Source: a virus. From it: DNA of 38,035 nt. Both the position numbers and the translations under genes were made by a program. The notes under the pieces were generated by a model. That model was not told where the DNA came from, searched no databases, and saw only the letters and a list, made by a program, of their open reading frames with translations. Position 1 is the first letter of the stretch; every line of letters begins with the position of its first letter. The stretch spans positions 1 through 38,035 of IMG/VR virus record IMGVR_UViG_3300022752_000182, one strand, 5' to 3'. Below are positions 1 to 38,035 of the stretch, piece after piece.

Positions 1-2
1 GA

Positions 3-1310
3 CCAGAAGGGGGATGGAAAGAAGACTCTGATACCTGGCGTGTTGATACCGTCTATCTGGGTAACGATGCTCGTGATTCATCTGAAAAAGACCCGACTAT
101 CCAGGCACTCGGTATGGGGGGTCAAATTTATGGTGCCCGTGCTGATTTAATTATTCTTGATGACTGTATAACCACAGCCAATGCTCACGAACACGAGAAG
201 CAGATTAACTGGCTACAGAAAGAAGTTATTACCCGTTTGGGTAAGAATGGAAAGTTGCTGGTAGTAGGGACCCGAATTGCGCCGAATGACTTTTATAAAG
301 AACTCCGCGACCCGAAGCATTGGTCAAGCGGCAAAAGCCCATTTACGTATATGGGTATGCCTGCTGTTTTACAGTATGCTGATAAGCCGAAAGACTGGAC
401 TACGCTCTGGCCTAAATCGGATGTTGCCTGGGATGGCGATGCGGACACCCCAGATGAGGAGGGACTATATCCTAAGTGGGATGGTCCGACCCTTGCACGG
501 CGCAGAGGCGAAGTTACTCCGTCTACGTGGGCTCTTGTATATCAGCAAGAAGATGTAACTGAAGATTCTATATTCCCACCTGAATTAGTTCAGGGTTCTT
601 TAAATGGAATGCGTAAGCGAGGTCCGCTAAGACCTGGCGCTGCAGGACACCCTGCTCAAGTTGAAGGCTATACCGTAGTTGGGTTTGACCCTGCTATGGG
701 TGCTGGTCGTGCTGCTTTTGTGGCTATGACTTATAACAGGATGGACGGAAAGATTTATGTGTTGGACTGCTTAGATATGGCAGAACCAACTCCACAGAAG
801 ATTAGGCAAGCAATTGAAGAGTTTGTTCAGAAGTATAAACCGCAAGAACTCCGCGTTGAAATCAACGCCCATCAAAAAGCCTACGCCCTTGACTCAGACT
901 TACAACAATGGCTGGCATCTTATGGTGTTCGCCTCAATGCTCACTTCACTGGAAAAAACAAATGGGACACAAACTTTGGTGTCGCATCTATGTCCACACT
1001 TTTCGGAACGACAAGCAATGGCAAGCATCAAAAGAACAACACCATTGAACTCCCTAGCACTGAAGGTTCTGAAGGACTTAAGGCTTTAACACAACAGTTA
1101 ATTACTTGGAAGCCTGATACCAGAGGTAAGACTGACTGCGTTATGGCGTTGTGGTTTGGCGTTATTAGATGCCGTGAGTTTATGCAACAGAATTCTGTGG
1201 TGCAAAGGTATGCCCATAATCGTTGGGCTACAAGAGCGCAAGCACAGAAACGTTATAGTGTTAATTTAGATGAGATGATTGCTGAGCAATGGCAGCAGAC
1301 ATACGGATAG
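3..1310 (+). CDS. terL: Terminase large subunit (5' truncated)
   Basis: The reading frame is open to the left window edge (first full codon at base 3), so the gene begins outside and about 435 residues are visible. A Walker B-like segment LIILDD lies near residues 49-54 of the visible part and is preceded by GGQIYGARAD, the usual context in terminases. The C-terminal half has an RNase H-like nuclease pattern: GFDPA (first acidic residue), LRVEINAHQ (second) and KTDCVMALWF (third). The Walker A motif is missing because it lies upstream of the window. The enzyme drives ATP-dependent DNA packaging into the prohead and cuts the concatemer. It sits directly before the portal region, as expected. 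The 5' truncation is a window effect, not a mutation. The assignment is confident from motif order and context. Confidence 0.93.
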   Translation, partial: PEGGWKEDSDTWRVDTVYLGNDARDSSEKDPTIQALGMGGQIYGARADLIILDDCITTANAHEHEKQINWLQKEVITRLGKNGKLLVVGTRIAPNDFYKELRDPKHWSSGKSPFTYMGMPAVLQYADKPKDWTTLWPKSDVAWDGDADTPDEEGLYPKWDGPTLARRRGEVTPSTWALVYQQEDVTEDSIFPPELVQGSLNGMRKRGPLRPGAAGHPAQVEGYTVVGFDPAMGAGRAAFVAMTYNRMDGKIYVLDCLDMAEPTPQKIRQAIEEFVQKYKPQELRVEINAHQKAYALDSDLQQWLASYGVRLNAHFTGKNKWDTNFGVASMSTLFGTTSNGKHQKNNTIELPSTEGSEGLKALTQQLITWKPDTRGKTDCVMALWFGVIRCREFMQQNSVVQRYAHNRWATRAQAQKRYSVNLDEMIAEQWQQTYG

Positions 1311-1316
1311 GAATTG

Positions 1317-2348
1317 ATGGCTAAGCCACCGCTTAATAAGGATGTTAAAGAAGTCATAAAAGAGATTTCTAAAGCGCCTTTTGGAAAAGCATCTAAGCCT
1401 GATAAGTCTAGGCCGATGTTGACTATTGCTGAAACTTTAGAAGCAAAAGAAGCACAAACAAAGACTGCACCAGTTACTATTAAAAAACCAGCAGCCGAAC
1501 TTACTGCTAAAGAAAAAGATAAAGCAATTAAACAAATTGCTAAAGAACGCGGTATAAGTTATAACCAGGCTAAAGAAGCATTACGTAAAGAACTTGCAAC
1601 TGCTCCTAAAGCAACACCTGTAAAACAACCTACAGTTACTTTGCCAAAGGGTATTCCTTTTCGTTCAGAGATAGAAGATGTTGCCCCGCGTGCTGTAACG
1701 TATAAAGGTAAAGTTGTTTATTTAACTCCTGGTCAGATTAAAGCAATGGGGTTAACGGCTGATTATCCTGAGTCAACTTTTGTTGGTGGAGAAATAAAAC
1801 CTAAAACACAATATGAAAGAATTACTGGAATTAGCCCGCTTAGCAGACAAATAAAAGATGTTGAGTCTGTTAAAGAAGAAGCAAGATTACGGGCCGAAGC
1901 ATTAAATGATTGGAATAATCAAGCCCGAGCCGCTGCTACAAATCCAGAAGTTAGAAGCCCAGCAGAAGCGTTAGGTAAAGCAACCCCAGATTCTGCTAAG
2001 GCAGAGTCTTATGCTGAAAGACTTTTTCAAAAGGCTTATAAAGAATTATCGCCTAAAGAGCGCAAAGATATAAAAATAATTATAGAAGAAGAAAATAGGC
2101 GAGCACAAAAAGTAACTCGTTCTGTTGTAGGTGCTCAGATGGATGAACAAAAAGTAGTTCGTCCAGGAGTAAAAAAATATCGTTATAGTGCTAAGCCAGG
2201 GGCTGTTCCAAGAATCCCTTTGCCACCATCACAACTAGGTGGACTTAACGCTTTAGGGTTTATAGGTATGGCAGCAAGTGCATTTTTTAGTTATATGTTA
2301 ATGGCACAACAAGAACAACAAAGACTACAAGAAGAAGCGATGAATTAA
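1317..2348 (+). CDS. Unknown Lys/Ala-rich protein with C-terminal membrane segment
   Basis: I do not recognise a family. The protein is about 343 residues, strongly charged and Lys/Ala/Glu-rich through most of its length. A helical segment near residues 60-85 (KQIAKERGISYNQAKEAL) could be a small helix-turn-helix. Near the C-terminus (about 311-331) there is one hydrophobic stretch, LNALGFIGMAASAFFSYMLM, followed by a Gln/Glu-rich tail, so a tail-anchored or membrane-interacting virion protein is possible. The start is taken as ATG 1317, because AGGA at 1309-1312 is well spaced for it; an in-frame TTG at 1314 is too close. It begins 6 bases after the terminase stop and precedes the portal, so a packaging or head-vertex role is plausible but unproven. 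Confidence 0.8.
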   Translation: MAKPPLNKDVKEVIKEISKAPFGKASKPDKSRPMLTIAETLEAKEAQTKTAPVTIKKPAAELTAKEKDKAIKQIAKERGISYNQAKEALRKELATAPKATPVKQPTVTLPKGIPFRSEIEDVAPRAVTYKGKVVYLTPGQIKAMGLTADYPESTFVGGEIKPKTQYERITGISPLSRQIKDVESVKEEARLRAEALNDWNNQARAAATNPEVRSPAEALGKATPDSAKAESYAERLFQKAYKELSPKERKDIKIIIEEENRRAQKVTRSVVGAQMDEQKVVRPGVKKYRYSAKPGAVPRIPLPPSQLGGLNALGFIGMAASAFFSYMLMAQQEQQRLQEEAMN

Positions 2349-2350
2349 GG

Positions 2351-4111
2351 ATGGCAATGTTATCAATAGAACAAATCTCAGCCCGTGTTGAGAACTTACG
2401 TCAACGTGCTGCAGAGCGCGATTCGCGCCAACAAGATGTTCTTGCTGTCCGTAAAGGACAGATTGCAACTGTATATCCAGATTTCTTTCCTGAAGGTGTA
2501 GATGCAAATGTCGTTGCAAATTTTATTGATATTGTTGCGAGAGACCTTTCCGAGGTTATGGCGCCATTACCGTCAGTTAACTGTTCGGCGGCGAATCAGG
2601 CTAATGACCGCGCTCGTAAGTTTGCTGACACCCGCACTCGTATTGCTACTAATTATTTTGCTCACTCGGACTTACAAGTCCAAATGTATACAGGAGCCGA
2701 TGTATACATAACATTTGGTTTCGTTCCTTTCATAGTTGAATTGGACGAAGAAGCAGGGCTGCCGCGTATCCGTATAGAAAACCCAGTGGGCGCTTACCCA
2801 GAGTTTGACCGCTATGGACGCTGCATTGCCTTTGCAAAGCGTTACTATATGCCTGTTGGAGAAGTTGCTTCACAGTTCCCTGAGTACGCAAATATCTTAC
2901 TTGGCAAAGAAATGTACAAGTCTGATATGACAGCACAGATTGAAATTGTTCGCTATTACGATAGCGAGCAGTCTGTGTTATATGTTCCTGAGCGCAATAA
3001 CCTATTGCTATCTCACGCCAAGAACCCTATTGGCAAGATGATGGTTGTTGTTGCTAAGAGACCATCTATTGATGATGAGATGCGTGGTCAGTTTGATGAC
3101 GTGCTCGGTATTCAGTTGCTTCGCAATAGGTTCGCATTACTTGCGATGGAAGCAGCGGAGAAGTCCGTGCAAGCACCAATTGTTCTGCCTTCAGATGTCA
3201 ATGAACTTGAAATGGGTGGCGATGCTGTTATCCGCACCGCTAACCCTGCTGGTGTTCGCCGTGTTGATTTAAATATTCCACCTGGAGCATTTACTGAACA
3301 GGCTTTACTACAGCAAGAACTAAGAACAGGAACACGTTATCCAGAGGGACGTACTGGAAACATTGATGCCAGCATCATCACGGGACAAGGTGTGCAGGCA
3401 CTTATGGGAGGCTTTGACACACAAGTCAAGTCTGCTCAGGCTATTTTTGCTTCAGCGCTACGCGATGTTATTTCCGTATGCTTTGAAGTTGATGAAAGAT
3501 TCTTTGATTATGAAAAGACTATCCGTGGTGTAGATGCTGGTAGCCCATACCAGATTACCTACAAACCTAGCAAGGATATTAAGAAAGACTACTCAGCCGA
3601 TGTCCGTTATGGAATGTTGGCAGGTCTTAACCCAGCACAGGGTCTTATCTTTATGCTACAAGCATTAGGTGGCGGTTTGATTTCAACAGACCTTGCTATG
3701 CGTGAATTACCATTTGGTATTAACGTAACTCAAGAGCAAGAAAAAATTGAAATTGAAAATATGCGTAAGTCGTTAGTTCAATCTTTGCAAGCCTATACTC
3801 AGGCTATCCCACAGATGGCTATGCAAGGCGGCGACCCATCAATGATAATTAAGAAAATTGCTGATGTTATTAAATCACGCCAGAAAGGCGTGACCATTGA
3901 AGATGCAGTAGAGGAAGTTTTTGCACCCGAAGAATTACCTCCTGCTGGTCCTGCCGAACTAATGGTTGAGCAAACGTCCCCTGCTCCCGCTGGCGCTCCA
4001 GTAGGAGGCGCTTCTCCTGAAGGCGCCCCGCCATCACTACAAACATTATTGTCTAACTTAACGTTAGGCGGAAAAGCAAGCGCTAGCGCAAGAACTTCTA
4101 CTCGGAGGTAA
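2351..4111 (+). CDS. Portal protein
   Basis: Portal proteins form the dodecameric ring at the packaging vertex through which DNA enters and leaves. This ~586-residue protein follows the terminase and has the usual composition: a helical N-terminus, a central alpha/beta region (YITFGFVPFIVELD, IENPVGAYPEFD, then an aromatic-rich stretch), and a helical region with GTRYPEGRTGNIDASIITGQ, resembling the portal wing/stem transition. The last ~50 residues are Pro/Ala/Gly-rich and probably flexible. ATG 2351 directly follows the upstream stop; a second ATG at 2357 has better spacing from AAGGA (2347-2351) and may be the true start. The gene ends in the ribosome-binding site of the next gene. Assignment rests on size, order and fold-like patterns rather than an invariant motif. 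Confidence 0.82.
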   Translation: MAMLSIEQISARVENLRQRAAERDSRQQDVLAVRKGQIATVYPDFFPEGVDANVVANFIDIVARDLSEVMAPLPSVNCSAANQANDRARKFADTRTRIATNYFAHSDLQVQMYTGADVYITFGFVPFIVELDEEAGLPRIRIENPVGAYPEFDRYGRCIAFAKRYYMPVGEVASQFPEYANILLGKEMYKSDMTAQIEIVRYYDSEQSVLYVPERNNLLLSHAKNPIGKMMVVVAKRPSIDDEMRGQFDDVLGIQLLRNRFALLAMEAAEKSVQAPIVLPSDVNELEMGGDAVIRTANPAGVRRVDLNIPPGAFTEQALLQQELRTGTRYPEGRTGNIDASIITGQGVQALMGGFDTQVKSAQAIFASALRDVISVCFEVDERFFDYEKTIRGVDAGSPYQITYKPSKDIKKDYSADVRYGMLAGLNPAQGLIFMLQALGGGLISTDLAMRELPFGINVTQEQEKIEIENMRKSLVQSLQAYTQAIPQMAMQGGDPSMIIKKIADVIKSRQKGVTIEDAVEEVFAPEELPPAGPAELMVEQTSPAPAGAPVGGASPEGAPPSLQTLLSNLTLGGKASASARTSTRR

Positions 4112-4113
4112 CT

Positions 4114-4365
4114 ATGGCACCGCGGAAAAAAAAACCACAGCGCACACGTAAACCGCGTACTGTAGCAAATGAAGAATACACAGAGTTAGAAATGTATTGC
4201 ATTTGGCTTAATGAATACTATAAGTCTTTACTTAAGGCAGGATTTAGTAGCGAGTTAGCGTTAAGTTTTGTAATGGAAAAATCTTCTTACCCAAGTTGGG
4301 TAGCGTATAAAGCGCCTAGCGAAGAAGAATTAAAAAAATATCTAGATGAAGAGGACGAAGACTAG
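4114..4365 (+). CDS. Small unknown protein, basic N-terminus and acidic C-terminus
   Basis: An 83-residue protein of unknown function. The first ~17 residues are almost wholly Lys/Arg/Pro (MAPRKKKPQRTRKPR) and the last ten are acidic (DEEDED end), with an aromatic helical middle (YCIWLNEYYKSLL). That charge asymmetry suggests a nucleic-acid or partner-binding virion component. A near-consensus ribosome-binding site, GGAGGT at 4104-4109, overlaps the portal stop codon and sets the ATG at 4114. The stop overlaps the next start by one base (TAGTG). It lies between the portal and the giant protein, so a structural role is likely. Confidence 0.82.
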   Translation: MAPRKKKPQRTRKPRTVANEEYTELEMYCIWLNEYYKSLLKAGFSSELALSFVMEKSSYPSWVAYKAPSEEELKKYLDEEDED

Positions 4366-4745
4366 TGGCAATTAGAGAAGAAGTTTCTGGCATTGGGTCT
4401 ATGTCTAAGCGAACAGATTTAAATGTTTCTAAGCAACCTGTTAGATATATTTCTGGTATGTCTAATATGGGCCAAACAACTGGACAAGAAGTTCTTGACC
4501 AGCAATCAGGTGCACCTATGGTTGCTGTAGAAACACCTGTTGCTTTGCCACCAATTGTAGATTTTACTGCACCAACCCAATTTAAAAATGAACCTATTTC
4601 ATCTGGTGCTAATTATGACCCTACTACACCAAGTTTATCGTCAGTCATCCCACAACCTGTATCAGCCTTAACCACCATAGAAAAGGCTTTGCAGTATGAC
4701 ACTACAGGAGTATCCGAGTTTCTTTACAACAGAATGAATAGATAA
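4365..4745 (+). CDS. Small unknown virion-region protein
   Basis: A 126-residue protein beginning at GTG 4365, which shares one base with the stop of the gene before it, a sign of translational reinitiation. The sequence is low in charge after the first 25 residues and rich in Thr, Ser, Pro and Gln, with PVALPPIVDFTAP in the middle; it looks mostly extended or disordered. No known domain is recognised. It lies directly upstream of the giant gene and is separated from it by only 3 bases, so it may be a chaperone, a linker or a minor component of the same internal structure. This is inference from position alone. Confidence 0.75.
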   Translation: MAIREEVSGIGSMSKRTDLNVSKQPVRYISGMSNMGQTTGQEVLDQQSGAPMVAVETPVALPPIVDFTAPTQFKNEPISSGANYDPTTPSLSSVIPQPVSALTTIEKALQYDTTGVSEFLYNRMNR

Positions 4746-4748
4746 CCT

Positions 4749-7700
4749 ATGTCAAACCAAGGTTTTATTCCAGTATCTATTGATTTAGATACTTTAGAAA
4801 CTACGCCAGAAATGATTCAAGTTAGAAACGCTGGCGCGTTTACACCTGAAGAGTCTGCCCGTTGGAATGGTATGGCTAGGTTAACAAACCTTAATACCTT
4901 TTTAATGACCGACCCTGATATAAACAATGCAAGAAATACTTTTAATGCTTTAGACCCTACAATACAAAAGGCTTTAATTGATTTTAATCCAGAGGCTGAG
5001 TATGCCAAACTTGATGAAAAAGGGTTTTTAAATAAGTTTAAAAAGAGTTTTATGGAAACAGGGATAGTAAGGTTATTTAGAGAACCTTTGCCTACCCTTG
5101 TATCAGCAGGCCAAGCCTATGTAAGAACTGTAGAAAATACCGCTCTTAACGCTTTAGAGTTTAGCAAAAAAACTAGAGAAGCAGGTTTAAGTCTTTTTGG
5201 CGGACCAGAGGCAGTTGAGAAAGCAACTAATCCTGACTATTGGAGCGAAGGTTGGAATGCTTACAATAAATGGAATGAAATAGAAACAGATAAATTAGAT
5301 AACTTTTATAACAGAGCAACTGGTGTATTTGTAAGAGGTATTCTTGACGGAAAAAATCAACTAGAAATTTTTCGGGAATATGGTGCTATTGATGAAGATA
5401 TGGTTAACATATATTCTAAATTTGGAACACCAGAGTTTGATGAAATTGCAAATCGCTACTCTCGCCATAAAATAAATCTTGGAAGTAAGATTGTTGATTG
5501 GGCAGGAAGATTTGCTCCGTTAAAAGAAAAACCAACTGCAACCGATACTTTACGTGAGGCTATTGCTCTTTCTGTTTTAAGTATTGGCGGTATGCGAAAT
5601 GTAGCAAGAAATAAATATGGCGAGTTTGTTTCAGAAAAATTATTTAAACCTGATGAGTATGGAGACCCAGGTGTTGGTTTAGATATAGTTGCTCTTGGCG
5701 TAGTAGACCCTTTAACTTATGTTACTTTTGGTGGGTCAAGAGGTATGGCCCTTACTGCGTCTGCTAAATCAGCAGCAGAATTACAAAATGCAGCAAATGC
5801 TGGAGCATTAATAAGAAGCGTAGAACAATTATTTACCGACCCTGCATTTGCTACTAAAAATAATAATTTTATTAATGACCTTAATGTTTATAGAGATGCT
5901 TTAAATAAAAAAGATTTAACTACTGCTGGGGCTGCAAGGGTTAAAATATCACTAGACCATCCTGAATATGATGACGATGCTTGGTTGGGTTTGCTTGTAA
6001 AAAGCACTGTTATTAAGGGCGACAAAGAAGTTCCTATTACAGATATGGATACTTTTTTTGAGTTTTTTAAATCAGGTCAATACGTTAACTCATTAGTAAA
6101 TGGAACCGTAAACAACATTATTACTGCCCGTGAAGGCGTGGTTGCTTTACAGAAACGTCAAAATTTATTTGTTAATAACTTAAGAAAATATAGCGCTAAA
6201 ATATTTCAAGGTTTAGATACTGGTGTAGTAATAGGTGCCAAGCCTATGCCTAATGAAATTGTAGATACTTGGGTTGATTTTGAAAAAACAATCTTGGCAA
6301 GACCTGTTTTAGATGTTGCTGGCGCCCCCGAAGAAATGCTAGATGTAATTGTTAAAAATGAAACTTTACTTAAAAGCCTTACAAGACCAAAAGAATATGG
6401 CATTAAAAATGTTAGAAGATTATTTGGCGAGTTGCTTACAACAATGCCTGCTTCTCGTGGTCAGATTTTTTGGTCAGATGCCCTTGTTGATAAAGGTTTA
6501 GATAACTTAAGAAAATATGCACGTCTTATTACGGGAGATAGATTACGTGCAGAATTTATAACTCAATTATTTAAATCTTCAACCAGGAACGAACGAATTA
6601 ACATAATGTATAATTTGGATAAATTATACTTACAGGAAATAGCAGGTGCTAGCGCTACAAACAAAGGCGTTGAACTTGTAGAAAGTATTTTAAACTCTAG
6701 ATATGTTGGTTCTGAACTAGCAAGCGTTGCTAATTATTTAGAAGACGTTCCAGATATATTTAAAAATCTTGACGAGATAGATACTTTACCACCAGGGCCA
6801 AGTGCATTTATGCATTTAACGGATGGTATTACACTGTTTGATTTTGATGACATACTGCAAAAAGTTTATGGCAGTATGGGCAATCCAGGAACAAGAGCGG
6901 TAAGTTCTACTCAATTTAAATATGGTCCCACAACATACAAAAACATATTTAAAAAACTTGGATATTTATGGTGGACTGGTTCTACAAATAACGAAATATC
7001 CAGAATGATAAATCGTGGTTTAGTATTTCTTTATCTTTTTCCTAAACTGGGTGTTAAAACTGCAGTTGATGAGGCTACTGTTTTAGCCAATGTGTCTAGT
7101 CCAGATTTGCTGGTTAATGGTATTGCTGGCAAAGGCCGCGCTTTAAGCAATATTAATATTGCTATTAAAGGCGATACTAGTTTTCAAGGCCCAGTAAAAT
7201 CAATATTGCTTGATTTATTTGGAAAAAATCCTGCTAAGTTTGCAGAGGCTGCACAGCGCAAGGAATTAACTTCTATGAAAATGGTAGAAATTCCTTTAAG
7301 AGACCCAGATACTGGCAAAGAAATAATTCAAAAAGAACTTTTAACTGCTGAAGAGTTTTTTGGTAAGCCACCAGAGGAAATTTTAGTAGACGCAGCCGTT
7401 GCTAAATATGGAAAACCATTATCTCCAGAAGAAAAACAATGGTTTACTGAACATTTTGTGTTAGAGAGTGACACAGTTAGTGATGCAATGATTGGTTCAG
7501 TTGTAGGTTCTACCTATGGCGATTCATTGGCACCAGCAACAAGGCTTGCTAAAGATATTTATGGCAAAAGTCCACTTACTGAAGCATTTGATTCTTTAGG
7601 ATTAAAGGTTTTATCCAAGCCATATTTAATTAAAGCAAATCAATTAGACGAATTTCAAAGACAGTTTGCTCAATACAGTTATTTTTACAAATTGTTTGCT

Positions 7701-10364
7701 AAAAATGATAAATACAATGTAGAGCCTACTCGTATATTTATGAATAATAATGCTTTGAAAACTGAAAAAGATGTTGAAGAGTTTGTAAAAGATATGATGG
7801 GTTGGTTTGGTTGGATAGAACAACCTACTGCCAAGAGTATTGCTAAAGCAATAAAGATAAATGATGAGTTTGGGCAAGTTCAACAACTTCGTGCTGCTGG
7901 AAAAACAGAAGAAGAGATAAGTAAGATAATTATTAAAAATATGGCTATTGAAATGCGCTATGTTTTTCACGGAGGTTCAGGTTACAACCAAGCATTGGTT
8001 GATTTGCTACGCAAAAAAGCCTCAGAAACTGTAGATAAGATTTTTAAAGCGCAAGAAATTTCTGATTATAAGATGTTGAAGCGTGAACGTGCAGGTGTTC
8101 AAGAGGTAGTCACTGATGCCGAATTAGCAAGAAGACAGAAATATTATCGTGAAGCAACTGCTTGGAGAACAATAGTTGGAAAATTAAATTGGGAAGAATT
8201 TGAAGAAGCAACTAAAGGTTTTGTAATCAAAGGTGCAATTAAAACAGATGTTGCTTTTCCAGAAGTATTAAAAGTTGCTAAAGAAGCAGGCGATATTAAG
8301 TCTGTTGCTACAAATGCTATTGCTACAGGGTTTAGATTAATGGACCGCACCAGCAATGACTTGACACGTTCTGATGTATACTTTTTAAAAATACTTGAAG
8401 AAAGAGGAAAGTTAAAAGCAAATCAAGAACTATATACTGACTATCTTGTTTCTCAAGGCGTTGATAGAGAAAATGCTTTAGTGCAGTCTGCTGCTGTAAT
8501 GGCTAATCAGGCAAGACATAATGCAGCAAACGATATGTTGAAGTATGTAGATAATCCTACATTGCGTTCTCAATTAGCATTTAATATGCGAATAGTTGGT
8601 CGTTTTATTCGCGCTACTGAAGATTTTGGTAAAAGAACTTTGCGTTGGATGTTGAAACATCCGACATCTATTCCTTATAGAATAGGTCATATAAGCCACG
8701 CTACCGATGGTTCAGGTATTACATACACAGACGATGATAACAATACCTATGTAGTAATTCCTAATGATGGTGTTTTTTGGCAAGATATAGCACCAGCAAT
8801 AGTAATGCTTGGAACACCTCAAGGATTATATACTTTAGGAAAAATAGGTGTAGGCGGTTTACAAGGTCAATCTATTAAAGATAGTCCGTATTGGGGTTTC
8901 TTTAAACAAGTTGAATGGAATCAGTATACATTAAAATTGTCTATTTTAAACCCATCTCTTATGGAGGCTTCTGGTGTTTATACACTACTAGGTCCTAACA
9001 TAGGACTGCCTGTTATTGGTATTAGAGATTTTCTAGTAGGTAGATTAGCCCAAAGTTTACAAAGCCCAGAACTTGCTCAGTTTGGTTTGTCAATAGATAA
9101 TATTTTATTAGGTGAAATTTCAGACGACACTACAATTTGGCGTTCAACAATTCCGCCTGCTGTAAATAATTTTATGAAATCCCTTGACGGAGAATATAAA
9201 GATAATCAAGGTGCAATTGCTGCTTATCAGGCTATTGCTTATATGCAATATATTAATCCTAAAAAAGCAGAAGACTTTTTAAATGACACTGGAGATGTAG
9301 ACCCAGCCAAAGCACAACAGTTTTTAAATGAATGGCGAATTCAAGTGGCTAATGTGCTGGCACAGAAGGCTGGATTTAATACAATATATGGTGCGCCTTT
9401 AGCGCTAGGTACTCCTGGTATTTCTAAATATTTAAGAGATAACGGAACTGTTACTTTTACAAAAGAATATGGCGACATACTTAGGGCTGTATTAGATTAC
9501 AACCAAGAGAATGGTTTCTTTATTAAAGACCCATATGCAACAGCAGTTTCTTTACACGCTCTTGAAAGACCTGGCAAATTAATATTTCAGGTTCCTAAAA
9601 ACCTTAGAGAAACAGGTATAGCAATAAACTATACAATGGAAACTTATCTTTGGGGTGTTAAGAATAGAAAGTTTATAGAACAATATCCTAATGCTAGTTG
9701 GATATTTGCTCCTAATGTTGGCGAGTATGACCCTAGGGTAATTGCTTATATGGAAGCAGCAGATATGATTCCAGAGGGCAAGAATGCATTTGATGATAAT
9801 AATGCAGCATTAAGGTCTTATATTGAAAGAACTACTGTTGCTAAACAGTTGTATGAGTATTATCAGTATGATAAAGAAGTTGAAAGATTACTTAATGACC
9901 CTAATAATCCCCGCAGAAATTTTGTAGACTATCGTACTGAAATAATGCGGAAGGCTGATGTAGAAAAAGAAGCCTTAAAATTAAGCAACCCTTTATTAAA
10001 ACACGTATTAGAAACACAACAAGTTATAACTACAGAAACATTAAGAACTAATTTTAATGAGTTAAAAACAATTGTTAATCAAAATCTTTTTCCAAAAGAA
10101 GTAGGTTTAGATACTAGAGATTTATTAAAAATTATGGTTCGTTCTGCATCTGAGTTACTTGTTGTTACGGAAAACAATGCAGTGGCTAGACAGTATTTGG
10201 GAGATACAGAATTACGTCAACAGGTAGAAACTATGTATTCTCAATATCAAGATATTGCTAGGCAGAATCCTATTTTGGGCGAAGCCTGGACAGCAATTAT
10301 TAAACCAATGCTAGATAAAACATACGATTACCCACTTCAAGTAGTCAGAAAGCCTGGTGATTAA
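4749..10364 (+). CDS. Giant (1871 aa) probable internal virion / DNA-ejection protein
   Basis: The largest gene of the window, an uninterrupted 5.6 kb frame. No catalytic motif is recognised; in particular I see no clear transglycosylase ES...GIPQ pattern or RNA polymerase DxDGD pattern. It is mainly helical and charged, with amphipathic or hydrophobic stretches at about residues 310-335 (LDIVALGVVDPLTYVTFGG), 757-775 (RGLVFLYLFPKLGVKTAV) and 1345-1370 (IAPAIVMLGTPQGLYTLGK). Short-tailed phages carry large internal proteins (T7 gp15 and gp16, P22 gp16, for example) that leave the head and form a channel in the host envelope. Size, amphipathic segments and position between portal and scaffold fit such a role, but this is inference. 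No strong ribosome-binding site precedes ATG 4749. The codons are very AT-rich compared with the capsid gene. The stop overlaps the next start (TAATG). Confidence 0.85.
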   Translation: MSNQGFIPVSIDLDTLETTPEMIQVRNAGAFTPEESARWNGMARLTNLNTFLMTDPDINNARNTFNALDPTIQKALIDFNPEAEYAKLDEKGFLNKFKKSFMETGIVRLFREPLPTLVSAGQAYVRTVENTALNALEFSKKTREAGLSLFGGPEAVEKATNPDYWSEGWNAYNKWNEIETDKLDNFYNRATGVFVRGILDGKNQLEIFREYGAIDEDMVNIYSKFGTPEFDEIANRYSRHKINLGSKIVDWAGRFAPLKEKPTATDTLREAIALSVLSIGGMRNVARNKYGEFVSEKLFKPDEYGDPGVGLDIVALGVVDPLTYVTFGGSRGMALTASAKSAAELQNAANAGALIRSVEQLFTDPAFATKNNNFINDLNVYRDALNKKDLTTAGAARVKISLDHPEYDDDAWLGLLVKSTVIKGDKEVPITDMDTFFEFFKSGQYVNSLVNGTVNNIITAREGVVALQKRQNLFVNNLRKYSAKIFQGLDTGVVIGAKPMPNEIVDTWVDFEKTILARPVLDVAGAPEEMLDVIVKNETLLKSLTRPKEYGIKNVRRLFGELLTTMPASRGQIFWSDALVDKGLDNLRKYARLITGDRLRAEFITQLFKSSTRNERINIMYNLDKLYLQEIAGASATNKGVELVESILNSRYVGSELASVANYLEDVPDIFKNLDEIDTLPPGPSAFMHLTDGITLFDFDDILQKVYGSMGNPGTRAVSSTQFKYGPTTYKNIFKKLGYLWWTGSTNNEISRMINRGLVFLYLFPKLGVKTAVDEATVLANVSSPDLLVNGIAGKGRALSNINIAIKGDTSFQGPVKSILLDLFGKNPAKFAEAAQRKELTSMKMVEIPLRDPDTGKEIIQKELLTAEEFFGKPPEEILVDAAVAKYGKPLSPEEKQWFTEHFVLESDTVSDAMIGSVVGSTYGDSLAPATRLAKDIYGKSPLTEAFDSLGLKVLSKPYLIKANQLDEFQRQFAQYSYFYKLFAKNDKYNVEPTRIFMNNNALKTEKDVEEFVKDMMGWFGWIEQPTAKSIAKAIKINDEFGQVQQLRAAGKTEEEISKIIIKNMAIEMRYVFHGGSGYNQALVDLLRKKASETVDKIFKAQEISDYKMLKRERAGVQEVVTDAELARRQKYYREATAWRTIVGKLNWEEFEEATKGFVIKGAIKTDVAFPEVLKVAKEAGDIKSVATNAIATGFRLMDRTSNDLTRSDVYFLKILEERGKLKANQELYTDYLVSQGVDRENALVQSAAVMANQARHNAANDMLKYVDNPTLRSQLAFNMRIVGRFIRATEDFGKRTLRWMLKHPTSIPYRIGHISHATDGSGITYTDDDNNTYVVIPNDGVFWQDIAPAIVMLGTPQGLYTLGKIGVGGLQGQSIKDSPYWGFFKQVEWNQYTLKLSILNPSLMEASGVYTLLGPNIGLPVIGIRDFLVGRLAQSLQSPELAQFGLSIDNILLGEISDDTTIWRSTIPPAVNNFMKSLDGEYKDNQGAIAAYQAIAYMQYINPKKAEDFLNDTGDVDPAKAQQFLNEWRIQVANVLAQKAGFNTIYGAPLALGTPGISKYLRDNGTVTFTKEYGDILRAVLDYNQENGFFIKDPYATAVSLHALERPGKLIFQVPKNLRETGIAINYTMETYLWGVKNRKFIEQYPNASWIFAPNVGEYDPRVIAYMEAADMIPEGKNAFDDNNAALRSYIERTTVAKQLYEYYQYDKEVERLLNDPNNPRRNFVDYRTEIMRKADVEKEALKLSNPLLKHVLETQQVITTETLRTNFNELKTIVNQNLFPKEVGLDTRDLLKIMVRSASELLVVTENNAVARQYLGDTELRQQVETMYSQYQDIARQNPILGEAWTAIIKPMLDKTYDYPLQVVRKPGD

Positions 10365-11857
10365 TGCCTCCAAAACCCGTAACTAAGGGTGGTCCTAGAC
10401 CAGACATAAAAGACTATCAAGGTCTATCCAATGGTCAGGCCCTATTTGAAGCAGATGTTGCAAAATGGCAAAAATTAAATGTTGGTTCGCCTTCGGCATC
10501 TTCTCCTGCTACTGCAGTAGGTGGTGCTGTAATTCCAGTAGATTCTTTAGAGTCTGATACTGTAGTTAAATCTGGCTCAACAAGAACTGACTGGGAATCT
10601 TTTACTGATGGTTCTTTTAATCTTCAAGAGGGTGATGCTAAAGTAGGCGGAACGCCTTATGTCACTGGCAAGATAGAAAAATATGGCGAAACTCCTACAC
10701 CTATAGTTATTTTACCATCTTCTGATGGCAGAGGATTTGTTGTAGTACCCCGTGAAGAGTTATTACAGCAAATCGTAACTAGTATTAAAAAAGACCCCAA
10801 TAATATTACTTATTGGAAACAACAATTACAGAATTACTATCGTTCCCAAGATGCATTTACAACATCTCTTCGCGGTGGTCCAGTAACTGATAAAGATACA
10901 GAGTTTGTTTATGCTTTACGTAGAGCGCTCAGCGAAATAGGAGCGGATAACTTTTCTACTGGCGTTAGTAATGTTAAAGCAAATGTATTAAATACTAGTG
11001 GTTTTTATGATGTTAATAGTTGGATTCAAAGTAGGCTTGTTGTCCCAGGTAAAACATCTACTAGCATAAGCGAAAGTGCTTTTACTAAAAAAGCAGACGC
11101 TATTGCTGAGTTTATGCGTGAAGTTCAGATACAGGTTGGTGACCCTAAACTTGTAGATAATGTAGATGCACTTGCTGAGCAATATTGGTTGAAAGTAAAA
11201 ACAGAAGAAGAAAAGCGCAAGAGCACTAGGGTTACTATAACCGACCCTATTACTGGTAATACTGTTTCTACAGGCACTGGTTATCAAATGCCTTCTGCTA
11301 CTTTACTTAAAGAATGGCGTATTCAGTTTATTACCAAAGGCGCTATTGAAAAAGATAAAATTATTTCTACTGGTATTAGAAATGTAAAGCCTATAGATTT
11401 GCAGGATGCTGGCGGAGAGATAGGCGATAACTATACAAAGTTAAAAGGTTATGCCTTTGAATATGGCGTAAGACTAAGTGATGAAGACCTTAAAAAGAAA
11501 GCAGCAGAAGCAACGTTGCCTGGTGGTTCTATAGAAGAACAGCAAAGAAGTATTCAATTAGCATCACGGGCTTTGTATAAACCCTTAGCCCCATACATTG
11601 AGGGTGGTTTGAAGGTTAAGGATATTGCTAGTCAGTTTATGAAAGCAAAAACTAATGAACTAGAACTATCTGAGGGCGAAGTAGATATCTTTGACCCAGA
11701 TGTTCAGGCTGCTATTTCAGGAGATAAATTGCCAGGAAGTCTTGATTATTTAATGCAGGTTAGGTCAGACCCTAGATACCGCTTTACAAAGAAAGCCAAT
11801 GAAGGTGCTGCTGGATTCTTAGATACTCTTCTTAGAATGTGGGGGAAGGTCGGTTAA
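10364..11857 (+). CDS. Unknown probable internal virion protein (497 aa)
   Basis: The gene starts at the TAATG overlap with the giant gene, so the two are probably translated together. The N-terminal ~70 residues are Pro/Gly/Ser/Ala-rich and likely flexible (MPPKPVTKGGPRPDIKDYQG). The middle holds charged helices and two short beta-rich parts, one with VTITDPITGNTVSTGTGY near residue 290. The C-terminus, LDYLMQVRSDPRYRFTKKAN followed by a Gly/Ala helix and MWGKVG, recalls the C-terminal tails of probable virion-internal proteins in other short-tailed actinophages. This is recall of style, not a verified match. No enzyme motif was seen. A capsid-internal or tail-vertex role is inferred from its place between the giant protein and the scaffold. 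Confidence 0.8.
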   Translation: MPPKPVTKGGPRPDIKDYQGLSNGQALFEADVAKWQKLNVGSPSASSPATAVGGAVIPVDSLESDTVVKSGSTRTDWESFTDGSFNLQEGDAKVGGTPYVTGKIEKYGETPTPIVILPSSDGRGFVVVPREELLQQIVTSIKKDPNNITYWKQQLQNYYRSQDAFTTSLRGGPVTDKDTEFVYALRRALSEIGADNFSTGVSNVKANVLNTSGFYDVNSWIQSRLVVPGKTSTSISESAFTKKADAIAEFMREVQIQVGDPKLVDNVDALAEQYWLKVKTEEEKRKSTRVTITDPITGNTVSTGTGYQMPSATLLKEWRIQFITKGAIEKDKIISTGIRNVKPIDLQDAGGEIGDNYTKLKGYAFEYGVRLSDEDLKKKAAEATLPGGSIEEQQRSIQLASRALYKPLAPYIEGGLKVKDIASQFMKAKTNELELSEGEVDIFDPDVQAAISGDKLPGSLDYLMQVRSDPRYRFTKKANEGAAGFLDTLLRMWGKVG

Positions 11858-13398
11858 TGCCTAGATACTTAGAAGATGACGATTATTTTAGAGCAGATGC
11901 TGCATATGATGCAAGGACTGGTGTATCAAGAGCACCTGCTGGTAGAACAGATTCTGCTGCTTCTGTAGATGAACGTACTAGATTACAAAAAATTGGTATT
12001 CCAGATGTTGACCCATTAGCAGCCTTACAGAAAAGTATTGCTGAATCTAAAATAGTTGACCCATATACTAAACGAGGTCCAGTAAGTGGGCTTAGTCCTG
12101 CACAAATAGAGGCTAATAAGATTGTTTCAGAAACTGCTAAAGCAGTTGGAGCAAAAATTATTCCTGGCACAAAAGGTGAAGGTGCAACATCAGATAGAAT
12201 TGATGTTACAACTGTTAAAACAACAGACCCAAATGTTAGTGGTTTTCCTAAAGCAGGAACTCTTCTTCGCTATCGTGCTAGCAGAACTGGGTTTAGGATT
12301 CCTATTTATGCTGATGGTAAGGGCGGAGAATATGAAGGCCCTGAACAAGCAGACCCTGATTATGACCCCAATAAAAAGGGCGATGGCCCTCAGTTTGTTG
12401 AGTATGAATACAGTAAAGACTTTAAAAAGCGCCGTGCTAAGTATTTTAATTCTGCTACTGGAACGTTTACATATGGTGAATGGGAAGATGCACCACTTAC
12501 AAAAGAAGATTTTGATGCACAACAAGCAAAAATTCTTGCAGAAGAACAAGCCCTTAATCAAAAGCGGGATGCTTTTGCACTTATTGAAGCCACTATGCGT
12601 TCATATGGATTTAGTGAAGATGAGTTAAAAGAATTAAATACCTATATTCAGGCTGGATTATTAAATCCTAAACTAGGTCCTGAGCAATTGGTATTGCAAT
12701 TAAGACAATTGCCTGTATATAAAGCACGCTTTGCTGGTAATGAAGAGCGTAGGGCTAGAGGTTTAAATGCCCTTTCAGAGGCTAATTACTTGCTACAAGA
12801 AAGCGCTTATGCAGAAACATTAAGGCAGTATGGGCTACAAAGGTTTGTTAATCGTACTCAATTTGCTACTTTTATTGGTAATGATATATCTAATACAGAA
12901 GTAGGCAGACGTGTTAAGACTGCTGTAGAAAGATTACAGATGGGTGACCCAGCCATATTGAGGCAGTTGCGTAGTTACTATGCAATTACAGACTCTGACA
13001 TAGTTTCTTATTTCTTGAATCCTAAAGAAGTATTACCTGAACTAGAGTCAAAGGTTACTACTGCAGAAATTGGTGCTACTGCTGGTCAGTATGGATTAGA
13101 TACTGGCTTAGCCAGAGCATCTGATTTGGAACGCTATGGCGTTGATTTAGAAAGAGCACGCCGTGGTTATAGCAATATTGCCCAAGTATTACCACGTACT
13201 ACTACTTTGAGTGATATTTATAAACAAGCAGGAATTGATTATACTCAAACAACTGCAGAAGAAGAAGAGTTTAAAGGATTAGCATCTGCTAAAAGAGCAA
13301 GAGAAAGACTTGCAGGACTTGAGACTGCTGCTTTTAGTGGCGCTAGTGGCGCCACAAGAGGCGTATCTTTGTCTAAACAATTAGGCGGAACATACTAG
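11857..13398 (+). CDS. Unknown probable internal virion protein (513 aa)
   Basis: The start is ATG 11857, which overlaps the preceding stop by one base and has a purine-rich GGGGGAAGG at 11841-11849 at good distance; a longer frame from GTG 11839 would give six extra residues and is less likely. The first ~150 residues are polar and acidic. A coiled-coil-like helix (about 225-260) follows. Then comes a segment PVYKARFAGNEERRARGLN with LSEANYLLQESAYAETLRQY, an arrangement I associate with internal or tape-like virion proteins of actinophages. The C-terminus is helical with a Gly/Ser tail. With the two genes before it, this forms a likely set of ejected proteins. The function is not shown by any catalytic motif. 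Confidence 0.8.
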   Translation: MPRYLEDDDYFRADAAYDARTGVSRAPAGRTDSAASVDERTRLQKIGIPDVDPLAALQKSIAESKIVDPYTKRGPVSGLSPAQIEANKIVSETAKAVGAKIIPGTKGEGATSDRIDVTTVKTTDPNVSGFPKAGTLLRYRASRTGFRIPIYADGKGGEYEGPEQADPDYDPNKKGDGPQFVEYEYSKDFKKRRAKYFNSATGTFTYGEWEDAPLTKEDFDAQQAKILAEEQALNQKRDAFALIEATMRSYGFSEDELKELNTYIQAGLLNPKLGPEQLVLQLRQLPVYKARFAGNEERRARGLNALSEANYLLQESAYAETLRQYGLQRFVNRTQFATFIGNDISNTEVGRRVKTAVERLQMGDPAILRQLRSYYAITDSDIVSYFLNPKEVLPELESKVTTAEIGATAGQYGLDTGLARASDLERYGVDLERARRGYSNIAQVLPRTTTLSDIYKQAGIDYTQTTAEEEEFKGLASAKRARERLAGLETAAFSGASGATRGVSLSKQLGGTY

Positions 13399-13403
13399 AT
13401 TCC

Positions 13404-13491
13404 CGACACGGACCGACCAGCCCCGTGCGGTGTATAAGACTGGTAGCAAGAGCCAGCCTATCTACCCCTGGATAGAACTGTGGCTTGCGAC
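13404..13491 (+). ncRNA. Structured RNA / leader with predicted pseudoknot upstream of scaffold and capsid genes
   Basis: The 120-base gap before the scaffold gene is the largest in the head region and folds well by eye. Stem 1 is CACGG 13407-13411 with CCGTG 13423-13427. Its loop contains ACCAG (13416-13420), complementary to CTGGT at 13440-13444, which would form an H-type pseudoknot. Stem 2 is GCAA(GA)GCCA 13446-13455 with TGGCTTGC 13481-13488, enclosing an inner hairpin CTATC 13458-13462 / GATAG 13471-13475. The ribosome-binding site GAAAGGG of the scaffold gene (13504-13510) lies just downstream. It could be a cis-regulatory leader, a processing site or a mobile RNA element. All pairings are seen in the sequence; the function is inferred. 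Confidence 0.5.
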
Positions 13492-13518
13492 TAACAACGA
13501 ATAGAAAGGGTGGTTGCT

Positions 13519-13989
13519 ATGAGCAACAACTACTGGGATGACGAAGAAGACGAAGTAGAAGTACCTGACCATCAGTTAGATGGCGATGCCTTGGTTAAAA
13601 AACTAAGGAAAGCCAAGCGTGCTGATGAGAAGCGTATCAAGGAACTTACCGAACAACTTGACGGATTCGTCAAGCAGAAGCGGGAACAAACCGTCTCTGA
13701 AGTCCTAGCAAAAAAGGGAGTAAACGCTAAGGCTGCACGCCTTATTTTGAAAGATGTAGAGGATGCCACAGAGGAATCTATTGATTCTTGGCTCCGTGAT
13801 AACGGAGATTTAATTGGCTATACCCCACAGGCTCAGAATGAGAATACGCAGAAAGACCTTGCTACATTACGTCAGCAAGATGTTCTAACCCAAGGCGGTA
13901 TGACTCCAGACAAAGCCGTAGATATGGCATCTCGTTTAGATAACGTAGATTCAATGGATGAATTAATCCACCTACTACGCAACTCCTAA
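13519..13989 (+). CDS. Probable capsid scaffolding protein
   Basis: A 156-residue acidic protein placed directly before the major capsid gene, the usual site of scaffold genes. The N-terminus is very acidic (YWDDEEDEVEVPD). Residues ~22-60 form a charged coiled coil (LRKAKRADEKRIKELTEQLD), followed by helices and a C-terminal helix ending MDELIHLLRNS. Scaffolding proteins organise capsid subunits into a prohead and then leave or are degraded. The start is ATG 13519, with GAAAGGG at 13504-13510; an in-frame GTG at 13510 lies inside that site and is rejected. Codon use shifts here from the AT-rich style of the preceding genes towards the more C/G-ending codons of the capsid gene. Confidence 0.78.
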   Translation: MSNNYWDDEEDEVEVPDHQLDGDALVKKLRKAKRADEKRIKELTEQLDGFVKQKREQTVSEVLAKKGVNAKAARLILKDVEDATEESIDSWLRDNGDLIGYTPQAQNENTQKDLATLRQQDVLTQGGMTPDKAVDMASRLDNVDSMDELIHLLRNS

Positions 13990-13998
13990 TAGTTCATA

Positions 13999-14014
13999 GT
14001 CACTTGGAGGTGAC
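13999..14014 (+). promoter_or_regulatory. Hairpin over the capsid-gene ribosome-binding site
   Basis: GTCAC (13999-14003) can pair with GTGAC (14010-14014) around a 6-base loop. The strong ribosome-binding site GGAGGTGA (14006-14013) lies partly in the loop and partly in the right arm, 9 bases before ATG 14023. Such a small hairpin could tune or present the site for very high translation of the capsid gene. It is short, so chance is possible. Confidence 0.35.
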
Positions 14015-14022
14015 GAAACCTA

Positions 14023-15228
14023 ATGGCAAACCTATATACATCTACCGCGAGCACATCTCTCGGTGGAACAGTTGGCGCCGCAGGTCTAGTACAGAAGGCG
14101 TATGACCGCCTTCTAGAATTCGCTCTCCGCTCAGAACCACTACTTCGTTCTGTCGCAGATAAGCGTCCTGCCCGTCAAGCAATCCCAGGTTCAACTGTAG
14201 TGCTACAGCGCTATGTTGATTTGGATGCAGCAACTTCAACACTAACAGAGACAACTGACCCAGATGCAGTTGCTCTAACAACTCCGACATCAGTAACCAT
14301 TACTCTTAACGAGTATGGTAATGCTGTCCTAGTAACCCGCGCTCTTGAGTTATTCTCACTAGCAGACGTAGACCCAGCAATTGCAAACATCATTGCATAC
14401 AACCTTGCTGATTCTATTGACCAGGTTGTTTCAACAACACTAACTGGCGGAACTAACGTAATCTACAGCGGAAGCACCGCTACAAGCACTGCAACAATTT
14501 CTGCTGCAGCAACAATTGATTCAGCAGACATCCGTAAGGCTGTTGCTAAACTCCGTGCTAATAAGGCCAAGGCTCGCCGTGGTTCTTACTACTGGTGCGG
14601 AATCCACCCAGAAGTTTCCCACGACCTGCGTGCAGAGTCTGGAAACCTAGGCTGGAACTTTGCTCACATTAACTCTGACCCAGCCGTTAATAACGTATGG
14701 GCAGGAGAAATTGGCGACTACGAAGGAGCATTCTTTGTTGAGTCTTCTCGTTTGCCAAATGCTAAAGATGGTGCAGACCAGTCTGCTCTCGCTACAACCG
14801 CAGTAACCGTTGCAGGTACATCAGCAGGCTTCACTTTCGGTGTTGCTTCTTCTGCTGTTATCGCAACTCGTGCTGAGGTAGGCGACAAGGTTGCTGGAAC
14901 TGGTATCGCTTCAGGTGCCAAGATTACTGCAATCAGCACATCTGGCTCAACCACTACATTCACTGTAAATACAGCCAACACTGCTGCAGTTACCGCAACA
15001 ACAGTTGTAACCGTAACTCCAGTAACCCGTGTATTTGATACTCTTCTCTGCGGACAGCAAGCACTTGCTGAGGCTGTTGCAGAAGAGCCACACATTGTTA
15101 TCGGAAACGTAACCGATAAGTTGATGCGCTTCCGCCCAATGGGCTGGTACGGCGTACTCGGCTTTGCACGTTATCGTGAAGAAGCACTGTATCGTATTGA
15201 ATCTGGTTCTTCAATCGCTGCTCTCTAG
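14023..15228 (+). CDS. Major capsid protein (HK97 fold, N4-gp56-like)
   Basis: A 401-residue protein after the scaffold with a consensus ribosome-binding site. The sequence resembles the N4-gp56 family of major capsid proteins: an N-terminal helix AYDRLLEFALRSEPLLR, a beta-rich E-loop-like region, a helix DSIDQVVSTTLTGG, then HPEVSHDLR and GEIGDYEGAFFVESSRLP, and a C-terminus ending in GFARYREEALYRIESGSS. Between about residues 258 and 330 there is a Thr/Ala/Val/Ser-rich, beta-looking segment (VTVAGTSAGFTFG ... VTATTVVTVTP) that could be an inserted surface domain. Codons are more C-ending and regular than in neighbouring genes, as expected for the most highly made protein. The family name is from memory of the pattern; the capsid role is strongly supported by context. 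Confidence 0.87.
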   Translation: MANLYTSTASTSLGGTVGAAGLVQKAYDRLLEFALRSEPLLRSVADKRPARQAIPGSTVVLQRYVDLDAATSTLTETTDPDAVALTTPTSVTITLNEYGNAVLVTRALELFSLADVDPAIANIIAYNLADSIDQVVSTTLTGGTNVIYSGSTATSTATISAAATIDSADIRKAVAKLRANKAKARRGSYYWCGIHPEVSHDLRAESGNLGWNFAHINSDPAVNNVWAGEIGDYEGAFFVESSRLPNAKDGADQSALATTAVTVAGTSAGFTFGVASSAVIATRAEVGDKVAGTGIASGAKITAISTSGSTTTFTVNTANTAAVTATTVVTVTPVTRVFDTLLCGQQALAEAVAEEPHIVIGNVTDKLMRFRPMGWYGVLGFARYREEALYRIESGSSIAAL

Positions 15229-15243
15229 TTGATTGACTCTGCA

Positions 15244-15279
15244 GGGTAGGCATATTAGAACAGCCTACCCTTCGGGGTG
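15244..15279 (+). promoter_or_regulatory. Two mutually exclusive hairpins after the capsid gene
   Basis: GGGTAGGC (15244-15251) pairs perfectly with GCCTACCC (15263-15270). The 3' arm also belongs to a second hairpin, ACCC-TTCG-GGGT (15267-15278), with a stable UUCG tetraloop. No T-run follows, so this is not a classical intrinsic terminator. A transcript-stabilising or processing structure that protects capsid mRNA, or an attenuator, is more likely. The ribosome-binding site of the next gene (AGGAGG 15288-15293) lies just downstream. Confidence 0.5.
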
Positions 15280-15297
15280 AGTTCATTAGGAGGACTT

Positions 15298-15570
15298 ATG
15301 ACTGAATATATCTTTACAACTCCAACAGTTGAAGAAGGTCCTGCTGGTAGTGGACGGCTATTTCATTTCTATAAACTTGATAGAGGTATTTCTATAGTTT
15401 TAAAACCTACTGGTGGATATGCACAGGTTAGATATCTACAAGATGCTGACTTTGATAGTTATCCTGCTTACTATCGTGGTGGCTATAACTACACAGTAGA
15501 TGAGGCTACAAAGGCAGCGCTTATTGCTGGCGGTGTAGGAGTAACAGAAAGTAACTTTACAGCGATATGA
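15298..15570 (+). CDS. Small unknown protein after capsid gene
   Basis: A 90-residue, beta-looking protein with many aromatic and Gly residues (RLFHFYKLDRG, YYRGGYNYTVDEA) and a C-terminal Gly-rich GGVGVTESNF. The start is ATG 15298 because AGGAGG at 15288-15293 precedes it at 4 bases; a GTG at 15277 in the same frame lies inside the upstream hairpin. The position suggests a head decoration, head-completion or connector accessory protein, but no family is recognised. The stop overlaps the next start (ATATGA). Confidence 0.8.
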   Translation: MTEYIFTTPTVEEGPAGSGRLFHFYKLDRGISIVLKPTGGYAQVRYLQDADFDSYPAYYRGGYNYTVDEATKAALIAGGVGVTESNFTAI

Positions 15571-15878
15571 AACATTGGGAACATCACCCTGAGCCAGTTG
15601 AAGGATGCTTTGGTTGCAAAGGTTTAAGTTTACAGATGAATGCTGGAGATGCAGATAGTCGCAGAAGTATGCCGACTAAAGCATTTAATAAAGAATTGGA
15701 TGCCTATAAAGAGGCGAGAGCCCAAGGCATTCAGCCTGCTGGAACTTCTATGAAGAAGATTCAGGAGGCAGTAAAGGCTAGTGACATATTGGGTAAACCA
15801 TATGACTCTAACAAAATGGCACCAACAAAACATATAACTAAAAAATCAGCAGAAGTACTAAATCAACTAGGAGCATAA
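15567..15878 (+). CDS. Small conserved-looking CxxC protein
   Basis: A 103-residue protein with HPEPVEGCFGCKGLSLQMN near the N-terminus, giving one CxxC pair with nearby histidines that could bind a metal ion. It continues with a charged segment MPTKAFNKELDAYKEARAQG and IQPAGTSMKKIQEAV. I recall a similar short protein after the capsid gene in actinobacteriophages, but its function is unknown to me. The start overlaps the preceding stop (ATGA). The C-terminal half is Lys-rich, foreshadowing the run of basic proteins that follows. Confidence 0.82.
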   Translation: MKHWEHHPEPVEGCFGCKGLSLQMNAGDADSRRSMPTKAFNKELDAYKEARAQGIQPAGTSMKKIQEAVKASDILGKPYDSNKMAPTKHITKKSAEVLNQLGA

Positions 15879-15879
15879 T

Positions 15880-16026
15880 ATGCCAATGGTAAACGGAAAA
15901 GAATTTTCTTACGGCAAAAAAGGTATGGCTATGGCAAAGAAAGAAGCCAAGAAGTCAGGTAAGAAGATGGTTATGAAAAAGGGTATGAAGAAAGCCGCAA
16001 TGAAGAAGATGGGCAAGAAGAAGTAA
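15880..16026 (+). CDS. 48-residue Lys/Met-rich basic protein
   Basis: Below the usual length cut-off, but a convincing gene: ATG 15880 comes 1 base after the preceding stop, and its stop TAA overlaps the next start (TAATGA). Of 48 residues, 18 are Lys and 9 are Met, with repeats of the type KKGMKKAAMKKMGKKK at the end. It has no acidic residues beyond the first third. Such composition suggests nucleic-acid binding, perhaps DNA condensation in the head. It is the first of a run of eight tiny proteins. Confidence 0.75.
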   Translation: MPMVNGKEFSYGKKGMAMAKKEAKKSGKKMVMKKGMKKAAMKKMGKKK

Positions 16027-16211
16027 TGAAAGCAAAAAAAGGAATGGGCTTCAAGGCAGCACAGAAATCAATCGCCAAGAAACAAGGTGTGTCAATGGAG
16101 AGTGCTGGTGCAATCCTCGCATCTGGAGCCCGCAAAGCCTCAGCAGCAGCCAAGAAGAAAAACCCCAACCTGAAGAAGGTTAAAGGCGCTATGAAGAAGG
16201 GTAAGAAATAA
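16026..16211 (+). CDS. 61-residue basic protein
   Basis: Starts at the TAATGA overlap. The core GFKAAQKSIAKKQGVSMESA is a helical segment that recurs, in my memory, in small proteins of many tailed phages, followed by GAILASGARKAS and a Lys tail. It is strongly basic and likely binds DNA or a negatively charged partner. It follows the Lys/Met-rich protein without a gap. The exact role is unknown. Confidence 0.82.
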   Translation: MKAKKGMGFKAAQKSIAKKQGVSMESAGAILASGARKASAAAKKKNPNLKKVKGAMKKGKK

Positions 16212-16213
16212 TT

Positions 16214-16441
16214 ATGGCAACAAGAGTGGGTTCATCATCTGGTTACTTTGGTAATCTTTCTAAAGAATTGAAACAGTTTGGTCGTGCTTATATGAAAGCA
16301 TCTAATGCATCTGCTGACGTAAGCCCAGGTGCTGATAAGAGAGCCTTTGATGCAAACGAAAAACAACGACAAGAACTAGGTCAGTTACTAGGAGCCCTTA
16401 TCCAAGGTAGACGTTATGACAAAAAAGGTAAACAGAAATAA
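16214..16441 (+). CDS. 75-residue small protein
   Basis: A polar protein with a Ser/Gly N-terminus (MATRVGSSSGYFGNLS), a helical middle and a basic C-terminus (QGRRYDKKGKQK). It starts 2 bases after the preceding stop and shares a base with the next start (TAATG). No family is recognised. It belongs to the tightly coupled series between capsid and connector genes. Confidence 0.8.
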   Translation: MATRVGSSSGYFGNLSKELKQFGRAYMKASNASADVSPGADKRAFDANEKQRQELGQLLGALIQGRRYDKKGKQK

Positions 16442-16581
16442 TGTCATCAGGACAATTGAAACCGCACCGCGGTTTTAACTCCGTGCAAATCAAAGACGGA
16501 TACGTGGTGCGGTTAAACAAGAATGGAACAGTAAGAGCAATACTAGGTAAATACGGAGAGTATAAGAAGGAAAACAAATGA
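16441..16581 (+). CDS. 46-residue small basic protein
   Basis: A short frame with good coupling evidence on both sides: ATG 16441 overlaps the preceding stop (TAATG) and its TGA overlaps the next ATG at 16578. The product (MSSGQLKPHRGFNSVQIKDG then a beta-looking YVVRLNKNGTVRAIL) looks like a small beta-hairpin or SH3-like peptide ending in Lys/Glu. Function unknown. Confidence 0.7.
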   Translation: MSSGQLKPHRGFNSVQIKDGYVVRLNKNGTVRAILGKYGEYKKENK

Positions 16582-16784
16582 GTCTAATCTCAAGTACTGG
16601 TGAAACTCCTGGTAATTACAGACGTAGGAAAGAAAAAGAAGCAAGCGCTAAAAGTCGCGCTCAATCTAAAAAACCTAAAGCACGTAATAACTTTGATGAC
16701 CAATCTAATGTAGATAAAGTATATGAATGGTTATACAATACAGGTAAATACCGCAAAACTCAATACGATTTATATAACGACTAA
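16578..16784 (+). CDS. 68-residue small basic protein
   Basis: Starts at the ATGA overlap. Residues 12-40 are rich in Arg/Lys/Ser (YRRRKEKEASAKSRAQSKK), followed by a more ordered C-terminus with VDKVYEWLYNTGKYRKTQYD. An unstructured basic N-terminus joined to an aromatic helix suggests a DNA- or head-binding peptide. No family is recognised. Confidence 0.78.
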   Translation: MSLISSTGETPGNYRRRKEKEASAKSRAQSKKPKARNNFDDQSNVDKVYEWLYNTGKYRKTQYDLYND

Positions 16785-16793
16785 GGACTAACA

Positions 16794-17075
16794 ATGGCGG
16801 ACCCAAGGCTTAAGAGAGCAGGCGTATCAGGTTTCAATAAACCTAAGCGCACACCTAACCATCCAAAGAAGTCACACATTGTTGTGGCTAAAGAAGGCAG
16901 CCAAGTAAAGACTATTCGCTTTGGCGAACAAGGCGCTAAGACTGCTGGCAAACCAAAGGCTGGTGAGTCTGACAGGATGAAGAAGAAGCGTGCATCATTT
17001 AAAGCACGCCACTCAAAGAACATTGCCAAAGGAAAGATGTCTGCTGCTTACTGGGCAGATAAGGTGAAGTGGTGA
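16794..17075 (+). CDS. 93-residue conserved-looking basic protein
   Basis: A basic protein with KSHIVVAKEGSQVKTIRFGE, a short beta hairpin, then KKKRASFKARHSKNIAKGKM and SAAYWADKVKW at the C-terminus. I recall this C-terminal signature in small proteins of several groups of tailed phages, including cyanophages, where the function is not settled. It starts 9 bases after the preceding stop and its own stop overlaps the next start (GTGA). A structural or DNA-binding role is inferred from charge and place. Confidence 0.83.
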   Translation: MADPRLKRAGVSGFNKPKRTPNHPKKSHIVVAKEGSQVKTIRFGEQGAKTAGKPKAGESDRMKKKRASFKARHSKNIAKGKMSAAYWADKVKW

Positions 17076-17272
17076 AGAAGAAAGCCAAAGCAAAACCTAA
17101 GACTAAATCTAAAGTTAATGAGGCTGGCAACTACACTAAGCCTGGTATGCGTAAAGCGCTATTTAATAAGATTAAGGCTGGCTCAAAGGGTGGAGACCCA
17201 GGAGAATGGTCTGCCCGTAAGGCACAGTTGCTTGCTGTGCAATACAAGAAGGCTGGCGGAGGTTACAAGTAA
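17072..17272 (+). CDS. 66-residue conserved-looking basic protein
   Basis: The GTG at 17072 overlaps the preceding TGA (GTGA), the usual arrangement here; a GTG one codon earlier is also possible. The N-terminus is Lys/Ala/Pro-rich. The C-terminus, KPGMRKALFNKIKAGSKGGD followed by SARKAQLLAVQYKKAGGGYK, is a pattern I recall from small proteins of marine and freshwater phages. It is followed without a gap by another small basic protein (TAATG). The function is unknown; shared composition and gene order suggest that the two work together. Confidence 0.8.
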   Translation: MKKKAKAKPKTKSKVNEAGNYTKPGMRKALFNKIKAGSKGGDPGEWSARKAQLLAVQYKKAGGGYK

Positions 17273-17508
17273 TGCCATTGGCTAAGTCACAGAAGTCATT
17301 AAAGAACTGGACTAAACAAAAGTGGAAGACTTCAGACGGTAAGCCTTCTAAAGGCAAGAAAAGATATTTGCCTACTGAAGCGTGGGCTAATTTAAGCCCA
17401 GCCGAGAAGGCTGCAACTAATAAAGCCAAAGCAGCAGGTAATAAAAAAGGCAAGCAGTTTGTTAAACAACCCAAGTCAATCGCAAAGAAAACGGCAAGGT
17501 ATAGATAA
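17272..17508 (+). CDS. 78-residue basic protein, DUF5872-like
   Basis: A Lys-rich protein: SLKNWTKQKWKTSDGKPSKG, then RYLPTEAWANLSPAEKAATN and GKQFVKQPKSIAKKTARY. This resembles, from memory, the small family catalogued as DUF5872, found in phages and giant viruses; the name should be checked. Start and stop overlap both neighbours (TAATG). High charge and strict co-location with the basic proteins before it suggest a common role in the head or with packaged DNA. Confidence 0.82.
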   Translation: MPLAKSQKSLKNWTKQKWKTSDGKPSKGKKRYLPTEAWANLSPAEKAATNKAKAAGNKKGKQFVKQPKSIAKKTARYR

Positions 17509-17783
17509 TGGCGACAGGCACAGCAGGTAGTTCATTTACAAGCGAACTAAATCGCTTGGCAAATAGTGGAATATATCCAGTATTAACTTCATACCTGGCT
17601 GCTACTGGTGCTGCCAACAAATACGCAGGGACAACAGGTAAAGCACTTATTGGTGCATTAAATCTAGAAGCAGATAGTGCCCGTCAGCCTAAAGACTTTA
17701 AGGCTTTGGGAGGTATCTGCAATGAACTTGCTGGAACAACTAACCTTTCACCTCTAGCAGCGTTAAGGAGTATTAACGTATGA
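17508..17783 (+). CDS. 91-residue small protein upstream of connector
   Basis: This protein breaks the basic series: it is nearly neutral, rich in Ala, Gly, Leu and Thr, and helical (ELNRLANSGIYPVLTSYLAA, then KALIGALNLEADSARQPKDF). The start overlaps the preceding stop and its stop overlaps the connector start (ATGA at 17780). Coupling to the connector suggests a neck or head-completion role, but no family is recognised. Confidence 0.8.
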   Translation: MATGTAGSSFTSELNRLANSGIYPVLTSYLAATGAANKYAGTTGKALIGALNLEADSARQPKDFKALGGICNELAGTTNLSPLAALRSINV

Positions 17784-18712
17784 CAGTCACATTAGCCGAG
17801 ATGATAGATGAAGTTAAGATTAATCTGTCTGGATACACCTTCCAACAGGATAGAAGCACACATTTAACTGCTGCTGTTACTACATTAACATCACCTAGTT
17901 CATCTCCTACAGTGCTAAGCCTTGGCTCAACTGCTGATTTTGGCAAAGGTGTTATTGAGATTGGTGATGAATTACTCTGGATAGATAGCGTAGACCGTGT
18001 TGCTAACACTGCTACCATTGCTCCTTACGGGCGTGGCTATCTTGGAACTACTGCTGCTACTGCTGCCGTAGATACCCAGGTAACTGTTAGCCCTATCTTC
18101 CCAAGATACAGTATTAAGAAGGCTATTAACGATACTATTGAAGCCGTAGGCGCCAGCATATATGCTGCTAAACAGACTACATTTACATACAACGCAGCCA
18201 TTACTACATATAATTTTAATAATTTAAATATAGAAAACATACTTGCTATTTCTTGGCAGGACATAGGACCTACTAAAGAATGGATACGCGTTAAGCGTTA
18301 TGACTTTGACCCGTTTGCAGATGCTACTCCAGGGACTTGGACTGGCAGTGGTAGCCAGACTGTAACTATTGGCGATGTTATTATTGCTGGTAGAACCGTT
18401 AAGGTTATGTATGCTACCCATCCAACTCCATTTACTGCTACTAATCAGGATTTCTCTACACAGACTGGACTATCTGAAACTGTAAAAGATGTGGTAATTC
18501 TTGGTGCTTCTTACAGATTACTACAATATCTAGACCCAGCCCGTGCTGCTCAATACAGCCCACAGGCTGATGAGATTGATTCTAAGCGCCCATTTGGCGC
18601 TAGCAATAATGCAGTGCGTCAGTTGTTTGCTCTTTATACTCAACGCCTTAACGAGGAAAGATTAAAGCAACAGACTCAATATCCCCCACGACTTCATTAC
18701 AGCGCCCGATAG
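17780..18712 (+). CDS. Probable head-tail connector/adaptor (T7 gp11-like role)
   Basis: A 310-residue protein at the place where short-tailed phages encode the ring joining portal to tail. The N-terminus is a helix (LAEMIDEVKINLSG), followed by a beta-rich part with GDELLWIDSVD and a Gly/Thr stretch that may be an inserted domain. Then comes IKKAINDTIEAVGASIYAAK and a C-terminal helical region with LILGAS-like VVILGASYRLLQYLDPARAA, as in adaptor proteins whose helices pack on the portal. The similarity is one of layout and order, not of an invariant motif; a tail-tubular-protein A or gp4-like function is inferred. Confidence 0.65.
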   Translation: MTVTLAEMIDEVKINLSGYTFQQDRSTHLTAAVTTLTSPSSSPTVLSLGSTADFGKGVIEIGDELLWIDSVDRVANTATIAPYGRGYLGTTAATAAVDTQVTVSPIFPRYSIKKAINDTIEAVGASIYAAKQTTFTYNAAITTYNFNNLNIENILAISWQDIGPTKEWIRVKRYDFDPFADATPGTWTGSGSQTVTIGDVIIAGRTVKVMYATHPTPFTATNQDFSTQTGLSETVKDVVILGASYRLLQYLDPARAAQYSPQADEIDSKRPFGASNNAVRQLFALYTQRLNEERLKQQTQYPPRLHYSAR

Positions 18713-18720
18713 GAACATAA

Positions 18721-20694
18721 ATGCCAACACGTCAATACTCGTCCCGTAGCCAACAGTCAACACTGACTAGTGCTATAACCGCAGGTGCTGCTACTATGAC
18801 AGTAGTATCAGGCACAGCCTTGCTTGGTGGTGTAACAATCCCCGCAGGCAGAACATATACTTTAGTTATAGATGTTGATACTGCTCTTGAAGAAATCGTA
18901 GATGCTACGGCGGTATCTACCAATACATTTACAATAACCAGAGCCATTGATGGCTCATCTGCACAGTCACACTCAGCAGGTGCAGTAGTAAGACATATGG
19001 CTATCGGTAGAGACTTCCGTGATGCCAACCTACATACCCAGGCTGCTGCCTCTTATAATGATGGCGCAGGTAATGCCCAGTCAATGCACGGCATTGCATC
19101 TGGTGAAGGTGATGTAGTAGGTACAGCCAAGACACAGACTCTGACTAACAAGACTCTTACTAGCCCTACAATTTCTGACCCTACCTTTACTGGTACTCCG
19201 CTTGCTGCTGCAAGCATATCTTTTGAGGGTGCTACGGCTGATGCTTACGAGACTATCCTGACTGTAGTTGACCCTACTCAGGACAATACAATCACCCTAC
19301 CTAATACCACAGGTACGGTAGTCATTGTTGATGCTACCCAGACCCTGACTAATAAGACCCTGACCAGCCCTATCATCTCTGGTAGCCCTGTCATCACTGG
19401 TCTATCTAGCGCAGGTATGGTTGCTTCCTCTGCTACCCCTAAGGATTATGTAGATAGCATTCTAGGGTCAGCAACGGCTGCAGCCACTTCAGCAGCATCG
19501 GCTGCTACAAGTGCTGCTTCTGCTGCTACCAGTGCTACAAGTGCCTCTAATAGCGCCACAGCCTCGGCAACGAGTGCCTCAGCAGCAGCCACAAGCGCTA
19601 CTAGCGCAGCCACCTCTGCTACTTCTGCAGCGGCTTCTGCTACAGCAGCGGCAACTAGTGCTACCTCATCTGCTACATCGGCTAGCGCAGCAGCAACCTC
19701 TGCTACTTCGGCTGCTACCTCAGCCTCATCGGCTTTAACCTCTGCTAACTCAGCAAGTACTTCTGCTGCCTCAGCCTTAACTTCGGCTAACTCGGCTGCT
19801 ACTTCTGCTTCCACTATGGCAGCCAGCGTTGCTGCTGCCCAGACTTCGGCAACATCTGCTGCAGCAAGTGCAACGGCTGCTGCTACTTCTGCCTCTAGTG
19901 CTGCTACTTCCGCAGCATCTGCAGCGGCAAGTGCAATTTCGGCAGCATCGGCAATTCAAGCAACTATCTTTGATGCTAAAGGTGATTTGATTGTAGCAAG
20001 CGCTGCAGATACGGCAGCACGTTTGCCTGTTGCTTCTACTGCTGGTTATGTCTTAGCAGTTAATAGCGCAACAGCAACAGGACTTGAATGGATTGCTAAT
20101 GATGTTGGAGATATTACAGCAGTATCTGCTGGCACAGGAATTACAGTAGCAAGTAGCACTGGTCCAATTCCTACAGTATCTATTGACTCAACCGTAGCAA
20201 CACTTACTGGTAGCCAAACTCTGACTAATAAAACTTTAACTGCTCCTATTATTTCTACCATCTCTAATACTGGAACTGTAACTTTACCTACCGCTACAGA
20301 TACTTTAGTGGGTAGAGCAACTACAGATACTCTTACTAACAAAACACTTACATCACCTACCATTACAACTCCAACTCAGCGCCTTACTTTAAACGCACAG
20401 ACTGGAACTACTTATACTCTGGTTGCTGCTGATGCTACTTACAAACTTGTCACAGCATCTAACGCTGCAGCAATTACTATAACAATACCACCAAGCGTAT
20501 TTACTGTAGGAGATGTTATTAACGTACAGCAAATAGGAGCAGGACAAGTAACGTTTTCTCAAGGTTCTGGTGTGACTATCACATCAACTGGAGCAACTTC
20601 GACTGCTCCTAAACTTAGAGTACAATATAGTTCTGCTTCAATTATCTGCACTACTACAAGTACAGGCTTTACTATCGTAGGAGATATTGCCTAA
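18721..20694 (+). CDS. Tail fibre protein with Ala/Ser/Thr repeats
   Basis: A 657-residue fibre. The N-terminal ~130 residues are beta-rich and probably attach to the tail. Four copies of TLTNKTLTSPxI-like units occur near residues 140, 207, 502 and 540, a motif common in phage fibres. Residues ~250-413 are almost wholly Ala, Ser and Thr in a seven-residue-like pattern (SAATSAAS, SATSASNS), expected to form a long trimeric coiled-coil shaft. It then continues with DAKGDLIVASAADTAARLPV, a turn also typical of fibres, and a beta-rich tip. Fibres recognise the host surface. The repeat DNA favours recombination and length change. The next three genes are probably accessory tip or adhesin subunits. 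Confidence 0.88.
   Translation: MPTRQYSSRSQQSTLTSAITAGAATMTVVSGTALLGGVTIPAGRTYTLVIDVDTALEEIVDATAVSTNTFTITRAIDGSSAQSHSAGAVVRHMAIGRDFRDANLHTQAAASYNDGAGNAQSMHGIASGEGDVVGTAKTQTLTNKTLTSPTISDPTFTGTPLAAASISFEGATADAYETILTVVDPTQDNTITLPNTTGTVVIVDATQTLTNKTLTSPIISGSPVITGLSSAGMVASSATPKDYVDSILGSATAAATSAASAATSAASAATSATSASNSATASATSASAAATSATSAATSATSAAASATAAATSATSSATSASAAATSATSAATSASSALTSANSASTSAASALTSANSAATSASTMAASVAAAQTSATSAAASATAAATSASSAATSAASAAASAISAASAIQATIFDAKGDLIVASAADTAARLPVASTAGYVLAVNSATATGLEWIANDVGDITAVSAGTGITVASSTGPIPTVSIDSTVATLTGSQTLTNKTLTAPIISTISNTGTVTLPTATDTLVGRATTDTLTNKTLTSPTITTPTQRLTLNAQTGTTYTLVAADATYKLVTASNAAAITITIPPSVFTVGDVINVQQIGAGQVTFSQGSGVTITSTGATSTAPKLRVQYSSASIICTTTSTGFTIVGDIA
19470..19960 (+). 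repeat. Degenerate GCT/GCA/ACT/TCT-rich repeat inside the tail-fibre gene
   Basis: About 490 bases made almost only of Ala, Ser and Thr codons in short degenerate units (for example gctgctacttctgc and gcagcaacctctgct). It encodes the coiled-coil shaft of the fibre. Codon choice varies between copies, which limits slippage, but the region remains a likely hot spot for shaft-length variation and for assembly error. Confidence 0.85.
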
Positions 20695-21254
20695 TGCCAA
20701 TTCTAGGAATTATTGCCAGTTCTAAGTTTGGAGATGTTGGCGACTTTGAGTCTATTGCTACTGTAAGCGTTGGTAGCGGTGGTGCTGCGAATGTGGAATT
20801 TACTTCTATACCTAGCACCTACACACACTTACAAGTACGCGCTATCTTGAAAACTACTACCTCAGCAACAAAAGACTATGAAGTTATTTATATGCGTCTT
20901 AATGGGGACACGGGTAGTAATTATGCGCTGCATCAAATAACAGGAAATGGTACAACTGCTGCTGCTGGTAATGGCGCGAATCAAAGTTTGATGTACGCAG
21001 TTTATGGTTCAAAAAGCGGTTTAGCCGATGCTTTCGGTGGAGGAATAGTTGATATATTAGATTACAAAGACACGAACAAATATAAGACACTAAGAAACTT
21101 GACTGGTGTAGATATGAACGGAATGGGTGAATTAGGTCTTATCTCGGGTCTGTGGAGAAACACAAATGCAATAACATCTATTTTGTTTTACCCTCCTGCT
21201 AATAACATCGCCCAATACTCCCACTTCGCCCTCTACGGAATACGGAGCGCATAA
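20694..21254 (+). CDS. Tandem fibre-tip-like paralogue 1
   Basis: A 186-residue beta-rich protein, first of three consecutive paralogues. Shared signatures are IATVSVGSGGAANVEFTSIP near the N-terminus, STYTHLQVRA, LNGDTGSNYALH, a Gly/Asn-rich loop region and a C-terminal LWRNTNAITSILFYP leading to HFALYGIRSA. Such a layout fits a beta-sandwich domain exposed at a fibre tip or on the capsid surface. This copy has an extra N-terminal ILGIIASSKFGD segment. It starts at a TAATG overlap with the fibre gene. Receptor binding is inferred from position and fold-like pattern. Confidence 0.75.
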   Translation: MPILGIIASSKFGDVGDFESIATVSVGSGGAANVEFTSIPSTYTHLQVRAILKTTTSATKDYEVIYMRLNGDTGSNYALHQITGNGTTAAAGNGANQSLMYAVYGSKSGLADAFGGGIVDILDYKDTNKYKTLRNLTGVDMNGMGELGLISGLWRNTNAITSILFYPPANNIAQYSHFALYGIRSA

Positions 21255-21748
21255 TGCCAGCAACTTATGAACCAATAGCAACGACAACGCTTTCTACTGC
21301 TACCGCATCCGTTACCTTTTCTACAATTCCTGGCACATATACTGATTTGGTTTTGGTTGCCAGCATTACTGGAGTATCTGTTGCTACTGACCCTTGGATA
21401 AGGATAAATAGCGATACTGGTTCAAACTATTCTTGGACTTGGTTAGCAGGAAACGGAAGCACTGCTTATAGTGAGCGCGGAACAAATAACTCTAAACTTT
21501 ATTACAGCGCTATCTCTACGATACAAAATAATGTGCAACAAGTAATTTGGAATTTTAATAATTACTCAAATACAACAACATATAAAACAGTATTATGGAG
21601 AGAAGCCGATGCTGGAACTGAAACAGGAGCAACGGTTGGTCTATGGCGTAGCACATCTGCTATTACTGCTATTGAGATTTCTTTAGATTCTTCTAGAACT
21701 TATAGTTCTGGAAGTATGTTCACCCTCTACGGAATCAAAAGTGCGTGA
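21254..21748 (+). CDS. Tandem fibre-tip-like paralogue 2
   Basis: A 164-residue protein related to its two neighbours: IATTTLSTATASVTFSTIPG, TYTDLVLVAS, INSDTGSNYSWTWLAGNGS and a C-terminal GLWRSTSAITAIEI ending FTLYGIKSA. The loop regions (residues ~70-120) differ strongly between the copies, as expected when binding specificity diversifies on a fixed scaffold. It overlaps the preceding stop (TAATG). Function inferred as for copy 1. Confidence 0.75.
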   Translation: MPATYEPIATTTLSTATASVTFSTIPGTYTDLVLVASITGVSVATDPWIRINSDTGSNYSWTWLAGNGSTAYSERGTNNSKLYYSAISTIQNNVQQVIWNFNNYSNTTTYKTVLWREADAGTETGATVGLWRSTSAITAIEISLDSSRTYSSGSMFTLYGIKSA

Positions 21749-21781
21749 CCTTATGACAACTAATTTTAGAAAGGCGGCATA

Positions 21782-22300
21782 ATGGCTAACACATATAAAG
21801 CAATAGCCACAGTAACTGTGGGTAGTGGTGGGGCTGCAAGTATTGATTTTCAAAATATCGCTTCCACTTATACAGATATTTCAATAAATTTAAGCGCTCG
21901 TGTAGATGCTGCTAATGGTGTTGCACAAATCTATTTTAACAATTCAACAGCAAGCGATAAACTTTGGCGTAGACTATATGGTGATGGAAGTTCTGCTGTA
22001 AGTGATAATTCTAATGGAACTTCCTCTTATGTTAGACCAATTGGAATAAATAGGTCAGACCAAACAGCATCAACTTTCGGTAATATGTCAATATACATAC
22101 CCAATTATGCTTCATCAAGCACTTACAAATCAGTATCGGTAGACGGAGTAAATGAAAATAATGCTACTTTTGCGGAAGCCGCTTTTGCTGCAGGTCTTTG
22201 GCAATCAAATTCAGCAATAACTAGAGTTACAATTATTCCTAGTTCTGGTAATTTCGTTCAATACTCAACAGCCACCCTATACGGAATCAAAAACTCTTAA
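21782..22300 (+). CDS. Tandem fibre-tip-like paralogue 3
   Basis: A 172-residue protein, third of the set: IATVTVGSGGAASIDFQNIA, STYTDISINLSARVD, a Ser/Asn-rich loop region and a C-terminal LWQSNSAITRVTI ending ATLYGIKNS. It has its own ribosome-binding site (AAAGG at 21771-21775) after a 33-base gap, unlike copies 1 and 2, which are coupled by overlap. That may mark it as the most recently added or exchanged member. The middle loop is again different from the other copies. Confidence 0.75.
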   Translation: MANTYKAIATVTVGSGGAASIDFQNIASTYTDISINLSARVDAANGVAQIYFNNSTASDKLWRRLYGDGSSAVSDNSNGTSSYVRPIGINRSDQTASTFGNMSIYIPNYASSSTYKSVSVDGVNENNATFAEAAFAAGLWQSNSAITRVTIIPSSGNFVQYSTATLYGIKNS

Positions 22301-22315
22301 CTCGAAAGGAAAACA

Positions 22316-22537
22316 ATGACACATAAACTAATCGTAGACTGCTCAACTGGGGTAACTACTGAGGTAGAACTAACTGCTGAAGAGATTGCTCAGAGAGAAG
22401 CAGATGCAGCAGCCTTTGCAGAAATCAAGGCAGCAGAGGAAGCAGCAGCACAAGCAAAGGCAGATGCTAAGGCAAGTGCTCAGGCCAAACTAGCAGCACT
22501 CGGTTTAACACCAGACGAAATCTCAGCACTTAACTAA
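22316..22537 (+). CDS. Small coiled-coil protein, possible fibre chaperone
   Basis: A 73-residue protein with a short beta N-terminus (THKLIVDCSTGVTTEVELTA) and then a continuous Ala/Glu/Lys/Gln helix ending KLAALGLTPDEISALN. The placement directly after fibre genes and the helical composition resemble small fibre-assembly or fibre-associated proteins. AAAGGA at 22306-22311 gives the start. I recall similar short proteins in actinophages without a known function. Confidence 0.75.
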   Translation: MTHKLIVDCSTGVTTEVELTAEEIAQREADAAAFAEIKAAEEAAAQAKADAKASAQAKLAALGLTPDEISALN

Positions 22538-22555
22538 GTAAGAATAGAGGGGACA

Positions 22556-23287
22556 ATGATACAAAAACAAGAGACAGTGGCTATCGGTTGGTGCGACAAT
22601 GGGACTACCGATGGTAAGTTTACTGAAGGGTTAATGACAGCAGTAATTGCTGGTCCTAACAACGGTATGCGCTTTACTACCAGCATACGTGTGCAGGGTA
22701 ATCAGATAGGCAGACAACGCCAGATACTCTTTGATTACTGGGCAGATAAACTTAAGACAGACTGGATACTATGGGTAGATTCAGACATAGTTCTAAGCCT
22801 TGAGGCTATCCATAAACTCTGGCAGACAGCCGATAAGGTAAATCGTCCAGTAGTTAGCGGTGTCTACTTTATTTCTAAGGAAAATGAGGGCAGTCTTATG
22901 CGCCCGTTTCCAGTTCTGTTTGATGATGTAAGTGAGTTTGAAGTCCGCTATCACCACCCATTACCAGATAATCAGGTAATCAGGTGTGACTCAGCAGGCT
23001 TTGGATTTGTGCTTATGCATAAGTCTATAGTTCCTAAGATGAGGGCTGCCTATCCTGGTCAGTCTATGTTTATGGAACGCGGTGATGCCGAAGACAATAA
23101 GTTTATCGGCGAAGATATTATCTTTTTCCGCCGTATGAAGAAGGCTGGCATACCACTGCACGCCCATACTGGAGCACTGGTAAAGCATATGAAACGCTTT
23201 AGCGTTGACTATGACTACTATGCATTGTATTGGGCTAATGAACATTTAAAGACAAAACTTAAAGAGCAAGAAAATGCAGCAGAGTAA
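22556..23287 (+). CDS. GT-A-type glycosyltransferase-like protein
   Basis: A 243-residue protein with the layout of a GT-A fold glycosyltransferase. An early GNQIGRQRQILFDYW segment comes before DWILWVDSDIVLS (residues 69-81), which contains the DxD-type DSD expected to hold a metal ion and the nucleotide sugar. A later GEDIIFFRRMKKAGIPLHAH supplies the usual acidic and His residues of the acceptor side. GAGGGG at 22547-22552 precedes the ATG. It lies among tail genes and overlaps the methyltransferase, so the two may modify a virion or host surface glycan. The substrate cannot be told from sequence. Confidence 0.78.
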   Translation: MIQKQETVAIGWCDNGTTDGKFTEGLMTAVIAGPNNGMRFTTSIRVQGNQIGRQRQILFDYWADKLKTDWILWVDSDIVLSLEAIHKLWQTADKVNRPVVSGVYFISKENEGSLMRPFPVLFDDVSEFEVRYHHPLPDNQVIRCDSAGFGFVLMHKSIVPKMRAAYPGQSMFMERGDAEDNKFIGEDIIFFRRMKKAGIPLHAHTGALVKHMKRFSVDYDYYALYWANEHLKTKLKEQENAAE

Positions 23288-23855
23288 AGTAGAGTATCCT
23301 AACTGGTTTGCTTCAACAGCCCAGAAGAACTTTGCAGATTTACTACTTAGACTATCTGATAAAACAGACTTAAAGTTCCTGCAACTAGGAGCCTTTACTG
23401 GTGATGCTAGCGTATGGTTACTTAACAATGTACTTACTAATGAAGGTTGTCATCTAACTGATGTAGATACTTGGCTGGGTTCTAATGAAGAAGCCCACCA
23501 CAGTATGGACTTTAACGATGTTGAATTAACATATGATAATAAGTTAAAGACTTACACTAATGTAACTAAATTCAAGGGCAAGACTATTGATTTCTTGCGT
23601 CAAGCCCCGCTTGATTACTATGATTTTATTTACATAGATGCTGACCATACTGCCATAGGCACTCTGCTTGATGCTGAATTATCTTGGCTATGTCTTAAGT
23701 CAGGTGGCGTATTAGCCTTTGATGACTATGAGTGGAACGATGGGACAGGCGATGCTAATCGCCCTATGCCTGGCGTTAATTCATTTCTTGAAAGACATAA
23801 AGACGAACTTTTTTTAATTTGTAAAAACTGGCAGTTATGGGTAGTAAAAAAATAA
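23274..23855 (+). CDS. Class I SAM-dependent methyltransferase-like protein
   Basis: A 193-residue protein with motif I FLQLGAFTGDASVWLL (residues 35-50; the Gly-rich loop reads GAFTGDAS), an acidic strand end LTDVDTW (61-67), DFIYIDADH (117-125) and GGVLAFDDYEW (144-154), matching the Methyltransf_24-type small Rossmann enzymes often found with glycan genes. It overlaps the glycosyltransferase by 14 bases. A sugar O-methyltransferase is a reasonable guess; DNA methylation is less likely because no target-recognition or DPPY-type motif is present. Confidence 0.8.
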   Translation: MQQSKVEYPNWFASTAQKNFADLLLRLSDKTDLKFLQLGAFTGDASVWLLNNVLTNEGCHLTDVDTWLGSNEEAHHSMDFNDVELTYDNKLKTYTNVTKFKGKTIDFLRQAPLDYYDFIYIDADHTAIGTLLDAELSWLCLKSGGVLAFDDYEWNDGTGDANRPMPGVNSFLERHKDELFLICKNWQLWVVKK

Positions 23856-23866
23856 AAGGAGAATAA

Positions 23867-25804
23867 GTGGCTGGTCGTGATATTACAGAAGGTCGCTCTA
23901 GTAGAGCGATTGCTGTTGATGTTGGTGTAGTTGCTACTGATGCTATCTGGCAGAATACTGATATAGCCTATGATGTTGCTATCGGTGGTATGCCATTCAT
24001 CTATGCTATTAATGATTCCAACCCTTACATCCGTCAGACTGCTCCTTACAGGAAAGAACAATTTGATAATCAAACTGAACCTGGTGAGCAGTCGCTCACT
24101 GGTTGGTGGCTCCGTAGCCAGTCCTCTTTTCACGAAGGGACTGGCATTACTTTTTATGACCCAGCACTTATTCCTGGCGAAGGCACATCTCGCTTTGCCG
24201 ATAGCAAAGGGGTAGATGTCTGGATAGAGGGTCAAGTAACTCTCCTAAATGACACAGTAGAAACCTATTCGACTAGCAGTACTCCAGTAGTTATAAGCGC
24301 TAATGATGGCACTAATGACTGTATTGTATTTGCTGACGGTGTTAACCTTAAGAAAATTACTATGTCGGGAGATACACCTACTACCAGCACATATACTTTA
24401 GTAGCAGCGCATACTAATCAACCTATTGTAAGTGTAACAACAGACGGAACTCGATACTTTGCTTCCTGCACTACCGCTCTTCACGTAGGTAATATTGGTG
24501 GCACTACATCAGATGACACTACTTATGCTACTGGTACTAGCAGTGTTGTTGTTAGATTTGTTAAACAGCGTTTGATGGCTGGTGTAGCAAATAGTATCTA
24601 TGAACTTAACCCTAATATAGCCCCGTCTGGTAGTCACGCTACTACAGCGCTGCCTACTGCTACCTTTACCCATCCTACTAGCGCTTGGGTATGGACTAGT
24701 ATCTGTGAAGGACCTAATGCTATTTATTTTTCTGGCAAGAATCGCACCAATAGCGCTATATTTAAAATTGGTTTAACTACAGGAACTACTGCTTTAGGTT
24801 TTCCTACTTTGACTACACCTACCGAGATAGCCCAGTTTCCTGTAACTGAAATAGTAAATGCTATAGATGTATACCTTGGCACTTATATGGTTATTTGCAC
24901 TAGCAAAGGTGTTCGAGTCGCAGCAGTCCAAGATGATGGCAGTATAAAGTATGGCCCTATAATCATTGAAGGTGACTTCAAAGGCGTAGCATTTAGGGAT
25001 AGATTTGCTTATGTATCAGGGCTGGTAGGTACTGAGGCAGGACTGTATCGTATTGATTTATCTGTAGAATTAGGAACATTACTCTTTCCATATGCCACAG
25101 ATTTAGTGGCTACTAATACTACATCTACTGCTGCAAGCGTAGCCTTCCTGGGCTCTAGCGACAGGGTGGCTTTTGCTGTAACAGGTGACGGTATCTGGAT
25201 AGAAAGAAATGCAGAAAAAGTAACTAGCGGTTACATAAAGACAGGCTTTATCAGATACAACACATTAGAACCTAAGAACTTTAAACGCCTGATAGGGCGC
25301 GGTGAGTTTGACTTTGGCTCTATGACTTTAGAAACTGTAGATGCAGAAGGCACTGAGTATGATGTGGTTAGTTATGATTCATCAGTTCCGCCAGTAGAAG
25401 TAACTACTAGCCAGCCACCAGGGGCGCAAGAATACATAGCCTATAAATTTATTCTATATAGAGATGGCACTGATAATACTAAAGGTCCTATCTTCAAGGG
25501 CTATCAGGCAAAGGCTACTATCGCTACACCAAGACAGCGAGTAATCAAGTTTCCTGTTTTCTGTTATGACGTAGAAACAGATAAATACAATGTAATGGTT
25601 GGCTATGAAGGTCGTGCTAATGACCGTATAGGACAGTTAGAATCCATTGAAGAAAATGGAGACATTGTAACTTGGCAGGATTTACAGACTGGCGAAAGCC
25701 GTCAGGTTGTAATAGAACAAATTACTTTCACTCGTATGACTCCACCAGATAGAGGATTTTCTGGCTATGGAGGAAGACTCGATATACTTATAAGGACTGT
25801 GTAA
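23867..25804 (+). CDS. Large tail protein, possible nozzle / tail tubular B-like
   Basis: A 645-residue beta-rich protein. The N-terminus has GGMPFIYAINDSNPYIRQTA, then YRKEQFDNQTEPGEQSLTGW and SFHEGTGITFYDPALIPGEG. The centre (about residues 130-450) shows repeated short strands with Gly/Asp turns, consistent with a beta-propeller. The C-terminus has PRQRVIKFPVFCYDVE and ENGDIVTWQDLQTGESR, a beta-rich part. In short-tailed phages a protein of this size and fold forms the tail nozzle, so that role is proposed; a minor tail or baseplate-hub role is an alternative. The start is GTG 23867 after AAAAGGAGA (23855-23862). Confidence 0.72.
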   Translation: MAGRDITEGRSSRAIAVDVGVVATDAIWQNTDIAYDVAIGGMPFIYAINDSNPYIRQTAPYRKEQFDNQTEPGEQSLTGWWLRSQSSFHEGTGITFYDPALIPGEGTSRFADSKGVDVWIEGQVTLLNDTVETYSTSSTPVVISANDGTNDCIVFADGVNLKKITMSGDTPTTSTYTLVAAHTNQPIVSVTTDGTRYFASCTTALHVGNIGGTTSDDTTYATGTSSVVVRFVKQRLMAGVANSIYELNPNIAPSGSHATTALPTATFTHPTSAWVWTSICEGPNAIYFSGKNRTNSAIFKIGLTTGTTALGFPTLTTPTEIAQFPVTEIVNAIDVYLGTYMVICTSKGVRVAAVQDDGSIKYGPIIIEGDFKGVAFRDRFAYVSGLVGTEAGLYRIDLSVELGTLLFPYATDLVATNTTSTAASVAFLGSSDRVAFAVTGDGIWIERNAEKVTSGYIKTGFIRYNTLEPKNFKRLIGRGEFDFGSMTLETVDAEGTEYDVVSYDSSVPPVEVTTSQPPGAQEYIAYKFILYRDGTDNTKGPIFKGYQAKATIATPRQRVIKFPVFCYDVETDKYNVMVGYEGRANDRIGQLESIEENGDIVTWQDLQTGESRQVVIEQITFTRMTPPDRGFSGYGGRLDILIRTV

Positions 25805-26007
25805 TGACACCTACTGAATGGGCTGGACTAGCCGTAGCCGTATTTACTTTAGTTGCTGGATTTGCTGGCGGTGTACGCTGGTTAGTAAAGCATTACCTAT
25901 ATGAATTAAAACCTAATGGTGGCTCTAGTCTTAAAGATAAAGTTGATTTATTAGAGACCAAAGTAGAGTTGTTAACTGACCTAGTAAAGGAAGCGCTAAA
26001 ACGATGA
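25804..26007 (+). CDS. Small membrane protein with coiled coil, possible holin-like
   Basis: A 67-residue protein with one membrane helix at residues 6-28 (WAGLAVAVFTLVAGFAGGVR), a basic segment WLVKHYLYELK and a charged coiled coil at 43-66. Start and stop overlap both neighbours (TAATG; ATGA). Located just upstream of the endolysin, it could be a holin, an antiholin or a membrane-anchored regulator of lysis. A second, better holin candidate follows the endolysin. Confidence 0.75.
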   Translation: MTPTEWAGLAVAVFTLVAGFAGGVRWLVKHYLYELKPNGGSSLKDKVDLLETKVELLTDLVKEALKR

Positions 26008-26090
26008 CTATATACAGACCACAAGACAATCCAATAGAACCAATAGTACCTATCCTTCCTGATTGGGAAGACGATGAAGAAGACATCTAA
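26004..26090 (+). CDS. 28-residue acidic microprotein in the lysis cassette
   Basis: ATG 26004 overlaps the preceding TGA (ATGA) and its TAA overlaps the endolysin start (TAATG), so the frame exactly fills the space between two genes. The product is Pro/Ile-rich at first (NPIEPIVPILPDW) and ends EDDEEDI. With no membrane segment, it may serve mainly to couple translation of the endolysin, or it may be a tiny regulator. Confidence 0.5.
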   Translation: MTIYRPQDNPIEPIVPILPDWEDDEEDI

Positions 26091-26614
26091 TGAAACCTGT
26101 AGTCAAAGTAGCGTCACCTGCTGCTATTGCTGTGCTCCGTCAAGCGACAGCGCTGTATCCGAAGCGCAAGAAACTGTCAGACGGGTTGTTGCCTTCGTTA
26201 GCGCATCAGAAAGCCAGCCCGAATTCGGACCACAATACTGGGCTAGCAGTAGATATTACCCACGACCCTAAGAATGGTATTGATTGTGCTGTCATTTTTG
26301 AAAAACTTAAAGAAGATGAACGAGTGGATTACCTCATATACAATAAAAAAATTTGGTCAAGAACCAGACGCAAAGAAGGCAATAGGAAATATACAGGTAG
26401 TAATCCTCACGATAAGCATCTACATATTTCTATTAATGATACTCATCGCAACGACACTAGCCCCTGGTTTTGGTGGCTGAATCAACCTAAAGTTGTGAAT
26501 CAGGTTAGGGCTATATTGCAGCCTCAACCTAAAAAGAAGGTTACTGCTAGTACCACAGTGGTACCAGTATGCACCTGCTGTAAGGTTCACAATACAAAAC
26601 GAAAGGCAATCTAA
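26090..26614 (+). CDS. Endolysin, M15-type (D-Ala-D-Ala / L-Ala-D-Glu) peptidase
   Basis: A 174-residue cell-wall peptidase. SDHNTGLAVDITHD (residues 46-59) supplies the first zinc ligands (H48 and D55), and DKHLHISI (108-115) gives the H..H pair, the signature of peptidase family M15 (VanY-like). The enzyme cuts the peptide part of peptidoglycan to free progeny. A short Lys-rich linker and a C-terminal VCTCCKVH Cys cluster follow the catalytic part; the latter is unusual and may bind metal or the wall. No signal peptide is seen, which fits release through the holin encoded next door. It starts and ends at TAATG overlaps. Confidence 0.87.
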   Translation: MKPVVKVASPAAIAVLRQATALYPKRKKLSDGLLPSLAHQKASPNSDHNTGLAVDITHDPKNGIDCAVIFEKLKEDERVDYLIYNKKIWSRTRRKEGNRKYTGSNPHDKHLHISINDTHRNDTSPWFWWLNQPKVVNQVRAILQPQPKKKVTASTTVVPVCTCCKVHNTKRKAI

Positions 26615-26799
26615 TGGAAACACTAAAGCAAGTATCGCTGACTTGGTTCCGTGCCGCAGCAGCCGCTGCCATCGCACTCTACCTAGCAGGAGAGACTAAC
26701 CTTAAGGTTTTAGGAACGGCAGCACTTGCTGGCTTCCTTGGACCAGTATTGAAGTGGTTAGACCCATCTGCCCCTGAGTTTGGCAGAGGTGCTGAGTAG
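26614..26799 (+). CDS. Holin-like small membrane protein
   Basis: A 61-residue protein with two hydrophobic segments, about residues 11-26 (WFRAAAAAAIALYLAG) and 32-48 (VLGTAALAGFLGPVLKW), and a short acidic tail. Size, two-helix topology and position right after the endolysin (TAATG overlap) fit a holin, which forms holes in the inner membrane at lysis time. It is the last gene of the rightward block before a strong terminator. Confidence 0.77.
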   Translation: METLKQVSLTWFRAAAAAAIALYLAGETNLKVLGTAALAGFLGPVLKWLDPSAPEFGRGAE

Positions 26800-26833
26800 C
26801 CCTTTAAACGCCGTATAAGGCGATTACAGACAC

Positions 26834-26873
26834 AAATAGACCCCCTACCTTAATTGGATAGGGGGTCTATTTT
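26834..26873 (+). terminator. Bidirectional intrinsic terminator between convergent blocks
   Basis: A 14-bp perfect stem: AAATAGACCCCCTA (26834-26847) with TAGGGGGTCTATTT (26859-26872), loop of 11 bases, followed by TTTTGC on the rightward strand. On the opposite strand the hairpin is followed by ATTTGTG, weaker but usable. It lies between the last rightward gene and the last leftward gene. A smaller hairpin CGCC/GGCG sits just before it at 26809-26822. Confidence 0.92.
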
Positions 26874-26892
26874 GCTTTCTCCCAGTCTTCCC

Positions 26893-27369
26893 CTAACTGG
26901 AGAGAAGTTCTACAGGGACTCGCCATCCACTGATGGACTCATCCCTATATTCTGGAGTCATATAGTCAGAGCCCTTGAACTGACCGTATATCTCCACCTT
27001 TGAATAGTACTCTACATCTAGCACCTTTGTGCCGAAGATGATTCTGTCCTTGTCTTTCTCCCAGAAAGGTATGGCTGTCTGAGTTCTGACAGTTCTGACT
27101 TCAAAGTTTCCTACATCTGATATGTTCTTGCGCCGTTTGTGCAGGCTGTTTGGATACCACGGCACAGACCAAGTTAGGTCATACTCTTTGGCTACTGCCC
27201 ACTCAGATACATTTGCTCTGATGTTTGCATTTAGTTCTGGCTCTAACTTACCCAACCTTTTACCCTCTGCATAGTTAGGTTTATCTAGTGAGCCAAACTT
27301 AGTTAGCCAACGCTCTACTGCTAGCAGTGTGCAGACTCTGACTTCTTCCTGGCTGAGTTCTACTATCAT
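26893..27369 (-). CDS. Small protein with PD-(D/E)XK-like pattern
   Basis: A 158-residue protein, last gene of the leftward block. VSEWAVAKEYDLTW (an N-terminal helix with Glu), DVGNFEVRTVRT (an acidic strand pair with the D...ExR pattern) and the strands RIIFGTKVLDVEYYSKVEIY with GQFKG resemble small endonuclease-like proteins of the PD-(D/E)XK class often found in actinophages. The third residue is Arg rather than Lys, so catalysis is uncertain. It overlaps the preceding gene by 4 bases (ATGA). A role in host DNA degradation or recombination is possible. Confidence 0.7.
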   Translation of the reverse strand: MIVELSQEEVRVCTLLAVERWLTKFGSLDKPNYAEGKRLGKLEPELNANIRANVSEWAVAKEYDLTWSVPWYPNSLHKRRKNISDVGNFEVRTVRTQTAIPFWEKDKDRIIFGTKVLDVEYYSKVEIYGQFKGSDYMTPEYRDESISGWRVPVELLSS

Positions 27370-27551
27370 TCGTCATCCAAATCAAACCCATAATGTCTTT
27401 TGAATAATCTATTAAACTCAATAGATATCCAAGCAGGACCTAAATCTAAATCAAATCCATACCTAGTTATGGTAAACCCAAGTGCAAATCTAAATGAGTA
27501 TCCCATATGTATAGAAGTATTCTTTGTTATATCCCGTCCGTAATATGGCAC
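27366..27551 (-). CDS. Small unknown protein (61 aa)
   Basis: The longer frame could begin at 27611, but that would overlap the upstream zinc-ribbon gene. GTG 27551 is the better start: it lies 2 bases after that gene's stop and has AGGAGG six bases before it. The product is aromatic and beta-looking, with the repeated element YGFDLD at residues ~31-36 and ~54-59 (ITRYGFDLDLGPAWISIEF and KRHYGFDLDDE). No family is recognised. The stop overlaps the next gene's start (ATGA). Confidence 0.65.
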   Translation of the reverse strand: MPYYGRDITKNTSIHMGYSFRFALGFTITRYGFDLDLGPAWISIEFNRLFKRHYGFDLDDE

Positions 27552-27553
27552 TG

Positions 27554-27715
27554 TTATCCTCCTGTTACATAGAAGCCTGTGCCCTTGAAGTGCACTGGCG
27601 TTGATGTCCATAGTCTAATCATCATCTCTCCACAAAGATGACAGGCTGGGGGTATGTTGTCTTTTTGTTCTGTCAATGCACCGCAAGCCTTGCATTGAAA
27701 ATCATAAAGTGGCAA
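27554..27715 (-). CDS. FmdB-type zinc ribbon protein (53 aa)
   Basis: A short gene easily missed because of its length and TTG start. Translation from TTG 27715 gives MPLYDFQCKACGALTEQ, a second CxxC in PPACHLCGEM, and the end VHFKGTGFYVTGG. The MPxYDFxC...CxxC...FKGxGFYxT layout is the signature of the FmdB family of small zinc ribbons, common in Actinobacteria and in their phages. The true role in phages is unknown; FmdB was named as a putative regulator. AGGAGAGG lies 8 bases before the TTG, a strong ribosome-binding site. It overlaps the end of the upstream gene by 14 bases. Confidence 0.85.
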   Translation of the reverse strand: MPLYDFQCKACGALTEQKDNIPPACHLCGEMMIRLWTSTPVHFKGTGFYVTGG

Positions 27716-27947
27716 TGCCGTAGTCCTCTCCTGATGGGGTGGGCAGAGTTAACATACTGCCACAACTAGCGCACTCCCCGTCTGTAAAGTAAAACGCTAA
27801 CTCTGAATCTACAAATCCACCTAACATAATAAAGACATCACATCCACAAGCGCATACTTCTGTTGGCTCACCACGCAAGTCCATTGCCTTGCTGTAGTCC
27901 TTGATATGGAACAGGTCTCTAATGTGTTTCGGTTGGCTCATCTTCAT
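27702..27947 (-). CDS. Small zinc-binding protein (CxCxC...CxxC)
   Basis: An 81-residue protein with VCACGCDVF near residue 31 and ECASCGSM near residue 58, two Cys knuckles likely to hold one zinc ion around a beta hairpin (ELAFYFTDGE). An alternative ATG lies two codons downstream (27941). It overlaps the sigma-like gene by 29 bases and precedes the FmdB-type ribbon. A nucleic-acid or RNA-polymerase contact is a reasonable guess given its neighbours; no specific family is named. Confidence 0.78.
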   Translation of the reverse strand: MKMSQPKHIRDLFHIKDYSKAMDLRGEPTEVCACGCDVFIMLGGFVDSELAFYFTDGECASCGSMLTLPTPSGEDYGIATL

Positions 27948-28584
27948 CTTCTTCTATTACTGGGCCGTCTTCATCTGGGAATGGGCGCCAACCGCCTAGG
28001 TTTCTGATTAATGAATTGACTGCACGCTGGACTTTCATCCGTGCACCATCTGGTGTTGTTTTTAAATCTTTAGCAATCAGACTCCACTCGTTGTTATCTG
28101 TGCTGAATCTGATTCGTAGAACATTTTGTTTAGCCTCTGATAGTTTGTAGAAGGCTGATGCTATGTCTGAGCGGAGCACTAGCCAGTTGTTGCCGTCATT
28201 GCTTGGCTCTGTCTTATTGAACTTGAAGTTTAAATCTTTTATCTTGACTGGCATCTCATATGTTTCAGAGATAATGCTGGGCAGGAATGCTTCTATAACT
28301 GTGGCATCATAGTAATACAGGTCTAGTATCTCGTAGCCAACTGTCTTTGCTTTTTCTTTTTCGCAGTATGTTATTGCAGCATTACGTAGGGATTTGGCTA
28401 TTAACTTATCTTTATCTTTCCGTTCTAATGCAGACCATTCAGCATACTTACGGGGATGGGTCAGGAACCATAGCCACAGCACTTGCTGTATATCTAGGGC
28501 TTCTAGCATCGGATACCGCCTATGGTATTCCACTGCTAGTGACGCTACTAAAGCGTCATATTCCGCTATGTACTCCTGTGCCAT
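27919..28584 (-). CDS. Sigma-70-like factor (region 2 / region 4 layout)
   Basis: A 221-residue protein with a helical N-terminus (IAEYDALVASLAVEYHRRYP, then LDIQQVLWLWFLTHP and DKLIAKSLRNAAITYCEKEK) that recalls sigma region 2. The C-terminal part, LSEAKQNVLRIRFSTDNNEW followed by LIAKDLKTTPDGARMKVQRA and VNSLIRNLGG, has the helix-turn-helix spacing of sigma region 4. The last 18 residues are acidic. It could redirect host RNA polymerase to phage late promoters. An alternative is a terminase-small-like or other helix-turn-helix regulator. It overlaps both neighbours by about 29 bases. Confidence 0.65.
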   Translation of the reverse strand: MAQEYIAEYDALVASLAVEYHRRYPMLEALDIQQVLWLWFLTHPRKYAEWSALERKDKDKLIAKSLRNAAITYCEKEKAKTVGYEILDLYYYDATVIEAFLPSIISETYEMPVKIKDLNFKFNKTEPSNDGNNWLVLRSDIASAFYKLSEAKQNVLRIRFSTDNNEWSLIAKDLKTTPDGARMKVQRAVNSLIRNLGGWRPFPDEDGPVIEEDEDEPTETH

Positions 28585-28867
28585 TCAAGCCTTCCCAGTA
28601 TCCTCTTTGCACCATTAGTCCTATTATTGCATAGTTTGCTAGGTCAAGCAGGGTATCTTCAATAGGTTCATAGTTCGGCGTGTTGCCTTTGTGGTTGTAG
28701 TGCAGGTTCTCTAGCCGTGTCATTTTGTCGTGCATCCTGACTATCAGCCCGTTCATTGCCCCGCCAGGAGCATTGGCTATGTTGTATGGGCCGTAGTCTT
28801 GATGCTTCCTAATCATTATAATTCTTAGTTGGCTTAAGATTTCTTCTAGATGTTCAGCGTCCTTCAT
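28556..28867 (-). CDS. Nmad1/DUF1599-like protein
   Basis: A 103-residue helical protein with KHQDYGPYNIANAPGGAMNG, VRMHDKMTRLENL and PIEDTLLDLANYAIIGLMVQ. This matches, from memory, the DUF1599 family (nucleotide modification associated domain 1), an all-alpha MazG-like group common in phages. The ExxD-type acidic residues in the second helix pair would bind magnesium. A role in nucleotide pools or DNA modification is inferred; no other modification gene is visible. AAAGGGAT lies about 8 bases before ATG 28867. Confidence 0.78.
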   Translation of the reverse strand: MKDAEHLEEILSQLRIIMIRKHQDYGPYNIANAPGGAMNGLIVRMHDKMTRLENLHYNHKGNTPNYEPIEDTLLDLANYAIIGLMVQRGYWEGLNGTGVHSGI

Positions 28868-29165
28868 CTAATATCCCTTTCAACCTACGGTCTATATCCT
28901 GCATTGCTTCTATAACCATTACTTCTTCTATTACTTCCTTGCCCTGTCCCTCTGCTGAACCTACTAGAACTGTGGCTAGTAGACCGAGTAAAGTCTTGGC
29001 TGCTTCTGGGTCTCTGTTGAGAGTTTCGTAAACATCTAGTAGTGCTGTGCAGATATCTATTGCTTTGCTATCTGATAGTGGTAGCCCCATAATTCTAGGG
29101 TTTTCTCTGATGTAATCCCATACTTCTGGCTCGCTATCGTATGAAGCATTTTCTGATTCTTTCAT
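28854..29165 (-). CDS. Unknown acidic helical protein (103 aa)
   Basis: No family is recognised. The protein is acidic and helical: AIDICTALLDVYETLNRDPE, AAKTLLGLLATVLVG and a charged C-terminus EAMQDIDRRLKGILDEGR. It overlaps the primase gene upstream by 32 bases and the Nmad1-like gene downstream by 14, so it is translated as part of the replication cluster. It might be a replication accessory factor; this rests only on location. Confidence 0.72.
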   Translation of the reverse strand: MKESENASYDSEPEVWDYIRENPRIMGLPLSDSKAIDICTALLDVYETLNRDPEAAKTLLGLLATVLVGSAEGQGKEVIEEVMVIEAMQDIDRRLKGILDEGR

Positions 29166-29763
29166 CTAGCCACCCTGCCCCTTCTTGTAGAACAATACTG
29201 TTTACATCGTGCCCTTCGGGCATTTGAATAATGTTGACGTTGCCTAACTCCCTGCTTATCTTTTTGCCAAACTCTAGTCCTGGGCTATCACCATCTGCTA
29301 ATACGATAACTGTATCAAAGTCGTCAAGTATTTTTGTGTAGTACGGTTTCCAATTGTTAGCACCTGGAATACCTATGGCTGGGTGCCCTGTCTTGGCTGC
29401 TACTGTAATACAGTCTATCTCCCCTTCGGTTACACAAATGTAGCCGTTGGCTGTTAGTACTACCTGTGCATTAAACATAGTTGTCTTTGCCCCTGGTAGT
29501 CCTATGTACTTGGGGTCCTCACCCCTGATACTACGGAAGCGTAGGTCAACTACCCCTGATGGGGTGATATATGGAATTACTAACTTACCCTTGTAGCCTT
29601 CGTGTCCTGGATATGGATTGTCCACTACTCCTAAATGAAACATCCTTGCTTCGTCTACCGACAGACCCCGTGTTGCTAGATAATCTGCTGCTTGGTTTAT
29701 GTGTTTGGCGTATTCTGTCGCTGCCTGTAGGAGAAATTGTCTCTGCGAATTTGACAGCCTCAC
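29134..29763 (-). CDS. TOPRIM primase domain (DnaG-like C-terminal part)
   Basis: A 209-residue frame starting at GTG 29763. It contains ATRGLSVDEARMFHLGVVDN and GKLVIPYITPSGVVDLRFRS, the primase N-terminal fold, followed by the TOPRIM signature VTEGEIDCITVA (residues 111-122) and VIVLADGDSPGLEFG (152-166), whose Glu and Asp residues bind magnesium. Primases make RNA primers for lagging-strand synthesis. The zinc finger that should precede it lies in an overlapping frame (29585-29977). So either the primase is made from two coupled polypeptides or a frameshift joins them. The gene lies in the replication cluster with the helicase-like ATPase and nucleases. Confidence 0.88.
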   Translation of the reverse strand: MRLSNSQRQFLLQAATEYAKHINQAADYLATRGLSVDEARMFHLGVVDNPYPGHEGYKGKLVIPYITPSGVVDLRFRSIRGEDPKYIGLPGAKTTMFNAQVVLTANGYICVTEGEIDCITVAAKTGHPAIGIPGANNWKPYYTKILDDFDTVIVLADGDSPGLEFGKKISRELGNVNIIQMPEGHDVNSIVLQEGAGWLDERIRKCFIR

Positions 29764-29977
29764 GATAGTTACCTCCCTCTCTGTGCATAATTAAATCGTA
29801 AACATCACCACCGACACCGCATCCGTGGCATTTGAATCTACCTTCATCAAAGTTAACTCCAGCAGATGCGTGTTTATCTGGGTGGAATGGGCATTTTATT
29901 TTGCGCCAGCCGTGCCCACCCGATGGCACGGCGGCGCCTACATACTCTAGGTATGCAGCAATACTATGTTTTTCCAT
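29585..29977 (-). CDS. Primase CHC2 zinc-finger domain (N-terminal part, split frame)
   Basis: The first ~80 residues are a typical primase zinc-binding domain: IKCPFHPDKHASAGVNFD with C29 and H32, then RFKCHGCGVGGDVYDLI with C50 and C53, and GGNYREAVKFAETI. After that the frame runs another ~50 residues that are Ser/Arg-rich and do not look like a folded protein, overlapping the TOPRIM frame by 179 bases. In known phage primases the two domains are joined. A +1 shift between about 29761 and 29720 would join them. A sequencing or assembly error, a programmed shift, or two separately started proteins are all possible. Confidence 0.78.
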   Translation of the reverse strand: MEKHSIAAYLEYVGAAVPSGGHGWRKIKCPFHPDKHASAGVNFDEGRFKCHGCGVGGDVYDLIMHREGGNYREAVKFAETISPTGSDRIRQTHKPSSRLSSNTGSVGRRSKDVSFRSSGQSISRTRRLQG

Positions 29978-30308
29978 TTGCTTGTTTTAAGAGAGCGAGC
30001 CATACCTTTGCTGGCATAGTTGCATACCACTCACCTACGTCTCCTTTTCCTTTCCGTTTGTGAAGCACGGTTCCTGTCCACGCTCCATCATTTTTCATTT
30101 CTATTTCTAACTCTGCTATCCAGCCCGCAAGGTCTAACTTAGCGTGGTTCTTAATCTCTATTGTTACTCCTGGAATACCACTGATGTCGCCCTTATCAAG
30201 GGTAGCACCTGCTAATCTGCGGTCTGCATACAAATAGCCATTGGCTTTAAGCCAAGCAACTACATCTCGTTCTGCTCCGCTGCCTTTGCGTTTAGATGCA
30301 CTGCTCAA
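29964..30308 (-). CDS. PD-(D/E)XK nuclease, Holliday-junction-resolvase-like
   Basis: A 114-residue protein. The layout is KGSGAERDVVAWLKANGY (Glu in helix 1), RRLAGATLDKGDISGIPG (Asp) and VTIEIKNHAKLDLAGWIAEL (ExK), the three-part active site of archaeal Hjc-like and phage endonucleases. It would cut branched DNA made during replication or recombination. The only start is TTG 30308, which overlaps the stop of the upstream small gene (TTGA). The C-terminus ends inside the zinc-finger gene by 14 bases. Confidence 0.8.
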   Translation of the reverse strand: MSSASKRKGSGAERDVVAWLKANGYLYADRRLAGATLDKGDISGIPGVTIEIKNHAKLDLAGWIAELEIEMKNDGAWTGTVLHKRKGKGDVGEWYATMPAKVWLALLKQANGKT

Positions 30309-30481
30309 ACAAGTGCTTCTTTAACTATTGTAATTACTATTTCTTGAAGAGAATTATATAACTCATCGTTATTATACAACTCATCAACTACTATGTTCCA
30401 TTCACCATCTGTTAGTGCTCTACCTAGTAATACTTCTACGTCTTCTTGGCTGAATGAACAGTCCCATATCTTAGTTTCCAT
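30305..30481 (-). CDS. Small unknown acidic protein (58 aa)
   Basis: ATG 30481 shares a base with the stop of the ATPase gene (TAATG), and the AGGAGACA element recurring before leftward genes lies just upstream at about 30486-30493, so the gene is well supported despite its length. The product is acidic and helical: SQEDVEVLLGRALTDGEWNI and YNSLQEIVITIVKEALV. No family is recognised. The stop overlaps the TTG of the resolvase-like gene. Confidence 0.75.
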   Translation of the reverse strand: METKIWDCSFSQEDVEVLLGRALTDGEWNIVVDELYNNDELYNSLQEIVITIVKEALV

Positions 30482-31290
30482 TACATTGTCTCCTGTGCGT
30501 ATTTGATTTGTACATCTTCTAGATACATACTATCGGGGTTAAAGGCTAGGCTGACGTAGTTATTACCTGTCTGGTCTGCTCGCCCGTATCTGTTCTTGAC
30601 TGGGGCTACGCAGAGATAGGTATCATCACCCTGTTTCATCTGACCGATAGTCAATACCATTGCTGGTATCTGATTAACTAGCCCTTGCACTGCTGACCTA
30701 GGCTGGCAAGGATAGTTATCAAAGCCTTCTTTGGTATGGTGCAGAACAAGCACGGCTGAGTTGGTATCTCTTGCAAGATACTTTAACTCCTTCATTGCTG
30801 CACGCATACCCTGGAATTCTTCGTGTCCATCCATTGCAATATCCATTAGGTTATCTACAACTATCAGTGTAGGACTTCTACCCCAAACTGTTTCAAATGC
30901 ACTGACCTCTTCATCTAAATCTTTAAGAGTGGGAGTGGATTCAAAAGACCAGAACAAATGATTGTTCAAGGTAAGAACTTCTTCTGCTTGCTGTGGCTCA
31001 CGCTTTAGCATCTGCTCTGCTGCTGTCTGTGTGATACGAGTAGACATAGCAAGTAATCTCATAGCCATAGTATGGGCGTTAGTATCTGCGCTGAAGTACA
31101 GTGTAGGCACCTTTGCTCTGGCTGCGATAGCCAGCGCAATAGATGATTTACCTGCACCTGGAGTGCCAGCAATCATTGTAATTTCTGCACGGCGCAGGAT
31201 AATTCCTGCCCGTTCAAATGCAGCAAAGGCAGGCGGTAATGGTTCTCCACCTACCTCTGCTTTGTTAATGCTACGTTTAAGTGTACGCAT
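30481..31290 (-). CDS. RecA-fold ATPase, DnaB-like helicase / RepA-type
   Basis: A 269-residue protein with Walker A GTPGAGKS (residues 42-49), Walker B LIVVD (142-146) and LVLHHTKEG (181-189), which corresponds to the sensor strand of RecA/DnaB ATPases. PVKNRYGR (about 230-237) may be the arginine finger region. The short length, without a DnaB N-terminal domain, fits hexameric replicative helicases reduced to the motor, or RepA. It most likely unwinds phage DNA with the primase encoded downstream. The start is ATG 31290, one base after the preceding stop. Confidence 0.85.
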   Translation of the reverse strand: MRTLKRSINKAEVGGEPLPPAFAAFERAGIILRRAEITMIAGTPGAGKSSIALAIAARAKVPTLYFSADTNAHTMAMRLLAMSTRITQTAAEQMLKREPQQAEEVLTLNNHLFWSFESTPTLKDLDEEVSAFETVWGRSPTLIVVDNLMDIAMDGHEEFQGMRAAMKELKYLARDTNSAVLVLHHTKEGFDNYPCQPRSAVQGLVNQIPAMVLTIGQMKQGDDTYLCVAPVKNRYGRADQTGNNYVSLAFNPDSMYLEDVQIKYAQETM

Positions 31291-31749
31291 TTACTTCACT
31301 TGGTCTGCTACGAATGTATTCCATTCTGGTGTTCCTGCTTTGACATATACATTTTTGCACTTGTCAATTGCACCTTTAGGTGCTGGACAGAAATAACCAC
31401 GATATGTTTTACCATCTTTACCTGTTCCCTGTATAGCAGTCATCCTGCCGTGGGGACAATTACGTCCACTGATTGATGGTGCTGAACCCCAACCGCCATC
31501 GCTGGCTACTGGAGTATCAATGATAGATGCACCAAGAGTTGCTGCTATCTGTGCTGGTGCCATCTGCTGATGCTGAACTGGGCTTACGCCCTTGGCTGCT
31601 GCTTCAAGTTCTGTTACTGCTGACTTGATTGCATCTAGTCCTGTTGCTACTAACTGGTCTAGTTCATCTCCGTGTTCTGCACGGACTGTTACTAGAGAAC
31701 CTGCTGGTGTTTTTACTGTGATACTAATTGGTGCTTCAGTGCTAGCCAC
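31291..31749 (-). CDS. Unknown protein with C-terminal zinc-binding module
   Basis: GTG 31749 is chosen because AGGAG lies seven bases upstream and it overlaps the exonuclease stop; an upstream start at 31782 would overlap more and lacks such a site. The N-terminal half has a short beta part (ISITVKTPAGSLVTVRAEHG) and a helix. The C-terminal third, RNCPHGRMTAIQG ... TYRGYFCPAPKGAIDKCKNV, has Cys and His spacing expected for a zinc ribbon. Located between nuclease and helicase, it may be a single-strand-binding or recombination-mediator protein. That is inference; no family is assigned. Confidence 0.72.
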   Translation of the reverse strand: MASTEAPISITVKTPAGSLVTVRAEHGDELDQLVATGLDAIKSAVTELEAAAKGVSPVQHQQMAPAQIAATLGASIIDTPVASDGGWGSAPSISGRNCPHGRMTAIQGTGKDGKTYRGYFCPAPKGAIDKCKNVYVKAGTPEWNTFVADQVK

Positions 31750-32527
31750 TGATTGTCTCCTGTTCTTCAAATGGAGTAGCAAGACCTTTTTTGTCTCGCC
31801 ACTGTCTTACTTTCATTGCAAATTGTACTCCCTTCCAACCTTCTTTAATGTCTACCCAAACTAATTTGCATAGACCAGTTCCTGCTGGAAGATGGATGAT
31901 AACTGCTTTCTCTTTATTGATATCACCCCAACTGCTACGGCGACCCGTAGCAACGTCATACGGGGAGCCGTTGGCGTAAATTGCTAACTGAATAGCAATG
32001 TTGTTTGGGTGGTCAATGCGACCAGTCTTTATATCTGCAATGAACTTCTCGCCTTTATATTCAATTATCCTGTCGGGAGTACCAGCAATCTTGTACTTAT
32101 CCAACACGCAGAACTGTTCTATAAAAAACTTCTTAAGATGTCCTGTTGTTTGTTCATAGGCTCGGATATCTCCTGCCCATTCTTCTGGTATTGGGCCAGG
32201 TGACTGTCCCAAATCTAGTTTCTCTGCTATTGCGTGTAGTGCTGTGCCGATGTTGGCTGCACGGCTAGCGCCTGCTACTTCCATAGCATCTTCTATCAAC
32301 TTGTTAATAGCCATCTTGTCATCGCCTGCTGCGCTGATGGCTAGTAGTAAATCATTGCGTACTGTTAAACCTATTGCAGCCATACGCATCTTCCAAGCAG
32401 TCAGCGCTGACGGGTCATCTAAACTGTTAGCAATTGTAGTTGCTCTTGTGTAAGCAACTGGTTTACCTCCTACTTTGGGAATTATTAATGGACGCCCATA
32501 TCTATCCCGTTCTATTTCTACTCGCAT
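31742..32527 (-). CDS. Cas4/RecB-like PD-(D/E)XK exonuclease
   Basis: A 261-residue nuclease with GTALHAIAE (His98), IAGTPDRIIEY (Asp in motif GTPDRI, 149-154), FIADIKTGR (D165 and K167) and IQLAIYA (Q180xxxY184), the complete active-site set of the RecB nuclease family. It is found in phage replication clusters and probably resects DNA ends for recombination or degrades host DNA. No Cys cluster for an iron-sulfur centre is seen, unlike true Cas4. It overlaps the next gene by 8 bases. AAGGAGACA lies upstream, with a terminator-like hairpin before it. Confidence 0.88.
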   Translation of the reverse strand: MRVEIERDRYGRPLIIPKVGGKPVAYTRATTIANSLDDPSALTAWKMRMAAIGLTVRNDLLLAISAAGDDKMAINKLIEDAMEVAGASRAANIGTALHAIAEKLDLGQSPGPIPEEWAGDIRAYEQTTGHLKKFFIEQFCVLDKYKIAGTPDRIIEYKGEKFIADIKTGRIDHPNNIAIQLAIYANGSPYDVATGRRSSWGDINKEKAVIIHLPAGTGLCKLVWVDIKEGWKGVQFAMKVRQWRDKKGLATPFEEQETISG

Positions 32528-32553
32528 AAATCTTTCTTTGTCTCCTTATAAAA

Positions 32554-32597
32554 GAGACGGGCTGGAAAAGGAGACTAATCAAACTCCAGCCCATCTC
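32554..32597 (-). terminator. Intrinsic terminator / attenuator upstream of the exonuclease gene
   Basis: GAGACGGGCTGGA (32554-32566) pairs with TCCAGCCCATCTC (32585-32597), a 12-bp stem with one C-A mismatch. On the leftward strand the 3' arm is followed by TTTTAT. It lies between the Cys-rich small gene and the exonuclease gene. Since the next gene follows in the same direction, partial termination (attenuation) between two early sub-operons is likely. Confidence 0.75.
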
Positions 32598-32612
32598 AGT
32601 AAGCAGATAGTA

Positions 32613-32792
32613 TCAGATGACGGAAGGGGTTTCTTCTGAACTATCTGAGTCGGCGTGGCATTGGCAAGCACATAGTCTCCTGAGTGCGTGGATACCGATG
32701 ACCGCGGTACCCTTGCATTCACCGTGTTTGCCTACCAGACACTTACCTGTTTGCTGTGCCTCATTATAGGTATGCCCTGATATTTTGGGCAT
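32613..32792 (-). CDS. Small Cys-rich protein (59 aa)
   Basis: ATG 32792 follows 4 bases after the preceding stop. The product has Cys at residues 18, 26, 41, 43 and 45 (GKCLVGKHGECKG and LCACQCHAD), suggesting a zinc-binding or redox-active knuckle, and an acidic Ser-rich tail. No family is recognised. The stop is followed by the terminator hairpin. A second AGGAGACT lies inside the gene, before an out-of-frame ATG with only a very short reading frame. Confidence 0.65.
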   Translation of the reverse strand: MPKISGHTYNEAQQTGKCLVGKHGECKGTAVIGIHALRRLCACQCHADSDSSEETPSVI

Positions 32793-32796
32793 TTAG

Positions 32797-33237
32797 TTAC
32801 TGCTGTGCTGCGCTTGAGATGTCTACTGTCCAGTCATCTAAGTCGGCATCACCATTGACTTCAACATTTAATTCGTTCATCGCATAATCAAATGCATCAT
32901 CTTCATTAGAAGCGGGAACGTTAGTAATTGTAAAGTTAATAGTGCCGTGGACAGTCCATAGTTTCTTTAGTTCTTCGGCTCCAATGTTTTTGAGCAGTTC
33001 ATTAACATCATCTATCTCACATTCTATTGCTGTATCTGTATCAGGATTATAGCGAGAGTTGAAGAACTCATAGACTTGTTCTCTTACTGTTACTAGTTTG
33101 CCATAGTATCTACTTGACCTATCTTGGCAATCATTTAATGATACACGTAAGGTATCACGTTCAGTGATGGCTGCAATAGCCATCTCCTCTGTGAACTTGA
33201 CTGTGTTTCCGTCTTTATCTGTATAGATAATTTCCAT
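32797..33237 (-). CDS. Unknown acidic protein (146 aa)
   Basis: No family is recognised. The N-terminus resembles a short beta hairpin (EIIYTDKDGNTVKFTEEMAI) followed by a helical middle (RDTLRVSLNDCQDRSS, then VTVREQVYEFFNSRYNPDTD). The C-terminal part alternates strands and acidic loops (INFTITNVPASNEDDAFDYA, DADLDDWTVDIS). It is very acidic overall. A DNA-mimic or protein-binding role is conceivable. AGGAGAC lies just before ATG 33237. Confidence 0.78.
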   Translation of the reverse strand: MEIIYTDKDGNTVKFTEEMAIAAITERDTLRVSLNDCQDRSSRYYGKLVTVREQVYEFFNSRYNPDTDTAIECEIDDVNELLKNIGAEELKKLWTVHGTINFTITNVPASNEDDAFDYAMNELNVEVNGDADLDDWTVDISSAAQQ

Positions 33238-33247
33238 TGTTAGTCTC

Positions 33248-34252
33248 CTATGCTAGTGCTAGTTCTTGTGCTCTTATCTTTAGGTTATCACTGCCACCTG
33301 ACATTGTTCTAACGCCTAGTGACCTTGACTTACCTGGTTTGCCGTGGTCGGCATACTCAACAACTGCCTGCCATAAACCGAAGGCAGTCTCTCGGATGTT
33401 CTCCTGAGTAGGACTGTTCTCGTATATGTCCAGGCTTCTGGCTCTGTGGTTGAGGGCATTGGTGCGTTGCACCTTCTCACCTGCAGATAGCAGTGGAATA
33501 GGTGCATCTTCTATCTTGCTAGGTAGTGGAAATACTTTCTTAAAGTAATCTACTGCTTGTTGGCGGGTAACCTGACGCTCAAGCATTGCTTCTGACATAA
33601 CTGTATAGTCATCAATAGTTGTGTAAGCAATATCCAGAATGCCACGAACATCATTAACATCTAACTTAGAGTTAGTTGTATGACGTAGCATATAGGTATG
33701 CTTCTTATCAGTAGCCCGATAGATTTTGTTAATCTGATTATGGCAGAATAACCTTTCAATAATAGGGCGGATAAGAACAGAGCCACTGCCATCGTGTGTG
33801 GTTTTGGCTAGCAGGAATGCTGCGTGTGGGTCGCCCTTGATTTCCATTTCAATGGGCAACTGCATAAGCATCCATACTTTGGCACCTGCTGCATACTCAC
33901 CTGCTGCTGCATACCGCGCATCTCCTGAATCAATCAGGGTATCTAGCACTGAGAATACTTCAGCATTTTGTAGCGGCTTGTACTTGTTGCCGACAATACC
34001 AAGTGGTATTACTTCACCTGTTGGTGTTGTCTTAACAACTGCTTGTTTGTTGTTGACTGGGATATGCATAGGCAATCCCTGTCCTGGTATTTCATAAAGA
34101 GTTGTGACTGGATGCAATGATACCGACCAGTCAAGTCCTGCTTGTCTGGCTACATCGCTGGCTGATGTGGCTGTCACTGCCACACCAGATTTAATCCAGG
34201 CTGATTCGTTTCTTACTGATATCTGTGGTCTATTAACTACCTCTGTGGTCAT
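33248..34252 (-). CDS. DUF932 (phage/plasmid-like) protein
   Basis: A 334-residue protein recognised as the DUF932 family (also described as the TIGR03299 phage/plasmid-like protein): TPTGEVIPLGIVGNKYKPLQ, NAEVFSVLDTLIDSG, KVWMLMQLP, LAKTTHDGSGSVLIRPIIER and CHNQINKIYRATDKKHTYML. Its biochemical function is unsettled; it is common in phage and plasmid genomes, often near recombination genes. ATG 34252 is chosen because AAGGAGACAGT (34253-34263) precedes it directly and it overlaps the upstream stop by 4 bases; the frame is open further to 34288. Confidence 0.87.
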   Translation of the reverse strand: MTTEVVNRPQISVRNESAWIKSGVAVTATSASDVARQAGLDWSVSLHPVTTLYEIPGQGLPMHIPVNNKQAVVKTTPTGEVIPLGIVGNKYKPLQNAEVFSVLDTLIDSGDARYAAAGEYAAGAKVWMLMQLPIEMEIKGDPHAAFLLAKTTHDGSGSVLIRPIIERLFCHNQINKIYRATDKKHTYMLRHTTNSKLDVNDVRGILDIAYTTIDDYTVMSEAMLERQVTRQQAVDYFKKVFPLPSKIEDAPIPLLSAGEKVQRTNALNHRARSLDIYENSPTQENIRETAFGLWQAVVEYADHGKPGKSRSLGVRTMSGGSDNLKIRAQELALA

Positions 34253-34458
34253 ACTGTCTCCTTGTCTACTACTCTTATCTCTGCCCAAGTATGTCCTTCA
34301 TTGGCATTTTTTAGGATACCTGCAATAAAAGATGTTGCTGCTTCTGTAAAGAACTGTTGACGTTGCTGCTCTTGCATTTCTTTAATTGCCAAAACACTTG
34401 GCTCGTCTGAGTTCTCATTGATTACTGTTTCTAGTTCTATTATATGTTTGATTATCAT
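34249..34458 (-). CDS. Small unknown helical protein (69 aa)
   Basis: The start ATG 34458 is preceded by the shared AAAGGAGACAGT element. The protein is acidic and helical in its first half (IIELETVINENSDEPSVLAI then KEMQEQQRQQFFTEAATSF) with a C-terminal strand HTWAEIRVVDKETV. It overlaps the DUF932 gene start (ATGA), suggesting coupled translation and perhaps a common task. No family is known to me. Confidence 0.76.
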   Translation of the reverse strand: MIIKHIIELETVINENSDEPSVLAIKEMQEQQRQQFFTEAATSFIAGILKNANEGHTWAEIRVVDKETV

Positions 34459-34469
34459 TACTGTCTCCT

Positions 34470-34892
34470 TTATAAGTACTTACTTATGTTGCCGTAGGTT
34501 CCTGTGTTAATGTATTCGTCTTCACACATTTTGAGAACACGAATAGCGTTTTCTATTTCCTCTTTGCTTTCTTTGTACTGCCAGTCAGAAATAGAATCAT
34601 AATGACGCGAAGGTTCTTCGGGTAGATTAATTTCGCCAGCAGGTATATCAAAGTTAATACTTACACTACCATTGTAACGAGCATTAACTCTTAAGTCTAC
34701 TGCCTTATTAAACTTTGCCATTGCAAGTTTAATAACTTGTTGCTCCCATTTTTTATAGGTAACATCATACTTTTTTTGTTCTATATCTTGATTCTTATAA
34801 TTAGTTTCTAACTTAATCAATGCTTGTTCAAGAGCCTTAACAACTTTTGTTCTTGGCACTTTGACATTGATTGTTTTACCTTGTCTTGCCAT
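34470..34892 (-). CDS. Unknown basic protein (140 aa)
   Basis: ATG 34892 is taken because AAAGGAGACAGT (34893-34904) precedes it at the standard distance; the open frame extends to 34940 without a comparable site. The product is Lys-rich in its first half (RQGKTINVKVPRTKVVKALE, LETNYKNQDIEQKKYDVTYK) and then alternates strands (RVNARYNGSVSINFDI) and helices. A nucleic-acid-binding role is possible. No family is recognised. Confidence 0.76.
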   Translation of the reverse strand: MARQGKTINVKVPRTKVVKALEQALIKLETNYKNQDIEQKKYDVTYKKWEQQVIKLAMAKFNKAVDLRVNARYNGSVSINFDIPAGEINLPEEPSRHYDSISDWQYKESKEEIENAIRVLKMCEDEYINTGTYGNISKYL

Positions 34893-34906
34893 ACTGTCTC
34901 CTTTGT

Positions 34907-35344
34907 TTAGTACCAGCCGTGTTTGCGCCAGTGCGCCCACGCTACTGATGGTTTGCCGTACCTATGTTCTATGTACGCCAAGCCCCGAGCAATCTGCTCG
35001 GGCGCAGGCGTTTGTGGTTTCAGTTTTAATAACTGTGGTATCCCATACGCTGATGACTTAGGGTTATCAGCAGTGTGGTCCCACGCTGATTCTTTACCCC
35101 ATAGTTTTGACAACGCACGGAATTCTGATTTTGTATCCCATTGTTCATACTGTGCTGACATCAACGCTTTCGCATAGTATTTGCTCAATGATTTGGTCCA
35201 TATGATTTCTTTCTGGACATTCTTTGGCGACTCGTTGTTGTCTGAGAACTGTTCTGCTGCTTGCATTGCTTGTGACTGACTTGGAAAGATTGCATATGAC
35301 ACTGTCAATACCCAACTGAATAGCCTTGCTAACTTGTTCTTCAT
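34907..35344 (-). CDS. Secreted lytic transglycosylase (SLT-like) with signal peptide
   Basis: A 145-residue protein. The N-terminus is a signal peptide: basic MKNKLARLF, hydrophobic SWVLTVSYAIF, and a likely cut after SQSQA. Residues 74-145 form an SLT-type domain: FRALSKLWGKESAWDHTADN with the catalytic Glu (E85) in WGKESAW, then SSAYGIPQ (98-104) and EQIARGLAYIEHRYGKPSVA ending HWRKHGWY. This C-terminal pattern is typical of actinophage and actinobacterial lytic transglycosylases, which cut glycan strands. GGAG six bases before ATG 35344 supports the start. Its place in the early block, away from the endolysin, is odd: it may remodel the wall early in infection. Confidence 0.83.
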   Translation of the reverse strand: MKNKLARLFSWVLTVSYAIFPSQSQAMQAAEQFSDNNESPKNVQKEIIWTKSLSKYYAKALMSAQYEQWDTKSEFRALSKLWGKESAWDHTADNPKSSAYGIPQLLKLKPQTPAPEQIARGLAYIEHRYGKPSVAWAHWRKHGWY

Positions 35345-35432
35345 TTAGTACTCCATTTGTATATGCAATACCCAATGCCAATGAGGTATAGCCAGGTGAT
35401 TCCTGTTGTGATGTGCGGAAAGATAACTTCAT
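35145..35432 (-). CDS. Overlapping unknown protein (95 aa), uncertain
   Basis: The start ATG 35432 overlaps the upstream stop by 4 bases (ATGA), as real genes here do, and the first ~55 residues look protein-like (SPGYTSLALGIAYTNGVLNE followed by EQVSKAIQLGIDSVICNL). But the last 200 bases overlap the transglycosylase in another frame, where the sequence of this frame looks like random Ser/Arg-rich translation. A real short N-terminal gene with a dispensable tail is plausible. No family is known. Confidence 0.45.
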   Translation of the reverse strand: MKLSFRTSQQESPGYTSLALGIAYTNGVLNEEQVSKAIQLGIDSVICNLSKSVTSNASSRTVLRQQRVAKECPERNHMDQIIEQILCESVDVSTV

Positions 35433-35617
35433 TCACTGACCAACTCTCTTTCATCTACCATTGGTTTACGGTCTGCTCTTGTAGTTAGTCCTCTATTTTT
35501 ACAGTAAGCAGAATACAATTCAATGTATTCTTCTCTGTATTTTCTGGCAAGAAATTGTTTAGCATAACTTGCAGCAGAAGTACGAATTGCTAATACTTCT
35601 TCAGCGTTTATTGTCAT
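35429..35617 (-). CDS. Small unknown helical protein (62 aa)
   Basis: GAGGAG about seven bases before ATG 35617 sets the start. The product is helical and basic: TINAEEVLAIRTSAASYAKQ, FLARKYREEYIELYSAYCKN and RGLTTRADRKPMVDERELV. No family is recognised. The gene overlaps both neighbours (16 bases upstream and 4 downstream). Confidence 0.75.
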   Translation of the reverse strand: MTINAEEVLAIRTSAASYAKQFLARKYREEYIELYSAYCKNRGLTTRADRKPMVDERELVSE

Positions 35618-35828
35618 TTTGTAACTCCTCTGTGCTACGGCACATTAACTGCGCTTTTCTAATTAGATGAAACACTATCAAACTTGATTTAGAATCAAGT
35701 TCATCACATTCTGTTACTAACTCTCTTAAAACTATAGCCATTTCATTCTTGCCAAAACCATAAAACTCTCTGAGTAATATGGCTTGTGCTGCCATTTGTG
35801 ATGGTAGCAATGCTTGCTCTACTTCCAT
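35601..35828 (-). CDS. Small unknown helical protein (75 aa)
   Basis: The start ATG 35828 is preceded by the shared AGGAGACAG element. The protein is helical: ALLPSQMAAQAILLREFYGF, GKNEMAIVLRELVTECDELD and SKSSLIVFHLIRKAQLMCRS. The length and acid/base mix recall small early regulators, but no family is assigned. It overlaps its upstream neighbour by 10 bases. Confidence 0.75.
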   Translation of the reverse strand: MEVEQALLPSQMAAQAILLREFYGFGKNEMAIVLRELVTECDELDSKSSLIVFHLIRKAQLMCRSTEELQNDNKR

Positions 35829-35983
35829 ATCCTGTCTCCTACTTTATCCCACGCTTCTACTGATACTGGAACTGTTGCTATAAGGTCGGTTACTATTAGA
35901 TTTAGAGCGTGTATTTCTTGCCCTAGTTTATCCAACCATTGTCCTATCTCATAAAGATTTAATAGTATATTTTCATCACGCAT
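35819..35983 (-). CDS. Small unknown helical protein (54 aa)
   Basis: Below the usual length cut-off but well placed: ATG 35983 overlaps the preceding gene by 8 bases, and it ends inside the next gene's start region. The product has a helix-hinge-helix look (MRDENILLNLYEIGQWLDKL, GQEIHALNLIVTDLIATVPV, SVEAWDKVGDRIWK). No family is recognised; the strong amphipathic helices suggest oligomerisation or protein binding. Confidence 0.7.
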   Translation of the reverse strand: MRDENILLNLYEIGQWLDKLGQEIHALNLIVTDLIATVPVSVEAWDKVGDRIWK

Positions 35984-36158
35984 TTTCTATCTCCGTATCT
36001 GTGCGTAACTTATCTAATTCTTCAAGGCTGACGCCTCTTGTGTGCCCCATATAACTACTAGCGCACGGGTAACAGAAGTTTCTATCAGATACATACTCAT
36101 AGTTTGGCACCCATATAGCAGCGCCACATTTGAAACATTCTGCTTCTAGGTTAGTCAT
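35976..36158 (-). CDS. Small zinc-ribbon protein (60 aa)
   Basis: AECFKCGAAIWVPNYEY and RNFCYPCASSYMG give two CxxC knuckles about 19 residues apart, the pattern of a small zinc ribbon, followed by an acidic helix (SLEELDKLRTDTEIENA). AGGAGACT lies upstream of ATG 36158. One of several zinc-ribbon proteins in the early block; RNA polymerase, ribosome or DNA contact is possible but unproven. Confidence 0.77.
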   Translation of the reverse strand: MTNLEAECFKCGAAIWVPNYEYVSDRNFCYPCASSYMGHTRGVSLEELDKLRTDTEIENA

Positions 36159-36372
36159 TAATAGTCTCCTCTAGTTCTGTTCCGAACATTTTTTGCCAGC
36201 ATTCAGGATGCGTGCCTGTAATTATCTGTTCACGCAGTGGTGCTGACATAGTCTTGAAAGAATCCTGAACATAATTGCCACGCAGATAGTGTAGCAATTC
36301 TTGTTCATCTACCATAATAGTTCCAGTCTTGTGGCATACAGCGCAGCGCCGTGTTGCATAGACAGTCATCAT
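36151..36372 (-). CDS. Small Cys-containing protein (73 aa)
   Basis: ATG 36372 is chosen because it overlaps the stop of the membrane-protein gene (ATGATGA) and begins the conserved-looking part MMTVYATRRCAVCHKTG; the open frame reaches 36432 but would overlap that gene by 64 bases. RRCAVCHKTG and a later HPECWQKMFG provide CxxC and HxxC groups that could bind zinc. The middle (LRGNYVQDSFKTMSAPLREQ) is helical. I recall similar early proteins in actinophages, function unknown. Confidence 0.72.
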   Translation of the reverse strand: MMTVYATRRCAVCHKTGTIMVDEQELLHYLRGNYVQDSFKTMSAPLREQIITGTHPECWQKMFGTELEETIND

Positions 36373-36524
36373 CTGCGTGCTGCCCTTTCCATTTTTAATA
36401 GCCTGTATATATCGTGGTATGCCTGCTCCCATTGATGGGCTTTGTATACAGCAATACCTGTCATAGTCATTGTAGATACCAGCGCTATGATGATTGCCAG
36501 TGTTGTCATATTATCTAAATACAT
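36369..36524 (-). CDS. Small membrane protein (51 aa)
   Basis: A short gene whose stop overlaps the next start (ATGA). Residues 7-27 form one clear membrane helix (TTLAIIIALVSTMTMTGIAVY), followed by a charged cytoplasmic-like tail (KAHQWEQAYHDIYRLLKMER). A second in-frame ATG at 36509 is possible. A single-span early membrane protein could act in superinfection exclusion or envelope takeover; this is inference. Confidence 0.62.
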   Translation of the reverse strand: MYLDNMTTLAIIIALVSTMTMTGIAVYKAHQWEQAYHDIYRLLKMERAARR

Positions 36525-36576
36525 AGTGGTTGCTCGCTTATCTCCCGTGAGTACTTGGCTCCGTGGTTTAAAGGGA

Positions 36577-36610
36577 AAGCAGGGCAGGGGCCGAGGCCCC
36601 CACCCTGCTT
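36577..36610 (-). terminator. Probable intrinsic terminator
   Basis: AAGCAGGG (36577-36584) pairs with CCCTGCTT (36603-36610), continued inwards by GGGGC/GCCCC after a mismatch, with a CGAG loop. On the leftward strand the stem is followed by TCCCTTTAAA, a weak T-run. It lies after the gene at 36618-36941 and before the next group of leftward genes. Confidence 0.65.
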
Positions 36611-36617
36611 GGTGGAA

Positions 36618-36941
36618 CTAGATGAGTTCAAGTTCCGTGACTATCTGGTTGTCATACCAGGTAGGCTTTTTGTCTTTGCCGTTTTCACGGACTGTGGTGG
36701 TCATATAACCTGAGCAATTTACTGGGACTTCTTGAGTCTCAGTGAGGGCATTGCGTAGAAGTTCTACCAATGCTGGGTCATAGATGGTCACTTGGCGTGA
36801 TGCGATAAAGCGTGAACGGATATTGCCATCAGGTGTGCGTTCGGTCTGGCGGGACTGAACTTGACCTGTGAGGAAATTTCCACGGTCAGTAATGCTCTTG
36901 AGTAGAGCATTGTGGAAACTGAACTTGTTTGCGTACTCCAT
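36618..36941 (-). CDS. Unknown protein (107 aa), first early cluster
   Basis: AAGGAGAAT precedes ATG 36941. The protein has a helical N-terminus (YANKFSFHNALLKSITDRG), then beta strands (NFLTGQVQSRQTERTPDGN, RFIASRQVTIYD), a helix LVELLRNALTETQ and a final strand IVTELELI. No family is recognised. It stands alone between two hairpins, so its mRNA may be separate and abundant. Codons are more GC-rich than in later genes of the block. Confidence 0.78.
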   Translation of the reverse strand: MEYANKFSFHNALLKSITDRGNFLTGQVQSRQTERTPDGNIRSRFIASRQVTIYDPALVELLRNALTETQEVPVNCSGYMTTTVRENGKDKKPTWYDNQIVTELELI

Positions 36942-36963
36942 TTTATTCTCCTTAGTTATTTGT

Positions 36964-36992
36964 GGGCGAAGCCCCTGTCGCTCGCGACAGGG
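36964..36992 (-). promoter_or_regulatory. Pair of overlapping hairpins between two early genes
   Basis: CCCTGTCG (36973-36980) pairs with CGACAGGG (36985-36992) around a 4-base loop. GGGC (36964-36967) and GCCC (36971-36974) make a second small hairpin that competes for the same CC. On the leftward strand no T-run follows. Alternative folds of this kind are also present after the capsid gene, so an RNA-processing or attenuation element is likely. Confidence 0.5.
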
Positions 36993-37006
36993 CTAGCCCT
37001 TTGGAC

Positions 37007-37495
37007 TTAGTAGCAAATTGGACAGGTGTCCAGTGATTTGCCGTTGTAGTAGAGGTGGCAAGATGGGCAAGCCACTTCGTAGTCAAGAACAGTGACTGAG
37101 GTTTCCAGGTCATTTGGAATCCTGTCTATCAGATTACTGATAGGGGGAAGGAACTCATAGCGTTCGTCAACTATGGTTCCGTCAATGTTCTTGAATGGTC
37201 GGAGTAGTTTGGTAACTGCTCCAACCCATTCGTGGGCGGAAGGCTCATCACTAGGTGATGAGAGCGGTCTAGGCTCAGCCATACTGCCACCGCTAGCAAC
37301 AGTACGGTTAGGCACCTGACTGAGAACGGTGCCTTTGAAGGTGGAAATCAGATAGTCGTAGTTCTCATCAACTATCTGATGGGCTGAATAGATGTCCCGA
37401 CAGTCCTTGGCGTCAAGGCAGTCAGGGCAGAGTTCCTGAAGGCTATAGCACTGATAGCACATATTGGTTATGGCTATACCCAGCGACTCTGACAT
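37007..37495 (-). CDS. Double zinc-ribbon protein (162 aa), first leftward gene
   Basis: The first gene after the control region. It has CYQCYSLQELCPDCLDAKDC at the N-terminus and VACPSCHLYYNGKSLDTCPI at the C-terminus, two separate zinc ribbons with four CxxC pairs in total. Between them is a Ser/Pro-rich linker and a helix EWVGAVTKLLRPFKN. Its placement nearest the likely early promoter suggests early, strong expression. It might bind DNA or the host transcription or translation machinery. AAAGGAA lies before ATG 37495, with a perfect palindrome just upstream. No family is recognised. Confidence 0.8.
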   Translation of the reverse strand: MSESLGIAITNMCYQCYSLQELCPDCLDAKDCRDIYSAHQIVDENYDYLISTFKGTVLSQVPNRTVASGGSMAEPRPLSSPSDEPSAHEWVGAVTKLLRPFKNIDGTIVDERYEFLPPISNLIDRIPNDLETSVTVLDYEVACPSCHLYYNGKSLDTCPICY

Positions 37496-37506
37496 AGGTT
37501 CCTTTC

Positions 37507-37529
37507 TGTTATAGATACTTTCTATAACA
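37507..37529. promoter_or_regulatory. Candidate operator palindrome 1
   Basis: TGTTATAGA and TCTATAACA form a perfect 9-bp inverted repeat with a 5-base spacer, lying just before the ribosome-binding site of the first leftward gene. It could be a dimer-binding site for a regulator or a hairpin in the leader RNA. It shares the TGTTATA half-site with palindrome 2. Confidence 0.5.
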
Positions 37530-37650
37530 CTGCTCAGACTTGCGCCGACAGGCGCCAGCCCCGAGTCAGGAACAGATTTATTAATAGCCCAGCCCCCCGC
37601 AGGTATTTGTTTTTATAGCGGGGCAGATACTGCTTAGTCCAGCGTGTAGC

Positions 37651-37662
37651 CAGACTGTATCT
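37651..37662 (+). repeat. Direct repeat copy 1 (CAGACTGTATCT)
   Basis: Twelve bases identical to 37922-37933, 271 bases apart, in the same direction. Related shorter forms (CTGTATCTG, CAGACTGTTT) lie nearby. They may be iteron-like binding sites. Confidence 0.5.
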
Positions 37663-37789
37663 GTACGGCGACAGCCAAACAGGATGGGGTCTAGATGACC
37701 CCAGACTGTTTAAAGTCGGGCTGAACTGATATAGGTAACTCAGATAAAGATTTTTCCGTACAGAGCCTATGCCCCTGTTCTGTCCTATT

Positions 37790-37819
37790 TTGTCCTGTTT
37801 TAACTGTTATCTGTATAAC
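37790..37819 (+). promoter_or_regulatory. Candidate rightward promoter overlapping operator 2
   Basis: TTGTCC (37790-37795), an 18-base spacer and TATAAC (37814-37819) resemble a sigma-70 promoter with moderate -35 and good -10 matches. The -10 element is the left arm of palindrome 2, so a bound repressor would block it. A prediction by eye only. Confidence 0.3.
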
Positions 37820-37831
37820 AATTTTGTTATA
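37814..37831. promoter_or_regulatory. Candidate operator palindrome 2
   Basis: TATAACA (37814-37820) and TGTTATA (37825-37831) form a perfect inverted repeat with a 4-base ATTT spacer. A further TGTTAT lies at 37805-37810. The half-site is the same as in palindrome 1 but in the reverse arrangement. It lies upstream of the rightward gene. Confidence 0.5.
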
Positions 37832-37921
37832 AACCGTTCGGAATGGCTGTTTGAACGGGTTAATAGATAGTAGGGACTATTTATAGTCCCGTGCAGTAGC
37901 AAGCCTTTAGGGCTTGCGTTA

Positions 37922-37933
37922 CAGACTGTATCT
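37922..37933 (+). repeat. Direct repeat copy 2 (CAGACTGTATCT)
   Basis: Second copy of the 12-base repeat at 37651-37662, followed by CTATCTGTATCTGACAGG, which repeats CTGTATCT again. Located about 50 bases before the rightward gene start. Confidence 0.5.
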
Positions 37934-37982
37934 CTATCTGTATCTGACAGGCTGTATAGACTATTGCAGATGGGACAATACT

Positions 37983-38035
37983 GTGACTTTTCAGAAAGGT
38001 AATAACCCTAGGACAAAGGCTATGGCTGAAGCCAA
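37983..38035 (+). CDS. Start of a rightward gene, truncated by the window end
   Basis: GTG 37983 opens a frame that stays open to the window end, reading VTFQKGNNPRTKAMAEA (initiator Met in vivo); an in-frame ATG at 38022 is an alternative. A GATGGGAC element lies just upstream of the GTG. The FQKGNNPRTKA start resembles the N-termini of small terminase subunits or homing-type proteins (basic, Asn/Pro-rich), but too little is visible. It would fit a late operon starting here and leading to the terminase large gene, which is at the other end of the window. Confidence 0.45.
   Translation, partial: MTFQKGNNPRTKAMAEA

Follow-up and report, generated by a model that had tools for sequence, protein, structure and literature searches.

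What lies in the one long gap of the structural gene cluster of this virus, and does it act on the gene that follows? The DNA analysed here (the window) is IMG/VR record IMGVR_UViG_3300022752_000182, a virus record of 38,035 bases. Between the upstream stop codon (13396-13398) and a start ATG (13519-13521) lies a gap of 120 nt. It is the sole long gap across 114-15228 of the window, so that the claim of a preliminary description, made from the sequence alone, that this was the only large gap of the head cluster held. The two genes downstream are as follows.

13519..13989, + strand: scaffold protein gene (the open reading frame is listed from GTG 13510; ATG 13519 is the likelier start)
14023..15228, + strand: major capsid protein gene, N4-gp56 family (TIGR04387, 105 bits against a cut-off of 60; PHROG 1357)

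The scaffold gene matched PHROG 7813 (5e-28) and, weakly and just under the cut-off, the Pfam scaffold family DUF4355, and its homologue in Streptomyces phages Dennebes and JPandJE is annotated as scaffolding protein. The start at ATG 13519 was backed by the spacing to the Shine-Dalgarno (SD) sequence and by conservation of the start. The N-terminus of the protein is acidic and not obviously RNA-binding. A separate strong SD, GGAGGTGA, serves the capsid gene. Elsewhere in the window, an open reading frame of 1871 aa in the structural cluster (4749-10364) had no PHROG match, 22556-23287 matched a glycosyltransferase family (PHROG 34859, 4e-103), and 27919-28584 on the - strand matched PHROG 354 (sigma-K factor, 6e-15), a family of phage sigma factors; some genes may thus depend on a promoter specificity that the phage itself encodes.

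Single-sequence folding of the leader gave no excess stability over chance, with an MFE of -32.2 against -31.7 +/- 3.7 for shuffles (z -0.13). Taken alone, the folding energy of the single sequence would have led to rejection of the element; the case for a leader RNA therefore rests on comparison. The parts of the leader are listed below.

13398..13493, + strand: structured RNA core (models R1 and R2), an H-type pseudoknot and, 3' of it, a long interrupted hairpin, from covariance model matches and pair counts
13403-13405/13428-13430 and 13407-13411/13423-13427, + strand: P1, stem 1 of the H-type pseudoknot
13416..13420, + strand: pseudoknot 5' strand ACCAG, in the P1 loop, covarying with 13440-13444
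13431..13439, + strand: pseudoknot loop 3, UGUAUAAGA, with G, UA and AG nearly invariant
13440..13444, + strand: pseudoknot 3' strand CUGGU, paired in 97.6% of cells in alignment A3 and 99.5% in A7 (four pairs)
13446-13450/13484-13488, + strand: P2 stem GCAAG/CUUGC, running on across the internal loop through CAG/CUG (13454-13456/13478-13480)
13451..13453 (AGC, 5') and 13481-13483 (UGG, 3'), + strand: 3x3 internal loop, nearly invariant by column counts
13458..13475 (13458-13464/13469-13475), + strand: P3 hairpin with a conserved C-rich apical loop CCCC (13465-13468) and double changes at 6/6 counted pairs
13503..13513, + strand: SD region AGAAAGGGUGG, to which the P3 apical loop is complementary (ACCC with GGGU)
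13513..13527, + strand: start-codon hairpin GUUGCU-AUG-AGCAAC, kept in the freshwater set

The start codon lies 75 nt 3' of the pseudoknot. The preliminary description had placed three stems, a nested hairpin and the ACCAG/CTGGT pairing at 13404-13491, and every one of these pairings was present in the sequence. The functional unit is larger than that interval: the modelled core spans 13398-13493, and the pairing of the apical loop with the SD and the start-codon hairpin, both of which that description had missed, push it to 13527.

The pairing was examined in alignments of relatives. In alignment A3 (62 distinct rows, one of which was a weak spurious match), 98.4% of pair cells were standard, against 24-43% in slid controls, and double changes were found at 21 of the 27 pairs. 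The P2 stem was 99.7% paired and its CAG/CUG continuation 100% paired in this alignment. P1 was 99.6% paired among freshwater relatives, with double changes at seven of its eight pairs, and at all eight in the wider set. With 99 distinct sequences from freshwater, soil and Streptomyces phages, 95.9% of pair cells remained standard (slid controls, 25-43%), and the covariation score was 0.834, compared with 0.192 +/- 0.008 for shuffled and 0.03-0.11 for slid alignments. Alignments A6 and A7 were made to a pseudoknot-free model of this structure, and consequently their nested-pair counts lean towards the model; the pseudoknot pairs, which lie outside that model, still paired in 99.5% of A7 cells.

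Every helix kept its pairing through double changes. P2 occurred among the relatives as GCAAG/CUUGC, GUAGG/CCUGC, GUGAG/CUCAC and GCACG/CGUGC, and the pseudoknot ACCAG/CTGGT switched to AUCGG/CCGAU and ACCGG/CCGGU, with at least eight type changes on the scaffold-protein tree. On the same tree, the two variable inner pseudoknot pairs changed seven and six times, both sides together. In one pair of loci (L037 and L080), the long hairpin was identical and the pseudoknot strands differed, being intact in each. Furthermore, G-U pairs outnumbered A-C mismatches by 157 to 26 on the scaffold-sense strand, indicating that selection acts on the transcript strand. The leader is thus a conserved, covarying RNA structure that includes a pseudoknot.

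Across the 99 sequences, unpaired positions were nearly fixed while helix positions varied freely. In loop 3, which holds the GUA..AGA motif of near-invariant unpaired bases, the column counts were G 83, U 82, A 86, A 94 and G 99. The internal loop was conserved as A 98, G 95 and C 97 on its 5' side and as (U/A)GG on the other (G 92, G 98), and the apical CCC of P3 was kept in 98-99 of the 99. Invariant unpaired bases beside varying helices are the usual mark of a recognition site. No binding data are available; this pattern probably reflects a binding site or tertiary contacts.

The distribution of the element was assessed by several searches. A 19-base piece of the hairpin matched exactly in 35 viral contigs. 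The capsid protein of the window brought in 80 loci, and wherever these reached far enough upstream, the same RNA preceded the scaffold gene. Covariance model R1, built from 16 window-like sequences, matched all 99 sources searched, two of them only partially where the contig ended inside the element; an extra weak match in L106 (E 0.44) was spurious. This model already found some soil-type leaders, with E down to 3.5e-7. The Beephvirinae capsid brought in 80 soil-type loci, and the leader layout was kept at scaffold identity down to ~30%. Beephvirinae leaders have the same architecture, with GCUGG/CCAGC as the pseudoknot and GCACG/CGUGC as P2. A second model, R2, built without the Beephvirinae isolates, detected these isolates at E ~0.0003-0.011 and matched 99 of 100 diverse loci. 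When viral contigs were scanned with a DNA pattern for the pseudoknot only, 49 stretches were obtained; all 48 new loci scored with R2 had the full element, and a capsid relative lay downstream in 30 of the 31 inspected, the remaining contig ending too early.

The carriers were viral contigs from freshwater, phage contigs from soil, cultured Streptomyces phages of the Beephvirinae and four Streptomyces contigs of phage-like character. Each relative with sufficient sequence had a single copy of the element, immediately 5' of the scaffold gene; Streptomyces phages Immanuel3, Manuel, FlowerPower and Abafar carry it unannotated in the records viewed. It was absent from four more distant records of phages with N4-type capsids (Bacillus Pagevirus, Bacteroides BS162P1 and two gut phages), and hence it is likely to be restricted to this actinophage lineage. 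A 396-genome sample of the phylum of an Actinomycetota MAG (G002) returned only the already known contig, giving no sign of a host-encoded version, though the filters were strict. For the window phage, the label actinophage is an inference from its cultured Streptomyces relatives and from contigs in Streptomyces and Actinomycetota assemblies.

The element always lay directly 5' of the scaffold start, with an upstream neighbour that varied from diverged structural genes to a tRNA array. In the Beephvirinae, the leader sits between the last tRNA of the array and the scaffold gene and begins within a few bases of the tRNA-Val 3' end; tRNA 3' processing would therefore leave the leader as the 5' end of the scaffold mRNA. 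These arrays (L113 2414-4362, L115-L118 and L200-L206) contain ~14-22 genes and end within a few bases of the leader. A degenerate tRNA was considered for the leader given the arrays just upstream and was rejected; ARAGORN found no tRNAs in the window or in eight freshwater-type relatives. In the record of Streptomyces phage JXY1 (L118 3112-3980), the major head protein is annotated as two pieces, perhaps owing to a sequencing frameshift.

The preliminary description had called for a comparison of homologous gaps, a covariation test and a search against Rfam, and had regarded a lack of covariation, or loss of the stems in relatives with a scaffold gene, as grounds for rejection. Neither occurred: the element was kept in relatives with an intact scaffold gene, and the stems, including the pseudoknot, showed compensatory changes. 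With Rfam 15, no match in the window reached the gathering threshold, and none was credible up to E = 10 for three divergent members, namely the window region, L138 and the Immanuel3 leader. The suggestion of a new structural RNA class was thus supported, as was, by the constant gene context, that of a leader of the scaffold/capsid operon. The suggested protein sensing (capsid or scaffold feedback) is still an inference, since no computed result identifies a binder, and a processing site is not excluded.

Next to the core, the ribosome site showed two further pairings. For 102 distinct combinations of apical loop and SD, the energy was -7.36 with the own partner and -6.64 +/- 0.12 with permuted partners (0/2000). 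This permutation test had no correction for relatedness, and some complementarity is expected without direct pairing because the loop resembles an anti-SD sequence. Covariation was also found outside the SD core, as CCUAG/CUAGG, CCCCAG/CUGGGAG, ACCC/GGGU and CUCCC/GGGAG; loop UAG and SD UAGGAG occurred together in 20 of 22 cases, and the loop had AG in 6/6 with CUGGGAG. Within the freshwater clade, the pairing can be just 3-4 bp (own 3.53, permuted 3.45 bp), and little covariation was seen there because both partners are nearly constant; in one locus of this clade (L289), both sides were switched, CUCCCC with GGGAG. The criterion for an SD-sequestering leader, that the SD covary with an upstream element to which it pairs, was therefore fulfilled, the evidence being weak in the freshwater clade alone. 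The start-codon hairpin was present in the clade of the window and several others, with a compensatory variant, GUUACU-AUG-AGUAAC, in a freshwater locus (L009). In several soil phages, the arms differ yet remain complementary (permutation, 0/5000). The hairpin is not universal: in the Beephvirinae isolates, and in other soil phages, it is weak or absent.

No U-tract terminator followed the hairpin, and none was called within 13398-13520. A transcription attenuator, for which a stem and U-run terminator in the leader would be needed, was accordingly rejected, and translation is favoured over attenuation. A sigma-70-like promoter in the leader was also considered and rejected.

A role in translation is well supported by this anatomy and appears likely, in the absence of expression data. 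On balance, we lean towards a cis-acting leader RNA that controls scaffold translation by occluding the ribosome site and probably senses a protein; regulation and sensing are both inferred, without experiment, transcript data or a binding partner. In this model, the apical loop would pair with the SD as a second, long-range pseudoknot. With this pairing formed and the start codon folded, ribosomes could not load, and with both pairings open the scaffold would be translated. The pseudoknot and the AGC/WGG internal loop would sense some factor. Free scaffold protein is our first guess for it because the scaffold gene is the one that always follows the leader directly, an SD of its own serves the capsid gene, and phage precedents exist; the identity of the sensor is the weakest step, and the acidic N-terminus of the scaffold speaks against the model. 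Unassembled scaffold would then shut off its own synthesis, while that of the capsid, with its own strong SD, would continue. A bolder reading, which we regard as slightly on the doubtful side, is that the leader represents an undescribed, widespread class of phage RNA sensors coupling head assembly to scaffold supply, in which a receptor made of the pseudoknot and internal loop would be read by free scaffold or capsid protein and would switch the SD-occluding pseudoknot and the start-codon hairpin.

The main rival to translational control is a role in mRNA processing or stability, in which a 5' pseudoknot shields the scaffold-capsid mRNA against 5' exonucleases or marks a cleavage site and so raises capsid mRNA. 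The element does lie at a gene boundary inside a long structural operon, it abuts the tRNA-Val 3' end in the Beephvirinae, and a processing site is likewise present in the mRNA of T4 gene 32, 71 nt 5' of the start (PMC3014915). However, this leaves the loop/SD covariation, the start-codon hairpin and the constant position just before the start codon unexplained, and we consider it unlikely. We also think it improbable that the leader is a constitutive set-point, giving low or delayed scaffold translation or a temperature-sensitive lock without a ligand; weak pairings do involve both the SD and the start codon, which would fit, but near-invariant pseudoknot loops and an AGC/WGG loop amid drifting helices are not accounted for. 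An H-type pseudoknot with SD occlusion is a common riboswitch layout, and invariant unpaired nucleotides in such a setting would also suit a small-molecule or ion riboswitch controlling scaffold translation. The element was, however, tied to a single structural gene pair, never preceded metabolic genes in the loci examined and had no Rfam riboswitch match, so this too has little support.

Two further alternatives can be nearly dismissed. Pistol ribozymes resemble the leader in having a P1-loop pseudoknot, a conserved internal loop among the later stems and an association with phages, and are often found near phage genes (PMC4604425). The P1 loop of pistol is paired to the linker between P2 and P3, which P2 encloses (PMC4604425), whereas the 3' pseudoknot strand of the leader precedes P2 and is not enclosed by a helix; the enclosing P2 helix and the GU cleavage junction of pistol are absent. 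A pistol-like self-cleaving ribozyme was thus rejected on topology, the P1 loop not pairing with a P2/P3 junction, and no pistol or other ribozyme match was found up to E = 10. An element acting at the level of DNA or in assembly, for example a packaging signal or procapsid RNA, would fit a place beside head genes in all relatives examined, but the excess of G-U over A-C on the sense strand argues for selection at the RNA level, and both the SD and the start codon form part of the structure.

Translational control by the leader thus remains the preferred reading, and the leader is likely to be a new family of translation-initiation leader RNA, its regulatory function being inferred; no description of the element was found in the open-licence literature searched. 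It was present in every relative examined of a large phage lineage, cultured Streptomyces phages included, and a covariation-backed structure makes an old question, the balance of phage scaffold and capsid, directly testable. The leaders of ribosomal protein S15 and the SAM-II and preQ1 riboswitches share pseudoknot-based control of SD access, but the element had no Rfam match to these types and occurred only in the context of a phage scaffold gene. The scaffold of phage P22 has the same gene function and autoregulates, unassembled scaffold lowering its own synthesis; the logic would be the same if our model is right. The closest functional precedent is T4 gene 32, where gp32 binds a pseudoknot upstream of its own ribosome site and is thought to act at translation (PMC3014915). 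Both are phage mRNAs in which an H-type pseudoknot precedes the ribosome site of the controlled gene, and the leader meets the criterion for an operator of this type, an H-type pseudoknot 5' of the SD in the leader of the controlled gene. The two are unrelated by sequence. Cooperative binding in gene 32 uses an A+U-rich stretch without structure, whereas the leader has a second hairpin, a conserved internal loop and an SD-complementary loop. If the sensor reading is true, this leader and T4 gene 32 would be independent cases of viral translational autoregulation by a pseudoknot.
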